A stretch of 64,000 bases of DNA from positions 2,429,001 through 2,493,000 of the forward strand of contig NZ_CP076668.1 in NCBI RefSeq assembly GCF_018968705.1, in the 5' to 3' direction. The notes below the pieces were generated by a model that saw only the letters and a program-made list of their open reading frames with translations, was not told the DNA's origin and ran no database searches. A program made the translations under genes and the position numbers. Numbering within the stretch: the stretch's first letter is position 1; every line of letters begins with the position of its first letter. The stretch comes from Pseudomonas lijiangensis (GTDB lineage: Bacteria; Pseudomonadota; Gammaproteobacteria; Pseudomonadales; Pseudomonadaceae). Below, piece after piece: positions 1-64,000 of this stretch.

Positions 1-874
1 AGCCGGCCAGGCTGCGACGCTTGAAGATCAGCCCGAAGACGGCTGGCGATGGGTGAGGTTCGGCAGGCGCGCCCACCAGGGTCATGGTGCCGTCACGCTT
101 GAGCAATCCCAGGAAGGCGTCAAGATCGTGAGGTGCAGCGACGGTATTGAGGATGAAGTCCAGACTGTTGGCCTGTGCGGCCATTTCGTCTGCATCCTTG
201 GAAACCACGACTTCATCCGCGCCCAGGCGCAGGCCGTCTTCGCGTTTGTTGGGTGAGGTGGTGAACAGCACCACATGTGCGCCCATGGCGTGGGCAATTT
301 TCACGGCCATATGGCCCAGCCCGCCAAGGCCGACGATGCCCACTCGCTTGCCTGGCCCGACTTTCCAGTGATGAAGAGGGGAATAGGTGGTGATGCCGGC
401 GCACAGCAGCGGCGCGACAGCGGCCAGATTGTCGCTGTGGGAAATCCGCAGGACGAACTTCTCCTTCACGACGATGTTGTCGGAGTAGCCACCGAAGGTG
501 TTCTCGCCGCCAAAGACCGGGCCGTTATAGGTGCCGGTAAAACCGTTTTCGCAGTACTGCTCTTCACCTTCGGCGCAGGAAGCACAATGCTGACAGCTAT
601 CGACCATGCAGCCGACACCCGCCAGATCGCCCACTTTGAAGTTCTTGACGTCGGCACCCACGGCAGTGACCCGGCCGACGATTTCATGACCCGGTACCGA
701 AGGGTAGAGCGTGTTGTGCCATTCGTTACGGGCGGTGTGCAGGTCCGAGTGACAGACTCCGCAGTACAGAATATCTATCTGTACATCGTCGGCACCGGGA
801 GTACGGCGCTCAAAACGATAGGGTTTCAGGGTGTCGGTCGGTTTCTGGGCGGCGTAACTGTAAGTCTTGACCAT
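1..874 (-). CDS. Zinc-dependent NAD(P)-alcohol dehydrogenase, cut by left edge
   Basis: Medium-chain zinc alcohol dehydrogenase of the cinnamyl-alcohol/YahK-like type, oxidising alcohols or reducing aldehydes in the cytoplasm. The gene starts at an ATG (complement of 872-874) and runs off the left edge, so about 290 residues are visible and the C-terminus is missing. Visible features: the catalytic zinc ligand motif CGVCHSD, the GHE motif, a structural zinc cluster with four cysteines (CQHCASC and a fourth Cys about eight residues on), and the nucleotide-binding GLGGLGH. It is divergent from the GGDEF-EAL gene. Family assignment is secure; the substrate cannot be read from sequence. Confidence 0.9.
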   Translation of the reverse strand, partial: MVKTYSYAAQKPTDTLKPYRFERRTPGADDVQIDILYCGVCHSDLHTARNEWHNTLYPSVPGHEIVGRVTAVGADVKNFKVGDLAGVGCMVDSCQHCASCAEGEEQYCENGFTGTYNGPVFGGENTFGGYSDNIVVKEKFVLRISHSDNLAAVAPLLCAGITTYSPLHHWKVGPGKRVGIVGLGGLGHMAVKIAHAMGAHVVLFTTSPNKREDGLRLGADEVVVSKDADEMAAQANSLDFILNTVAAPHDLDAFLGLLKRDGTMTLVGAPAEPHPSPAVFGLIFKRRSLAG

Positions 875-1134
875 TGCGATCACCTTTTCGAAGGGTTGAA
901 AGAAGTCGTAAGCCAGCATAGTGGTTGAACAGGCTTCGATTATTGCAACGTGACCCGATTTGACCTGCTCAAGAACCGGATAGTGCCGATTGTGTGTCAG
1001 CTTTTCTGTCGTCTGGAGTGCTTGATGCACTTCGTAATACACACTTTCTGGCCTTCAATCACATATGCTGCTTGCCACCCTCGGGCGCTGCCGCCGAAGA
1101 TAGCCGCAGCCAGTTACAGGATTTGGTGTTTCTC

Positions 1135-4032
1135 ATGCAGGTTCCTCCTTTGTCCCCGGCTTTGTACCAATCCACTGATGATTCCGTTGCATCGCCTGCG
1201 CTTTCCAATGAAGCGCTCATGGAAGCCTTGCTGCGCGAGACTCGCAGCAGCATGCCCGATGTGGCCTGGGCGGCTTACGGTGCCGGTACGCACAAGCGCC
1301 TGCTGGGGAGTGGATCTGCACAGGCCGATTGGCCTGGCGAGATTCCCTGCGACGGTTTCGATGGTTTCTGCAACAGGCGCCAGTTGCATCGCTGGGTCGT
1401 GGGCATGGGTGAGGCACCGCTGGGCTGGCTGCTGGCGCCCAAGGCCGAGTCGGCCAATCCGGCACTGGCCGACCTGGCCTTGAAACTGGGTTATCTGCTG
1501 CAAAGTATCGCGCTGGTAAGGGCGCAGAATACCCAGCGCGTGCTGTATGAAATCAGTCATCTGGCCAGTTCGACACGGGATCGCAGCACCTTCCTCAAGG
1601 GCATCCACAAGCAACTGGCGACGCTGATCGATGCCGAGAACTTCTATCTGGCACTTTATGACGACCAGAGAGAAAAGATCACCTATCCCTATTACATCGA
1701 TGTAGCCGATCACGAGGCGATGGAGCCGGAAAGTTTCGAGTACCTCGACCGTTCACGGCTGACCATGACGGGCTATGTGCTGACCACGGGCCAGCCATTG
1801 TTCGTCGATGCCACGGCTATCAAACAGGCTCAGGCTCAGGGGCTGTTCTTCTGCGAGGGGCGTCTTTCCGAGTTCTGGATGGGCGCACCGCTGAAGAAAT
1901 CATCCGATGAAGTCTTCGGCATGCTGGCCATGCAGGTATACGACGTCTCGCGCATCTACAGCGTCGAAGACCGTGCGCTGTTTCTGGTGGTTGCCCGGCA
2001 TGTGGCGATGGCGCTGGACCGGATTCTGCACCGGGCTGACCTTGAGCATACCGTGCTGCTGCGCACCCAGCAGTTGTCGGCTGCCAACGACGCTCTGAGG
2101 CAAGAGGTGGCCGATCGCGAAAGGGCGGAGCACCTGCAGAGTGCGCTGTTCCAGATTACCGAACTGTCCAGCCAGCCGGGTGACATGGCGGAGCTGTTCC
2201 ATAGCCTGCACATGATCGTCGGCGAGTTGCTGGTGGCCTACAACTTCTATATCGCTCTGTACGATGGCTCCACTAAAGAAGTGACGTTCCCCTATTACAG
2301 TGATGAGCGACTGGCAACGCCTCCGCGGTCAAGGCGTGGTCAGCGTGGCTTTACCGAGTATGTCATCCGCCAGCGCCGTCCTTGTCTGATTGACCGTGAG
2401 GATGCCTACAGGCTGGAAAGGGAAGGCGAGATCGAGATTCAGAATGACTCCAATCGGTCCTCATCCTGGCTGGGCATACCTTTGTTCGAGGGGGATGATG
2501 TTCGCGGCGTGCTGGCGGTGCAGAGCTATTCGCAGAATGTGAGTTACACCCTGCGGGATCAGGAACTGTTGACCTTCGTCTCCCGGCATATCGATACGGC
2601 GTTGTCCCGGCGCAGCGCTGCCGAAGCGATCCATACCGCCAATCTGCGGCTGGAGGCGCGGGTTCAGGATCGGACTCGTGAACTGGATCTGGTCAATGCC
2701 CGTCTTCAGCATGAAAACTCCCATGACTCGCTGACCGGTCTGCCTAATCGCAGCCAGTTGCAGCAGAGCCTGAAGGAGGCCTGGCAGGCTTTCTGTGGTC
2801 GTGATCAACAACTGGTGGTCATGTTCATTGATCTGGACCGCTTCAAGGTGGTCAACGACAGTCTGGGTCACCACTTTGGCGACATCCTGCTGGTCCAGGC
2901 GGCAGCGCGCCTGCGCAGTTGTATTCGTGATGGCGACCTATTAGCGCGCCTGGGAGGCGACGAGTTTGCGATTCTGGGGATCGGGGCGCCGCTAGCGGTT
3001 GGAGTCGACATTGCCGAGCGCATCCTTGAAGCCTTCGATCTGCCGTTCTTTATCAGCGGCCAGGCCGTGTTTTCTTCATGCAGTATCGGCGTAGTCGGCG
3101 CTGACCGTCAGTTTCATCAGGAGCCAGCCGAGTTGCTGCGCGATGCCGATACGGCCATGTACCGGGCCAAGAATGGCGGGCGTGACAGCTTTGTGGTGTT
3201 CAATCAGGAGTTGCGCCGCGAGGTTTCCGATCAGGTCGAGCGTGAGGGCGCACTGCGCAAGGCGCTCAAGCACACCCATGAGCTGATTCCCTATTTTCAG
3301 CCGATTATCTGCATCAATACCGGCAAGCTGTTTGCCCTCGAAGCCCTGATTCGCTGGCGTCAGCCCGATGGCCGGGTCATCGCTCCGGGCAGTTTTCTGC
3401 CAGCTCTGGAAGGCTTGCGCCTTATCGGGCGCCTGGACATTTACATGTTGCAGCGCGTCATTGCCATTCTGGCCGATCCTGCCAATGCCCACTGGCCGCC
3501 GGTGCATGTGAACTGCTCCAGTTACAGCATCACTCGCCCTGAATTTGTTGCAGAGGTGCTGACCCTGCTGACGGAATATGGCGTTGCGCCTTCGCGCCTG
3601 TGCCTGGAACTCACCGAGGGGGCGCTGGTGGCCGATCCCGCGCAGGCTCGTGAGTCCATGAAACAATTGGCCGACAAGGGCATGTCAGTGGTGCTCGACG
3701 ACTTCGGTGCGGGTTTCTCGTCGCTCAGCTATGTGCATCAGTATCACTTCAGCGGCCTGAAGATCGACAAATCCTTTGTTCTGGAGCTGACTACCAGCGC
3801 CAGAAGCCGGGCGATTGTTCGCGCCATCGTGCGGATGGCCGAGTCTCTGGATCTGACCGTGGTAGCGGAAGGCGTTGAGGATCACGCGACTCTGGAATTG
3901 CTGCGCGGCATGGGGGCTGGACAGGCTCAGGGCTATTACTTCGCAATGCCGTTGCCCCTTGAGCAGCTTGATCTGAGCAAGGATATCGAGCTGGGTTTGC
4001 ACTGGACCCAGACCGGCAATGACTTGCCATGA
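1135..4032 (+). CDS. GAF-GAF-GGDEF-EAL cyclic-di-GMP enzyme
   Basis: Predicted bifunctional c-di-GMP synthase/phosphodiesterase, 965 residues from the chosen ATG at 1135; an upstream start at 994 in the same frame is possible but adds an atypical N-terminus. Order: two tandem GAF domains (about 142-290 and 332-495) that share the pattern NFY.ALYD...PYY and look like a duplication, a short coiled linker, GGDEF (about 525-690, intact GGDEF at about 606), and EAL (about 720-960, with EALIRW, ELTEG, DDFGAGFSSL, KIDKSF and VVAEGVED). Both active sites look intact, so the net activity cannot be predicted. No transmembrane segment, so it is a cytoplasmic sensor; the GAF ligand is unknown. Confidence 0.93.
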   Translation: MQVPPLSPALYQSTDDSVASPALSNEALMEALLRETRSSMPDVAWAAYGAGTHKRLLGSGSAQADWPGEIPCDGFDGFCNRRQLHRWVVGMGEAPLGWLLAPKAESANPALADLALKLGYLLQSIALVRAQNTQRVLYEISHLASSTRDRSTFLKGIHKQLATLIDAENFYLALYDDQREKITYPYYIDVADHEAMEPESFEYLDRSRLTMTGYVLTTGQPLFVDATAIKQAQAQGLFFCEGRLSEFWMGAPLKKSSDEVFGMLAMQVYDVSRIYSVEDRALFLVVARHVAMALDRILHRADLEHTVLLRTQQLSAANDALRQEVADRERAEHLQSALFQITELSSQPGDMAELFHSLHMIVGELLVAYNFYIALYDGSTKEVTFPYYSDERLATPPRSRRGQRGFTEYVIRQRRPCLIDREDAYRLEREGEIEIQNDSNRSSSWLGIPLFEGDDVRGVLAVQSYSQNVSYTLRDQELLTFVSRHIDTALSRRSAAEAIHTANLRLEARVQDRTRELDLVNARLQHENSHDSLTGLPNRSQLQQSLKEAWQAFCGRDQQLVVMFIDLDRFKVVNDSLGHHFGDILLVQAAARLRSCIRDGDLLARLGGDEFAILGIGAPLAVGVDIAERILEAFDLPFFISGQAVFSSCSIGVVGADRQFHQEPAELLRDADTAMYRAKNGGRDSFVVFNQELRREVSDQVEREGALRKALKHTHELIPYFQPIICINTGKLFALEALIRWRQPDGRVIAPGSFLPALEGLRLIGRLDIYMLQRVIAILADPANAHWPPVHVNCSSYSITRPEFVAEVLTLLTEYGVAPSRLCLELTEGALVADPAQARESMKQLADKGMSVVLDDFGAGFSSLSYVHQYHFSGLKIDKSFVLELTTSARSRAIVRAIVRMAESLDLTVVAEGVEDHATLELLRGMGAGQAQGYYFAMPLPLEQLDLSKDIELGLHWTQTGNDLP

Positions 4033-4171
4033 TCGGCAGCGTTTCTCCGTTTTCTTCAGGTCGTTGTTCGTTGCCCCTTTTTAAAGCCTTTTAAAAACAG
4101 TGGCTTGTCGGTTTTTTAGGCGGCTGGCACTGGTTTTGCTGCGTAAGGGTCGCACCCACCGCAGGAGGTGA

Positions 4172-4729
4172 ATGATGATTATCAACAACGGCACGCTCGA
4201 AGGTCTGGTTTCCAGATTCGTCGGGCGCAAGACAGTGGATGAGGTTTCCCAGAACTCATTCAGTACTGTTGCGGCTGCTGAGAGTCTGGTTCCGGCTGTT
4301 AATCCGGTGACCGCCAGGGCTGACAGTTCCGCGTCCCAGGACAGTACCAAGAGCAACAATGGCTATGACGAATCCTTTGCCCGGATGATGTTCAACATCA
4401 AGACCCTGGCCGAGAAAACCCTCTCCGAGAAAACAGCTGACAGCGACAATGGCGTGATCGCATCGAACGGTTCGGGCAGCACGACCGGCACCGGTAGTTC
4501 GACCAGCTCGATTCAGCAGGAATTCATGGATTACATGAAGCAGACTGCCGAAGAGAAAATGCGTGAAAAACTCACGGGCGTCAGCAAGGCTGAATATGAG
4601 GCCATGAGCCCTGAAGAGAAGCTGGCCGTGGACAAGAAAGTCCAGGAAGCCCTCAAGGAGCATCAGACCGCGGCTGTTGATGACATCAATGCGAGAATCA
4701 ATGGCATCAAGGCCGGGATGCTTGCGTAA
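4172..4729 (+). CDS. Hypothetical protein, 185 aa, coiled C-terminus
   Basis: I do not recognise this protein. It has a strong ribosome binding site (AGGAGG at 4163-4168) just before tandem ATG codons, so it is probably translated well. The first 60 residues are rich in Ser, Ala and Val without a classical signal peptide, followed by a Ser/Gly/Thr low-complexity linker (about residues 105-118) and a charged, helical C-terminus containing EYEAMSPEEK. The linker suggests two structural units. No catalytic motif is visible. It stands alone between the GGDEF-EAL gene and the convergent mannitol operon and ends a few bases before a palindromic repeat. Confidence 0.75.
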   Translation: MMIINNGTLEGLVSRFVGRKTVDEVSQNSFSTVAAAESLVPAVNPVTARADSSASQDSTKSNNGYDESFARMMFNIKTLAEKTLSEKTADSDNGVIASNGSGSTTGTGSSTSSIQQEFMDYMKQTAEEKMREKLTGVSKAEYEAMSPEEKLAVDKKVQEALKEHQTAAVDDINARINGIKAGMLA

Positions 4730-4733
4730 CCTT

Positions 4734-4780
4734 TTCGCGAATGAATTCGCTCCCACTCAAGGAGCGAATTCATTCGCGAA
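4734..4780. repeat. Short palindromic intergenic repeat, copy A1
   Basis: Perfect 20-bp inverted repeat: TTCGCGAATGAATTCGCTCC at 4734-4753 and its reverse complement at 4761-4780, with a 7-base loop. It lies between two convergent genes and could end transcription or stabilise both mRNAs. Related copies occur near 23240, 35889, 48116 and 57509. Confidence 0.9.
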
Positions 4781-4789
4781 GATCACACC

Positions 4790-5728
4790 TTAATCCAGCT
4801 GATGCCGATACGGCAGATCCGGTCCCACTCTGGTGCAGGTCAGTGCCGCCGCCCTGACGGCAAAGCCGAGCATTTCATCCAGGGCTTCCCGTGTCAGTGA
4901 ACCAAGACTTTGCGGCGTATCCAACTGGCGCTCGCTGAGAAACGTCAGCAATGCCGCCTGGAATGTATCGCCTGCGCCCACCGTGTCCACGGTCTTGACG
5001 CTTTGCGCCGCCACCGACCAGCTCCCGTGCTGCCGGGTAAAGATGCTGGCACCTTCCGAGCCCCGGGTCAGAATCACGAACTCGCAGCGTTTGCTCAGCC
5101 ACTGCTGGGCAATGTCTTGCGGGTCGCTGTCCGGGTAGAGCAGGTGCAGGTCTTCGTCGCTGACCTTGATGATGTGCGCGTGTTCGGCAAAGGCGCGAAT
5201 CTGGGCGCGCCAGCGTTCTATGTCCGGCTCCGGGTTGAGCCGCACGTTGGGGTCCAGGCTGATAAGCCGGTTGTTGCTTTCCCGGGCGACCAGCGCCAGC
5301 AAGGTATCGGCAATCGGTTGCACAACCAGCGAAAACGAGCCTACATGAATGCCGCGCACCTTTTCATCCAGAGCGGGCAGGTGCTCCAGACGCAGTTGCC
5401 GGTCGGCACAACCCTCGCCGCGAAAACTGTAGGTGGGTGAGCCGTCGGCACCGACCGCCACCATCGCCAGTGTCGTCGGTGCTGCAAAGTCGATCAGGTA
5501 ATCGGGGTTGACCGCTTCCTGATCCAGGACGGCACGCAGGCGGCGACCCAGGTAGTCGGTGGACAGCCCGGCGAAAAAAGCGGCCTCGACCCCGAGGCGT
5601 CGCAAACCGATCGCCACGTTGAAAGGTGACCCCCCGGCAACGGCTTCAAGGCCCAGCCTGTTGAGCGAACCGTTGTCGTCCGCTCGGGTGAAAATATCGA
5701 AAAGAGCTTCGCCGCAGACAAGAAACAT
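4790..5728 (-). CDS. mtlZ: Fructokinase of the mannitol operon (PfkB family)
   Basis: PfkB/ribokinase-family sugar kinase, 312 residues, that would phosphorylate the fructose made from mannitol to fructose-6-phosphate. It begins MFLVCGEALFDIF and carries the family signature GAGDTF near residue 255, where the Asp is the catalytic base. It is the last gene of the mannitol operon, 24 bases after mtlY, and ends just before a palindromic repeat that may terminate transcription. Position and family fit the known Pseudomonas fluorescens mtlEFGKDYZ order. Confidence 0.93.
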   Translation of the reverse strand: MFLVCGEALFDIFTRADDNGSLNRLGLEAVAGGSPFNVAIGLRRLGVEAAFFAGLSTDYLGRRLRAVLDQEAVNPDYLIDFAAPTTLAMVAVGADGSPTYSFRGEGCADRQLRLEHLPALDEKVRGIHVGSFSLVVQPIADTLLALVARESNNRLISLDPNVRLNPEPDIERWRAQIRAFAEHAHIIKVSDEDLHLLYPDSDPQDIAQQWLSKRCEFVILTRGSEGASIFTRQHGSWSVAAQSVKTVDTVGAGDTFQAALLTFLSERQLDTPQSLGSLTREALDEMLGFAVRAAALTCTRVGPDLPYRHQLD

Positions 5729-5752
5729 AAGTGCTCCGTGAAATGGCAGGGA

Positions 5753-7222
5753 TCAGACTGCCCGCAATCGATCCTGATAACGTGCGTAGACGCGCTCGTA
5801 AGCGGCCACATTTTCTGCGACAGGCCAGGTTTCGCTGTCGGGGTCGAGCCTGACGCAGCGTTCGCAAAGTGCCTGCAGATCCTTCTCGCCAGAGTTGCAC
5901 CAGGCCGCCTGAATAGCAGCGCCCAGGGCCGCCGCTTCGGCGTACTCGGTGCAAATGACCGGAGTATCCATGATGTCGGCAATCATCTGCCGCCAGATGG
6001 CGCTTTTCGAGCCACCACCGATCAGGCGGATGGTCTGGCTCTTGATACCGCTGGCCCTCAACAGGTCCAGTCCGTAGCGTAACCCGAGGCTGGTCCCTTC
6101 AACCACGGCCCGGCACAGATTGGCCTGAGTCAGGTTGGTGCTGTTGAGACCCAGAATGCTGCCGGTGGCATCGGGCAGGGCAGGGACGCGTTCGCCGTTG
6201 AGGAACGGCAGCATGAGCACGCCTTCCGCTCCGATGGGCGCTTGGGTGACGGCCTGATTGAAACCGTCGATATCCAGCGTGAACAGCTCGCGAATGGCAC
6301 TGGTGGCGTTGGTCAGGTTCATGGTGCAGATCAGCGGCAGCCAGCCATCGGACGAAGAACAGAAGGTTGCCACCGAAGCCTGCTCGCTGACAAAGGGCTG
6401 ATCGGCAAAGGCATACACGGTGCCTGATGACCCAAGGCTCATGGTGATCAGGCCCGGCTTGATATTGCCGGTGCCGATGGCGCCCATCATGTTGTCGCCA
6501 CCGCCGCTGGACACTACCGCGTCCGGGTTCAGGTCAAGCAGGCTGGCGATTTCGCCTCGAATCGTGCCGACCTTGTGCTGTGCGGGCAGCAACTCAGGAA
6601 GCGCCTTGCCCAGACGCCCCGTCGGATCGATATGCGCCAGCAACGAAAGATCCCATTCACGGGTGCGCACATTGAAGTAACCGGTCCCCGAGGCATCGCC
6701 ATAGTCTGTGCAGCAACGCCCGGTCAGCCAGTAGTTGAGGTAATCGTGAGGCAGCAGGATTCTGTCGATACGCTCGAACAGTTCCGGGTGTTGCTCCTTG
6801 GTCCATAACAGCTTGGAAACCGTATAGCCCGGCGCAATGACCAGCCCCAGACGTTGCAGCGAACCTTGCTCGCCTCCCAGATAATCCAGCAGGCGCTGGT
6901 TCTCGGGAGTGGTTTCGGTGTCGCACCATAATTTGGCCGGGCGCAGCACCTGGCCCTGGGCGTCCAGCAGCACCAGGCCGTGCTGCTGGCCGGAAACACC
7001 GATGCCCTTGATCTGCTGGCCTGAAATGCCAGCCTTGGCCAGCGCACTGCGGGTCGCCAGCGCCAGTGCATCCAGCCACTGCTGCACATCCTGTTCGCGT
7101 CGGCCATGGGCGTTGCTGATCAGGCTGTGCGGGGCAGAACCCTCGCCCAGTACCTGACCGCTATCAGCATCCAGAACGATGGCTTTTGTACCTTGGGTCC
7201 CGCAATCGATTCCAAGAAACAT
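5753..7222 (-). CDS. mtlY: Xylulokinase of the mannitol/arabitol operon
   Basis: FGGY-family carbohydrate kinase, 489 residues, full length. The N-terminus FLGIDCGTQGTK is the phosphate-binding loop, and GGGSKSAIWRQMIAD near residue 405 is the second family signature. It would phosphorylate D-xylulose produced from D-arabitol by the polyol dehydrogenase to xylulose-5-phosphate. It starts 9 bases after the stop of mtlD, so translation is probably coupled. Confidence 0.94.
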   Translation of the reverse strand: MFLGIDCGTQGTKAIVLDADSGQVLGEGSAPHSLISNAHGRREQDVQQWLDALALATRSALAKAGISGQQIKGIGVSGQQHGLVLLDAQGQVLRPAKLWCDTETTPENQRLLDYLGGEQGSLQRLGLVIAPGYTVSKLLWTKEQHPELFERIDRILLPHDYLNYWLTGRCCTDYGDASGTGYFNVRTREWDLSLLAHIDPTGRLGKALPELLPAQHKVGTIRGEIASLLDLNPDAVVSSGGGDNMMGAIGTGNIKPGLITMSLGSSGTVYAFADQPFVSEQASVATFCSSSDGWLPLICTMNLTNATSAIRELFTLDIDGFNQAVTQAPIGAEGVLMLPFLNGERVPALPDATGSILGLNSTNLTQANLCRAVVEGTSLGLRYGLDLLRASGIKSQTIRLIGGGSKSAIWRQMIADIMDTPVICTEYAEAAALGAAIQAAWCNSGEKDLQALCERCVRLDPDSETWPVAENVAAYERVYARYQDRLRAV

Positions 7223-7231
7223 GGTTGCCTC

Positions 7232-8713
7232 TCAAAGGCCGTTGGCCAGGATTTTTTCCAGTGTGCCGCTGACTCCCAGGTCCCGCAGATTATTGACGTT
7301 CTGCTCGAAAGCGGCGACGAATTCGGCAGAGCGCGGGATTGCCAGGCCAAAGATCTCTTCCACGTCCAGCAAGCGCTGGGTCAGCAATGCATCGTCGGCG
7401 ACCAGCGCCTGACAGAAGTCAGCCCGTGGGTCGGGAATCCGGTAGGTGGTGCCGTTCTCGTCCACGCCCTTGAGGTACAAGGCCCAGGCCGCCACCACCA
7501 GTGAAGCGCGCTCCAGGTTGCCTTGGTCGAGAATCAGCCGGTTGATGGTCGGAATGGTGAACTTGGGAAATTTCGAGGAGCCGTCCGAGCATACTCGTTC
7601 CAGCTGGTCGGCAATCGCCTGATTGGAAAAACGCTCGATCAGGGTGTCCTTGTAGCCCTCCAGATCGATACCCGGCACCGAAGCCAGTTGCGGGGTGACA
7701 TCCAGGTCCATGTAAGTACGGATATAGCGCACGAACAGCGGATCGTTCATGGTTTCGTGAACGAAGCGATAGCCTTTCAGAAAGCCCAGATAGGTCAGGG
7801 CCAGATGGCTGCCGTTGAGCAGCTTGATCTTCATTTCTTCATAAGGCGTCACGTCGTCGGTGAACTGCACGCCGACCTTTTCCCAGGCCGGGCGACCATT
7901 GACGAACTTGTCTTCCAGTACCCATTGCACGAAAGGCTCGCACACCACTGGCCAGGCGTCGTCGATATGTTTTTCATCGGCCAGTTTCAGGCGATGGGCC
8001 GAGCTGGTCATGGGCGTGATGCGGTCGACCATGGCATTGGGGAAGCTGACGTTTTCGGCAATCCAGTCATGCAGGTCGGCGTCGCGCAGGGCGGCAAAGG
8101 CCAGCAGCGCCTTGCGGGTCACGGCGCCGTTGTGGGGCAGGTTATCGCAGGACATCAGGGTAAAGGCCGGTATGCCGGCTGCACGCCGACGGGCCAGTGC
8201 AGCACACAGAAAGCCGAATACCGTGCTCGGGGTATTGGGGTGGCTCAGGTCATGGCGGATCTGTGGCAGATGGGCCATGAACTGGCCGTTGCTGTCATCG
8301 ATGCAGTAGCCGCCTTCGGTGATGGTCAGGGAAACGATGCGGATGTCCGGGCTGGCCAGTTTGTCGATCAGGGCCTGGGGATCGTCTTCGGCCAGCAGCA
8401 TGCCGCTGATGGACGCAATGATCCGGGTTTCGGTGTCCGGTGTGTCGCCCAGCTCATACAGGGTGTACAGATAATCCTGGCCGGCCAGTGCATCACGCAC
8501 GCTACGGTCTTCGGGACGCAGGCCGACGCCGCAGATGCTCCAGTCCAGCCCTTCGCCGCTGTTCATCAGCGCATCGGTGTAAAACGCCTGATGCGCCCGG
8601 TGAAAACCGCCGACGCCGATATGGGCGATGCCCTGGCGGGTTTCGCTGGCGGAGTAGGCGGGGCGGGCAATATCGGCGCCCAGTTGTGACAGGTTCTGTT
8701 TGTTCAGTTTCAT
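7232..8713 (-). CDS. mtlD: Mannitol 2-dehydrogenase (polyol dehydrogenase)
   Basis: Long-chain NAD-dependent polyol dehydrogenase, 493 residues, converting mannitol to fructose and arabitol to xylulose in the cytoplasm. The Rossmann motif HIGVGGFHRAHQ lies near residue 31, and the catalytic segment KIKLLNGSH carries the Lys, Asn and His used by this family. The length matches Pseudomonas mannitol dehydrogenases. It lies between mtlK (20-base gap) and mtlY. Confidence 0.95.
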   Translation of the reverse strand: MKLNKQNLSQLGADIARPAYSASETRQGIAHIGVGGFHRAHQAFYTDALMNSGEGLDWSICGVGLRPEDRSVRDALAGQDYLYTLYELGDTPDTETRIIASISGMLLAEDDPQALIDKLASPDIRIVSLTITEGGYCIDDSNGQFMAHLPQIRHDLSHPNTPSTVFGFLCAALARRRAAGIPAFTLMSCDNLPHNGAVTRKALLAFAALRDADLHDWIAENVSFPNAMVDRITPMTSSAHRLKLADEKHIDDAWPVVCEPFVQWVLEDKFVNGRPAWEKVGVQFTDDVTPYEEMKIKLLNGSHLALTYLGFLKGYRFVHETMNDPLFVRYIRTYMDLDVTPQLASVPGIDLEGYKDTLIERFSNQAIADQLERVCSDGSSKFPKFTIPTINRLILDQGNLERASLVVAAWALYLKGVDENGTTYRIPDPRADFCQALVADDALLTQRLLDVEEIFGLAIPRSAEFVAAFEQNVNNLRDLGVSGTLEKILANGL

Positions 8714-8733
8714 GTCAGAGGCTCTCCAATAAG

Positions 8734-9834
<1,101 letters not shown>

Positions 9835-9866
9835 GCTTGACTCCGTTTTTATTCTTGAATTCGGGG

Positions 9867-10700
9867 CTATTTGACGGCGCCGAACGACAGGCCGCGGACC
9901 AGTTGTTTCTGGCTGATCCAGCCGAAAATCAGGATCGGTGCGCAGGCCAGGGTCGAGACGGCCGAAAGCTTGGCCCAGAACAACCCTTCGGGACTTGAAT
10001 AGGAGGCGATGAGCGCCGTGAGCGGTGCGGCATTGGAGGACGTGAGGTTCAGGGACCAGAACGCCTCGTTCCAGCACAGAATCAGTGACAGCAGCGCCGT
10101 GGATGCCAGGCCGCCTTTGCAGATCGGCATCAATACCCGGAATATTTCCTGTCGGGTGCTGGCACCATCAAGGCGCGACGCTTCGAGGATTTCTCCCGGA
10201 ATGTCCTTGAAGTAGGTGTAAATCATCCAGACCACGATCGGCAGGTTGATCAGCGTGTAGATGATGATCAGCGCCAGACGTGAATCCAGCAGACCAAAGG
10301 TCTTGGCCAGCAGGTAGATCGGCATCAGCACGCCCACCGGCGGCAACATCTTGGTGGAGAGCATCCACAGCAGCGTGCTCTTGGTGCGCTTGGTTTCAAA
10401 GAAGGCCATGGAGTAGGCCGCCGGGATTGCCACCAGCATGCACAGGATCGTGGCGCTGAATGAGATCAGCACCGAGTTCCAGGCAAAGTGGAAGTAATCG
10501 CTGCGCTCCTGGATGTGCAGGTAGTTTTCCAGCGTCGGCGTGAAGAACAGTTGCGGCGGTGTCGCAAAAGCGTCGATCTCGGTCTTGAAGCTGGTCAGCA
10601 CCATCCAGAAGATCGGGAAGAATATCAGTGCGGCGATAAGCCAGGACAAGGCCCCGAGCAGCAGGCTTTGCAGGCGTCGTGATTGTTTGAGCGTCATCAT
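9867..10700 (-). CDS. mtlG: Polyol ABC transporter permease (MalG-type)
   Basis: Inner-membrane permease of 277 residues with six predicted hydrophobic segments. The cytoplasmic coupling EAA loop is visible as EASRLDGASTRQEIFRVLMP around residues 180-200, which contacts the ATPase. It starts at one of two tandem ATG codons (10700 or 10697). It follows mtlF by 10 bases and is one half of the heterodimeric channel for mannitol, arabitol or glucitol. Confidence 0.94.
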   Translation of the reverse strand: MMTLKQSRRLQSLLLGALSWLIAALIFFPIFWMVLTSFKTEIDAFATPPQLFFTPTLENYLHIQERSDYFHFAWNSVLISFSATILCMLVAIPAAYSMAFFETKRTKSTLLWMLSTKMLPPVGVLMPIYLLAKTFGLLDSRLALIIIYTLINLPIVVWMIYTYFKDIPGEILEASRLDGASTRQEIFRVLMPICKGGLASTALLSLILCWNEAFWSLNLTSSNAAPLTALIASYSSPEGLFWAKLSAVSTLACAPILIFGWISQKQLVRGLSFGAVK

Positions 10701-10710
10701 GGCAAGGCCC

Positions 10711-11643
10711 TCATGACTTGTCGGTGAGGTTTTTGCCGATCATCCGGATCAGGATGATCGCCGCGATATTGGCAATGACGACCGCAATCAGGCCGCCCGC
10801 CGAGGCCATGCCGACATCGAACTGCAGCAATGCCTGGATGTAGATCAGGTATGCCAGGTTGGTCGACGCGAAGCCCGGCCCACCATTGGTGGTGGTAAAG
10901 ATTTCGGCAAATACCGAGAGCAGGAAAATCGTCTCGATCATCACTACCACGGCAATCGGCCGGGCCAGGTGGGGCAGGGTCAGGTGCCAGAAAATCGCAA
11001 TGGGGCCTGCGCCATCGAGTCGCGCCGCTTCCTTCTGTTCCTGGTCCAGCGACTGCATGGCGGTCATCAGGATCAGGATGGCGAACGGCAGCCATTGCCA
11101 GGAGACGATGATAATGATCGACAGCATCGGGTAATGGGCGAACCAGTCGACGGGCTCTGCACCGAAGAAGCGCCAGACGGCGGCCAGCACACCGGACACC
11201 GGGTGAAAGATCAGGTTCTTCCAGATCAGGGCACTGACGGTGGGCATGATGAAGAAGGGCGAGATCAACAGCACCCGTACGATGCCGCGACCAAAGAACT
11301 CGCTGGCTTCCAGCAGGGCGGAAATCAGCACGCCCAGGATCACGCTGATCGCCAGCACGCTGCCCACCAGCAGCAGGGTATTGCCGGCACCGGGCAGGAA
11401 ACCGCTGTCGGTGACGAAGTAAGTGAAGTTTTCCAGCCCGACGAATTCGTTTTCACCGGGGCTCAACAGGTTGTAGCGAATCAGCGAGAAGTAAATGGTC
11501 ATGCCCAGTGGCACGATCATCCAGACCAGCAAGAGCGCCACGGAAGGGCTGACCAGAAACCATCCGGGTTTGAACTGGCTGTTTCTGGCTTTTGGGGTCT
11601 CGCCGGATAAATCCGGGCGAGCAGGAGTGGCTGAGGTCTTCAT
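10711..11643 (-). CDS. mtlF: Polyol ABC transporter permease (MalF-type)
   Basis: Inner-membrane permease, 310 residues, with a cytoplasmic N-terminal extension of about 30 residues and then six hydrophobic segments. The EAA coupling loop is visible as KEAARLDGAGPIAIFWHLTLP near residue 215. It lies 74 bases after mtlE, the largest gap within the operon. Such a gap often holds an attenuating hairpin that keeps binding protein levels above permease levels, but I did not identify a clear one. Confidence 0.94.
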   Translation of the reverse strand: MKTSATPARPDLSGETPKARNSQFKPGWFLVSPSVALLLVWMIVPLGMTIYFSLIRYNLLSPGENEFVGLENFTYFVTDSGFLPGAGNTLLLVGSVLAISVILGVLISALLEASEFFGRGIVRVLLISPFFIMPTVSALIWKNLIFHPVSGVLAAVWRFFGAEPVDWFAHYPMLSIIIIVSWQWLPFAILILMTAMQSLDQEQKEAARLDGAGPIAIFWHLTLPHLARPIAVVVMIETIFLLSVFAEIFTTTNGGPGFASTNLAYLIYIQALLQFDVGMASAGGLIAVVIANIAAIILIRMIGKNLTDKS

Positions 11644-11717
11644 GGGGAACTCCGAACCGGGATTTGCCTGTCAGCGGGAGTCGAGGGGCTGGCGCCCCCC
11701 GGCTTGAGTCACGCGGT

Positions 11718-13040
11718 CTACTTTTTCGGGTAGCCGGCTCGTTTCATGTCGCGCTCGGTGGAGTTCTGCGCCATTTTCAAGGCGTTCTCCACGGTCGACT
11801 GGCCGATCAGGGCTGCCGAGAACTGCTGGCCGACACTGGTGCCGATGGCCTGGAACTCGGGAATGGTCACCAACTGGATCCCCACGTAAGGCACCGGTTT
11901 GAGGGTTGGCGTTTTGGGTGTCACAGCCATCAGGGATTTGAGGGTGATGTCGGCGAACGGTGCGGCTTTCTTGTATTCATCGGTGTAGGTCGACGCACGT
12001 GTGCCTGGTGGCACGTTGGAAACGCCGTCTTTCTCGGCAACCAGCGCGGCATATTCCCTGGACGTTGCCCATTGAGTGAAGGCCTGTGCGTCCTTGGTGT
12101 TCTTGGCACTGGTCGGGATCGCCAGCGACCAGGAATACAGCCACGACGAGCCTTTTTCCGTCACTTGATGAGGCGCATAGGTGAAGCCGACATGGTCTGC
12201 CACCTTGCTCTGGCTCTTGTCGGTGACAAAGGAGCCCGCCACGCTGGCATCGACCCACATGGCGCACTTGCCGCTGTTGAACAGCGCCAGGTTTTCGTTG
12301 AAACCGTTGCTCGATGCGCCCGGTGGCCCGGATTGCTTCATGGTGTTGACGTAGAAGTTGAGGGCGTCTTTCCATTCCGGCTGATCGAACTGGGGTTTCC
12401 ATTGTTCATCGAACCAGCGTGCGCCGTAGGCGTTGGCCACCGTGGTAATCAGCGCCATGTTCTCGCCCCAGCCGGCCTTGCCGCGCAGGCAGATGCCGTA
12501 TTGCTCCTTGGACTTGTCCGTCAGCTTGCCCGCGAACTCGGCAATCTGGGTCCAGGTCGGACGCTCCGGCATGGTCAGGCCGGCGTTCTGGAACAGGTCC
12601 TTGCGGTAGTAGGTGATCGAGCTTTCCGCATAGAACGGCAGGGCGAACAGCTTGCCATCCACCGACAGCCCGTCGCGCACGGAAGGGAATACATCATCGA
12701 GCTGGTAGCTGGCAGGCAGGTCTTTCATTTCCTGCAGCCAGCCCTTGGCGCCCCAGAGTGAAGCTTCGTACATGCCGATGGTCAGCACATCGAACTGGCC
12801 GCCCTTGGTGGCAATGTCGGTGGTCAGGCGCTGGCGCAGGACGTTTTCTTCCAGCACGACCCAGTTGAGCTTGATGTCGGGATGCTGTTCTTCAAAGGTT
12901 TTGGAGAGGCGTTGCATGCGGATCATGTCGCTGTTGTTGACCGTGGCGATGGTCACGGTTCCTGCAGCAGCGGTGCCGCCGAACAGGAAACCGGCGCTGA
13001 GGACTGAACTGGCAAGCAGGAATTTTGCTGAGGTCTTCAT
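11718..13040 (-). CDS. mtlE: Periplasmic polyol-binding protein
   Basis: Extracellular solute-binding protein of the MalE/family-1 type, 440 residues. The N-terminus has a lysine followed by a hydrophobic stretch ending GGTAAAG, a signal peptide for the periplasm. The body begins TVTIATVNNSDM and keeps the open alpha/beta pattern of sugar-binding proteins. It is the first gene of the mannitol operon, so the operon promoter should lie in the 239 bases between it and mtlR. Confidence 0.94.
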   Translation of the reverse strand: MKTSAKFLLASSVLSAGFLFGGTAAAGTVTIATVNNSDMIRMQRLSKTFEEQHPDIKLNWVVLEENVLRQRLTTDIATKGGQFDVLTIGMYEASLWGAKGWLQEMKDLPASYQLDDVFPSVRDGLSVDGKLFALPFYAESSITYYRKDLFQNAGLTMPERPTWTQIAEFAGKLTDKSKEQYGICLRGKAGWGENMALITTVANAYGARWFDEQWKPQFDQPEWKDALNFYVNTMKQSGPPGASSNGFNENLALFNSGKCAMWVDASVAGSFVTDKSQSKVADHVGFTYAPHQVTEKGSSWLYSWSLAIPTSAKNTKDAQAFTQWATSREYAALVAEKDGVSNVPPGTRASTYTDEYKKAAPFADITLKSLMAVTPKTPTLKPVPYVGIQLVTIPEFQAIGTSVGQQFSAALIGQSTVENALKMAQNSTERDMKRAGYPKK

Positions 13041-13212
13041 GGGTCACTCCTCTTCCATGCTCGGAGAGCCTGGAGGGTCGGTTATTGTTTTTGTCTCTTC
13101 CGGAGGTAAGGAAGATGTGAGCTGATTACACCGGCCTTGAGGCGCGATGACAAATCCTGCGCCGCACTTCAACTGATACTTTTTTGCAGTCGGCAAGGAT
13201 GTGAAAACCCAC

Positions 13213-13237
13213 TGCAGCCGCGCCAAGGCAGGCTGCA
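13213..13237. promoter_or_regulatory. Inverted repeat between mtlR and mtlE
   Basis: TGCAGCC at 13213-13219 and GGCTGCA at 13231-13237 form a 7-bp inverted repeat in the gap upstream of mtlE and just after the mtlR stop. It could be a weak mtlR terminator or part of an operator. No consensus promoter could be assigned with confidence in this 239-base gap. Confidence 0.25.
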
Positions 13238-13279
13238 ATGCAGAAACAGCGTAGACGAGCAGGGTGAAAGCAGGACGAA

Positions 13280-14185
13280 TCAGTACAGGTTCTGTTCGGT
13301 GAGGCGCTGGACGGCAAGGCGTCGGTAATGGGAGGGCGTCATGCCTTTGAGTTGCTGGAAACGTCGGTTGAAGTTGGAAATGTTGTTGAAACCCGACTCG
13401 AAACAGATGTCCGTTACCGGCTTGTCGCCGTCGGCCAGCAGCTCGCAGGACTTGCTGATGCGCAGGCGATTGACGAACTCCACGAAGCAGCGTCCGGTGG
13501 CCTGTTTGAATACTCTGGAAAAGTACGTGGGTTTCATCCCCAGGTACTCGGCGACCTCTTCAAGAGGCAGTTCGCGCCCGTAATGGGCAAAGATATAGTC
13601 CACCGCCCGGTTGGTACGCTCCACGCTGTGCTCGTCGGCCATGTGCGACACCGTGGTGCCTGAGAGCAACTGGAAGTCATCGCTGGCTGCCAGCAGTTCC
13701 AGCAGGATCAGAAAGTGCCCGAGCCGGGTGATGCCTCTTGAATCGGCGATCTTTTGCATCAGCTTCATGGCCTGGCGGATTGTGCGCTTGCAGCGAAACT
13801 CGATACCGTACTGAGCGCGCTCCAGCAGCGGGGCCAGGCTCTTGAGTTCGGTAAACACCTGATTGCCGCTTTCCAGCAGCTCATCGGTGAAGTTGACCAG
13901 CATGTCGCGCTTGGGCACCACTTCATCGTCCTGGATCTGGCTGATCCAGTTGTGCGGCAGGTTAGGCCCGGTGAGAAACAGGCTGCCGGGATGGAAGTTG
14001 CCGATATAGTCGCCGACGAATACCTTGCCGGAGCTGGCGACGATCAGGTGTAGTTCGTACTCCTTGTGGAAGTGCCAGCGCACCAGCGGGCAGGGAAAGC
14101 CGTGTTCGCGATAGATGATCGACAGACCATTGTGGTCGTCCATCAATTCGTAGGAAGGGTCTGTAATTCTTGCTGTTCGTGTCAT
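13280..14185 (-). CDS. mtlR: AraC-family activator of mannitol genes
   Basis: Transcription factor of 301 residues. Residues about 20-100 form a cupin-like sensing domain (RWHFHKEYELHLI, GDYIGNFHPGSLFLTGPNLPHNW), and residues about 200-295 form the double helix-turn-helix of AraC proteins, with PTYFSRVFKQATGRCFVEFV and ESGFNNISNFNRRFQQ. It lies directly upstream of mtlE in the same direction, the position of the known mannitol activator MtlR in P. fluorescens. It probably responds to mannitol, arabitol or glucitol. Confidence 0.9.
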   Translation of the reverse strand: MTRTARITDPSYELMDDHNGLSIIYREHGFPCPLVRWHFHKEYELHLIVASSGKVFVGDYIGNFHPGSLFLTGPNLPHNWISQIQDDEVVPKRDMLVNFTDELLESGNQVFTELKSLAPLLERAQYGIEFRCKRTIRQAMKLMQKIADSRGITRLGHFLILLELLAASDDFQLLSGTTVSHMADEHSVERTNRAVDYIFAHYGRELPLEEVAEYLGMKPTYFSRVFKQATGRCFVEFVNRLRISKSCELLADGDKPVTDICFESGFNNISNFNRRFQQLKGMTPSHYRRLAVQRLTEQNLY

Positions 14186-14304
14186 GGTCTGACCGCCTCC
14201 AAAGGTACCAGCCTGTTAATGTGCCTCAATTGTTCGATTCATGCCCAGTCGTCTCGTGCAAATAGCCAGTTGGCTGTTTGCAGCGAAACCGGAGTCATTG
14301 CCTG

Positions 14305-15060
14305 ATGAAACAGATCCTCCTGATCGGAATTGGTGCCGGAGATCCTGAACATATTACTGTGCAGGCCATCAATGCCCTGAACCGTGCCAGGGTGTTCTTT
14401 CTCCTGGACAAGGGCTACGCCGAGGATGATCTGCTGCGCCTGAGAAAAGACATCTGCCAGCGTTATATCGAGGGTGACGACTATCGGCTGGTGCAGGTTC
14501 GCGATCCGCAGCGCGAAGACGACCCTCAAGGCTATGAGCGCAGCATCGAACACTGGCATGAGCAACGGGCTGTGCTGTTCGAGCGGCTGATCGCCGATGA
14601 GCTTGAGGGCGGGGAGGTGGGCGCCTTTCTGGTCTGGGGTGATCCGTCGCTCTATGACAGCACCCTCAGGATTCTCGATCGGGTGCTGGCCCGGGGCCGG
14701 GAAATTTTCGACTATCAGGTCATTCCCGGCATCACCAGTGTCCAGGCGCTGGTGGCGCAGCATCGCGTGCCGTTGAACCGGGTTGGCGAGCAGATTCGTA
14801 TCACCACCGGCAGGCGACTGGCGGGTATGGCGGCAGATGAAGTGGACAATGTGGTGGTGATGCTCGATGCGCACTGCACCTTCGAACGTTTTGTCGGGCA
14901 GGGGCTGGATATCTATTGGGGGGCTTATCTGGGGACGCCGGAGGAAATCCTGCTGTCCGGCCCGCTCGATGAACTCTGCGGGCAGATCAGGCGGCTACGC
15001 GAAGAGGCACGTAGCCGCAAGGGCTGGATCATGGATACTTATCTGTTGCGCAAGGGCTGA
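14305..15060 (+). CDS. cobF: Precorrin-6A synthase (deacetylating)
   Basis: SAM-dependent methyltransferase of aerobic cobalamin synthesis that methylates C-1 of precorrin-5 and releases acetate. The ATG at 14305 is preceded by GGAG and gives 251 residues beginning MKQILLIGIGAGDPEHITVQAI, the glycine-rich motif of corrin methyltransferases. The second motif VWGDPSLYDSTL lies near residue 115 and PGITSVQAL near 145. CobF-specific features include the long insertion rich in Asp and Arg (about residues 55-85). It lies 34 kb from the other cobalamin genes, with no riboswitch in the 119 bases upstream. Confidence 0.93.
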   Translation: MKQILLIGIGAGDPEHITVQAINALNRARVFFLLDKGYAEDDLLRLRKDICQRYIEGDDYRLVQVRDPQREDDPQGYERSIEHWHEQRAVLFERLIADELEGGEVGAFLVWGDPSLYDSTLRILDRVLARGREIFDYQVIPGITSVQALVAQHRVPLNRVGEQIRITTGRRLAGMAADEVDNVVVMLDAHCTFERFVGQGLDIYWGAYLGTPEEILLSGPLDELCGQIRRLREEARSRKGWIMDTYLLRKG

Positions 15061-15061
15061 T

Positions 15062-16384
15062 TCAATCCTTGCGATTCTTCGCCTCGATCCACTGCGCCAT
15101 GTACTGGGTGCTTTTGTGGTGGTGATGGCGAAGCATTGCGCCGGTGAAATTGGCGATGCGATGGCGGGGCAGGTCCTGACGCAAGGTTTCGATACGTTCG
15201 ATCAGGCTGTCGCAGTGCTGCCTGTGCTGGAAGCGCGCCTGCAGAATTGTCCGTCCTGCGGCCTGGGCTTCTTCCCACAAGGTCTGATCCTGATACAGGC
15301 GCACCGCCGCGTCGGCTATTTCACTGGCGCTGCTGGCAATGGTCCCCGGCCAGGGCAGGTCGCCGCTCATGGCCTCGGCGCCCACGGGAGTCGTCACCGA
15401 AGGCGTGCCGCTGAGCATGGCATCCATCAGCTTGCCCTTGATGCCGGCACCGAAACGTAGCGGTGCCAGGCAAATACGCGCGCCGGACATCACCTGCAGG
15501 GCGTCTTCAGCCCAGTTCATGATATGAAAACCCTGCGCCGCGTTATGCAGTGCGGTGGCCTTGGGCGGCGTATAAGCGCCGTAGATATGCAGTTGTGCAG
15601 TGGGCAACTGCTGGCGAATCAGCGGCCAGATGGCGTTTTTCATCCAGAGGACGGCGTCCCAGTTGGGTGCATGGCGGAAATTGCCGATGCTGAGAAAGTG
15701 CGCCCGCTGCTCGAACGGTGCCACGCTTTCCGGTACGCCATCGAGCATCAGCGGGCACCAGTGCAGCAGGGACTTCGGCACGCCAAACTGATCGCTCAGC
15801 AAGTCGATTTCGACATCCGAAACCATCAGGTTCAGGTCGCAGCGATAGAGCGAGGCCACTTCCCTCTGCGCCAGATCGCTGCTGGCGATCCGGGCAAAGA
15901 GTTTCGAGTTATCGGTATCGAAAAAACCATTTAAATCATCGGGTTCCGACGATTCGTTCAAGTGATCTTTAAGCAGTTGATGGCGCGTGTGGCGCAGGCT
16001 CTGAAAGTCGCAGGTCTCCAGAATCCGCAAGGCATCGGGGCAATGCTTCTCGACCCGCCAGCCAAACTGTTCTTCGATCAGAAACTGGTCGAACAGCACC
16101 ACATCGGGCTGAAGCTCGCTGACGAAGGTATCGAAGCTGCTGCTGTTGAGTTCGATATGAACTTCATCGATACCCAGGCTCTTCAGATCGGCCCGGTGTT
16201 CGCCTTCCGTTGCCGGGCTGGCGAACGTGATGTGCCAGTCCTGTTCGAGAAAACACTGGATCAGTTGCATGACATGGCCGCTGGCCGCCGAAGAACGGGG
16301 CTCGGGCCATACATAGCCAATGATCAACAGTCGGGTTTTTGCTCGGGACGGAGTCTGGGCAGGGTGAATGTCAGTGTTAACCAA
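15062..16384 (-). CDS. Glycosyltransferase, GT4-like
   Basis: Glycosyltransferase of 440 residues with GT-B fold. The C-terminal half holds the donor-binding pattern of group 1 enzymes: NFRHAPNWDAVLWM, a strand ending LHIYGAY, and CLAPLRFGAGIKGKLMDAML followed by GTPSVTTPVGAE. Start: the only plausible codon is TTG at 16384, overlapping the last 8 bases of the upstream response regulator gene, since the first internal ATG would remove the first strand (LLIIGYVWPEP). The C-terminus is His/Arg rich. The sugar and acceptor are unknown; there is no polysaccharide cluster around it. Confidence 0.85.
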   Translation of the reverse strand: MVNTDIHPAQTPSRAKTRLLIIGYVWPEPRSSAASGHVMQLIQCFLEQDWHITFASPATEGEHRADLKSLGIDEVHIELNSSSFDTFVSELQPDVVLFDQFLIEEQFGWRVEKHCPDALRILETCDFQSLRHTRHQLLKDHLNESSEPDDLNGFFDTDNSKLFARIASSDLAQREVASLYRCDLNLMVSDVEIDLLSDQFGVPKSLLHWCPLMLDGVPESVAPFEQRAHFLSIGNFRHAPNWDAVLWMKNAIWPLIRQQLPTAQLHIYGAYTPPKATALHNAAQGFHIMNWAEDALQVMSGARICLAPLRFGAGIKGKLMDAMLSGTPSVTTPVGAEAMSGDLPWPGTIASSASEIADAAVRLYQDQTLWEEAQAAGRTILQARFQHRQHCDSLIERIETLRQDLPRHRIANFTGAMLRHHHHKSTQYMAQWIEAKNRKD

Positions 16385-16736
16385 GGATGCTTTTTACCTT
16401 GTCGCGCAGATCGTCAATGGAAAACGGCTTGCCGATCACATGCATGTCATCTGGCACTTCTATGTTTTCCGAGTAGCCGCTGGCGAACAGGATCGGCAGT
16501 TGCGGGCGCAGTTGCCGTGTCTGTCTGGCCAGTTCCGTGCCGCGCATGTCAGGCAAGCCCTGGTCCGTCATCATCAAGTCAATGTGGGTGGCCTGGTTTT
16601 CGATATGAGCCAGCGCTTCCTGGGCGTCCGAAGCTTCGAGTACCTGATACTCCAGTTCTTCAAGCACATCGATAATCAGCATGCGCACGATGCTGTCATC
16701 TTCGACCACAAGAATGGTGTTGGCTGCGTCAGGCAT
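16377..16736 (-). CDS. Single-domain response regulator
   Basis: CheY-like receiver of 119 residues with no output domain. It shows the acidic pair in VVEDDS, the phosphoacceptor Asp in MMTDQGLP, a Ser in FASGYS at the switch position and the Lys in IGKPF. Proteins of this kind act by phosphotransfer or by protein contact. It overlaps the start of the glycosyltransferase gene by 8 bases, so both are probably made from one mRNA. It is divergent from the large hybrid kinase, and its sequence resembles the receiver at 23549 and the C-terminal receiver of the PAS kinase, which suggests a shared signalling circuit. Confidence 0.93.
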   Translation of the reverse strand: MPDAANTILVVEDDSIVRMLIIDVLEELEYQVLEASDAQEALAHIENQATHIDLMMTDQGLPDMRGTELARQTRQLRPQLPILFASGYSENIEVPDDMHVIGKPFSIDDLRDKVKSILG

Positions 16737-17082
16737 GGTTATTTCCTAAAAAATGGTAGTGAAGCTACGCACAAGGCGCAGCCTGCGGGCTTTTATACGA
16801 AAAGTCACTGCATTTGGATCATGTTGCCTTGAAAACAGGCCAATCTGATCGATAACAATCGACTCTGTGCCCGTGTCTATCCATCAGTAAATAAAACACA
16901 ACCAGAAGTTCCATCTGATTTTAGTAGGTAGCTATCCTTTGCCAGGAGGCTTTACTTGCTGGAGGTGGCGAGCTTATCGCCGATTTATGTGTGAAATTTC
17001 AATCCTCTATGCGAGAAAAGTGAGTCTTTTTCTTGCTGTTACGGCAAACTCTACCGTTTTGATATCACGCCAGGGACTTTTC
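16737..17082. other. Divergent intergenic region, signalling genes
   Basis: This 346-base gap separates the response regulator from the hybrid kinase and must hold promoters in both directions. It is AT-richer than the neighbours. I see no convincing sigma-70 or sigma-54 consensus, hairpin or small gene. The hybrid kinase frame stays open back to 16939, but that N-terminus (Cys, Trp and Arg rich) looks non-coding. Confidence 0.5.
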
Positions 17083-20000
17083 ATGAACCGGACGTCTGTC
17101 GTCGATGAGCAGCGCTTTCGTAAATTACTGGTCCGCAACATCAGTCTGCCGCTGGGTGTAGGCGTTTTAAGTGCGCTTTTCTTTGCCATTCTGATCGGCT
17201 ATCTGCTTTCGGTCATTCAATGGGTGGAGCATACGGACCGGGTGCTCAACAGCACCAACCGTGCCATGAAGCTCTCCATTGACATGGAAACCGGCATGCG
17301 CGGTTTCCTGCTGACCGGGCAGGAAAACTTTCTTGACCCCTATGAAGTCGCCAAACCCCTGCTCAAGGCCGAGTTGAAAAACCTGGAGGAGCTGGTTGTC
17401 GATAACCCGACGCAAGTGGACCGTTTCCGCCGGTTGTCCACCTTGCAGGAGGAATGGGGACATTTCGCTCAGGAAATGATCGAGATGCGCCGTCAGAACG
17501 GTGATTTCGTCCTTGCCACTCGCGCCGGACGCGGCAAGCGCATTACCGATGAAATCCGTACCGAGTACGATCAGGTCATCTCCATGGAGCAGCAGTTGCG
17601 CCTTGCCCGCAACGCCGACGTGACCCGCACGACCATTGCGTGCGTGGTGCTCTATATGCTGTTTGTGCTGGTGGTCAGCGGCATCCTGGCTTATTTCGGA
17701 AGGCGTGACCTGCTTTCCCTGTCCACGACCTACAGCGCCAACCTGAATCAGCTTGAAGATAACGCCGAGCGTCTGCAGAAAGTCGCCTGGTTGCGCAATG
17801 GCCAGAGCGAACTGGCCGAGCAGGTGCTTGGCCAGTTGACACTCAACACCCTCGGGCAGCATATCCTGCAGTTCTTCGCCCAGTACCTGGGCGCAGTGGT
17901 GGCAGCCGTCTATGTCCGCCAGGAGCATGGTGGCCTGTTGCGTGTCGCCTCTTACGGGTTCTCCCGGGAGCATGAGCAGCAGGAACAGACAATCTTCAGT
18001 GGCGAAGGTGTCATCGGTCAGGCTGCACAGCAGAACCGCATCGTCACCCTTGATGGGGTGCCCGGCGATTACTTCAAGTACAGCTCCGGCCTGGGCGAAG
18101 GTCTGCCGGGCAGTGTCGTGATCGTGCCGACCAGCAATGACGATCAGGTCAATGGCGTGGTCGAACTGGGCTTCATGCGCGTACTCACTGAAAAGGACGT
18201 CGAGTTTCTGGAGCTGGTGGCCGCGAATGTTGGCACCTCCATTGAAGCGGCGCGTTATCGTCAGCGCCTTCAGGAAGTCCTGACCGAAACCCAGCAGCTC
18301 AACGAAGAATTGCAGGTCCAGCAGGAAGAGCTGCGCACCGCCAACGAAGAACTCGAAGAACAATCGCGGATCCTCAAGGAATCCCAGGCGCATCTGGAAA
18401 CCCAGCAGGCCGAGCTCGAGCAGACCAATACCCAGTTGGCCGAGCAAAGCCAGGCCCTGGAAGACCAGCGCGATATCCTGGACAGCAAGAACGAAGAACT
18501 GAGCCTGGCTCAGGTGGAGTTGCAGGCCCGTGCCGATGAGTTGCAGCGTTCCAGCAAGTACAAGTCCGAGTTCCTGGCCAACATGTCCCATGAGCTGCGC
18601 ACGCCGCTCAACAGTTCGTTGATCCTGGCCAAGCTGCTGGCAGAAAACCCGACCGAGAACCTGACCCAGGAGCAGGTCAAGTTTGCCGAATCGATCTACT
18701 CGGCCGGCAATGACCTGTTGAACCTGATCAACGACATCCTGGACATCTCCAAGGTCGAGGCGGGCAAGCTGGAAGTCCGTCCCGAGAACAGCAGCGTGTC
18801 GCGTCTGGTGGATGGCCTGCGTGGCATGTTCCAGCCATTGGCGAGCGAAAAGAATCTGGACTTCGTCGTGGAAGTGCAGCCTGGCACGCCAACCATGCTG
18901 TTCACCGACCGTCAGCGTCTGGAGCAGATCCTCAAGAACCTCTTGTCCAACGCCATCAAGTTCACCGAGAGCGGCACCGTGAGCATGATCGTCTCCCGTC
19001 AGCCGGGTTCAGGCATTGTGTTTACCGTGCGTGATTCGGGTATCGGTATCGCCCCGGAGCACCAGCAGAGCATTTTCGAGGCCTTCCGTCAGGCCGATGG
19101 CACCACCAACCGCCGTTACGGCGGCACCGGTCTGGGCCTGTCGATTTCCCGCGATCTGGCAGCCTTGCTGGGTGGCTCCATCAGCGTCACCAGTGCACCG
19201 GGGCAGGGCAGTATTTTCTCTCTGGTATTGCCAGAGCAGTACGTCGAGCAGGAGCGCGAAGAGGAGGGCGGCGAGCGGTCGGTGATCGTTTCCTCGCCTG
19301 TGGTCACGCTGCCGCTGGCCACTCAGCCAAGCCTGCCGGTTGCCGAGCCCAAGCCGATGATTCCAGTGCCAACCTTTGCCGATGATCGCCACAAGGCGCC
19401 GTTCAGCGGGCGCTGCATTCTGGTCATCGAAGATGAAGTGCGGTTTGCGCAGATCCTTTTCGATCTGGCCCACGAGCTGGGTTACAGCTGTCTTGTTGCC
19501 CACGCCGCCGACGAAGGCTTCAACCTGGCCGCGCAGTACACTCCCGACGCCATCCTGCTGGACATGCGCCTGCCGGATCATTCGGGCCTGACCGTGCTGC
19601 AACGCCTCAAGGAGCTGGCGCCTACCCGGCACATTCCGGTGCATGTGATTTCTGTCGAGGATCGTCAGGAAGCCGCTCTGCACATGGGGGCTATCGGCTA
19701 TGCGGTCAAACCGACCACCCGTGAAGAACTCAAGGATGTATTCGCCAGGCTCGAAGCCAAGCTGACCCAGAAGGTCAAGCACATCCTGCTGGTGGAGGAC
19801 GATGCCCTGCAGCGCGACAGTATTGCGCGCCTGATTGGCGACGATGATATTGAAATCACCGCCGTCGGCTTCGCTCAGGAGGCGCTGGACCTGCTGCGCG
19901 AAAATATCTACGACTGCATGATCATCGACCTCAAGTTGCCGGACATGCTGGGCAATGAACTGCTCAAGCGCATGTCCACCGAAGACATTCGTTCCTTCCC

Positions 20001-20592
20001 GCCGGTGATCGTCTACACGGGGCGCAACATGACCCGTGACGAAGAAACCGAGCTGATGAAGTACTCGCGTTCGATCATCATCAAGGGCGCCCGCTCGCCT
20101 GAGCGCCTGCTGGATGAAGTCACCCTGTTCCTGCACAAGGTCGAGTCGCAGCTCTCCAACGAGCGCCAGAAAATGCTCAAGACGGCCCGCAGCCGTGACA
20201 AGGTCTTCGAGGCGCGCAAGATCCTGGTGGTCGATGACGATGTGCGCAATATCTTCGCCTTGACCAGTGCCCTGGAGCACAAGGGCGCGGTGGTGGAGAT
20301 CGCCCGTAACGGCATCGAGGCGATTGCAAAGCTCAATGAGGTCGAAGATATCGACCTGGTGCTGATGGACGTGATGATGCCGGAAATGGATGGCTACGAA
20401 GCGACCGTTGAAATTCGCAAGGACCCTCGCTGGCGCAAACTGCCGATCATTGCCGTGACCGCCAAGGCCATGAAGGACGATCAGGAGCGTTGCCTGCAGG
20501 CGGGTTCCAACGACTATCTGGCCAAGCCCATCGATCTGGACCGGCTGTTCTCTTTGATTCGGGTCTGGCTGCCGAAAATGGAACGTATTTGA
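17083..20592 (+). CDS. CHASE3-GAF hybrid histidine kinase with three receivers
   Basis: Membrane sensor kinase, 1169 residues from the ATG at 17083 (AGGGA upstream). Order: TM1 (about 22-45), periplasmic CHASE3 domain with METGMRGFLLTG, TM2 (about 182-206), GAF (about 245-390), a long Glu/Gln-rich coiled coil (about 400-493), HisKA with SHELRTPLN (phosphorylatable His about 503), HATPase (about 610-730, RYGGTGLGLSIS), then three receivers with acceptor Asp near 827 (LLDMRLP), 949 (IIDLKLP) and 1096 (LMDVMMP). All three receivers keep the Asp. It heads an apparent operon with CheR, CheB and another kinase; the signal is unknown. Confidence 0.95.
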   Translation: MNRTSVVDEQRFRKLLVRNISLPLGVGVLSALFFAILIGYLLSVIQWVEHTDRVLNSTNRAMKLSIDMETGMRGFLLTGQENFLDPYEVAKPLLKAELKNLEELVVDNPTQVDRFRRLSTLQEEWGHFAQEMIEMRRQNGDFVLATRAGRGKRITDEIRTEYDQVISMEQQLRLARNADVTRTTIACVVLYMLFVLVVSGILAYFGRRDLLSLSTTYSANLNQLEDNAERLQKVAWLRNGQSELAEQVLGQLTLNTLGQHILQFFAQYLGAVVAAVYVRQEHGGLLRVASYGFSREHEQQEQTIFSGEGVIGQAAQQNRIVTLDGVPGDYFKYSSGLGEGLPGSVVIVPTSNDDQVNGVVELGFMRVLTEKDVEFLELVAANVGTSIEAARYRQRLQEVLTETQQLNEELQVQQEELRTANEELEEQSRILKESQAHLETQQAELEQTNTQLAEQSQALEDQRDILDSKNEELSLAQVELQARADELQRSSKYKSEFLANMSHELRTPLNSSLILAKLLAENPTENLTQEQVKFAESIYSAGNDLLNLINDILDISKVEAGKLEVRPENSSVSRLVDGLRGMFQPLASEKNLDFVVEVQPGTPTMLFTDRQRLEQILKNLLSNAIKFTESGTVSMIVSRQPGSGIVFTVRDSGIGIAPEHQQSIFEAFRQADGTTNRRYGGTGLGLSISRDLAALLGGSISVTSAPGQGSIFSLVLPEQYVEQEREEEGGERSVIVSSPVVTLPLATQPSLPVAEPKPMIPVPTFADDRHKAPFSGRCILVIEDEVRFAQILFDLAHELGYSCLVAHAADEGFNLAAQYTPDAILLDMRLPDHSGLTVLQRLKELAPTRHIPVHVISVEDRQEAALHMGAIGYAVKPTTREELKDVFARLEAKLTQKVKHILLVEDDALQRDSIARLIGDDDIEITAVGFAQEALDLLRENIYDCMIIDLKLPDMLGNELLKRMSTEDIRSFPPVIVYTGRNMTRDEETELMKYSRSIIIKGARSPERLLDEVTLFLHKVESQLSNERQKMLKTARSRDKVFEARKILVVDDDVRNIFALTSALEHKGAVVEIARNGIEAIAKLNEVEDIDLVLMDVMMPEMDGYEATVEIRKDPRWRKLPIIAVTAKAMKDDQERCLQAGSNDYLAKPIDLDRLFSLIRVWLPKMERI

Positions 20593-20632
20593 GTGATGGC
20601 GGCCCAAACGATTTATTTTTCCAGGTTTTTCC

Positions 20633-21454
20633 ATGGCACTTGATCGAAGCGCTGATATCGAGCTGCAACTGCTGATTGATGCGATTTATCTGAAATATAG
20701 CTACGACTTTCGGGACTATTCCGGCGCGTCTATCAAGCGCCGGGTGAACCATGCCCTGCGTCAGTTCGACTGCAGCACCATTTCTGCCTTGCAGGAGCGT
20801 GTGCTGCACGATCCTGCGGCGTTCATGCAGTTGCTGCAATTGCTGACCATTCCGGTCAGCGAGATGTTTCGTGATCCTTCGCATTTTCTGGCCATTCGCC
20901 AGGAAGTGGTGCCGTTGCTCAGGACCTATCCGTCGATCAAGGTCTGGATCGCCGGTTGCAGCACGGGGGAAGAGGTCTATTCGACGGCGATTCTGTTGCG
21001 TGAAGAAGGGTTGCTGGAGCGCACCATCATTTACGCCACCGATATCAACCCAAGCTCCCTGGAAAAAGCCAAGCAGGGGATCTTTTCCATGGAAAGCGTG
21101 CGCGCCTATGCCGAAAACTACCGCAAGGCCGGTGGTCAGCGCGAGCTCTCGGATTACTACACCTCGGCCTATGATTACGCGATTTTCGACAAGACCCTGC
21201 GCGACAATGTCACGTTCGCCGATCATAGCCTGGCCACTGACAGCGTCTTCTCCGAAACGCAGCTCATTTCATGCCGTAACGTGCTGATCTATTTCAACAA
21301 GAGTCTTCAGAACCGAACCTTCGGGTTGTTCCATGAGTCATTATGCCATCGCGGATTTCTGGCATTGGGCAGCAAGGAAACTCTGGATTTCTCCGAGTAC
21401 AGCAATGCTTTCGAAACACTGGTGAAACCGGAACGGATCTACCGGAAAAAATGA
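20633..21454 (+). CDS. CheR-type protein-glutamate methyltransferase
   Basis: SAM-dependent methyltransferase of the chemotaxis CheR family, 273 residues. It has an N-terminal helical part (about 1-70), the motif MFRDPSHF, the SAM loop IAGCSTGEEVYS (about 105) and the FY-type motif SCRNVLIYFN. CheR normally methylates glutamates of chemoreceptors, but no receptor, CheA or CheW gene is present in this window, and the neighbours are hybrid kinases. The stop overlaps the next start by ATGA, so it is translationally coupled to the CheB-like gene. Confidence 0.93.
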   Translation: MALDRSADIELQLLIDAIYLKYSYDFRDYSGASIKRRVNHALRQFDCSTISALQERVLHDPAAFMQLLQLLTIPVSEMFRDPSHFLAIRQEVVPLLRTYPSIKVWIAGCSTGEEVYSTAILLREEGLLERTIIYATDINPSSLEKAKQGIFSMESVRAYAENYRKAGGQRELSDYYTSAYDYAIFDKTLRDNVTFADHSLATDSVFSETQLISCRNVLIYFNKSLQNRTFGLFHESLCHRGFLALGSKETLDFSEYSNAFETLVKPERIYRKK

Positions 21455-22065
21455 AAACGACCTTCAGTGTCGAGTCGGCCGATTGCATGCTGCCGGCAGT
21501 GGATGCCATTGTCGTCGGTGCGTCGGCGGGCGGTGTGGAAGCGTTGCTGAAAATATTCGGCATGCTCAGGCCCGGTTTCCCTCTGCCGATCATTGCCGTC
21601 CTGCATCTGCCGGAGTCGCGGCGCAGCCAGTTGGCTCATGTATTCCAGAATCGTCTGGCGATACCGGTCAAGGAAGCGGACGACAAGGAGTCGATTGTGC
21701 CCGGCACGCTGTATTTTGCGCCTGCCGGTTATCACCTGTCGGTGGAGAACGATCACAGCTTTTCGTTGAGCCAGGAAGAGCGCGTATTTCATTCGCGGCC
21801 CAGCATCGATATTTTGTTCGATTCGGCTGCGGATGCCTTTGGCTCACGCCTTGCAGGCGTATTGCTGACCGGTGCCAATAACGATGGGGCACTCGGGTTG
21901 GCGCAAATAAAGAGATACGGTGGTTTTACCGTGATTCAGGATCCGGATCAGGCCCTGGCGCGCACCATGCCCGAGGCGGCTCTGGCGCTCCATTCGCCTG
22001 ATTACCTTCTGCCTTTGAATGAAATAGGCCAACTGCTGGTCAAGCTGGAACGAATCACATGCTAA
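21451..22065 (+). CDS. CheB-type methylesterase domain without receiver
   Basis: Protein of 204 residues matching only the catalytic half of CheB. The start is the ATG at 21451 inside the stop of the cheR gene. The triad residues are visible: Ser in VVGASAGGVE, His in VLHLPES, and Asp in GANNDGALG. The usual N-terminal receiver and linker are absent, so it is not controlled in cis by phosphorylation; the following gene starts 7 bases before its stop and supplies a receiver as a separate protein. It probably demethylates or deamidates whatever the CheR neighbour modifies. Confidence 0.92.
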   Translation: MKTTFSVESADCMLPAVDAIVVGASAGGVEALLKIFGMLRPGFPLPIIAVLHLPESRRSQLAHVFQNRLAIPVKEADDKESIVPGTLYFAPAGYHLSVENDHSFSLSQEERVFHSRPSIDILFDSAADAFGSRLAGVLLTGANNDGALGLAQIKRYGGFTVIQDPDQALARTMPEAALALHSPDYLLPLNEIGQLLVKLERITC

Positions 22066-23240
22066 ATGAAATCCAGGCAAAACTGCTCATAGTCGACGAT
22101 TTGCCGGAAAACCTGCTTGCCCTCGAAGCGTTGATCAAGCGCGATGACCGCACCGTATACAAAGCCTTGTCGGCAGATGAAGCCTTGTCCCTGCTGTTGC
22201 AGCATGAGTTCGCCCTGGCCATTCTCGACGTGCAGATGCCCGGCATGAACGGTTTCGAGCTGGCCGAGATGATGCGCAGCACCGAAAAGACCAAGAACAT
22301 ACCCATCGTGTTTGTCAGTGCGGCGGGGCGGGAACTCAACTATGCCTTCAAAGGCTACGAAAGCGGAGCCGTGGACTTCCTGCACAAGCCGCTGGATATC
22401 CACGCGGTCAAGAGCAAGGTCAACGTCTTCGTCGAGCTGTATCGCCAGCGCAAGGCGGTGAAAATGCAGGTCGAGGCGCTGGAACAGAGTCGCCACGAAC
22501 AGGAAATACTGCTCAAGCGTCTGCAGGCGACCCAGGGCGAGCTCGAACATGCCATCCGCATGCGCGACGACTTCATGTCCATCGTCTCCCATGAAGTGCG
22601 CACACCGCTCAATGGCCTGATCTTGGAAACCCAACTGCGCAAGTTGCATCTGGCCAAGGACAACACATCGGCTTTCACACTGGACAAACTGCGGGGCATG
22701 GTCGAGCGCGACGAGCGTCAGATTCAGAGCCTTATCCGGCTGATCGAGGACATGCTCGATGTGTCCCGTATCCGCACCGGCAAGCTGTCGATCCGGCCAA
22801 ACGCCTTTGACCTGAGCGAACTGGTGGGCCAGTTGCTGGAAAACTTCGCTGCCCAGATTGCTGCGACCGAATCCACCGTCACCCTGTTTGCCGATGAGAC
22901 GGTCATCGGAGTCTGGGACGAGTTCCGGATCGAGCAGGTGGTGGCCAACCTGTTGACCAATGCCATGCGCTACGGTGCCCGCAAGCCGATCGAGGTGCGT
23001 GTGTATTGTGCAGACGGCGAGGCGCGGGTCGAAGTGACCGACCAGGGGATCGGGATTTCCGAGGAAAACCAGAAGCGCATCTTCCAGCAGTTCGAGCGGG
23101 TAACGGCCAAGCATGCGGTGGCCGGCCTGGGACTTGGGTTGTTCATCTCCGAACAGATCGTCCTGGCCCATGGCGGCCGGATTGTCGTGGAGAGCGAAGA
23201 GGGCAAGGGCTCGACATTCCGCGTATGCCTTCCGCTGTAG
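22059..23240 (+). CDS. Receiver-histidine kinase (REC-HisKA-HATPase)
   Basis: Soluble hybrid kinase of 393 residues. A receiver (about 5-125; LLIVDD, acceptor Asp in AILDVQMPGMNG, Lys in LHKPLD) is followed by a coiled linker, HisKA with SHEVRTPLNG (about 183) and HATPase (about 270-393; NLLTNAMRYG, DQGIGIS, GLGLGLFIS). With the receiver in front, it is built to be controlled by phosphate from another kinase, probably the CHASE3 kinase upstream. It overlaps the CheB-like gene by 7 bases and ends exactly where a palindromic repeat begins. Confidence 0.94.
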   Translation: MLNEIQAKLLIVDDLPENLLALEALIKRDDRTVYKALSADEALSLLLQHEFALAILDVQMPGMNGFELAEMMRSTEKTKNIPIVFVSAAGRELNYAFKGYESGAVDFLHKPLDIHAVKSKVNVFVELYRQRKAVKMQVEALEQSRHEQEILLKRLQATQGELEHAIRMRDDFMSIVSHEVRTPLNGLILETQLRKLHLAKDNTSAFTLDKLRGMVERDERQIQSLIRLIEDMLDVSRIRTGKLSIRPNAFDLSELVGQLLENFAAQIAATESTVTLFADETVIGVWDEFRIEQVVANLLTNAMRYGARKPIEVRVYCADGEARVEVTDQGIGISEENQKRIFQQFERVTAKHAVAGLGLGLFISEQIVLAHGGRIVVESEEGKGSTFRVCLPL

Positions 23241-23289
23241 GAGCGAATTTATTCGCGAACGGGTGGCCTTCGCGAATAAATTGGCTCCC
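23240..23289. repeat. Short palindromic repeat, copy A2, arms in opposite order
   Basis: GGAGCGAATTTATTCGCGAA at 23240-23259 faces TTCGCGAATAAATTGGCTCC at 23269-23288, complementary except for one base. The arm order is the reverse of the other copies: here the CGCGAA ends point to the loop. The first base is the last base of the kinase stop codon. Confidence 0.85.
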
Positions 23290-23300
23290 ACGAGGTTGTG

Positions 23301-23445
23301 CCGATCAATTAAGGCACAAACAACACTCGTGGGAGGCAGCTTGCTGGCGAAAAAGACCTGAAATCGACAGACATTCTGCGTCGTACGCTGAAGTCGCCAG
23401 CAAGCTGCCTCCCACAAATTGACTTCATTGACCTTAACTGATCGG
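23301..23445. repeat. Composite inverted-repeat element B1 (about 145 bp)
   Basis: Nested inverted repeats: an outer pair CCGATCAATTAAGG (23301-23314) and CCTTAACTGATCGG (23432-23445), differing at one base, and a perfect inner 22-bp pair at 23329-23350 and 23394-23415 built around GGAGGCAGCTTGCTGGC. The central part shares words such as ATTCTGCGT with a second copy at 31385. No protein is encoded. This looks like a small non-autonomous mobile element or a bacterial interspersed mosaic element, and with copy A2 it fills most of the 308-base gap before the next gene. Confidence 0.85.
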
Positions 23446-23548
23446 CATTACTCCCACAGAGTTGTGCGAAGTTTCAGAAAGATTTGCGCAACCTCTACCA
23501 AGCGCTGTGGTCGTATTGGCAGCTATTTACAGAACAAAAGGCAGTTCC

Positions 23549-23926
23549 ATGAGCGCTGATGCAGAAAACGTCGTACTAATCGTCGAAGACGAACCCTTGA
23601 TCCTGATGCTGCTGGCTGATTATCTGTCGGGCGAGGGCTATCGGGTCTTGCAAGCCTCCAACGGCGAGCAGGCGTTCGAGATTCTGGCAACCAAGCCCCA
23701 TCTGGACCTGATGATCACCGACTATCGCCTGCCGGGCGGGTTCTCTGGTGTGATGATTGCCGAGCCGGCCGTCAAGTTGCGACCTGAACTGAAGGTCATC
23801 TTCATCAGTGGTTACCCGGCAGAAATCCTCGATTGCGACAGCCCGATCACCCGCAAGGCACCGATTCTGGCCAAGCCGTTCACCATGGAAACCCTGCACA
23901 CCCAGATCCAGCGTCTGCTGGCCTGA
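23549..23926 (+). CDS. Single-domain response regulator
   Basis: CheY-like receiver of 125 residues, from the ATG at 23549; a longer frame opens at 23462 but would add an unconvincing tail. It has the acidic residues in LIVEDEP, acceptor Asp in MITDYRLPGG, FISGYP at the switch and the Lys in LAKPF. There is no output domain. It converges with the PAS hybrid kinase, whose stop lies 12 bases on, and resembles that kinase's C-terminal receiver, so cross-phosphorylation is plausible. Confidence 0.92.
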   Translation: MSADAENVVLIVEDEPLILMLLADYLSGEGYRVLQASNGEQAFEILATKPHLDLMITDYRLPGGFSGVMIAEPAVKLRPELKVIFISGYPAEILDCDSPITRKAPILAKPFTMETLHTQIQRLLA

Positions 23927-23938
23927 GACTTTGGCGAT

Positions 23939-25969
23939 TCAGGCCTCGATCATCTCTCTCACCTTGGACGTCAGGTGATCGAAGGCAAAGGGCTTGGTGA
24001 TCATCTGCATGCCGGTATCCAGAAAACCCGAGCGAGCGGCTGCATGCTCGGCATAACCGGTAATGAACAGCACTTTCAGCTCAGGCCTTAGCTGCCGCGC
24101 TATCTCCGCCAGTTGCCGCCCGTTCATGCCGGGCAGGCCGACGTCGCTGATCAACAGGTCGATGCGCTGATCGGACTCCAGAACCGGCACCGCACCTCGT
24201 GCGTCGCCTGCCTCTATATAGGCATACCCCAATTCGCTGAGTACCGAGCTGACCAGGGCCCGCACGGAGGGGTCGTCTTCGACTATCAGGACGGTTTCGC
24301 CTGCTTTGGCCTGAATGGTATCGCCCCGATAACTCTGTTCGTTTTCGGGCTGATCGCCCTGGAAGCGCGGCAGAAACAACTGCACGGTGGTGCCGCGACC
24401 GACTTCGCTCTGGATGGCGACATGGCCATGAGACTGCTTGCTGAAGCCGTAAATCATCGACAGACCCAGCCCCGTGCCCTGGCCGATGGGTTTGGTGGTG
24501 AAAAACGGGTCGAAGGCGCGATTGACTACGGCTTCCGGCATGCCGCAACCGTTGTCGCTGACGCTCAGGACCACGTAGTCGCCCGGCAGGAGGTTTTCAT
24601 GGGCGTTGGTGAACGACTTGTCCAGCCGCTGATTGAAGGTCTCGATCTGCAACTGTCCGCCATCGGGCATGGCGTCCCGGGCATTGAGCACCAGGTTGAG
24701 CAGGGCATTCTCCAACTGGTTGGGATCGGCTTCGGCCGTCCATAGATCTGCATTGAGGTGCATGTCCAGGCGAATGCTTTCATTGAGGCTGCGCTGGATC
24801 AGTTCCCCCATGGAGCTGACCAACTGGTTCATCTCCACAGGCTTGGAGTCCAGCGACTGGCGTCTGGAAAACGCCAGCAGTCGATGGGTGAGGGAGGCTG
24901 CCCGGTTGGCGGAGGTCACGCCCAGGTCAATCAGTTTATCCAGGTCGTCGAGTCGGCCTCGCTCCAGGCGGCGCCTGATCATTTCAAGGCTGCCGATGAT
25001 GCCCGTGAGCATGTTGTTGAAGTCGTGAGCGATGCCGCCGGTCAATTGGCCGACGGCCTCCATCTTTTGTGACTGGCGCAGGATCTCTTCTTTGTTGCGC
25101 AGTTGTGATGTTCGCTCTTCAACCTGCTGCTCAAGGGTTTCGTTGAGGCTGCGTAGCTGGGCTTCGGCCTGCTTGCGCTCCGTGATGTCGGATGTCACCC
25201 CCACAAGGTTACTGACCTGGCCGTTCTTGGCGCGGGTGGCCCGGGCGCGCACATCGACCCAGTTGACCGAGCTGTCGGGCCAGATATCACGGAATTCGAT
25301 GATGAAATCGACGCCGGTATCCAGGCTGCGCTGCAAGGCCGATTGCATCCGAGGCTGATCTTCGGGGTGAACGGTGTTCAGCCAGTCGTCATAGCTGAAG
25401 CTTTCATGTTCTTCCCGGCCATAATGGGATTTGCTGATGGCCGAGCAGGTGAGTTCGAGAAATTCGGCTTCCAGTTGCCATGAGCCGAGGCGGCCTGCCT
25501 TGAGGGCGTTCTGCAGGCGCCTTTCGCCCTCCAGCAGATCTTCCATCCTCGCCCTGGCTTCATACTGACGCCTTCGGCCACGCACGGCCGTGGAAACCAG
25601 GCTGACCAGCGTCATGGGGTGGAAAGGGCGTTCCAGAAAAGTGACATTGCCCAGCAGGCTGCCCAGGCGGGCAGATGGCGACTGGTCCGTACCGCCATGA
25701 TGGGTGAGCAGGACCACAGGCAGGTCTGACCAGGCAGGCTGGTTGGCCAGGATGCTGAGCAACGGGTTGATATCCCCGCCGCGCAGAGCCTCGACGGCAA
25801 TCACTGCAAGTCCGGCACCTGCACTGAGTTCCTGAACAAGTTCATTGAGGTCGCGGGCGATCGTCGCCCGAAAGCCCGCTTCCTCAAGGATCATTACCGC
25901 AATCTGGCTGTCACGCCCTCTGGGGGCCAGAATGACAGCCCGTTCCGATAACAATCCGCTGACACTCAC
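23939..25969 (-). CDS. PAS hybrid histidine kinase with degenerate N-terminal receiver
   Basis: Soluble sensor kinase, 676 residues, starting GTG at 25969 overlapping the KaiC-like stop (GTGA). Order: an N-terminal receiver-like fold (about 1-125) that seems to lack the acceptor Asp (VIAVEAL in its place), a PAS domain (about 155-275), HisKA of the HDFNN type (GIAHDFNNML, His near 313), HATPase (about 400-540; VSDNGCGMP, GQGTGLGLSM), and an intact C-terminal receiver (about 560-675, acceptor in LISDVGLPGMNG). Coupling to a KaiC homologue is seen in other bacteria, where the kinase is thought to read the ATPase state; that link is inference here. Confidence 0.93.
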   Translation of the reverse strand: MSVSGLLSERAVILAPRGRDSQIAVMILEEAGFRATIARDLNELVQELSAGAGLAVIAVEALRGGDINPLLSILANQPAWSDLPVVLLTHHGGTDQSPSARLGSLLGNVTFLERPFHPMTLVSLVSTAVRGRRRQYEARARMEDLLEGERRLQNALKAGRLGSWQLEAEFLELTCSAISKSHYGREEHESFSYDDWLNTVHPEDQPRMQSALQRSLDTGVDFIIEFRDIWPDSSVNWVDVRARATRAKNGQVSNLVGVTSDITERKQAEAQLRSLNETLEQQVEERTSQLRNKEEILRQSQKMEAVGQLTGGIAHDFNNMLTGIIGSLEMIRRRLERGRLDDLDKLIDLGVTSANRAASLTHRLLAFSRRQSLDSKPVEMNQLVSSMGELIQRSLNESIRLDMHLNADLWTAEADPNQLENALLNLVLNARDAMPDGGQLQIETFNQRLDKSFTNAHENLLPGDYVVLSVSDNGCGMPEAVVNRAFDPFFTTKPIGQGTGLGLSMIYGFSKQSHGHVAIQSEVGRGTTVQLFLPRFQGDQPENEQSYRGDTIQAKAGETVLIVEDDPSVRALVSSVLSELGYAYIEAGDARGAVPVLESDQRIDLLISDVGLPGMNGRQLAEIARQLRPELKVLFITGYAEHAAARSGFLDTGMQMITKPFAFDHLTSKVREMIEA

Positions 25970-27450
25970 TCGTCTTCATCCTTGAGCAGTGGCTTGCTTT
26001 CGCCAAGGTAATCGGGCGCACCCCGCAGGATTCCCTGAAAGGCTGCCAATGGATCGCCTATTCGCAGGCCGCTCCTGCCGATGCGGTATTCGCGAATCGT
26101 CGATTCGTGAGTCCCGGTCCGTTTCTTGATGATGGATATGGCCCTGCGTATCTGGCCGAGTGCCTCGAAGTAGCGCAACAATATCACGGTGTCCGCCAGA
26201 TAAGTAATGTCTACCGGCGCTTGCATGTCGCCCACCAGACCATGTTGTGCCACGGTCATGAAGGTGGAGGCACCTTGTCGGTTGAGATAAAGCAGAAGTT
26301 CATGCATGTGCAGAACCAGCGAGTTCTCTTCCGGCATCGCTGCCTGATAGCCGTTGATGCTGTCGATGACTACAGTCTTGATCTGTTTGTCATCCACGCA
26401 GCGGCGCACCCGGTAGGAGAACTCTCCCGGTGACAACTCGGCTGCATCCACCTGCTCGACCAACAGGTTGCCCGACTCCTGCAGAGCCTTGAGGTCGATA
26501 CCTATCTTGCTCATCCGCTCGAACAGCAGGCCCAGCTCTTCATCGAAGACGAACAGGCCGACCCGCTCGCCACGGGCCACGGCTTCGGCAGCAAACACCA
26601 GGGCGATCAGGGATTTGCCCGTGCCGGCAGGGCCCAGGATCAGCGTACTCGAGCCCCCGTCCAGGCCACCGCCCAGCAGATCGTCGAGCTCTGTAATGCC
26701 GCTGCTGAGTTGTGTGCGGACATAGTCGTTGCGGTGTTCTGCCGCGACCAGCCGTGGGAAGACGTGGACGCCGTCCGACATGATGGTGAAGTCATGGAAG
26801 CCACCGCGATACTTCTGGCCGCGATACTTGACGATTTTTATGCGTCGCCGCTCTGCGCCGTAATCGGGCGTCAGTTCCTGCAGGCGGATCACGCCATGGG
26901 CGACGCTGTGCACGGTTTTGTCCATGCTTTCTGCTGTCAGGTCATCAAGCAGCAGGACCGTGGTTTGGTAACGCGCGAAATAATGTTTGATGGCCAGGAT
27001 CTGCCGTCTGTAACGCAAGGAACTCTGCGCCAGCAGGCGAATCTCCGAAAGGCTGTCGATGACTACGCGAGAAGGCTTGATGCGTTCCACCACATCAAAG
27101 ATCTGCCGCGTTGCTTCACCCAACTCAAGGTCGGAGGAATACAGCAGACTCTGATGCTGCTCTTCATCAAGCAGGCTTTCAGGGGGAGTCAGCTCGAAGA
27201 TTTCGATATGCTTATCCAGCTCCCAGCCATGGGAACGTGCGCCTTCACGCAATTCCAGTTCGGTTTCCGAGAGTGTGATGTACAGGCAGACTTCGCCCGC
27301 TTGGGCTCCCGCCAGCAGAAATTGCAGCGAGACGGTTGTCTTGCCGGTTCCGGGTTCTCCTTCGAGAAGGAAAACATGATTGCGTGAAAGGCCACCCGAA
27401 AGGATGTCATCCAGACCTTCTATGCCGGTTACTGCTTTTGAATTTTCCAA
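25966..27450 (-). CDS. KaiC-like double RecA-domain ATPase
   Basis: Protein of 494 residues with two KaiC/RadA-type ATPase domains. Domain I: Walker A GEPGTGKTT at about 31-39 and Walker B RVVIDSL. Domain II: Walker A GPAGTGKS near 271 and Walker B TVVIDSI, with the paired glutamates of KaiC kept in FVFDEELG near 301. In domain I the first of the two catalytic glutamates seems replaced (TLSETE). The cyanobacterial phosphosites Ser431-Thr432 align by eye with Thr-Tyr in DITYLADTVILL near 415. No KaiA or KaiB gene lies nearby. It is translationally coupled to the PAS kinase and probably signals through it. Confidence 0.94.
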   Translation of the reverse strand: MENSKAVTGIEGLDDILSGGLSRNHVFLLEGEPGTGKTTVSLQFLLAGAQAGEVCLYITLSETELELREGARSHGWELDKHIEIFELTPPESLLDEEQHQSLLYSSDLELGEATRQIFDVVERIKPSRVVIDSLSEIRLLAQSSLRYRRQILAIKHYFARYQTTVLLLDDLTAESMDKTVHSVAHGVIRLQELTPDYGAERRRIKIVKYRGQKYRGGFHDFTIMSDGVHVFPRLVAAEHRNDYVRTQLSSGITELDDLLGGGLDGGSSTLILGPAGTGKSLIALVFAAEAVARGERVGLFVFDEELGLLFERMSKIGIDLKALQESGNLLVEQVDAAELSPGEFSYRVRRCVDDKQIKTVVIDSINGYQAAMPEENSLVLHMHELLLYLNRQGASTFMTVAQHGLVGDMQAPVDITYLADTVILLRYFEALGQIRRAISIIKKRTGTHESTIREYRIGRSGLRIGDPLAAFQGILRGAPDYLGESKPLLKDEDE

Positions 27451-27650
27451 GTATTGCCCTCTTGTTTCCGATTACAGGCAATGAATCTGGACCCCTTTTG
27501 ACCGGTCCGGTTCAGACTTTTTCTCCCGCAGGCACTGGGGCGGGGCTGATTTGTGGTCCGGGAAATGTCACAAAAGTCGCCTTACGACAGCCGTGAAGGG
27601 CTTGGTATAGTCCGCCTCAGACAGACAATAACCACCCTGAGGATGATGCC

Positions 27651-28463
27651 GTGTCCGACTACCAAACCTTTCTTGTCGAGCTGACTGATCACATCGCTCA
27701 TGTGCAGATTAATCGACCGGATAAGGTCAATGCCATGAATGCCGCTTTCTGGACCGAAATCATCGAGATATTCCAGTGGGTCGAGGAAAACGACGAGGTT
27801 CGCGTCGTGGTCCTGAGCGGTGCGGGCAAGCACTTTTCCTCGGGGATCGATCTGGCGTTGCTGGCCGCCATCGCGGGTGAAATGGGCAAGGATGTGGGGC
27901 GCAATGCGCGTATGTTGCGGCGCAAGATCCAGCAGATGCAGGCTTCGTTCACTGCCGTGGACAACTGCCGCAAGCCTGTGCTGGCGGCGATTCATGGTTA
28001 CTGCCTGGGCGGTGCCATTGACCTGGTTTCCGCGTGTGACATGCGTTATGCCGCAGCCGATGCGCAATTTTCGATCCGCGAAATCGATATGGGCATGGCA
28101 GCCGATGTCGGCACCCTGCAACGCCTGCCACGAATCATTGGCGATGGCATGATGCGGGAACTGGCCTATACCGGGCGCACAGTCGGTGCCGAAGAAGCCC
28201 AGCGCATCGGTCTGGTCAACAGCACTTTTGCCGATGCGCCGAGCCTGCTGGAAGCTGTCTTTGCCATCGCCCGTGAAATCGCCGCCAAATCGCCGATTGC
28301 CATAGAGGGCACCAAGCAGATGATCGCCTACATGCGCGATCATAGTATCGACGATGGCCTTGAGCATGTTGCCATCTGGAACTCTGCCATGCTGCAATCG
28401 GTCGATCTGAGGGTGGCTATGGCTGCGCACATGAGCAAACAGAAGCCGGTTTTCGACAATTAA
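27651..28463 (+). CDS. Enoyl-CoA hydratase/isomerase family protein
   Basis: Crotonase-fold protein of 270 residues, closest in pattern to delta3,5-delta2,4-dienoyl-CoA isomerases. The start is GTG at 27651, with GAGG eight bases upstream; nearby ATG codons are out of frame. The oxyanion-hole regions are visible as GKHFSSGIDL (about 60) and IHGYCLGGAIDL (about 115), and acidic residues suitable for proton transfer occur in FSIREIDMGMAADVGT. It probably acts in beta-oxidation of unsaturated fatty acids. nudC follows 12 bases later with its own AAGGAG. Confidence 0.92.
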   Translation: MSDYQTFLVELTDHIAHVQINRPDKVNAMNAAFWTEIIEIFQWVEENDEVRVVVLSGAGKHFSSGIDLALLAAIAGEMGKDVGRNARMLRRKIQQMQASFTAVDNCRKPVLAAIHGYCLGGAIDLVSACDMRYAAADAQFSIREIDMGMAADVGTLQRLPRIIGDGMMRELAYTGRTVGAEEAQRIGLVNSTFADAPSLLEAVFAIAREIAAKSPIAIEGTKQMIAYMRDHSIDDGLEHVAIWNSAMLQSVDLRVAMAAHMSKQKPVFDN

Positions 28464-28475
28464 GGAGTTCTTGTC

Positions 28476-29312
28476 ATGACACGCCCGGCGCGTTGGACAA
28501 CTGCAGTTCTGGATACCTCGGCCACAGGTGGCCTGGCCGTGGTTCATAGTGATCAGGGTTTTCTGCTTGACGGCAATGGCGTCATGTTTCCCAGGGAGTG
28601 GCTCAAGCGCCAGGACCTGCCGGTGCAAAGTGAGCACGGCATCGGCCACTTCGATGGCGAGCCGGTCTATTTGCTGGTACTCGATCGCTCGGTGGAGGTC
28701 GAAGGCTGTACCTGGCAGGGACTGCGCCAGTTCATGTTGCAGGGGGATTTTGCGGTCTATCAGAAACTCGGCTATGCGGCGCAAGTCAGCACCTGGGCGC
28801 GCGAGCATCGATTCTGTGGGGCCTGTGGCCGCCCGACGGTGCAGATTGCCGGTGAACGGGCCATGTACTGCGAGCATGACAACCTGCGTCTCTACCCTCG
28901 CATCTCGCCAAGCATGATCGCGCTGATTACCCGTGGCGATGAAATCCTGCTGGCGCGTTCACCGCGTTTCGTGACCGGCGTCTACAGCGCTCTGGCAGGC
29001 TTTGTCGAACCCGGCGAGTCGGCCGAGGACTGCGTGCGTCGGGAAGTGATGGAAGAGGTGCAGATCCGCATCCGCAATATCACCTACGTGGGCAGCCAGT
29101 GCTGGCCGTTTCCGCATTCGATGATGCTGGGGTTCCACGCCGAATATGAAAGCGGCGAAATCGTGCCGCAGGTCGATGAGATCGAAGATGCGCGCTGGTT
29201 CCATATCGACGATCTGCCGCCGTTACCGGCCAGTCGTTCCATTGCGCGTCATCTGATCGACTTGTATCTGGCTCGTCGTTCAGGCGCCCCCGAACCAGTG
29301 TTGCCAGGCTAG
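28476..29312 (+). CDS. nudC: NAD+ diphosphatase / NADH pyrophosphatase
   Basis: Nudix hydrolase of 278 residues that cleaves NAD(H) to NMN(H) and AMP, and in E. coli also removes NAD caps from RNA. The zinc region reads FCGACGRPT then YCEHDN; the fourth cysteine of the usual zinc ribbon is not obvious. The Nudix box [20 protein letters not shown] is intact near residue 170, followed by the family motif SQCWPFPHS (usually SQPWPFPxS, here with Cys for Pro). It overlaps the convergent TauE/SafE gene by 33 bases at the 3' end. Confidence 0.95.
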
Positions 29313-30059
29313 GCGTACGGTCAGGCCGAGTACCACGATGATGAATACCGGACGAATGAATTTGGCGCCGCCCTTGATGGCGGTGCCTGCGCCAAAGTAG
29401 GCACCGAGCATCACCGACAGGCCCATGCTCAGGCCGATGACGAAGTCCACCTGGCCCGAAAAGATGAATATCGACAAGGCCACGGCATTGCTGACAAAGT
29501 TCATGCTGCGTGCCACGCCGCTGGCCTTAACCAGATCCACCGGGTACATCATCAGCGTGCTGACGGTCCAGAAAGCGCCGGTGCCCGGGCCAGCCACGCC
29601 GTCATAGAAACCCAGCGACAGGCCTTGGGGCAGTTGCCATTTCTTCCTGACCGGTGCATTGCTGTCCAGTGGAGCCTTGGGGGTGCCGCCGAACAGCAGA
29701 TACAGACCGCAACCGAACACAATCACGGGCAGCATCTGATTGATCCATTCGGCAGGCAGGTAATGGGCGATCACCGCGCCGATTGCAGCGCCCACGGCAG
29801 TGCCCACCAAGGCATGAGCCCATTGCCGGGGATGGAAAAGCTTGCGACGGTAGTAGGTGAAGCTGGCGGTTGCCGAGCCGAAGGTCGAGCTGAGTTTGTT
29901 GGTGCCCAGCACCAGATGCGGCGGCAGGCCGGCCGTCATCAGGGCAGGGGTGGTCAACAGCCCGCCGCCTCCGGCAATGGCATCGATGAATCCGGCAATG
30001 AAGGCAACAACGATCAGAATGGCGAGGGTGGCAAGGTCGACACTGAGTTCAAAAGGCAT
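29280..30059 (-). CDS. TauE/SafE-family membrane exporter
   Basis: Integral inner-membrane protein of 259 residues with about eight hydrophobic segments. The family repeat is visible as [21 protein letters not shown] near the N-terminus and again as [15 protein letters not shown] in the middle. TauE/SafE proteins move sulfite, sulfoacetate or other organic anions, but the substrate cannot be read here. The gene is alone in its direction, and its stop lies inside the end of nudC. Confidence 0.92.
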
Positions 30060-30159
30060 GATCGGTACGGCTTATAGGGCAGGGGGCAGAATGGCTGCCC
30101 GAAGGCGCGCATTCTACTCCCCTGTTTGCCCTGTGTCAGACAATGGTCGAAGGCGTTTT

Positions 30160-31302
30160 TCAGATTTCACCCAGTCCGACCCAGCGCTGTTCGCGTGCTG
30201 CAAGACGAATCGCGGCTGCCAGGCGTTCGATCTGCCAGGCCTCTTCAAAGTCCGGCCCTCGCTTGCCAACGCCGCACACGGCCTGAATCAGTGAATGCAC
30301 TTCCAGCGCCTTGAGCTCGTTGTACCCCAGTTGATGGCCGGGCGCAGGGCAGAAGGCGGCATAGCCTGCCTGGGCTGGTCCTGCGAGTATCCGCTGGAAA
30401 CCATCGCGCCCGGTTGCGCCGCTGCGATAGATGCGCAGCTCGTTCAAGCGCTCCTGATCGAAGGCCAGAGTGCCGCGGGTGCCGCTGATTTCAAAGCTCA
30501 GATGGTTCTTGTAGCCGTGCTTGAGCCAACTGCTGCTGAAAGTGCCGCGTGCGCCACTGGCAAAGCGCAGCAGGGCGTGGGTCTGATCATCCACTGCAAT
30601 CGGACGCAGCTCGTTGCTGCCACGGGTGGCGGGGCGCTGGCGATGCACTGTGCTTGAATCGGCGCATACCGCTTCGATATCGCCCAGCAGGTAGCGGGCC
30701 ATGGCCAGCAGATGGCTGCCAAGATCGGCCAGTGCGCCACCGGCATGCCCGGCTTCACAGCGCCAGGACCATGGCGATGCCGGGTCGCCCATGAAGTCTT
30801 CGCTGAACTCTCCCTGGAAACTGATGATTTCCCCCAGCTCACCCGCTTCGATCATTTCTCTTGCAAGGTCGATCATCGGGTTGTGCTGATAGTTGTAACC
30901 CACTTGCGTCACGACGCCTGCGGCCTCGGCACTGCGGCGCATTTCATCCGCCTGGGCCAGGCTGACTGCCAGAGGCTTTTCGCAATACACTGCTTTTCCT
31001 GCGGCGATGGCAGCCATTGCCATGGGGAAGTGCAAATGATTGGGCGTGGTGATCGCGACGATCTGTACCTGAGGATCGTCGATCAGTTGTTGCCAGTCAC
31101 TGTGGCTGCGCTCAAAGCCCCATGCCTGAGCACATTGTTCGGCGCGGGCACTGTCTGCATCGGCCAGGGCTGCGAGGTGAATAGGGGCAGGTAATTCAAA
31201 GGCAGCACTGACATTGCGAAACGCCAGGGCGTGGGCACGGCCCATGAAACCGGTGCCGATCAGACCGATACCCAAGGGTGCGGCGAGGGGGTTTTTCCGC
31301 AT
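30160..31302 (-). CDS. Gfo/Idh/MocA-family oxidoreductase
   Basis: NAD(P)-dependent dehydrogenase of 380 residues. The Rossmann motif GLIGTGFMGRAHA lies at about 13-25, and the catalytic region contains CEKPLAVS near 100. A C-terminal alpha/beta domain follows, with DLGSHLLAMARYLLG where the active-site His is expected. Such enzymes act on inositols, hexoses or related sugars; the substrate is unknown. The gene is not obviously in an operon, and its upstream region holds repeat B2 about 80 bases away. Confidence 0.92.
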   Translation of the reverse strand: MRKNPLAAPLGIGLIGTGFMGRAHALAFRNVSAAFELPAPIHLAALADADSARAEQCAQAWGFERSHSDWQQLIDDPQVQIVAITTPNHLHFPMAMAAIAAGKAVYCEKPLAVSLAQADEMRRSAEAAGVVTQVGYNYQHNPMIDLAREMIEAGELGEIISFQGEFSEDFMGDPASPWSWRCEAGHAGGALADLGSHLLAMARYLLGDIEAVCADSSTVHRQRPATRGSNELRPIAVDDQTHALLRFASGARGTFSSSWLKHGYKNHLSFEISGTRGTLAFDQERLNELRIYRSGATGRDGFQRILAGPAQAGYAAFCPAPGHQLGYNELKALEVHSLIQAVCGVGKRGPDFEEAWQIERLAAAIRLAAREQRWVGLGEI

Positions 31303-31384
31303 GACAATCTCCGTGATGGATTATTGTTTTCGGAAAATATATTCCACAAATTATAATTATGGAAATTTAATTCTTGAATTTATG

Positions 31385-31501
31385 CTGATCAGTTAAGGTG
31401 CACGGAAACTTGTGGGAGGCAGCTTGCTGGCGAAAAATATCTGAAAACCGGCAGATATTCTGCGTTTGTACGTGAAGTCGCCAGCAAGCTGCCTCCCACA
31501 A
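31385..31501. repeat. Composite inverted-repeat element B2 (about 117 bp)
   Basis: Second copy of the element at 23301. The left outer word CTGATCAGTTAAGG is at 31385-31398, and perfect 24-bp inner arms occupy 31410-31433 and 31478-31501. The middle shares ATTCTGCGT and GAAGTCGCCAGC with copy B1. The right outer arm is absent, so this copy may be truncated. It lies upstream of the Gfo/Idh gene and ends just after the convergently placed SDR stop region. Confidence 0.85.
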
Positions 31502-31517
31502 AGTGATTAATCCTGTC

Positions 31518-32285
31518 TCAGGAAAGAAACCCGCCATCCACATTCAGCGCAACGCCGGTGGTGTAACTCGACGCTTCACTGGCCAGATACAGCACCGCGC
31601 CCGCCATTTCACTGGGAGCAGCCACGCGCTTGAGGGGGATCTGGGCCAGTGCCATGTTGAGGATGGCGTCGTTCTTGACCAGCGCCGAGGCGAATTTGGT
31701 ATCGGTAAGGCCCGGCAGCAGGGCGTTGCAGCGGATGCCGAACGCTGCGCATTCCTTGGCGAACACCTTGGTCATATTGATGACCGCCGCCTTGGTTACC
31801 GAATAGATGCCCTGGAATTGCCCCGGCGAGACGCCATTGATCGAGGCCACATTGATGATGCTGCCGCCACCGTTGTCGCGCATCAGCTTGCCGGCTTCCA
31901 CCGACATGAAGAAATACCCGCGAATGTTCACGTCCACGGTCTTCTGAAAAGCCCCGAGGTCCGTATCCAGCACATTGCAGAACTGCGGGTTGGTGGCTGC
32001 GTTGTTGACCAGCACGTCCAGACGCCCGAACTGTTGGCGAATCTGCTCGAACACGCTTTGAATCTGTTCCATTTCACCGATATGACAGGCGATGGCTGTC
32101 GCCTTGCCACCTTCGGCAACAATGGCATCTGCAACCTGCTGGCAGCCCTCGATCTTGCGGCTGGAAACAATCACGTGTGCGCCTTGCTGGGCCAGCAGTC
32201 TGGCGATGGCTTCACCAATGCCGCGACTGGCGCCGGAAACGAAGGCGACTTTGCCATCAAGGTCGAATAACTGGGTTCTGGACAT
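31518..32285 (-). CDS. Short-chain dehydrogenase/reductase
   Basis: Classical SDR, 255 residues. Cofactor motif VSGASRGIGEAIAR (about 16-29), NNAA near 90, catalytic Ser in NVASING and the YSVTKAA Tyr-Lys pair near 157. The order and length are those of FabG-like NAD(P)H ketoreductases and alcohol dehydrogenases. It lies 24 bases downstream of the APH-like kinase gene and shares its direction, a pairing that suggests a common role in acyl-CoA or branched lipid metabolism; that role is inference. Confidence 0.93.
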   Translation of the reverse strand: MSRTQLFDLDGKVAFVSGASRGIGEAIARLLAQQGAHVIVSSRKIEGCQQVADAIVAEGGKATAIACHIGEMEQIQSVFEQIRQQFGRLDVLVNNAATNPQFCNVLDTDLGAFQKTVDVNIRGYFFMSVEAGKLMRDNGGGSIINVASINGVSPGQFQGIYSVTKAAVINMTKVFAKECAAFGIRCNALLPGLTDTKFASALVKNDAILNMALAQIPLKRVAAPSEMAGAVLYLASEASSYTTGVALNVDGGFLS

Positions 32286-32309
32286 GGTGGTTTCCTTGGG
32301 TCACTGCAC

Positions 32310-33377
32310 TCAAAGGCTGGATTTTTCGATCACTTGCAGGCTCATGCGCTCCAGCAGCAGGTTCATCTGGATGAACTGTGCGAAACGTTTGTCCTGGGTC
32401 TGGCCATGGAAGAAACGATAGTAGATCTGCTGCACGATGCCCGCCAGACGGAACAGGCCATAGGTGTAATAGAAGTCGAAATTATCAATACGAATGCCTG
32501 AGCGTTCGGCGTAGTAGTCGACAAACTGCTGACGATTCAGCATGCCTGGGGCATTGCTGGGCTGGCGACGCATCAGTTGCACGGGCGCAGGGTCGTCGGC
32601 CTGAATCCAGTAAGCCAGGGTGTTGCCCAGGTCCATCAGCGGATCGCCCAGCGTGGTCAGTTCCCAATCCAGCACACCGATGATGCGCATCGGGTTGTCG
32701 GGGTCGAGAATCACGTTGTCGAAACGGTAATCGTTATGCACGATGGCCGGTTTCGGATGGTCGGCGGGCATTTTCGCTACCAGCCAGTTCCTGACCTTTT
32801 CCCAGGCGGGAGCATCGGGAGTCATGGCTTTCTCGTAGCGCTCGCTCCAGCCCAGAATCTGCCGTTCCACATAACCCTGCGGCTTGCCCAGGTCCGCCAG
32901 GCCGCAGGCCTGATAGTCGACCTGATGCAGCTCCACCAGTTTGTCGATGAAGCTTTTGCACAAGGCTTCGGTCTGCCCGGCATCCAGGTTCAATTCCGGC
33001 GGCAGGTCCGAGCGCAGGATGATGCCCTTGACCCGCTCCATGACGTAGAAGTCGGAGCCGATCAGGCTTTCATCGGTGCAGTGTGCATAGGCTTTCGGGC
33101 AGTAGGGGAACGCATCCTTGAGGCCGTTGAGAATGCGGTACTCGCGGCCCATGTCGTGAGCCGACCTGGCTTTTTGCCCGAATGGCGGGCGGCGCAGAAC
33201 GAACTCCTGTTCGGGGTAGCGGACCAGATACGTGAGGTTCGAGGCACCTCCCGGAAACTGGCTGATCTGCGGCAAACCGCTGAGACCGGGAATCCGGGTT
33301 TTGAGGTAGGGATCGATGAGATGTGCGTCCAGCTCTTCACCGGGACGAATATCCGTGGACTGGTCGGTTAGCGCCAT
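32310..33377 (-). CDS. Phosphotransferase family protein (APH/ACAD10-like)
   Basis: Kinase-like protein of 355 residues in the aminoglycoside phosphotransferase superfamily. The nucleotide loop is near GGASNLTYLV (about 45), the catalytic loop reads VHNDYRFDNVI (about 205) and the metal motif is LDWELTTLGDPLMDLG (about 225). Such genes commonly accompany acyl-CoA dehydrogenase and SDR genes in Pseudomonas and resemble the kinase part of human ACAD10, so a hydroxyacyl substrate is more likely than an antibiotic. First gene of the two-gene unit with the SDR. Confidence 0.9.
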   Translation of the reverse strand: MALTDQSTDIRPGEELDAHLIDPYLKTRIPGLSGLPQISQFPGGASNLTYLVRYPEQEFVLRRPPFGQKARSAHDMGREYRILNGLKDAFPYCPKAYAHCTDESLIGSDFYVMERVKGIILRSDLPPELNLDAGQTEALCKSFIDKLVELHQVDYQACGLADLGKPQGYVERQILGWSERYEKAMTPDAPAWEKVRNWLVAKMPADHPKPAIVHNDYRFDNVILDPDNPMRIIGVLDWELTTLGDPLMDLGNTLAYWIQADDPAPVQLMRRQPSNAPGMLNRQQFVDYYAERSGIRIDNFDFYYTYGLFRLAGIVQQIYYRFFHGQTQDKRFAQFIQMNLLLERMSLQVIEKSSL

Positions 33378-33510
33378 GCTTATTCCTGCTTATTATGGTC
33401 TGTCAGGATCATTGGCTAATCTAATGAACGACGTCTTTGCGAACAACCCTGGGCGAGCCTTATAGGCTAGCGTGTTGCCCGTCGATCAGCCGGTTTGATT
33501 CAGGCGAAAA

Positions 33511-33540
33511 AAAAACCGAAGCCCTGAAGCTTCGGTTTTT
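33511..33540. terminator. Rho-independent terminator
   Basis: Perfect 12-bp arms AAAAACCGAAGC (33511-33522) and GCTTCGGTTTTT (33529-33540) with a 6-base loop. A-tract and T-tract on either side let it work in both directions. It follows the minus-strand SCP2 gene. Confidence 0.9.
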
Positions 33541-33566
33541 TGTGCATGGCAAGAAGCAACTCCGGA

Positions 33567-33884
33567 TCAGACCGGAAAGAGGTCGCTCAGCTTCATGGCC
33601 AGCATCATGTCGCCTTCGGCGCGCAGCTTGCCGCCCATGAAGGCCTGCATGCCATCGGTTTCGCCGCTGACGATGCCTTTGAGGGTTTCGCTGTCCATGA
33701 TCAGGGTCACGTTGGCGTCAGGGTTCTCGCCTTCCTGCAGTTCGCAGGTGCTGTCCTTGACGATCAGGGCGTAGTGCTTGTCTTCGTCAGTGATGTTGAA
33801 TCCGAAAACCAGGTCCAGGCCCGCAGCGGCGCCTGGGTTGAACTTGGCTTTCATGGTTTGGACAGCTTCGGCTACTGAGGTCAT
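33567..33884 (-). CDS. SCP2 sterol-binding domain protein
   Basis: Small protein of 105 residues matching the SCP2 lipid-transfer fold (alpha/beta with a hydrophobic tunnel). The pattern AGLDLVFGFNITDEDKHYAL, then DANVTLIMDSETLKGIVSGE and LRAEGDMMLAMKLSDLF, is typical of stand-alone bacterial members. It probably binds acyl chains or a similar hydrophobic ligand in the cytoplasm. It ends just before a clear terminator and lies downstream of the histidine phosphatase gene in the same direction, 55 bases away. Confidence 0.92.
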   Translation of the reverse strand: MTSVAEAVQTMKAKFNPGAAAGLDLVFGFNITDEDKHYALIVKDSTCELQEGENPDANVTLIMDSETLKGIVSGETDGMQAFMGGKLRAEGDMMLAMKLSDLFPV

Positions 33885-33939
33885 GGTTTTATCCTTTTAT
33901 GGTTGGTTCTGGCGCCGGTCAGGGCGCGATTGGCCGGAC

Positions 33940-34650
33940 TCAGCGGTAAGTGATGAGTTCCGGCGCCTTCAGCAGTTGCAGGTGTGTGTCACTGTTGAAG
34001 GAAGCCAGGGTCACCTTGCTGCCACTGAATTCCAGCCGGTTCAGCGAGGTGTTGACGATATGCCAGTTAAGCTCGAATGCCTGCTGTGCGGGCATTCCGG
34101 TGACAAGGTGCAGCAAGGCCGTAATGGTGCCGCCGGAAGTGAACACGGCGATGCGCTCACGTTTGCCGGCAGTTTCGATGATTCTGTCCAGGCCAGCCTT
34201 TACGCCAGCGACGAATGCCAGCCAGCTTTGCATGCCCGGTGTGTCGTGTTTGCCGCCCAGCCAGCGGCTGACGATCTGCGCAAACAGGCGCTGGAACTCG
34301 GCCGGGGTATGGCCGGCATTGCGCAGGATGTTCAGGGCGTCGGGTTCATCGGGCAGCATCGCGGGTATAAGGGCACGCACGACACCTTCGGCATCGAATT
34401 CATTGAAAGCGCTGTCGATTTCCAGTGCGGGCGGTTCAAGACCGGCCTCGGCCAGTTGGGCCAGGGCATTTTGCGCGGTGTCTTTCTGGCGTCGCAGACT
34501 GCCGGACAGGCAACGGTCCAGGCGCAGGCCCAGCTGTGCCAGATGCGCGCCCACTACCTGAGCCTGACGAATGCCGACAGGCGACAGCACGTCGTAATCG
34601 TCTGCACCGAATGAAGCCTGGCCATGTCGTATCAGATAAATGCTGCCCAC
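33940..34650 (-). CDS. Histidine phosphatase family protein
   Basis: Phosphoglycerate-mutase-like phosphatase, 236 residues, starting GTG at 34650. The RHG motif is in IYLIRHGQASFG at about 4-15, and the second catalytic region reads VFTSGGTITALLH near 165, where the usual second His seems to be replaced by the GGT pattern seen in a subset of the family. The substrate is unknown. It shares direction and close spacing with the SCP2 gene and is divergent from sohB. Confidence 0.88.
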   Translation of the reverse strand: MGSIYLIRHGQASFGADDYDVLSPVGIRQAQVVGAHLAQLGLRLDRCLSGSLRRQKDTAQNALAQLAEAGLEPPALEIDSAFNEFDAEGVVRALIPAMLPDEPDALNILRNAGHTPAEFQRLFAQIVSRWLGGKHDTPGMQSWLAFVAGVKAGLDRIIETAGKRERIAVFTSGGTITALLHLVTGMPAQQAFELNWHIVNTSLNRLEFSGSKVTLASFNSDTHLQLLKAPELITYR

Positions 34651-34855
34651 GTCCGTGTCGTCTCGGTACGTTGAAGGTCCGGCGAGGTTATGGGGGATCG
34701 CCGGGGGCTGTCAACGAAAAAACATACGCTCGTTTGAAATTGCTGTTTTAACTATTTGCAATATGTAGCGCGCTGGTGAACCTCCTGGCTCGTCGGTATG
34801 CTGGAGTCATCGCAGCCCTTGACTGGAAAGGGCGCAACGCAAGTGAGGAGTATCT

Positions 34856-35884
34856 GTGGATTTTGTCGCTGATTACGCAAGTTTTCTGGCCAAGACGGTT
34901 ACGCTGGTCATTGCCATCGTCATCGTGCTGGTGGCTATTGCGTCAGTACGTGGAAAAGGCCGTCGCAAGTCGGCAGGACAGCTTCACGTCACCAAACTCA
35001 ACGAGTTCTACAAAGGTCTGCGCGAGCATCTGGAACAATCGTTGCTGGACAAGGATCGCCTCAAGGCCTTGCGCAAAGAGCAGGCCAAGGCTCTGAAGAA
35101 AGAGAAGAAACAGGTCGAGCCCGAGGTCAAGCCACGGGTCTACGTTCTGGATTTCGATGGCGACATCAAGGCTTCTGCCACCGAAAGCATGCGTCATGAA
35201 ATCACCGCATTGCTGACCATGGCCACTGAAAAGGACGAAGTGGTCCTGCGCCTGGAAAGCGGCGGCGGCATGGTTCACAGCTATGGCCTGGCTTCATCGC
35301 AACTGGCGCGTATCCGTCAGGCGGGGATCCCACTGACCATCTGCATCGACAAGGTCGCGGCCAGCGGCGGTTACATGATGGCTTGCATCGGCAACAAGAT
35401 CATCAGCGCACCGTTCGCGATTCTCGGTTCCATCGGCGTCGTGGCGCAGTTGCCCAACGTCAACCGTCTGCTGAAAAAGCACGATATCGATTTTGAAGTG
35501 CTGACCGCAGGCGAGTACAAGCGCACTCTGACCGTGTTTGGCGAAAACACCGAGAAGGGCCGCGAGAAGTTTCAGCAGGATCTGGACATCACCCATGATC
35601 TGTTCAAAGGCTTCGTCGCCAGCTATCGCCCGCAGTTGTCCATCGATGAAGTGGCCACCGGTGAAGTCTGGCTGGGCATGGCGGCTATTGAGAAACAACT
35701 GGTCGATGAGCTGCAGACCAGTGATCAGTATCTGGCCGGGCGGGCCAATGAAGCCGAGGTCTTTCACCTGAATTACGCCCAGCGCAAAAGCCTGCAGGAG
35801 CGGGTAGGGCTGGCGGCTGAATCATCGGTGGATCGACTGGTGACCGGCTGGTGGAGTCGGTTGACCCGGCAGCGGTTCTGGTGA
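34856..35884 (+). CDS. sohB: Inner-membrane S49 peptidase SohB
   Basis: Membrane-anchored serine peptidase of the signal-peptide-peptidase class, 342 residues, starting GTG at 34856 with GAGGAG six bases upstream. TM anchor at about 14-32, a Lys-rich linker (about 65-90), then the protease domain with the nucleophile in VAASGGYMMAC (about 170) and the general base Lys in GEYKRTLTVFG (about 221). It probably faces the periplasm and degrades membrane peptides. A palindromic repeat follows four bases after the stop. Confidence 0.94.
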   Translation: MDFVADYASFLAKTVTLVIAIVIVLVAIASVRGKGRRKSAGQLHVTKLNEFYKGLREHLEQSLLDKDRLKALRKEQAKALKKEKKQVEPEVKPRVYVLDFDGDIKASATESMRHEITALLTMATEKDEVVLRLESGGGMVHSYGLASSQLARIRQAGIPLTICIDKVAASGGYMMACIGNKIISAPFAILGSIGVVAQLPNVNRLLKKHDIDFEVLTAGEYKRTLTVFGENTEKGREKFQQDLDITHDLFKGFVASYRPQLSIDEVATGEVWLGMAAIEKQLVDELQTSDQYLAGRANEAEVFHLNYAQRKSLQERVGLAAESSVDRLVTGWWSRLTRQRFW

Positions 35885-35888
35885 TGCC

Positions 35889-35935
35889 TTCGCGAATGAA
35901 TTCGCTCCCACGGCAGGGGTGAATTCATTCGCGAA
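35889..35935. repeat. Short palindromic repeat, copy A3
   Basis: TTCGCGAATGAATTCGCTCC at 35889-35908 pairs imperfectly with GGGGTGAATTCATTCGCGAA at 35916-35935. It lies between the convergent sohB and DUF934 genes. Confidence 0.85.
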
Positions 35936-35945
35936 ACACTGCCCG

Positions 35946-36440
35946 TCAGCGACGACGGAACAGCGGCAGAGGCTCGTCGGTGGCGGCCTGGTAAGTCACC
36001 GAGAAGTCCTTGAGGCCTTCGAGGGCGTCGTACGGGTCCTTGTCGGCGCGCACGGCAAAAGCATCGAAGCCACAGCGACGCAGGTAGAACAACTGGTCGC
36101 GCAACACATCGCCAATTGCCCGCAATTCGCCCTTGTAGCCATAGCGATCACGCAGCAGGCGTGCATTGGAGTAGCTACGGCCATCGGTGAACGCCGGGAA
36201 GTTCAGGGCAATGACCTGAAACTCATCGACGTGTTCGCCGATTTCCTCGGCTTCTTCATCACTGTCCAGCCATACGCCCAGGCCGCCATCGCGGGCCTTG
36301 AGTGCATGGCCGTGTTCACGCCACAGTGCCAGAGGGACGATCAGGTCATCGCAGTTGGACAGGCTGTCAAAGGTCGTTTCCTTGGGCAGCAGGTGCCAGG
36401 TCTCGTCGATGACTTCGTTGTTCTTAATGATTCGCTGCAT
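35946..36440 (-). CDS. DUF934 protein next to sulfite reductase
   Basis: DUF934 family protein, 164 residues, from the ATG at 36440. It overlaps the end of cysI by 17 bases, so the two are coupled. DUF934 genes are nearly always downstream of this type of sulfite reductase in Pseudomonas and relatives, and a role in sulfate assimilation is assumed, possibly electron delivery or assembly, without a known activity. The sequence contains FPAFTDGRSYSNARLLRDRY, the conserved core of the family. Confidence 0.9.
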   Translation of the reverse strand: MQRIIKNNEVIDETWHLLPKETTFDSLSNCDDLIVPLALWREHGHALKARDGGLGVWLDSDEEAEEIGEHVDEFQVIALNFPAFTDGRSYSNARLLRDRYGYKGELRAIGDVLRDQLFYLRRCGFDAFAVRADKDPYDALEGLKDFSVTYQAATDEPLPLFRRR

Positions 36441-38082
36441 AGACGCGCTCCTTGAAAGGGTCAATGCCAATACGCTGGTAGGTGTCGATGAAGCGTTCGT
36501 CTTCGGTGCGTTTCTCGACGTAGACGTCAATCAGCTTCTCGATCACGTCCGGCATCACGTCCTGAGCGAAGGACGGGCCGAGGATCTTGCCCAGGCTTGC
36601 ATCACGGCTGGCACTGCCGCCGAGGGAAACCTGATAGAACTCTTCGCCTTTCTTGTCCACGCCCAGAATGCCGATATGACCGACGTGGTGGTGACCACAG
36701 GCGTTCATGCAGCCGGAAATGTTCAGGTCCAGTTCACCGATGTCAAACAGGTAGTCCAGGTCATCGAAGCGGCGCTGGATGGATTCGGCGATCGGGATCG
36801 ACTTGGCGTTTGCCAGGGAGCAGAAATCACCGCCAGGGCAGCAGATGATGTCGGTCAGCAGGCCGATGTTCGGTGTGGCGAAGCCGCTTTCACGCAGTTC
36901 GTTCCAGAGAGTGAACAATTCCGATTGCTCGACGTCGGCCAGAATGATGTTCTGCTCGTGAGAGGTGCGCAGCTGGCCGAAGCTGTAGCGGTCGGCCAGG
37001 TCGGCAACGGCGTCCAGCTGTTTGTCGGTCAGGTCGCCAGGGGCAACGCCGGTTGGCTTGAGTGACAGTGTCACGGCAACGTAGCCCGGCTTTTTGTGGG
37101 CCAGGACATTGCGGGTACGCCAGCGGGCGAAGCCGGGGTGTTGAGCGTCCAGGGCAGCCAGCTCATCGTGCTGGTCGCTGAGCGCCTTGTATTGTGGATC
37201 GACGAAGTGCTTGGCGACACGCTGTACTTCGGCTTCGGTCAGAGTGGTCTGGCCGCCGCGCAGGTGAGCCATTTCGGCCTCGACCTTTTCGGCGAAGACT
37301 TCAGGCGTGAGTGCCTTGACCAGAATCTTGATCCGGGCCTTGTACTTGTTGTCGCGACGACCATAGCGGTTGTAGACCCGCAGGATGGCGTCCAGGTAGC
37401 TCAACAGATCCTGCCATGGCAGAAACTCGTTGATGAAGGCGCCAACCACCGGGGTGCGGCCAAGGCCACCGCCGACAAGCACGCGGAAACCCAGCTCGCC
37501 GGCAGCGTTGTATACCGGCTCCAGGCCGATATCGTGCACTTCAATGGCAGCGCGGTCGCTTTTCGAGCCGTTGATCGCGATCTTGAACTTGCGCGGCAGG
37601 TAGGCGAATTCCGGGTGGAAGGTGGTCCACTGGCGAACGATTTCACACCATGGACGCGGGTCGATCACTTCGTCGGCAGCAACGCCGGCGAACTGGTCTG
37701 TGGTCACGTTGCGCAGGCAGTTGCCGCTGGTCTGGATGGCGTGCATCTGCACGGTAGCCAGTTCGGCCAGAATATCCGGCACGTCTTCCAGGGCTGGCCA
37801 GTTGAACTGTACGTTCTGGCGGGTACTGATGTGCGCATAACCCTTGTCATAATCACGGGCTATCTTGGCCATCATGCGCGTCTGACGCGACGTCAGCTGG
37901 CCGTAAGGCACGGCAACGCGCAGCATCGGCGCGAAACGCTGGACATAAAGACCGTTTTGCAGGCGCAACGGTCGAAACTCTTCTTCGCTCAGTTCCCCCG
38001 CCAGATAGCGTCGGGTCTGGTCACGGAACTGCTTGACGCGGTCCTCGATGATCCGCTGATCGTACTCGTCGTATACGTACAT
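36424..38082 (-). CDS. cysI: Sulfite reductase hemoprotein (CysI-type)
   Basis: Siroheme and 4Fe-4S enzyme of 552 residues that reduces sulfite to sulfide in assimilation. Two nitrite/sulfite reductase ferredoxin-like halves are visible, with the substrate-binding arginines in the N-terminal part (ISTRQNVQFNW). The cluster and siroheme ligands are CCPGGDFC near residue 418 and SGCMNACGHHH near 465. The DUF934 gene follows with an overlap. Ferredoxin/nitrite reductases share the fold, but the DUF934 neighbour favours sulfite. Confidence 0.93.
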   Translation of the reverse strand: MYVYDEYDQRIIEDRVKQFRDQTRRYLAGELSEEEFRPLRLQNGLYVQRFAPMLRVAVPYGQLTSRQTRMMAKIARDYDKGYAHISTRQNVQFNWPALEDVPDILAELATVQMHAIQTSGNCLRNVTTDQFAGVAADEVIDPRPWCEIVRQWTTFHPEFAYLPRKFKIAINGSKSDRAAIEVHDIGLEPVYNAAGELGFRVLVGGGLGRTPVVGAFINEFLPWQDLLSYLDAILRVYNRYGRRDNKYKARIKILVKALTPEVFAEKVEAEMAHLRGGQTTLTEAEVQRVAKHFVDPQYKALSDQHDELAALDAQHPGFARWRTRNVLAHKKPGYVAVTLSLKPTGVAPGDLTDKQLDAVADLADRYSFGQLRTSHEQNIILADVEQSELFTLWNELRESGFATPNIGLLTDIICCPGGDFCSLANAKSIPIAESIQRRFDDLDYLFDIGELDLNISGCMNACGHHHVGHIGILGVDKKGEEFYQVSLGGSASRDASLGKILGPSFAQDVMPDVIEKLIDVYVEKRTEDERFIDTYQRIGIDPFKERVYAANH

Positions 38083-38436
38083 ATAGGTCCTGTTCTCAGG
38101 CTTCGTAATGAAGCAAGGGCTGCTGCGTCAGACACGACTGTTGTCAACACAGTCAGCCTTCGCCTGCCAGGCCTTGCGCCATCCAGACAATTCTGCGCGC
38201 ACGGTCGCGCACTCCCTACGGAGCGCGGCGAAGATAACAGTTTGCAGATATCGGTAAAAGTGATGTTTATATATATGCAAATCGTTAAAAGCGATAAGCA
38301 AAATCCGCTGGCCCTATGACCTTGCTTGCCGTGTGGGAAATTATCGACTTTACTCAATGCCTATCGATGCCTGATGAGGGCGCGACCTGATTTTTTTCAT
38401 ATGCAATCACCTATAAAACCGACAAGAGGCGATGCG
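38083..38436. other. Divergent intergenic region upstream of cysI
   Basis: This 354-base gap lies between cysI (minus) and the small membrane protein gene (plus). It contains an AT-rich stretch around 38240-38300 (TTTATATATATGCAAA) that is a likely promoter zone for cysI. I could not assign a CysB or other operator from sequence alone, and no small gene or clear hairpin was seen. Confidence 0.5.
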
Positions 38437-38550
38437 ATGAGCAAGCACCCGAAGACCACCCGGTCCGATAGTCATGTGGATGCCTGGGCCATTTCTTTCA
38501 TCATCCTATTGGCAGTAGGCGCTGCTGTTTTCTGGGTCAGCGGGCAATAA
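38437..38550 (+). CDS. Small single-pass membrane protein, 37 aa
   Basis: A 37-residue protein from the ATG at 38437, preceded by AGAGG; an in-frame ATG at 38401 would add 12 residues but lacks a good ribosome site. A charged N-terminal half (SKHPKTTRSDSHVD) is followed by a hydrophobic helix (about 17-34) ending WVSGQ. I do not recognise it. The predicted orientation is N-terminus in the cytoplasm. It lies 102 bases upstream of the orphan sugar-binding protein gene. Confidence 0.65.
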   Translation: MSKHPKTTRSDSHVDAWAISFIILLAVGAAVFWVSGQ

Positions 38551-38652
38551 CCGCAACCTGACTTCCTGAAAGGCGGATTGCGCGACTCTCCAGTATTTGG
38601 AGAGGGTGGCCGATAACCATTCATTGCTTGGTTGTTCCAAGGCTTTGTGAAT

Positions 38653-39756
38653 ATGAATGGTTTTATCTGTCGCTGCCTGATCATTCTCGCCTGTACATGG
38701 AGCGGTTCGCTTCTGGCCGCTTCCGTCATTTTTCTCAGCCCGGGCTTTGCGGCCGATGGCTACTGGCAGAGTTATGCCCGTGTCATGCAATCGGCTGCCG
38801 AAGGCACCGACATGTCGCTCGAAGTGCTTTACACCGATCGCGATACCCGGAAGTTGCTGTCCATGGCTCGAGAAGCGCTGCAGGGCGCTGGTGAGCGTCC
38901 CGATTATCTGGTGTTCTCCAATGAGCTGAATGTGGCCCCTGAGGTGCTGCGTCTTTCCGAGGGCAGTGGCGTCAAGCTGCTGGCCGTCAACAACACATTG
39001 ACCGAGGATCAGATGCGGATTCTCGGTGATCTTCCCGCGCGATACCCCAATTTCCTCGGCAGTCTGGTCGGTAATGACGAGGAGGGCGGCTATCTGACGG
39101 CAAAACGGCTGATCAGCCAGTATCCCGGGCTCGCCGACGGTAAGCCCGTCGAGATGCTGGCATTTTCCGGCACCAACTCCACCCCGGTTTCCCTGGAGCG
39201 TGAGCGTGGTATGCGCCGTGCGCTTGCCGAGTTTCCGCAGGTTCATCTGCGCCAGATCGTGCTGGGTGGCTGGCGTCGGGACAGGGCGCAGGAGCAGGCT
39301 CGTGTACTGCTCAAGCGTTACCCGGATATTCGCCTGATCTGGTCTGCCAATGAGCAGATGGCTTTCGGTGCCATGGATGCGCTGCGCGAACGTGGTGGCG
39401 AACCGGGCAAGGACATCCTCTTCAGTGCGATCAACGGCACGAAGATTTCGTTGCAGGCACAGTTGAATGGTCATCTGAGCGTGGTGGCGACAGGGCATTT
39501 CACCATTGGCGGCTGGGCGATGCTTCTGTTGCATGACTATGAGATGGCTGACGTACAGACACGCAAGCGAATCGGCGACCGCTGCGTCCGCGTGCTGGAG
39601 CTGGTCGAGCGACATGATGCCAGGCGTTTTCTGGAGGCGGCCAAAGTCGAACGCTACTACCTGGACAAACAGGCATTCAGTCGTGAGCCGGTGGACGATA
39701 ATTCGCCGTTTGCCCTGAGAAACATGCTGCCGCTGGCTCATCCCGAGGCGAAATAA
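38653..39756 (+). CDS. Periplasmic sugar-type substrate-binding protein, orphan
   Basis: Periplasmic binding protein type 1 (ribose/LuxP-like), 367 residues from the ATG at 38653. A signal peptide is clear (hydrophobic core ILACTWSGSLLAA). The body begins SVIFLSPGFAADGYWQSYARVMQSAA and has the hinge elements LLAVNNTLTEDQ and IWSANEQMAFGAMDAL. No permease or ATPase gene adjoins it, so it may serve a signalling system rather than transport, as LuxP does; that is inference. Its 3' end overlaps the convergent DUF2970 gene by 19 bases. Confidence 0.9.
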   Translation: MNGFICRCLIILACTWSGSLLAASVIFLSPGFAADGYWQSYARVMQSAAEGTDMSLEVLYTDRDTRKLLSMAREALQGAGERPDYLVFSNELNVAPEVLRLSEGSGVKLLAVNNTLTEDQMRILGDLPARYPNFLGSLVGNDEEGGYLTAKRLISQYPGLADGKPVEMLAFSGTNSTPVSLERERGMRRALAEFPQVHLRQIVLGGWRRDRAQEQARVLLKRYPDIRLIWSANEQMAFGAMDALRERGGEPGKDILFSAINGTKISLQAQLNGHLSVVATGHFTIGGWAMLLLHDYEMADVQTRKRIGDRCVRVLELVERHDARRFLEAAKVERYYLDKQAFSREPVDDNSPFALRNMLPLAHPEAK

Positions 39757-39974
39757 AGCACCAGTTGCACGATGCCGAACAAGGTCAGGGCGAAGAAAAC
39801 GGTAAACAGCAGTCCCAGCAGCAGAAAGTGGGAGGGTTTGCCGTGGGTAAAGTCGCGCTGGCGATTCCTGTTGCTTTGCACGCCAAAGGCTGCAGCCATG
39901 ATGCTGTGCAGCATTTGCCAGAAGGTTGGCGGTTTGCCCTGGTCTTTTGGCGAGTCATCGGATGGATCGTCCAT
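39738..39974 (-). CDS. DUF2970 membrane protein
   Basis: Small protein of 78 residues. The ATG at 39974 is preceded by GAGGG six bases away, which decides this start over one at 39998. The DUF2970 pattern is visible: WQMLHSIMAAAFGVQSN, RQRDFTHG and a C-terminal transmembrane helix (about 54-76). The function is unknown. It precedes metH in the same direction but by more than 100 bases from the metH stop side, so linkage is loose. Confidence 0.85.
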   Translation of the reverse strand: MDDPSDDSPKDQGKPPTFWQMLHSIMAAAFGVQSNRNRQRDFTHGKPSHFLLLGLLFTVFFALTLFGIVQLVLYFASG

Positions 39975-40079
39975 AAGCCCTCGCTGACCGGCATTCAAGT
40001 GATCGGGTCACTTGCAGCATAGTCAATGCCGCCTTTCCATGAACGGCGATGCGTCCATGAAAAGGCGGCAGGCGACGGA

Positions 40080-43799
<3,720 letters not shown>

Positions 43800-43952
43800 G
43801 GGATTACCCTGGAAAGGTCGATACAGAAAGGTCGAGATAATACCAAACCGGAGCGCTTTTGGTGTTGGTGGCGGCTTTGCATGAAAATAGCTCATGTTGA
43901 AACCCGCTATACGCTGTAGAATTGCGCGTTTTTTCCTTTCAAGGCCCCGGAT

Positions 43953-46253
43953 ATGCCGTACCGCTTGCCAAGCCTCTTGTTGCTGTTGTGGTGCTGCGCT
44001 GTCCAGGCCCAGGGAGCGCCTGCATCACCTGTACCGAATATTTCCTATGTACGGGATATCCAGCCGATCCTGACCCAGAAGTGCGTGGCCTGCCACGCCT
44101 GCAATGACGCGCCTTGCCAGTTGAACCTGGGCAGCGGCGAAGGCATGAGTCGCGGGGCCAACAAGACGCCGGTCTATCAGGGCGAGCGCAGCGCTGCGAT
44201 GACGCCGACCCGGTTGTTCTACGACGCCAGCGGTACTGATGCGTGGCGGAGCAAGGATTTCTATTCGGTGCTCGATGCCCAGGGCAGCCAGGCTTCCCTG
44301 ATGGCACGCATGCTGGAGTTGGGCCACAGTGCGCCATTACCGCCCAACAGCAAGATCCCCGACGATATCGTGCTGGGCCTGAACCGGGAAAACCTCTGCC
44401 CGTTGCCGGGGGAGTTCCCGGCTTATGCCAAGGCGCATCCCACCGGTGGCATGCCGCTGGCAGTGGCCGGGCTGAGCGATGCCGAGTACCAGACCCTGCA
44501 ACGCTGGCTGGCTGCCGGTGCGCCGGTGGAGCAACAGCCCATCATGCCCAATGTCGCCGAAGCGGCTCAGATTGCCGAGTGGGAAGCCTTGCTCAATCGT
44601 CCGGGCTCCAGAGAAGCGCTGGTAGGCCGCTGGCTGTACGAGCACCTGTTTCTGGCACACGTCTATTTTGAAGGCGGCGATACCGGGCATTTCTTCCAGT
44701 GGGTTCGCTCGCGCACCCCGAGCGGTAAGCCTGTGGATCTGATTGCCACCCGGCGCCCCAACGACGATCCGGGCAATGACTTCTATTACCGGTTGATTCC
44801 CGTCCAGGGCGTGATCGTTCACAAGACCCATATCACCTATCCGATGAGCCCCCAGAAGCTCAAACGGGTCAAGGACCTGTTTTACGGCTCCAACTGGAGC
44901 GTGAATGCAATGCCGGGCTACGGCCCGGGGCATCGTGCCAATCCGTTTCTGACCTTCGAGGCGATTCCGGCGCAGGCGCGTTATCAGTTCATGCTCGATA
45001 ACGCCGAATACTTCGTACGCACCTTCATTCGCGGGCCGGTATGCCGCGGCCAGATTGCGACCGACGTGATCCGCGACCATTTCTGGGTGCTGTTCCAGGA
45101 GCCGGGGCATGATCGTTACATCACCGATGCCCAGTATCGTGGGCAGGCTACGCCTTTGCTGGCCATGCCGGGGCAGAACGATCAGGTCGGCAGTATTCTG
45201 AGTTTGTGGCTTTCCTACCGGGACCGCCGCAACGCCTATGAAGACCTGCGTCGTGACAGCTACGCCAGCATGACGCCACCGAGCTGGTCGACGCTGTGGG
45301 CCGGCAACGATAACTCGCTGCTGACGGTGTTCCGCCATTTCGACAGCGCTTCTGTGACCAAAGGACTGATTGGCGATGTGCCGCATTCGCTGTGGTTATT
45401 CGACTATCCGCTGCTGGAGCGCACCTATTATCAACTGGCGGTGAACTTCGACGTTTACGGCAACATTTCCCATCAGGCCCAGACCCGGCTCTATTTCGAC
45501 CTGATTCGCAATGGCGCAGAAATCAACTTCCTGCGCCTGATGCCGGCCGACAAGCGCGAGAAGATGCTGGGCGACCTGTATCAGGACTCCGGCAAGTTCA
45601 AGATGTGGCTGGACTACCAGCGTATTGATGACGATACGGCCAGCGGCCTGAAGCTCGATGGGCATCATCCTCGTCAGGACTTCGCACGGCAGTTGATTCA
45701 GCGCTCCGGCACGCTCAATGCTGCGCCGGACCCGATCAACCGCTGCCAGGGCGCCTATTGCTCACGGTCCGGCATCAGCCCGGTTTTTGCCCAGGCAGAG
45801 CAATCCCTCAGTCGACTGGTTTCACGGCCTGCTGCGGGCCTCAAGGTCATCGATCAGTTGCCCGAAGCGACCATGTTGCGCGTGGAGGACGCCAGCGGCA
45901 AACGCATGATGTACAGCATGCTGCGCAACCGTGCTCACAGCAACGTGGCCTTCCTGCTGGGCGAGTCGTATCGCTATCAACCGGGTCTGGACACCCTGAC
46001 CATTTACCCGGGCGTGCTCAGCAGCTATCCGAACTTCATGTTCAACATCCCGGCTGGTGAAGTGCCGGTTTTCGTCGATGCCATGCAACAGGTCAAGGAT
46101 CAGGCCGGGTTCGAGAAAATCGTGGAGCGCTGGGGCGTCAGGCGTACCCATCCGCTGTTCTGGACCTACTTCCATGACATCAATCGTTATATTCAGGAGA
46201 CCGAGCCGCGAGAGGGCGGTGTGCTGGATATGAACCGCTACGAAAACCTCTAG
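43953..46253 (+). CDS. cti: Periplasmic fatty acid cis/trans isomerase
   Basis: Heme-containing isomerase of 766 residues that turns cis- into trans-unsaturated fatty acids in membrane lipids under solvent or heat stress. An N-terminal signal peptide ([18 protein letters not shown]) directs it to the periplasm. The cytochrome c-type heme motif CVACH is at about 46-50 and continues ACNDAPCQ. Full length for Pseudomonas Cti. It is divergent from metH and followed by two hairpins. Confidence 0.96.
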
Positions 46254-46260
46254 AAGTCGA

Positions 46261-46314
46261 CGCAGGCCACGTAGGTCGTGGCCTGCGGCCACTACTGTTT
46301 CCTGAACGAAACAG
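46261..46314. terminator. Tandem hairpins after cti
   Basis: First hairpin: CGCAGGCCACG (46261-46271) and CGTGGCCTGCG (46277-46287), perfect 11-bp arms with a 5-base loop. Second hairpin: CTGTTTC (46295-46301) and GAAACAG (46308-46314), followed within 20 bases by a T-run at 46327-46332. Together they are a probable terminator for cti. Confidence 0.75.
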
Positions 46315-46420
46315 GATTTTCCTGATCTTTTTTGTCATCTCACTGTCCGACCCCATGCGCGTCCGGCTCACTTCGAGTGTCGGGCTTGGTTGAAAAGGCA
46401 GGTGACAAGAGGTTTTGTGG

Positions 46421-47443
46421 ATGTTGATTTCGGTTCAGGCTTTACGGGCTTTCGCCGCGTGGGTTGTTGTGTGTCATCACTTCATGCAGATTTTTTTCGA
46501 TTTCAAGGCCAGCGGTCCCGTTGGCGAATTCTTTGTTTCAAAGGGCGCAGTGGGCGTCGATATCTTCTTTGTCATCAGCGGGCTGGTGATCTACCTCTCG
46601 ACCCATAACAGCGACATGCCCGCCGGGCGTTTCATCCTGCACCGTCTGATCCGTATCGTTCCTGCCTACTGGCTGTACACCGCCGCCATGGGGCTGTTGC
46701 TGCTGGTTGCGGCTCCCTGGCTGCCTCATCAGGTGATCGGCTGGCAGAACTTCCTGCTGTCGCTGTTCTTCATTCCTTCGGAAAACCCCGGCGGTTACGG
46801 CCTGTATCCCACGCTGAATGTCGGCTGGACCCTGAACTACGAGATGCTGTTCTACGTGCTGTTCTCCATGGTGTTTCTGTTCGAGCAGCGCCATCGGCCC
46901 TTGATCATCGCGGCAGCACTCTTTGCCGTGACCGAGATTCTGGCTCGCAGCGGCCTGATCAGCCGGTTCTACGGTAACGACATTGTCTACGAGTTCCTGT
47001 TGGGGATCGGTATCGGCATGCTCTATCGCCGTGGCTGGATCAAGGAAGGGTTATGGATGCCATTGGCGGGGATAGTGGCTGCCATGCTGGTGATTCATCA
47101 TCTGACCAACGAGCAGCGCCTGCTGAACTGGGGGCTGCCAAGCGCACTGATCGTGTTCTGCGCCATCTCGCTTGAACCCTACCTGCGCGGCAGCCGTTTG
47201 CTCAAGACCATGGGCGATTGTTCCTATTCGGTCTATCTGCTGCATGTGCTGGTGCTTTACGGCGGCCTGCTCATGGCCCAGCGCTTTGCCTTGAACCCGT
47301 ATCTGGTCTTTGCCTTCTGCGTGCCGATCATAGCCATCGGAGCATGGTGCAGTTACGAGTGGATCGAGAAGGGCTTGTATCAGCGGATGCGTCGCAGCCT
47401 GGATGCTCGTCAGGAAGGAAGAGGCGCCGCTGCGCTTTCCTGA
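46421..47443 (+). CDS. Acyltransferase 3 family membrane protein
   Basis: Integral membrane O-acyltransferase of 340 residues with about ten hydrophobic segments. The ATG at 46421 has AGAGG eight bases upstream. It begins LISVQALRAFAAWVVVCHHF, in which the Arg and the His pair match the family's active residues, followed by GVDIFFVISGLVIYLS. Such proteins add acetyl or other acyl groups to surface sugars or lipids. The target is unknown and no polysaccharide genes adjoin it. Confidence 0.93.
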   Translation: MLISVQALRAFAAWVVVCHHFMQIFFDFKASGPVGEFFVSKGAVGVDIFFVISGLVIYLSTHNSDMPAGRFILHRLIRIVPAYWLYTAAMGLLLLVAAPWLPHQVIGWQNFLLSLFFIPSENPGGYGLYPTLNVGWTLNYEMLFYVLFSMVFLFEQRHRPLIIAAALFAVTEILARSGLISRFYGNDIVYEFLLGIGIGMLYRRGWIKEGLWMPLAGIVAAMLVIHHLTNEQRLLNWGLPSALIVFCAISLEPYLRGSRLLKTMGDCSYSVYLLHVLVLYGGLLMAQRFALNPYLVFAFCVPIIAIGAWCSYEWIEKGLYQRMRRSLDARQEGRGAAALS

Positions 47444-47512
47444 CAAAAATACTAGGACTTTGTATGCGCATCCGATTGGCGTAAACTGCCGGCAAGTCTG
47501 CGAGGAACGTTC

Positions 47513-48106
47513 ATGACCGCTATCACTATTACCGATGCTGCCCACGATTATCTGGCCGATCTGCTGGAAAAGCAGAACACTCCAGGTATCGGCATCCGCG
47601 TGTTTATCACCCAGCCTGGCACTCAGTACGCTGAAACCTGCATTGCCTACTGCAAGCCGGGCGAAGAAAAACCTGAAGACAAGGCCATTGGCCTCAAGAG
47701 CTTCACGGCCTGGATCGATGGTTTCAGCGAAGCCTTTCTGGATGACGCCGTGGTCGATTACGCCACTGATCGCATGGGTGGCCAGTTGACCATCAAGGCA
47801 CCAAACGCCAAGGTGCCGATGGTCAATGCCGACAGCCCGATCAACGAGCGCATCAACTACTACCTGCAAACCGAGATCAACCCGGGGCTCGCCAGCCACG
47901 GCGGTCAGGTGACCCTGATCGACGTGATCGAGGAAGAAGAGCGCAATATCGCCGTCCTGCAGTTCGGCGGTGGTTGCCAGGGTTGCGGTCAGGCCGATGT
48001 CACCTTGAAGGAAGGTATCGAGCGTACCTTGCTGGAGCGTATTCCTGAGCTGTCGGGTGTGCGTGATGTAACTGACCATACCCAGAAAGAAAACGCTTAT
48101 TACTGA
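47513..48106 (+). CDS. nfuA: Iron-sulfur cluster carrier NfuA
   Basis: Fe-S carrier of 197 residues that delivers 4Fe-4S clusters under oxidative stress or iron limitation. The N-terminal part is a degenerate A-type domain (about 1-95) without the full cysteine set. The C-terminal Nfu domain holds the cluster-binding motif [10 protein letters not shown], with its CxxC pair at about residues 155-158. Full length and typical for gamma-proteobacteria. Confidence 0.96.
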
Positions 48107-48115
48107 GTGGTTTTC

Positions 48116-48169
48116 TTCGCGAATGAATTCGCTCCCACCCCCCCCTGTGGGGGCGAATTTATTCGCGAA
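48116..48169. repeat. Short palindromic repeat, copy A4
   Basis: TTCGCGAATGAATTCGCTCC begins at 48116 and pairs with GGCGAATTTATTCGCGAA ending at 48169. The arms extend through CCCAC/GTGGG and enclose a run of C. It lies between convergent nfuA and cobM. Confidence 0.88.
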
Positions 48170-48174
48170 CATCA

Positions 48175-48921
48175 TCAAGGCCTGAACAAATGTGCATGCC
48201 CGGCGCGATACAGCGATGACTCGCCAAACGTATCGTCAGCCAGTACACGCCCGACCAGAATCAGCGCCGTACGCTTGAATCCCTTCTCCAGCACCTTGTC
48301 GTGAATGTCGGCCAGGGTGCCCAACACCCAGTCCTGATCCGGCCAGCTTGCGCGATGGACCACGGCTGTCGGGCAGTCCGCCCCGTAATGCGGTGTCAGT
48401 TCTTCCACGATTTTCTGCAGATTGTTGACCCCCAGGTGAATGGCCATGGTGGCCCGATGCTGGGCCAGGCTTGCCAGTTCTTCGCCTGCCGGCATCGACG
48501 TCTTGTCGGCGTAACGGGTCAGGATCACGCTCTGGGAAATGTCCGGCAACGTCAGTTCGGTACCCAGCAAGGCGGCGCAGGCAGCCGTGGCCGTTACACC
48601 GGGAATGATTTCAAAGGGAATGCCCAGCTCACGCAGGCGACGAATCTGTTCGCCAATCGCGCCATACAGGCTCGGGTCGCCTGAGTGCACCCTGGCTACA
48701 TCCCGGCCCTGTTCATGAGCAGATTTCATCAGGGAGATGATCTGTTCCAGATGCAGCTCGGCACTGTTGACCACCTGAACGGCATGATTGCCATCCAGTA
48801 CGGCCACCGGCACCAGTGAACCGGCATAAATGATGACCGGGCAGTAATGGATCAGTCGCTGCCCCTTGACGGTGATCAGGTCCGGATCGCCAGGGCCTGC
48901 GCCGATGAAAAAGACGGTCAA
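48175..48921 (-). CDS. cobM: Precorrin-4 C11-methyltransferase
   Basis: SAM-dependent corrin-ring methyltransferase, 248 residues. The likely start is TTG at 48921 with AGGAG nine bases upstream, giving TVFFIGAGPGDPDLITVKG; another TTG lies six codons earlier. Motifs: the GAGPGDPDL glycine loop, RVHSGDPSLYGAIGEQ near residue 80 and PGVTATAACAALLG near 108. It methylates C-11 of precorrin-4 in the aerobic pathway. Last gene of the riboswitch-controlled minus-strand unit; the upstream cobE stop lies 14 bases away. Confidence 0.94.
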   Translation of the reverse strand: MTVFFIGAGPGDPDLITVKGQRLIHYCPVIIYAGSLVPVAVLDGNHAVQVVNSAELHLEQIISLMKSAHEQGRDVARVHSGDPSLYGAIGEQIRRLRELGIPFEIIPGVTATAACAALLGTELTLPDISQSVILTRYADKTSMPAGEELASLAQHRATMAIHLGVNNLQKIVEELTPHYGADCPTAVVHRASWPDQDWVLGTLADIHDKVLEKGFKRTALILVGRVLADDTFGESSLYRAGHAHLFRP

Positions 48922-48935
48922 TGAAATCTCCTGAA

Positions 48936-49397
48936 TCAAACGGTATTAATGAGCCGCGTATTATCGACACGGCTCGCCAAGGCAAAGGTTGCCCGGGCGT
49001 TCTTCTGGCGTGCGATCACCAGTGTTGCCGGGCTTTTGCCCAATTGGCTGGCCAGTGCCAGCGCTGCGCTTTCGGCAACCCCGTGGCAGCCCGTGTGCTG
49101 GAAGGCCGTTGGCGAGCGGTGGGTCAGTTGCGGTTCGTATTCTGCCATTTGCGACGCGCTGAAGAAGATCAGCGGCACGGACAGTTGTTCGGCCAATTCC
49201 AGCAAGCCCGGTTCGTCCTGCTTGAGGTCGATGGAGGCGAGGGCAGTGATGGCGCCGATTTCCAGGCCATGGGCTTTCAGGCTGCTTTCGATGAGCTCCA
49301 GCAGGCTCGCGGCCGGGCAGCCGCGCTGGCAACCCAGGCCTGCCACAAGGGCAGGGCCGGATTGCCCGGTGCCGTGATCAGGCGTGCAGGTCGGCAT
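48936..49397 (-). CDS. cobE: Cobalamin biosynthesis protein CobE-like
   Basis: Protein of 153 residues resembling CobE and the C-terminal domain of CbiG. The core reads ALVAGLGCQRGCPAASLLELIE, then IGAITALASIDLKQDEPGLLEL and GCHGVAESAALAL. CobE is tied to the aerobic pathway, but its exact reaction is not settled. The gene starts 20 bases before the cbtA stop and precedes cobM, so the three are one unit. An alternative name in other genomes is CbiG C-terminal domain protein. Confidence 0.85.
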   Translation of the reverse strand: MPTCTPDHGTGQSGPALVAGLGCQRGCPAASLLELIESSLKAHGLEIGAITALASIDLKQDEPGLLELAEQLSVPLIFFSASQMAEYEPQLTHRSPTAFQHTGCHGVAESAALALASQLGKSPATLVIARQKNARATFALASRVDNTRLINTV

Positions 49398-50082
49398 TGC
49401 TGCGACGGAACAGCCAGGCGCTGATCAGGCCCAGAGCGACCCAGAACAACGCATTGGTCAGCAGCGAAGCCAGGATGAACTGCGATTCCAGCGCTTCGGG
49501 AGCCAGGCTCTCATGAGTCAATGGCTGTGGCGCGCCAATCAGATGCGGCACAACCACAATGGCCGCGCCCAGCACCTTGAGCAGCCCGTTCTGGCCGAAG
49601 GCGATCAAGGCCAGACCGGCAGCCGTGGAGGCCGCCGTTCCGATCCACCAGTACTGGCGCAGGTTCAGGTCGGCAGCCGCAGTACCCGGCAGTTCAGGCG
49701 GCAGGCCCAGTGTCGGCGCCAGGACGAAGACCGCAAAACCGGCCAGCCCCCATAATGCGCCCTGAGAGGTGCGGCCCGGTGCGCGCAGCGTGTAGAGCGC
49801 CACCAGCATCAAGGCAAAACCCACCGCGACCACCAGATTGCCGCCGGTCGTGGAGAGAATGCGCTGCCAGCCGTCTTCCGGCTCCCAGGCTTCTTCGTCG
49901 TGGCTGTGCCCTGCGGCGGAAGCATCGGCGTGGTCATGTTCATGCACGTGCTCGGCGGGTGCCTTTTCGAAGGTTTCGGCCTGAAGAATCAGGGGCGAGA
50001 CCCAGAAGCTTTGCAGCAGGGTCAGCAGCAATGCCGCTAGCAGACCGCTGAAACCTGCCGTCTGAATGATTCGCTTGAACAT
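49378..50082 (-). CDS. cbtA: Cobalt transporter subunit CbtA
   Basis: Inner-membrane protein of 234 residues with about five to six hydrophobic helices, from the ATG at 50082. Between the first and second helices lies a histidine- and acid-rich stretch (EHVHEHDHADASAAGHSHDEE is close to 20 residues, about positions 40-60) that probably binds cobalt. CbtA with CbtB is a predicted cobalt uptake system found under B12 riboswitches. It follows cbtB by 11 bases and overlaps cobE. Confidence 0.92.
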   Translation of the reverse strand: MFKRIIQTAGFSGLLAALLLTLLQSFWVSPLILQAETFEKAPAEHVHEHDHADASAAGHSHDEEAWEPEDGWQRILSTTGGNLVVAVGFALMLVALYTLRAPGRTSQGALWGLAGFAVFVLAPTLGLPPELPGTAAADLNLRQYWWIGTAASTAAGLALIAFGQNGLLKVLGAAIVVVPHLIGAPQPLTHESLAPEALESQFILASLLTNALFWVALGLISAWLFRRSNADLHA

Positions 50083-50093
50083 GGCGTCAGGTC

Positions 50094-50279
50094 TCAATGG
50101 CAAGGGAAGGCGGCGCTGTGGCGGGTGTCGTGAGCAGCGTTGTGAACGGCGGCGATGTGCGAGAAACCGGCGAAGTACACCAGGCAGGCGCCAAGAATCG
50201 CAGCGCTGATGGCGGCTGTCAGGCGCTGGGCCTGGGTGGACGTGGTGGTGTTCGACTGGCTGCTGCTGATGGTGGACAT
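50094..50279 (-). CDS. cbtB: Cobalt transporter subunit CbtB
   Basis: Small membrane protein of 61 residues with one helix (about 20-40; AAISAAILGACLVYFAGF) and a C-terminal tail with His residues in HNAAHDTRH and the final CH, a likely metal site. It is the first gene of the minus-strand cobalamin unit and lies about 110 bases from the end of its riboswitch. Confidence 0.92.
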   Translation of the reverse strand: MSTISSSQSNTTTSTQAQRLTAAISAAILGACLVYFAGFSHIAAVHNAAHDTRHSAAFPCH

Positions 50280-50387
50280 GGCGCTTCCCTCTGGTTTCGA
50301 CAGGCAGGCATGCGCACAGGAACCTGCTGACGGACGTCAGAAGGCTTCAACTGCGCCCGCCCACCGCGGGTGTGTCATTGAGTCAGT

Positions 50388-50560
50388 ATCGGGCCGGTCT
50401 CCGGGCTCGCGAGGGGTGTCGATATTGTGCCTCGACGCCTTCAGGATCACCTTCCCATGCCGTGGCACAGTGGTTCTGATCCTCTCTCGCTTACCGTTGC
50501 GGGGGCAGCACCGGACTGACTCATGGACAAATGAGCGCACCGGTTTCCCGTTTCACCCCG
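50388..50560 (-). promoter_or_regulatory. Cobalamin riboswitch upstream of cbtB
   Basis: Read on the minus strand, the conserved parts of an adenosylcobalamin riboswitch occur in order: GGTGAAACGGGAA (complement near 50545-50557), the B12 box GTGCTGCCCCCGCAACGGTAA (complement of about 50491-50511), CCACTG, GGGAAGGTG, and the closing GCCCGGAGACCGGCC (complement of 50391-50406). It should switch off cbtB-cbtA-cobE-cobM when cobalamin is plentiful. The outer limits are approximate. Confidence 0.93.
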
Positions 50561-50659
50561 TGAGGGGCACCCGTAACAAGTCGTGTAGGAGAGCATGGCG
50601 GCCCGTGAACGTCAATCTGAACGATTGACCTGCCTTCGACCTCTGCGTAGCCTTGCGCA

Positions 50660-50835
50660 CTTGAGGTTCTCGACCTTGTGCAAAAGGTCGGGCTAAGACG
50701 GGAATGCGGTCCAAGCCGCAGCTGCCCCCGCAACTGTAAACGGTGATTTCATTGCATGGCCACTGCGCGAGCGGGAAGGCGCGATGAATGCCTGTCCTGC
50801 CGACACGCCGCCGTAAGCCAGGAGACCTGCCTCGA
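50660..50835 (+). promoter_or_regulatory. Cobalamin riboswitch upstream of cobW
   Basis: Plus-strand adenosylcobalamin riboswitch: GAGGTTCTCGACC, AAGACGGGAATGCGGT, the B12 box GCTGCCCCCGCAACTGTAA (about 50720-50738), GGCCACTG (50758-50765), GGGAAGGC (50773-50780) and the closing GCCAGGAGACCTGCC (50817-50831). It precedes cobW by about 120 bases and should control cobW-cobN-chlI/D. It is back to back with the riboswitch on the other strand; the roughly 100 bases between them must hold both promoters. Confidence 0.94.
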
Positions 50836-50956
50836 ACCGGGCCACAGGCCCACGAATTCTCACTACAACCGGGCGGGGTGATCCGGTGGCGAATCGATCC
50901 GTGCGCAGCGCACGGTTCTCGTCCTGCTTGCCCGCCGTATTGCCAAAGGGCATCCG

Positions 50957-52069
50957 ATGAAAACACTGGCCAAACTTCCCGTCACCATCGTTACCGGCTT
51001 CCTGGGCTCGGGCAAGACCACCCTGTTGCGGCACATGCTCGATAACGCCGAAGGGCGTCGCATCGCAGTGATCGTCAATGAGTTCGGCGAGCTGGGAATC
51101 GACGGCGAAATCCTCAAGCAGTGCACCATCGGCTGTACCGAAGAAGAAGCCAACGGTCGCGTCTATGAGCTGGCCAACGGCTGCCTGTGCTGCACGGTGC
51201 AGGAAGAGTTCTTCCCGGTGATGCGTGAACTGGTGGCGCGTCGCGCTGATCTGGACCATATCCTCATTGAAACCTCGGGCCTGGCACTGCCGAAACCTCT
51301 GGTCCAGGCGTTCCAGTGGCCGGAAATCCGCAATGCCTGCACCGTCGATGCCGTTATCACGGTGGTAGACAGCCCGGCCGTTGCAGCCGGTACTTTTGCC
51401 GCCTTCCCGGATCAGGTGGATGCCCAGCGCAAACTCGATCCGAACCTGGACCACGAATCCCCGCTGCATGAACTGTTCGCTGACCAGTTGGCCAGTGCCG
51501 ATCTGGTGATTCTGAACAAGGCCGACATGATCGACGCCGAAGGTCTGGCTGCTGTACGCGCCGAAGTCGCCGAAGAGCTGCCGCCCGCGGTCAAGGTCAT
51601 CGAGGCCAGCAATGGTCGTCTGCCAATCAATGTACTGCTGGGCGTGGGGGCCGAGTCGGAGCTGCATATCGACGGTCGCAAGACTCACCATGACCATCAC
51701 GACGATGAGGATCATGACGACCACGATCATGATGTTTTTGATTCGATCTCTATCAAGCTGCCCCCAGCCGAAGAGGCTTTTCTCATGAACGTGCTGAACC
51801 GTATGGTGGTCCAGCACGGTATCCTGCGGGTCAAGGGTTTTGCCGCCATCCCCGGTAAACCGATGCGTCTCTTGATTCAGGGTGTAGGGACCCGTTTCGA
51901 CAAGCACTTTGATCGTGCATGGAAGGCTGATGAAGAACGTGCCACCCACTTGGTATTGATCGGCCAGGAGCTGGATGCTGTAGCGTTGGAAAAACAACTC
52001 TACGATGAGCTAGAGCGTGAAGTTTATGTTGCTCTGGAAGCGAAGCTCAATGCTGCGACTGCCGGCTGA
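50957..52069 (+). CDS. cobW: CobW-family GTPase of cobalamin synthesis
   Basis: G3E-family GTPase and metallochaperone, 370 residues. Walker A is GFLGSGKTTLLRHML (about 15-29), the metal motif GCLCC lies near residue 75 (NGCLCCTVQEEF), and the guanine specificity motif is NKAD near 190. A His/Asp-rich stretch (HHDHHDDEDHDDHDHD, about 238-254) is a probable metal reservoir. It is thought to deliver Co2+ to the CobNST-type chelatase; cobN follows after 3 bases. Confidence 0.95.
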   Translation: MKTLAKLPVTIVTGFLGSGKTTLLRHMLDNAEGRRIAVIVNEFGELGIDGEILKQCTIGCTEEEANGRVYELANGCLCCTVQEEFFPVMRELVARRADLDHILIETSGLALPKPLVQAFQWPEIRNACTVDAVITVVDSPAVAAGTFAAFPDQVDAQRKLDPNLDHESPLHELFADQLASADLVILNKADMIDAEGLAAVRAEVAEELPPAVKVIEASNGRLPINVLLGVGAESELHIDGRKTHHDHHDDEDHDDHDHDVFDSISIKLPPAEEAFLMNVLNRMVVQHGILRVKGFAAIPGKPMRLLIQGVGTRFDKHFDRAWKADEERATHLVLIGQELDAVALEKQLYDELEREVYVALEAKLNAATAG

Positions 52070-52072
52070 TTC

Positions 52073-55000
52073 ATGCATTTACTGAGAACCCAGCCGGGCG
52101 GTTTCGTACCCGACGACAGCATTGCCGACCTGGGGCAGACTCCGGCCGAGCTGGTGATTCTCTGCAGCGGCGATTCGAGCCTGGCCCTGCTGGCCGAAGC
52201 CGCGCAGCAACTGCCCGATGACTACCCGAGCCTGCGTCTGGCCAACCCGATGCAGGTGCAGAATCACGCCTCGGTGGACTTGTACGTCGATGAGGTGTTG
52301 CGCCACGCCAGGGTCATTCTGATTTCCCTGCATGGCGGTATTGGCTACTGGCGCTATGGCGTCGAGCGCTTGATGGAGCTGGCAGCCCGTGGCGTGCAGG
52401 TGATTCTGGTGCCGGGGGATGATCGTCCCGATCCGGAGCTGAGCGACCTGAGCACCGTGCCTGCCGAGGAGCGCGACCGACTCTGGCAGTTCCTGCGTCA
52501 GGGCGGCTTGCAGAATGCGCTGGACCTTTATCGTTGCATGGCCAGCAGCTGGCTTGAGCGCGATTACTCATGGGCTGAGCCCCAGCCACTGCCACGCACG
52601 GCCATCTATCACCCGCGCAAGGCGACGGCCACGCTGCCGGACTGGCAGGCAGACTGGACACCGGGGCATCCGGTGGTCGCGTTGCTGTTCTACCGCTCCC
52701 ACTTGCAGGCAGCCAACACCGGTTTCATCGATGTGTTCTGCGAGCGCTTGCAGGCTCAAGGGCTCAATCCCTTGCCGATTGCGCTGGCGAGTCTCAAGGA
52801 GTCGGGTTGCCTGACCATGGTCGAGGACTGGCTGGATGAAGTCGAAGCCGAGCTGATCCTCAATACCACGGGCTTTGCCCAGTCCAGCCCCGAAGCGCCG
52901 CATCTGCGACCGTTTCGTCGCAATGTGCCGGTGATCCAGGCCATCTGCGCCCAGGACAACCAGCCCGCCTGGCAGGCCAGCGAGCAAGGCCTCGGGGCGC
53001 GGGATCTGGCGATGCACATTGCCTTGCCGGAACTGGACGGGCGCATCATCAGCCGGCCCATCAGTTTCAAGGACCTGGCCTGGCGCAGCGAGCGCAGCCA
53101 GTCGGACGTGGTGTGCTATCGCGCCCATCCCGAGCGCATGGACTTCGTCGCGCAACTGGCACGACGCTGGATCGAACTGGCGCGACTGCCCAATGCCAGC
53201 AAGCGGGTAGCGCTGATTCTGGCCAACTACCCGACCCGCGATGGCCGGATCGGCAACGGGGTAGGGCTCGACACGCCTGCGGCGGCGCTGAATATCCTGC
53301 GCGCCATGCAGAGCGAGGGCTATCCGCTGGCGCTGTTGCCTGAAAGCGGCACTGCGCTGATTCAGCAACTGCTGGGCGGCGTCACCAACGATCTGGAGAG
53401 CATCGACCTGCGCCCTTGCCAGCAAAGCATGGCGCTGGACGAGTACCTTGATGCCTTCGATGACTTGCCCCAGGCCAGCCGCGATGCGGTGAATGCCCGC
53501 TGGGGTGCGCCACAGAACGACCCGATGTTCCGCAGCGGGCGGATGATGATTGCCGGTATCCGCTTTGGCCTGACCTTTGTCGGCATTCAGCCTGCCCGTG
53601 GTTATCAGGTAGACCCCAGTGCGGTCTATCACGACCCCGATCTGGTGCCGCCTCACGGTTATCTCGCGTTCTACTTCTGGCTGCGCAAGGCGTATGGCGC
53701 CCATGCGGTGCTGCATGTGGGCAAGCATGGCAACCTGGAGTGGCTGCCGGGCAAGGGCGTCGGTCTTTCTCAAGACTGCTGGCCCGATGCAGTGCTGGGC
53801 GCGATGCCGAATATCTACCCGTTTATCGTCAACGATCCGGGCGAGGGTGCCCAGGCCAAGCGCCGCACCCAGGCGGTCATCATCGATCACCTGATGCCGC
53901 CCCTGACTCGCGCCGAAACCTACGGCCCGCTTCGCAATCTGGAGCTGCTGGCCGACGAATACTACGAGGCGCAACTGCTGGACCCGCGCCGGGCGCAGGA
54001 ACTGCAACGGGACATTCTCAAGCTGGTGCGCGAAACCCGCATCGACCGGGAGCTGGCGCTGGACGAATCCATCGACAGCGACGCCGATGCCGCCATCTGG
54101 CTGCCGCGTCTGGACACCTATCTGTGTGACTTGAAGGAGTCGCAGATCCGCGATGGCCTGCATGTCTTTGGTCAATCCCCGCAAGGCCGTCTGCGTATCG
54201 ACACGCTACTGGCACTGCTGCGCATTCCCCGTGGCGATGGCCGTGGCGCGCAGTCGAGTTTGCTTCGGGTGCTTGCCAAGGCTCTGGCGCTGGACTTTGA
54301 CCCGCTGGATTGCGAGCTGGCCGAGCCCTGGAACGGTCCGCGTCCGTCCGTCTTGCTGGCAGTGAGTGGCGACCCATGGCGCACCACGGGCGATACCCGG
54401 GAGCGGCTTGAGCTGTATGCCGCGATTCTGATCGAACGCATCGTTGAGGCAGAGGCGATCGACGATCTGCCGGATCATCCTGAACTGGTGCTGGTTCTGG
54501 AAAGCCTTCGCGAGGTGGTCGCTCCGCGTCTGGATGCCTGCGGTCCCGAAGAGATGCGCGGTCTGCTGGATGCCCTGAATGGTCGTTTCGTACCTGCCGG
54601 GCCGAGCGGTGCGCCGAGTCGCGGGCGGCTGGACGTGCTGCCCACGGGCCGCAACTTCTTTACCGTGGATGTGCGCAACCTGCCGACCACTACGGCCTGG
54701 CGAATCGGTTTTCACTCGGCCAATCTTTTGCTGGAGCGCCATCTTCAGGATCATGGCGACCACTTGCGCCAGCTCGGCCTGTCGGTCTGGGGCACGGCCA
54801 CCATGCGCACCGGTGGCGACGATATCGCCCAGGCCATGGCCTTGATGGGCGTGCGTCCGGTCTGGGCGACCGGTAGCCAGCGGGTCGATGACTTCGAGAT
54901 TCTGCCCCTGAGCCTGCTGGATCGCCCCCGTGTTGACGTGACCTTGCGTGTATCCGGGTTCTTCCGTGATGCCTTTGCCAACCTGATCCGTCTGTTCGAT

Positions 55001-55837
55001 GCCGCAGTACAGGCCGTTGCCGCTCTGGATGAACCGGACGATCAGAATCCGCTGGCGGCCCGTGTCCGTGAAGAGCGCCGCAGCTTTCAGGAGGCCGGCC
55101 TGAGTGAAGACGAAGCGGCGCGTCAGGCGGGCTGGCGCATTTTCGGCGCCAAGCCCGGTGCTTATGGCGCGGGTGTGCAGGGTGCCATCGATGGACGTCT
55201 GTGGCAGAGCCGTGAGGATCTGGCCGAGGTCTATCTGAACTGGGGTGGTTATGCCTACGGCGCGGCTGATGAAGGCACGCCTGCCCGGCAGAACTTCGCA
55301 CAGCGCCTGTCCCGGGTTCAGGCCGTGGTGCAGAACCAGGATAACCGCGAGCATGACCTGCTGGATTCCAACGATTACTACCAGTTTCAGGGTGGCATGC
55401 TCGCTGCCGCCGAAAGCCTGAGCGGCCAGAAAACCGCCAGTTACCATGGCGACAACAGCCAGCCGGATCTGCCCAGGATTCGTACCCTGAAGGAAGAGCT
55501 GAACCGTGTGGTCCGCAGTCGTGCGGCCAATCCGAAATGGATCGAAGGCGTCAAGCGTCATGGCTACAAAGGTGCGTTCGAAATGGCTGCGACCGTGGAC
55601 TTTCTGTTTGCGTTCGACGCCACCACTGAACTGATCGACGACCACCAATATGCATTGCTGGCCGATGCCTACCTGCTTGATCCGTCGACCCGCGACTTCA
55701 TTCGCGAGCACAACCCCGATGCCCTGCGCGACATGACCGAGCGTATGCTCGAAGCCCAGCAGCGCGGCCTCTGGCAGGAGCCGGGTGACTATCGTGAAGC
55801 GCTGGAAGACCTGTTGCTGGATATAGAAGAGAGCTGA
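52073..55837 (+). CDS. cobN: Cobaltochelatase large subunit CobN
   Basis: Large subunit (1254 residues) of the ATP-dependent aerobic cobaltochelatase, which inserts cobalt into hydrogenobyrinic acid a,c-diamide. It shows the CobN/BchH pattern, including [19 protein letters not shown] near residue 555 and [12 protein letters not shown] near 1030. It requires an AAA+ subunit and a VWA subunit, which the next gene appears to supply. The stop overlaps the next start by one base (TGATG). Confidence 0.97.
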
Positions 55838-56856
55838 TGACAAGCATGACCGATACCCCGCATTTTCCCCTGGCAGCAGTGGTCGGCGCCGATGACTTGA
55901 AACTGGCGCTGTGCCTGACGGCCATCGACCCGAAAATCGGCGGTGTGCTGATCGAAGGGCCGCGTGGCATGGCCAAGTCGACCCTGGCCCGTGGGCTGGC
56001 GGACTTGCTGGCCAGCGGTCAGTTTGTCACCTTGCCGTTGGGTGCCACTGAAGAGCGGCTGGTCGGCACTCTGGATCTGGATGCGGCGCTGTCCGAAGGT
56101 CGTGCGCAGTTTTCCCCCGGCGTTCTGGCCAAGGCAGACGGTGGCGTGCTGTATGTGGATGAGGTCAACCTGCTGGCTGATCATCTGGTGGACCTGTTGC
56201 TGGATGTCGCCGCCAGTGGCACCAATCTGGTGGAGCGCGATGGCATTTCCCACCGTCACGCGGCGCGCTTCGTGCTGATCGGCACCATGAACCCTGAAGA
56301 GGGCGAGTTGCGTCCGCAACTGCTGGACCGTTTCGGTTTGAATGTGGCCCTGAGTGGGCAGACGTTGCCGACCGAGCGCAGCCAGATCATCCGCCGTCGT
56401 CTGGATTTCGATGCCGACCCTCAGGCTTTTTGTCTGGCGTGGCAAGATCAGCAGCAGGCTTTGCAGCAACGTTGCGAGCAGGCCCGTGCGCTGTTGCCTG
56501 CCATCGAGCTTGATGATCGTTCGCTGGGTCTTGTGACGGAGCGCTGTTTTGCGGCGGGCGTCGATGGCATGCGTGCCGATCTGGTCTGGCTGCGTGCTGC
56601 GCGAGCCCATGCTGCATGGCGTGGCGTGGGTGTGATCGAAGAGCAGGATATCGACGCGGTGGCCGAGTTTGCCTTGCGTCATCGGCGTCGCGATCCAGCG
56701 TCCTCGGCACAGAATCCCGAACCGCCAGCGCCCGGCCAGGCCACACCACAGGAACCTCAACCTCAGAACGGGCAGGGCAGTTGGGGTGAATTGCCTGCCC
56801 GGCCTGTGCCCACCGGTGCGCGCCGCGAAGTGCCGAGCTGGCCAAAAAAGCCCTAG
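55837..56856 (+). CDS. chlI: Mg/Co-chelatase AAA+ subunit (short, zero-frame product)
   Basis: AAA+ ATPase of the BchI/ChlI type, 339 residues. Walker [15 protein letters not shown] (about 41-54), Walker [12 protein letters not shown] (about 102-112), sensor region [20 protein letters not shown] (about 147-166). A Pro/Gln-rich tail (about 287-315) resembles the linker between the AAA+ and VWA domains of ChlD. The frame stops at TAG 56854-56856, six bases after a slippery A AAA AAG. It should power CobN. This is the product without frameshift; a longer product is described in the next two entries. Confidence 0.93.
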
Positions 56857-56891
56857 GCATCCGCCCTCGTTCGGCAAAGGGGGCGGATGCC
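56844..56891 (+). promoter_or_regulatory. Predicted programmed -1 frameshift signal
   Basis: The heptamer A AAA AAG (56844-56850) sits in the correct phase, with zero-frame codons CCA AAA AAG CCC TAG. A 5-base spacer leads to a 13-bp stem (56856-56868 with 56879-56891, one G-U pair) and a 10-base loop. Slipping back one base gives AAA AAA GCC CTA GGC and an open frame to 57518. These are the standard elements of bacterial -1 frameshifting. No strong Shine-Dalgarno-like stimulator is obvious upstream. Confidence 0.82.
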
Positions 56892-57518
56892 AGTCCCCGT
56901 CCTGGCAGGCTGACTTCCGGGCGTCATGGTGCGGCGCGTTCAGGCATCGATGGTGCGATTGCCTGGCTGCCGACGCTGTTGCGCGGTCGTCCACAAAGCC
57001 GCCGCGACCTGGTACGCCAGCCTCGCAGCAGTCGGCCGACCGAGTTGTTGCTGGTGATTGTCGATGCCTCGGCCTCGACACGTCGTCATCAGGCATTGAG
57101 TCAGGCCAAGGGCGTGCTGGCTCAGGTCTTCGACGAGGCCTATCGCCGTCGTGCCAGACTGGCGCTGCTGACTGCCAGTGGCAATGTTCCCCGGTGGAAA
57201 CATCAAGGCCTCAAGGCTTCGGCGGCATTACGGCCATGGCTGGATGCGTTGGGTGCGGGGGGCGGAACGCCGCTGTTCGCAGCCATCGAGCAGGCAAAAG
57301 ACTGGTTGAAAATGCGACACCAGCGTTATCCCGCTGAACATTTGCGTGTGCTGATCCTCACCGATGGCCGGGTCAAGGATATGCCTCCGTGTTCAGGGTT
57401 CGACTGCGAGAGTCTGCTGATCGATATAGAGAAAGGGCCTATCCGGCTTGGCCGGGCGCGGGAACTGGCGCTAAGGCTGGGAGCCGGTTACCGGCATCTT
57501 GAAGAGCTTCGCGAATAA
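56850..57518 (+). CDS. chlD: VWA-domain extension, read by -1 frameshift (ChlD C-terminus)
   Basis: The -1 frame from 56850 encodes 222 residues without interruption. It opens [16 protein letters not shown], a basic linker, then [17 protein letters not shown] and a von Willebrand A domain with MIDAS residues in VIVDASAS, the Thr in GGGTPLF, and Asp-Gly in ILTDGRV. No ATG, GTG or TTG occurs in frame before TTG 56979, and that one lacks a ribosome site. The full product would be about 560 residues (338 + 222), matching an AAA+-VWA chelatase subunit. A stand-alone 179-residue protein from 56979 is the alternative. The last codons (CTT CGC GAA TAA) lie inside repeat copy A5. Confidence 0.8.
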
Positions 57519-57559
57519 ATTCGCTCCCACAAATCCTGTTGGAGCGAATTTATTCGCGA
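57509..57559. repeat. Short palindromic repeat, copy A5, overlapping a stop codon
   Basis: TCGCGAATAAATTCGCTCC at 57509-57527 and its exact reverse complement at 57541-57559, loop 13 bases. The TAA of the VWA gene (57516-57518) is part of the left arm. It separates that gene from a convergent small gene. Confidence 0.9.
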
Positions 57560-57566
57560 TAAAGGA

Positions 57567-57833
57567 TCAGGCCGGCATGGTCCACGGCTGAAGGCTGTAA
57601 CCTTCATTGCTGATTTCTTCGCGAGCTTCTTTCAGAACACTGGCAAGTTGTGCAGGGTCGGAGTAAGCGCTGCTCGGGATCTGTTTACGACCGATAAGTG
57701 CGCAGGTGCGATCGATCACTGTAAGGCTCAGTTCTCCGCTTCCGGCCTGGGCTGCCCAGGCAACACACTGGAAAGGTGCAAAAGCGTTTCCAGCGATCAG
57801 AAGTGCATCGTTGAAGCGCAGTGGGGCGTTCAT
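57567..57833 (-). CDS. Hypothetical protein, 88 aa
   Basis: Small protein of 88 residues; the ATG at 57833 has GAGG nine bases upstream and is preferred to a TTG two codons earlier. It reads as alternating strands and a helix: NDALLIAGNAFAPFQCVAWAA, then GELSLTVIDRTCALIGRKQI and a helical SDPAQLASVLKEAREEI. No family is recognised and no signal peptide is present. It stands alone between the VWA gene and the regulator. Confidence 0.75.
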   Translation of the reverse strand: MNAPLRFNDALLIAGNAFAPFQCVAWAAQAGSGELSLTVIDRTCALIGRKQIPSSAYSDPAQLASVLKEAREEISNEGYSLQPWTMPA

Positions 57834-58207
57834 TTTCAATTCCTCAAAATGCCCATATCAGTCCAGGCACGTCGGCGGGCTTTACCGTTCGGCTGGTTAC
57901 CTGTGTTGATGCCGAACAGGGTGGGGTGAGTCACACCGCTTGCCGGATATTTTCAATTTTTTTACATCCGTGCCGTATTCGGCTTGATCTGAGGCAACTT
58001 TTACGGTGTTCGGTTCAATGACCGGCAGAATTTTCTGACTGTAAAAACGTTACAACCTGTTTAATTACTTTTCGTTATGACCGATATATTTAAACGGTAC
58101 AAGGGTGTGTCAAATATTTGCTAACGTAACATTCGGGCTCGTCAACTTACTGTTTATAAAAAGATTTTAATAACTCCACTCCATGTCGGGCGCCAAGGGA
58201 ATCTACT
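57834..58207. other. AT-rich region upstream of the NtrC-like regulator
   Basis: A 374-base non-coding stretch, much richer in A and T than the genes around it. It must contain the promoter of the regulator and that of the small minus-strand gene. I found no convincing -24/-12 or -35/-10 pair, hairpin or small gene. The low GC content fits binding by nucleoid proteins such as MvaT, which is speculation. Confidence 0.45.
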
Positions 58208-59533
58208 ATGCATGAAGCGGCCCAAACACGACGTTTATTGATTGTTGACCCCAGTGACGATTGTCATCAGTTGATCCCTGTCTTGCAGGCTGCCGGGTGG
58301 GCGGTGGACAGCAATACGCTGGAAGCGGCGCTTAACCAGCGTTGCGATGTCGGTCTGATTCGTCTCATGCCTGAGCATTTCGAGCACCCCGAAGCGGTCA
58401 AGGAGCTGATTACCCGCAGCAACACACAATGGATCGCCGTGCTTGCACCCAATGATTTGCGGCGCGAGAAAATCGGTGATTTTGTCTGCGAATGGTTCTT
58501 CGATTTCCATACCCTGCCTTTCGATGTGGCTCGCATGCAGGTCACTCTCGGGCGGGCTTATGGCATGGCGCGTCTGCGTGCGCAGGGTGCTAACCAGGTG
58601 TCCAGCGGCGATCACGAGATGCTGGGCGAGAGTCGTCCTATCCGGGAGCTGCGTCGGCTGCTGGGCAAGCTGGCACCTACCGAGTCGCCGGTATTGATCC
58701 GCGGCGAACGGGGCACAGGCAAGGAACTGGTGGCGCGTACCCTGCATATGCAGTCGCAGCGCCGTAACAAGCCCTTCGTTGCGGTCAATTGCGGGGCCAT
58801 TGCCGAGCATCTGTTGCACACCGAACTGTTCGGCTATGAGAAGGGTGCCTTCAATGGTGCTCTCGAGCGCAAGATCGGTCGCATCGAGGCGGCCAACGGC
58901 GGGACGCTGTTTCTGGACGATATCGGTGATCTGCCACTGGAAACCCAGGCCCATCTGTTGCGCCTGTTACAGGACCGGCATATCGAGCGCTTCGGCGGCA
59001 ACGAGGCCATCCCCGTGGATGTCCGGGTACTGGCCGCGACCCATGTGGACCTTGAAACAGCCATTCGCAAGAAGCGATTTCGAGAAGATCTGTACTATCG
59101 CCTCAATGTCCTGCAGGTCGGCACCGCACCACTGCGGGAGCGGCACGGAGATCTGGCCATGCTGGCCAACCATTTTGCGCATTTCTATAGCCAGGAAACC
59201 GGTCGACGCGCCCGCAACTTCAGTCAGGACGCGCTGATTGCCATGGGCAAGCATGACTGGCCCGGCAATGTGCGGGAACTGGCCAATCGGGTGCGGCGCG
59301 GGTTGGTGCTGGCCGAAGGGCGGCAGATCGAAGCGGCGGATCTGGGGCTGCTCGGTGAAGAAGACATTGCCAGCAGCATGGGGACGCTGGATGACTACAA
59401 GTCACGGGCCGAGCGTCAGGCGTTGTGCGATGTATTGACTCGCCACAGTGACAACCTCAGCGTTGCGGCCAAGGTTTTAGGTATTTCGCGGCCGACTTTC
59501 TACCGACTGTTGCACAAGCATCAAATCCGCTGA
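58208..59533 (+). CDS. NtrC/VpsR-like AAA+ transcriptional regulator with altered motifs
   Basis: Enhancer-binding-type regulator of 441 residues: a receiver-like N-terminus (about 1-125), AAA+ domain (about 138-375), Fis-type helix-turn-helix (about 400-441, SVAAKVLGISRPTFYRLL). The receiver seems to lack its acceptor Asp (GLIRLM in its place). Walker A is GERGTGKE. The sigma-54 contact loop reads GAFNGA instead of GAFTGA, and Walker B reads FLDDIGD instead of the usual FLDEIGD. These changes resemble those of VpsR/FleQ-like factors that act with c-di-GMP or without sigma-54. It overlaps the convergent nadR-like gene by 57 bases. The target genes are unknown. Confidence 0.9.
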   Translation: MHEAAQTRRLLIVDPSDDCHQLIPVLQAAGWAVDSNTLEAALNQRCDVGLIRLMPEHFEHPEAVKELITRSNTQWIAVLAPNDLRREKIGDFVCEWFFDFHTLPFDVARMQVTLGRAYGMARLRAQGANQVSSGDHEMLGESRPIRELRRLLGKLAPTESPVLIRGERGTGKELVARTLHMQSQRRNKPFVAVNCGAIAEHLLHTELFGYEKGAFNGALERKIGRIEAANGGTLFLDDIGDLPLETQAHLLRLLQDRHIERFGGNEAIPVDVRVLAATHVDLETAIRKKRFREDLYYRLNVLQVGTAPLRERHGDLAMLANHFAHFYSQETGRRARNFSQDALIAMGKHDWPGNVRELANRVRRGLVLAEGRQIEAADLGLLGEEDIASSMGTLDDYKSRAERQALCDVLTRHSDNLSVAAKVLGISRPTFYRLLHKHQIR

Positions 59534-60055
59534 GTCAGCCAGTAGCTGCGTGACGGCCTCCAGTGCCTGTTCGCGGCGTGCCTCCCAGTTACCTCCGATA
59601 ACCTGATAGTTCTGTCCATGGCGCTCCAGCCATTGTCGACTGTCCTCGAAGAATGCCTGCCGCTCGCTCAGTTGCGGCTGGCAGCGCTGTCCGTCACTGA
59701 TCCAGTCGACGCCCTCGGGAGAAAGCAGCAGATGCAGGTCATAGTGCCTGTTGAGCAATTGCTGCTCGATCCACTGCGGGCAATCGCCGAACAGGGTCTT
59801 GCTCCAGAGCATATTGCTCAGCAGATGAGTGTCGAGGATCAGCAGCGGCGGGGCGGTAGCGCGGGCCGCGTCCTCCCAGGCCAGTTGGCCCCGGGCAATG
59901 TCGGGAATATCGCTGTAGACGGTGTCACGGCCTTGTTGCTCGATGAAGTGGCGCACGTACTCGCCCACCACCAGACCGCCGAAACGTTTGTGGATTTCGC
60001 CGGACAACCAGCTTTTGCCGCTGGATTCGGGGCCTGCCAGAACCAGTACTTTCAT
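59477..60055 (-). CDS. NadR-like ribosylnicotinamide kinase/ATPase
   Basis: P-loop kinase of 192 residues from the ATG at 60055, matching the C-terminal ribosylnicotinamide kinase domain of NadR and lacking the adenylyltransferase and DNA-binding parts. Walker A is GPESSGKS at about 8-15, and the Walker B-like segment is LLILDTHLLSNM. It would phosphorylate nicotinamide riboside to NMN in the cytoplasm. The pnuC stop overlaps its start (ATGA), so the importer and kinase are coupled. Confidence 0.92.
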   Translation of the reverse strand: MKVLVLAGPESSGKSWLSGEIHKRFGGLVVGEYVRHFIEQQGRDTVYSDIPDIARGQLAWEDAARATAPPLLILDTHLLSNMLWSKTLFGDCPQWIEQQLLNRHYDLHLLLSPEGVDWISDGQRCQPQLSERQAFFEDSRQWLERHGQNYQVIGGNWEARREQALEAVTQLLADSADLMLVQQSVESRPRNT

Positions 60056-60615
60056 CGCGCCAGCGCCAGATCGTTGCGCCATTCACGCCAGCCTTGCACG
60101 GCCAGCAGGGTAAAGAGCCCATACAGCGCCGCAGTCAGGTACAACCCTTTGTAGATGAACAGGCCGACGAAGATGACATCCAGCACGATCCACAAGGGCC
60201 AGCACTGGAGCCGCTTTTGCGCCATCCACACCTGAGCCACAAGGCTGAAACCGGTCAGCGCGGCATCGAGCCAGGGCTGGGCAGCATCGGTCAGGTGAGC
60301 CATGAATGCACCGAGCACCAGGCTGATCAGCGCGCCGATTGCCAGGCCGCTCATGACCGGAACGCCCGGCAGAACCGTGACTGCCCGCACCGGCAGGCCA
60401 TTGCCGTGGCGGGTCCATTGCAGCCAGCCATACACCTGCAGGCCGGCGTAGATCACTTGCAGCAGCATGTCCGAGTAGAGCTTTACGTCGAAGAAGATCC
60501 AGATATAGATCACCACCATCACCAGACCGATTGGCCAGCACCAGGGGTTCTGCTTCACTGTAAGCCAGACTGCTATCACGCCGAGGGCGGCAGCGAAGAG
60601 TTCAAGTCCGGACAT
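60052..60615 (-). CDS. pnuC: Nicotinamide riboside transporter PnuC
   Basis: Membrane protein of 187 residues with about seven hydrophobic helices, from the ATG at 60615 with GGGAGC upstream. The PnuC pattern is visible in NPWCWPIGLVMVVIYIWIFF near the start, VIYAGLQVYGWLQW in the middle and WPLWIVLDVIFVGLFIYKG near the C-terminus. It imports nicotinamide riboside, trapped by the coupled kinase. Thiamine PnuT-like members exist, but the kinase neighbour favours nicotinamide riboside. Confidence 0.93.
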   Translation of the reverse strand: MSGLELFAAALGVIAVWLTVKQNPWCWPIGLVMVVIYIWIFFDVKLYSDMLLQVIYAGLQVYGWLQWTRHGNGLPVRAVTVLPGVPVMSGLAIGALISLVLGAFMAHLTDAAQPWLDAALTGFSLVAQVWMAQKRLQCWPLWIVLDVIFVGLFIYKGLYLTAALYGLFTLLAVQGWREWRNDLALAR

Positions 60616-60850
60616 GGCGGCTCCCTGAGAGTGGTCGAGATGAGTGGGCGCGCGATTGTAAGCGCTTCTGTGCAAGACCGGGAGACTCATCGACAAGTCG
60701 CGTGAGGCTTTACCTGCGCAGGTCTGCTAGCATCTCGGCGCTTTTACGCATCCTCTTCAAGAATTGTTCAGGTTCGGGTGCCCATAGTTACAACCTTTTT
60801 GCAAAACAACACGAATGAGCGAGCCACTGGCAGCGCTTTATGGGGGAATG

Positions 60851-61681
60851 ATGGATCTTTGGACCGCCGCTCAGGCGTTGATATTGGGTATTGTCGAGGG
60901 GCTGACGGAATTTCTGCCGATTTCCAGTACGGGGCATCAGATCATCGTCGCCGACTTGATCGGCTTTGGTGGCGAACGGGCCATGGCGTTCAATATCATC
61001 ATCCAGCTCGGTGCCATTCTGGCCGTGGTCTGGGAGTTTCGGCGCAAGATCATCGACGTGGTCGTTGGCTTGCCCAAACAGCAACAGGCGCAGCGTTTCA
61101 CCATCAACCTGCTGATCGCTTTCCTGCCGGCCGTGGTGTTGGGGGTGATTTTTGCGGACCTGATTCACCACTACCTGTTCAACCCCATCACCGTCGCGAC
61201 CGCTCTGGTGATTGGCGGCGTGATCATGCTCTGGGCCGAGCGTCGCCAGCATGTGGTACGTGCCGAAACAGTTGACGACATGACTTGGGTCGATGCCTTG
61301 AAAGTGGGCTGCGCCCAGTGTCTGGCAATGATTCCGGGGACTTCGCGCTCGGGCTCGACCATCATCGGTGGCCTGCTGTTCGGCCTCTCGCGCAAGGCTG
61401 CGACCGAGTTCTCGTTCTTCCTGGCCATGCCGACCATGGTCGGTGCTGCCGTGTATTCGGGCTACAAGTACCGTGAGCTGTTCCGCCCCGAAGACTTTGC
61501 AGTGTTCGCGGTAGGTTTCGTTGTCTCGTTCATCTTCGCCATGATTGCCGTGCGTGGCCTGCTCAAGTTCATCGCCACCCACAGCTATGCCGTGTTTGCC
61601 TGGTATCGCATCGTCTTTGGCCTGCTGATCCTTGCCACCTGGCAGTTTGGCTGGATCGACTGGGCTGCGGCCAAGGGATGA
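60851..61681 (+). CDS. uppP: Undecaprenyl-diphosphatase
   Basis: Integral membrane phosphatase (BacA/UppP), 276 residues, that recycles the lipid carrier for peptidoglycan and gives bacitracin resistance. It starts at the second of two tandem ATG codons (60851), giving [20 protein letters not shown] as in other Pseudomonas. The catalytic motifs are [13 protein letters not shown] (about 17-29) and [13 protein letters not shown] (about 168-180). A downstream DUF1294 gene overlaps its stop by ATGA. Confidence 0.96.
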
Positions 61682-62148
61682 CCTTGCCACGGCAGCGCTC
61701 TTCGACTCAGAGACCGAACCGGGGCGGTGCTCCGGTTCAGAACCTGAATCTCAAGGTGTGCATCCTTGCGCTGTTGTGTGTGATGCCTGCCTATGGCGCA
61801 GGCATGTCCTGGTTCAAGTCAGGCATGCCAATTGTGCTTGCAGCTTATGTGCTCGTGAGTCTGCTGGCATTCCTGATTTACCGGCATGACAAACGTCAGG
61901 CCGGTAATGGCGGCTGGCGTACTCCCGAAAACGTTCTGCACCTGACTGAACTGTTGGGTGGCTGGCCCGGTGCTTTGCTGGGCCAACAGGTGTTCCGGCA
62001 CAAGACGCGCAAAGTGTCTTTCCAGCTGGTGTTCTGGCTGATCGTGCTGGGGCATCAGTTGTTCTGGATCGATCAGCTGTTTCTCGACAGTGGCTGGTTC
62101 AAACCCTGGTTTTCACAGCTTGAGCGCCACTTGCAGGCGCTTCGGTAG
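61678..62148 (+). CDS. DUF1294 membrane protein
   Basis: Protein of 156 residues with a basic N-terminus (about 1-25), three hydrophobic helices, and the DUF1294 core [20 protein letters not shown] then [19 protein letters not shown]. Many relatives carry an N-terminal cold-shock domain; this one does not. Function unknown. It is coupled to uppP through an ATGA overlap and overlaps the convergent MmcQ/YjbR gene by 36 bases at its 3' end. Confidence 0.9.
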
Positions 62149-62457
62149 CTTGCTGACCACCAGTTGATGGGAGCGGGTCAGCAAGTCCCTGATTTCTTCA
62201 TCGCTCAAGGCATGGGGCTGCTGGACACTGATCCAGTGGGCCCGCGCCAGATAAGGTGCCGGGCGAATCCCCGGGCGATCCACATAGCCCAGGAACAGAT
62301 CCGGATTGACCTTGAACGACAAGCCCTGGCCTGCAAGGTCCATCACCGCGAACATCTTTTTCTCGGCAATGGAGAACACGCGTACGCCACCCCATTTGTA
62401 GTCTTCACGGGCTCCGGGCAGGCTCAGGCAGAAACGGGCGATATCTTCGGTTTGCAT
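62113..62457 (-). CDS. MmcQ/YjbR family DNA-binding-like protein
   Basis: Protein of 114 residues from the ATG at 62457. The YjbR pattern is visible: DIARFCLSLPGAREDYKWGG near the N-terminus, KMFAVMDLAGQGLSFKVNP in the middle and RAHWISVQQPHALSDEEI near the end. The fold is related to a CyaY-like or double-wing DNA-binding form, but no function is established. Single gene. Confidence 0.9.
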   Translation of the reverse strand: MQTEDIARFCLSLPGAREDYKWGGVRVFSIAEKKMFAVMDLAGQGLSFKVNPDLFLGYVDRPGIRPAPYLARAHWISVQQPHALSDEEIRDLLTRSHQLVVSKLPKRLQVALKL

Positions 62458-62574
62458 GGTTCGGGCAGCCTCCATTTCTAAATTGTTCGATAGTCGCACG
62501 AATAATCCCCGAGTGGATTGTCTGCCCGTGCGGCTGTGTCTACTGTGCATCTTTTGTCTTGTCGGGAGCCTGAA

Positions 62575-63366
62575 ATGTCTACTGTGCAACTCTCTGAAGG
62601 TGAACTCAATTATCTGCTGGAAGGCCCGACCGATGCGCCCGTGCTGGTGTTGTCCAACTCACTGGGCACCGATCTGCACATGTGGGATGCGCAGATGCCG
62701 GCATTCACCCGGCATTTTCGCGTACTGCGTTACGACACTCGCGGCCATGGCCGCTCTCTGGTCAGCGAAGGCCCTTACAGTATCGAACGCAATGGTCGTG
62801 ATGTGCTGGCGTTGCTGGATGCGCTGCATATCGACAAGGTGTCTTTCTGCGGTCTGTCCATGGGCGGGCTGATCGGTCAATGGCTGGCGATCAATGCGCC
62901 CGAGCGTCTTGAGCGTGTGGTGCTGTGCAACACCGCATCGAAGATCGGCACGCCTGAGGTGTGGAATCCACGCATCGAGACCGTACTGCGCGATGGCAAG
63001 AACGCCATGATCGCGCTGCGGGATGCCTCGATTGCGCGCTGGTTCACGCCTGAGTTCGCTGTGGCCGAGCCTGAAAAAGTCGAAAGCATCGTTGGCATGC
63101 TGGCGCAGACCTCGCCCCAGGGTTATGCCGCCAACTGCGCCGCTGTGCGCGATGCCGATTTCCGTGACCTGATTGCCTCCATCGGCCTGCCGGTTCTGGT
63201 GGTGTGCGGCACTCAGGATGCCGTGACCACACCGGCAGACGGGCGCTTCATGATCGAGCGTATTCAGGGCGCACAGATGATCGAGCTGCATGCGGCGCAT
63301 CTGTCGAACGTCGAGGCAGGGGAATTGTTCATGCAGCCCGTGCTGGCATTTCTGACTGGCGAATGA
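62575..63366 (+). CDS. pcaD: 3-oxoadipate enol-lactonase
   Basis: Alpha/beta hydrolase of 263 residues. The nucleophile elbow is CGLSMGG near residue 95, the acid is the Asp in CGTQDAVTTPAD near 214 and the His is in LHAAHLSNVE near 242. The oxyanion segment is SNSLGTDLHMWD. It opens the enol-lactone of the beta-ketoadipate pathway. No other pca genes are in view, so pathway membership rests on sequence; the adjacent LysR gene may be its regulator, but PcaD is often near PcaR/PcaQ elsewhere. Confidence 0.88.
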   Translation: MSTVQLSEGELNYLLEGPTDAPVLVLSNSLGTDLHMWDAQMPAFTRHFRVLRYDTRGHGRSLVSEGPYSIERNGRDVLALLDALHIDKVSFCGLSMGGLIGQWLAINAPERLERVVLCNTASKIGTPEVWNPRIETVLRDGKNAMIALRDASIARWFTPEFAVAEPEKVESIVGMLAQTSPQGYAANCAAVRDADFRDLIASIGLPVLVVCGTQDAVTTPADGRFMIERIQGAQMIELHAAHLSNVEAGELFMQPVLAFLTGE

Positions 63367-63429
63367 CTCACGCTGTCCCCACCCCCGTAGCGCTGCCATA
63401 ATCGCCACTCAGAATGCGAGGGTGGCGCG

Positions 63430-64000
63430 GTGTTTGATCTCAATGATCTGTTCTATTTCGTTCAGGTGGTCGAGTGCCAGGGATTTGCGGCGGCCAGTCG
63501 CAAGCTGGGTATTCCCAAGTCCAAGCTCAGTCGCCGGGTGGCAGGGCTTGAAGAGCGCCTTGGGGTCAGGCTGATTCAGCGCTCCACACGCAAGTTTGCC
63601 GTCACCGAAAGCGGCCGTGATTACTACGGCCACTGTGTCGCGATGATGGTCGAGGCCGAGGCTGCCGAAGAAGCCATCGCCCGTTCCAGGGCCGAGCCTC
63701 AAGGGCGAGTGAGCATCAGTTGCCCGCCGGGGCTGGCAGCCATGGGCGTCAGTGAAACCATTGCCCGTTTCATGGTGGCCCATCCCAAGGTTCAGGTGCA
63801 TGTCGAAAGCTCCAATCGGCGCGTCGATCCCTTGACCGAAAACATCGATATCGCCTTGCGCGTTCGCTTTCCGCCTCTGGAGGATGACGGGCTGGTGGTC
63901 AAGATTCTCGGGCACAGTGCCCAGCGTCTGGTTGCGCATCCGGCACTGGCCAGCCAGTTGTCCGCCACGCCCACTTTTGAAGAGCTGTCGGCCATGCCCA
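63430..64000 (+). CDS. LysR-family regulator, cut by right edge
   Basis: LysR-type transcription factor whose C-terminus is missing. GTG at 63430 is preceded by GAGGGTGG. The N-terminal helix-turn-helix reads FAAASRKLGIPKSKLSRRVAG (about 20-40), followed by the linker helix and the start of the effector-binding domain (GRVSISCPPGLAAMG). About 190 residues are visible. It resembles AaeR/DmlR-type regulators in the winged-helix region; its target is unknown. Confidence 0.92.
   Translation, partial: MFDLNDLFYFVQVVECQGFAAASRKLGIPKSKLSRRVAGLEERLGVRLIQRSTRKFAVTESGRDYYGHCVAMMVEAEAAEEAIARSRAEPQGRVSISCPPGLAAMGVSETIARFMVAHPKVQVHVESSNRRVDPLTENIDIALRVRFPPLEDDGLVVKILGHSAQRLVAHPALASQLSATPTFEELSAMP

Follow-up and report, generated by a model that had tools for sequence, protein, structure and literature searches.

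A frameshifted chlD gene, very probably encoding two cobaltochelatase subunits, in the cobalamin operon of Pseudomonas lijiangensis

We find that the gene directly downstream of cobN in P. lijiangensis is very probably a frameshifted chlD gene (fs-chlD) of the cobalamin operon, in which a −1 shift gives the small and the medium cobaltochelatase subunits from one gene. Ribosomes keeping to the zero frame would stop at a TAG codon and release a 339-aa ChlI/CobS-like AAA+ subunit, while a fraction of them would slip back by one base on the heptamer A_AAA_AAG, aided by a hairpin 5 nt downstream, and continue into a ChlD/CobT-like subunit of 560 aa that includes a VWA domain. Both products, together with CobN, would constitute the cobalt chelatase that serves aerobic B12 synthesis. 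That slippage takes place, its rate, and the action of both products with CobN we infer from published relatives.

A frameshift in Pseudomonas chlD is already known, and the present gene is a correct rediscovery of a published case. In PMC3711429 (2013), Pseudomonas is named in a cluster of 23 Mg-chelatase −1 frameshift genes that are annotated as two adjacent genes. According to PMC5009743 (2016), strong purifying selection acts on the A_AAA_AAR site in genera that include Pseudomonas, and PMC9227772 (2022) places P. aeruginosa at stage 8, with a frameshifted chlD supplying the small and medium cobaltochelatase subunits. The first-pass annotation of this DNA had called the mechanism known in principle, which is too weak, the case being published for Pseudomonas itself.

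Results

Two overlapping frames and their junction

The window (the whole 64,000-nt stretch of P. lijiangensis DNA analysed) contains a ChlI-like AAA+ open reading frame followed by an overlapping VWA frame in the −1 register. The zero-frame ORF (55837..56856, + strand) encodes 339 aa (36.5 kDa), the ChlI-like small subunit, which is also the shared N-terminal part of the long product. A Walker A motif, GPRGMAKST, was recognised in it by eye at 55957-55983; the product matches three ChlI/BchI chains with E values of 3e-80 or better and, in ChlD models, the N-terminal halves. The −1 frame opens at 56790 and closes with a stop at 57518, and the part that would extend the small subunit (56850..57518, +) consists of a basic linker and a VWA_2 domain (57048..57368, +; PF13519, E 2.1e-8) with the MIDAS motif DASAS (DxSxS) at 57063-57077. 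This part also matches the BchD chain (60-kDa Mg-chelatase subunit) of PDB 2x31 (E 2.9e-7). The first-pass annotation's reading of an uninterrupted −1 frame leading into a VWA domain with a MIDAS site is thus borne out. Joined at the slip site, the computed translation is 560 aa long (60.8 kDa). Scored separately rather than as the joined product, the two halves reach 414.8 and 66.7 bits with the full-length ChlD model TIGR02442 (cut-off 779.45) and 243.4 and 45.8 bits with TIGR02031, also full-length ChlD (cut-off 499.55), all below the cut-offs.

At the junction the zero frame reads CCA AAA AAG CCC TAG, with the slippery heptamer A_AAA_AAG at 56844..56850 (+) and the stop codon TAG at 56854..56856 (+). 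A presumed stimulatory hairpin follows after a spacer of 5 nt; its 5′ arm (56856..56868, +) and 3′ arm (56879..56891, +) form a stem of 13 bp, GGCATCCGCCCTC / GGGGGCGGATGCC, around a 10-nt loop. The 51-nt junction folds at −28.9 kcal/mol, against a mean of −18.5 kcal/mol for 200 dinucleotide shuffles (z −3.74), none of which folded as well. Heptamer, spacer and stem therefore stand, by sequence and by fold, where the first-pass annotation had put them. The bare string AAAAAAG is not rare, with 4 occurrences in the 64-kb window against 4.54 expected, and its scarcity cannot be invoked for the site; phase, position and conservation exclude chance instead. An Rfam scan of the junction found no family.

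The heptamer is conserved across Pseudomonas

The VWA part was present in 279 of the 298 Pseudomonas genomes searched. We examined 100 of these loci, one per genome, in a non-random sample made up of the 30 best matches (including the window), 30 of the weakest and 40 hand-picked from the listed middle. A_AAA_AAG stood in phase in 96 of the 100, 92 found by script and four (L041, L061, L062 and L063) by inspection; these four were among seven loci that the script had flagged as lacking AAA AAG near the alignment end. The A-rich slippery site is thus under purifying selection. Within the same family, all ten further loci carried A_AAA_AAG, six of them from the genus Pseudomonas and four from two other genera.

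The surroundings of the heptamer are as regular. In 91 of the 93 parsed loci the zero-frame stop lies exactly one codon past it (TAG 67, TGA 23, TAA 1); in L032 the stop follows directly, and in L031 it comes 21 nt on. The preceding codon varies yet nearly always ends in A: CCA in 74 of the 93, GCA in 11, CAA in three, ACA in two, and TCA, GAA and CCC (L060) once each, with CTA also seen. In the same genes, A-ending codons make up 6-28% of the Pro, Ala, Thr and Gln codons (CCA 12.8% of Pro, GCA 9.4% of Ala), 2% of the Leu codons and 45% of the Glu codons. In 105 of 107 loci the −1 frame stays open for over 180 codons from the heptamer onwards, the exceptions being L048 and L060.

The four loci without the exact heptamer also have a disturbed frame relation. 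L060 has C_AAA_AAG, a VWA part broken by frame changes, and the cobN of its genome in two pieces. L059 reads A_GAA_AAG, with the VWA part in another frame relation, and comes from a genome that is 86% complete. L085, from a genome 95% complete, has a five-A run and several frame breaks, and its cobN is in pieces as well. In L070 (genome G215) a five-A run places the VWA part in the +1 frame of an otherwise intact gene. L070 is the only clean counter-example among the four, and its five-A run may stem from an error of one base in sequencing or from a genuine loss. Frame breaks also occur where the heptamer is kept, upstream of it in L041 and within the VWA part in L048, L053 and L058.

Such indels in relatives, together with a single −1 offset at a homopolymer, the usual signature of an error, might suggest that a formerly fused gene has been split, either by an error in sequencing or by a frameshift mutation of recent date. 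The recurrence of the identical heptamer and offset in 96 of 100 genomes already refutes this reading, to which we assign practically no probability.

A hairpin with compensatory change lies downstream

The register of the window's hairpin fits 90 of the 107 loci with a located heptamer (at least 9 of 13 positions paired). Among the 84 distinct sequences of the 90, 1019 of 1092 cells pair. Over 2000 shuffles of the right arms the mean was 997.5 and the highest count 1007; registers slid along the same 84 sequences pair in 408-549 cells. The 90 rows are related and were chosen for pairing, so that only the comparison with shuffles counts, and the excess over right-arm shuffles is modest, most columns being nearly invariant. 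One stem pair does vary in a compensatory manner (C-G 48, U-G 14, U-A 22). The remaining 17 loci have shorter or shifted stems of 5-10 contiguous bp, apart from L060 with 15 bp out of register.

Folding energies agree with a stable, covarying hairpin, whose stimulatory role is presumed. The median over the 107 junctions is −28.4 kcal/mol, as compared with −16.4 kcal/mol for 856 control windows from the VWA region, and folds of −24 kcal/mol or lower were found in 71% of the junctions versus 4.8% of the controls. The idea of a triplex, raised in PMC5009743, found little support: no purine run in the 3′ arm exceeds 6 in any of the 107 loci, and in 40 of them none exceeds 3.

Separate translation of the VWA part

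Databases annotate the VWA half as a protein of its own, of varying length, under names such as 'VWA domain-containing protein' and 'magnesium chelatase subunit ChlD' (among 120 listed of 1169 matches), just as the first-pass annotation had expected of a gene split in two. The VWA part might accordingly be a separate gene, translated either from an independent start or through termination-reinitiation where the frames overlap, and a passage of PMC3711429, which does not name the cluster concerned, mentions initiation at the downstream gene alongside frameshifting in some experiments. In the window, however, just two ATG, GTG or TTG codons of the −1 frame fall between junction and VWA match: TTG 56979 and, right at the domain boundary, TTG 57045. 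Neither has a visible Shine-Dalgarno (SD) site, as had been claimed at first pass; a script that covered TTG 56979 found no start with a 4-nt SD match in the window, and for TTG 57045 we saw none by eye.

Across relatives, an ATG or GTG with a weak SD-like match of at least 4 nt occurs in the open −1 frame of 31 of 107 loci (before the junction in 18, at or after it in 14), and a start codon of any kind with a match of at least 5 nt is confined to five of the 107. At or after the junction no start position is common to more than five loci. A conserved start codon with a ribosome site, which the first-pass annotation had named as evidence that would tell against frameshifting, did not emerge from the 107 loci. 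Separate translation would, moreover, leave the conserved heptamer and hairpin unexplained, and we consider it very unlikely.

SD-matched start codons were also seen at codon −21 in 19 loci (GTG 8, ATG 6, TTG 5). We set these aside: in L058 the codon straddles a zero-frame Trp codon, and in the window a −1-frame TGA (56787-56789) comes after that position. Among the 19 loci this judgement is based on L058, read by eye, and it draws further on the window.

Other families of the order

Outside the family, 48 matches were obtained in the same order; we viewed 18 loci and assigned fused or split status from open-frame lengths, since motif regular expressions missed some (L116 was marked split with an open frame of 667 aa). 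In thirteen of the 18 a single open frame spans 560-667 aa, a length that would accommodate a fused gene. The other five are split, with an open frame of 222-278 aa, and have six A's before G (L120), nine (L117, L125) or ten (L123, L127). Junction folds there are weaker (−12.1 kcal/mol in L123, −15.8 in L125 and −4.5 in L127), a run of nine or ten A's and a G replacing the six A's, G and long stem.

A run of 9-10 A's is long enough for slippage by RNA polymerase. The occurrence of such runs at the same place in the split genes L117, L123, L125 and L127 might thus be taken to mean that the second frame is reached through slippage of RNA polymerase on the A-run and not of the ribosome. The window, however, has only six A's, with a spaced hairpin and the A_AAA_AAG phase typical of ribosomal shifting, which makes a transcriptional origin of the second frame extremely unlikely.

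Operon and genome context

A cobalamin riboswitch (50647..50848, +; Rfam RF00174, 101.4 bits, E 3.4e-24) lies ahead of cobW (50957..52069, +; TIGR02475, 531.6 bits, above cut-off), cobN for the large cobaltochelatase subunit (52073..55837, +; TIGR02257, 1749.5 bits, above cut-off) and chlD, and the stop codon of cobN overlaps the ATG at 55837 of the ChlI-like ORF (TGATG). The riboswitch is one of two that stand back to back and face outwards, the other at 50375-50589 (−), each scoring about 100 bits.

The genome has cobN and no separate gene for the small subunit. Its sole close ChlI-like match is the fs-chlD gene itself, the two others being weak (E 1.7e-5 and 1.8e-5). The VWA part has no second relative anywhere in the genome, and whole-genome searches for CobS (TIGR01650) and CobT (TIGR01651) gave no matches; Caulobacter vibrioides, the positive control, matched in both. 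The first-pass claim that CobN is present with no separate ChlD or CobS/CobT in view therefore extends from the window to the genome. ARAGORN scans covering all 61 tRNA matches of the genome gave two tRNA-Lys genes, both with the anticodon UUU, and no tRNA-Lys(CUU) gene.

In other Pseudomonas genomes fs-chlD and CobN go together. CobN scored above the TIGR02257 cut-off in all 26 tested genomes with fs-chlD, albeit in pieces in G033, G051 and G244. Among the 19 genomes without fs-chlD, 11 had no CobN match (three of them 73-78% complete), six had only a low-scoring relative whose open frame measures about 1400-1490 aa, and two (G272, G283) had CobN within 0.1-0.8 kb of a contig end, on the side where the following gene would lie.

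The long CobN-like protein of the six genomes, below the CobN cut-off, is encoded at L180:3807-8150 and in G059, G081, G179, G184 and G241. In L180 (1447 aa) it is probably not the B12 chelatase, since inspection by eye suggests an N-terminal signal and, at the C-terminus, a membrane segment.

Discussion

These results confirm a published recoding event on 100 Pseudomonas genomes, where annotation still splits the gene in two. A better annotation for the VWA half would be the C-terminal portion of the medium subunit of cobaltochelatase. The Pseudomonas site could also be a regulated switch, with the small-to-medium subunit ratio set by cobalt, B12 or the folding of the hairpin, as distinct from lineages that rely on runs of nine or ten A's or on a fused gene; we regard this as unlikely.

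The present gene resembles the Mg-chelatase frameshift genes described in PMC3711429 and PMC9227772, where a −1 shift on a poly-A site joins a ChlI-like part to the rest of ChlD. In PMC3711429, three frameshift-gene cassettes with 11, 9 and 7 A's gave 63, 40 and 10% shifting in E. coli. The present site differs in having six A's, a G and a long stem in place of 7-11 A's; otherwise only the species differs. Closest of all is the P. protegens chlD hairpin printed in PMC5009743, CTAGGCATCCGCC...GGCGGATGCC, with its A_AAA_AAR shift site, which is nearly identical to the present one and departs from it by a few bases of the upper stem and loop. The same source describes E. coli dnaX, likewise with A_AAA_AAG and a stem-loop, the site being read by the sole tRNA-Lys. 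The shift in dnaX yields the shorter product, whereas the shift in chlD would yield the longer one.
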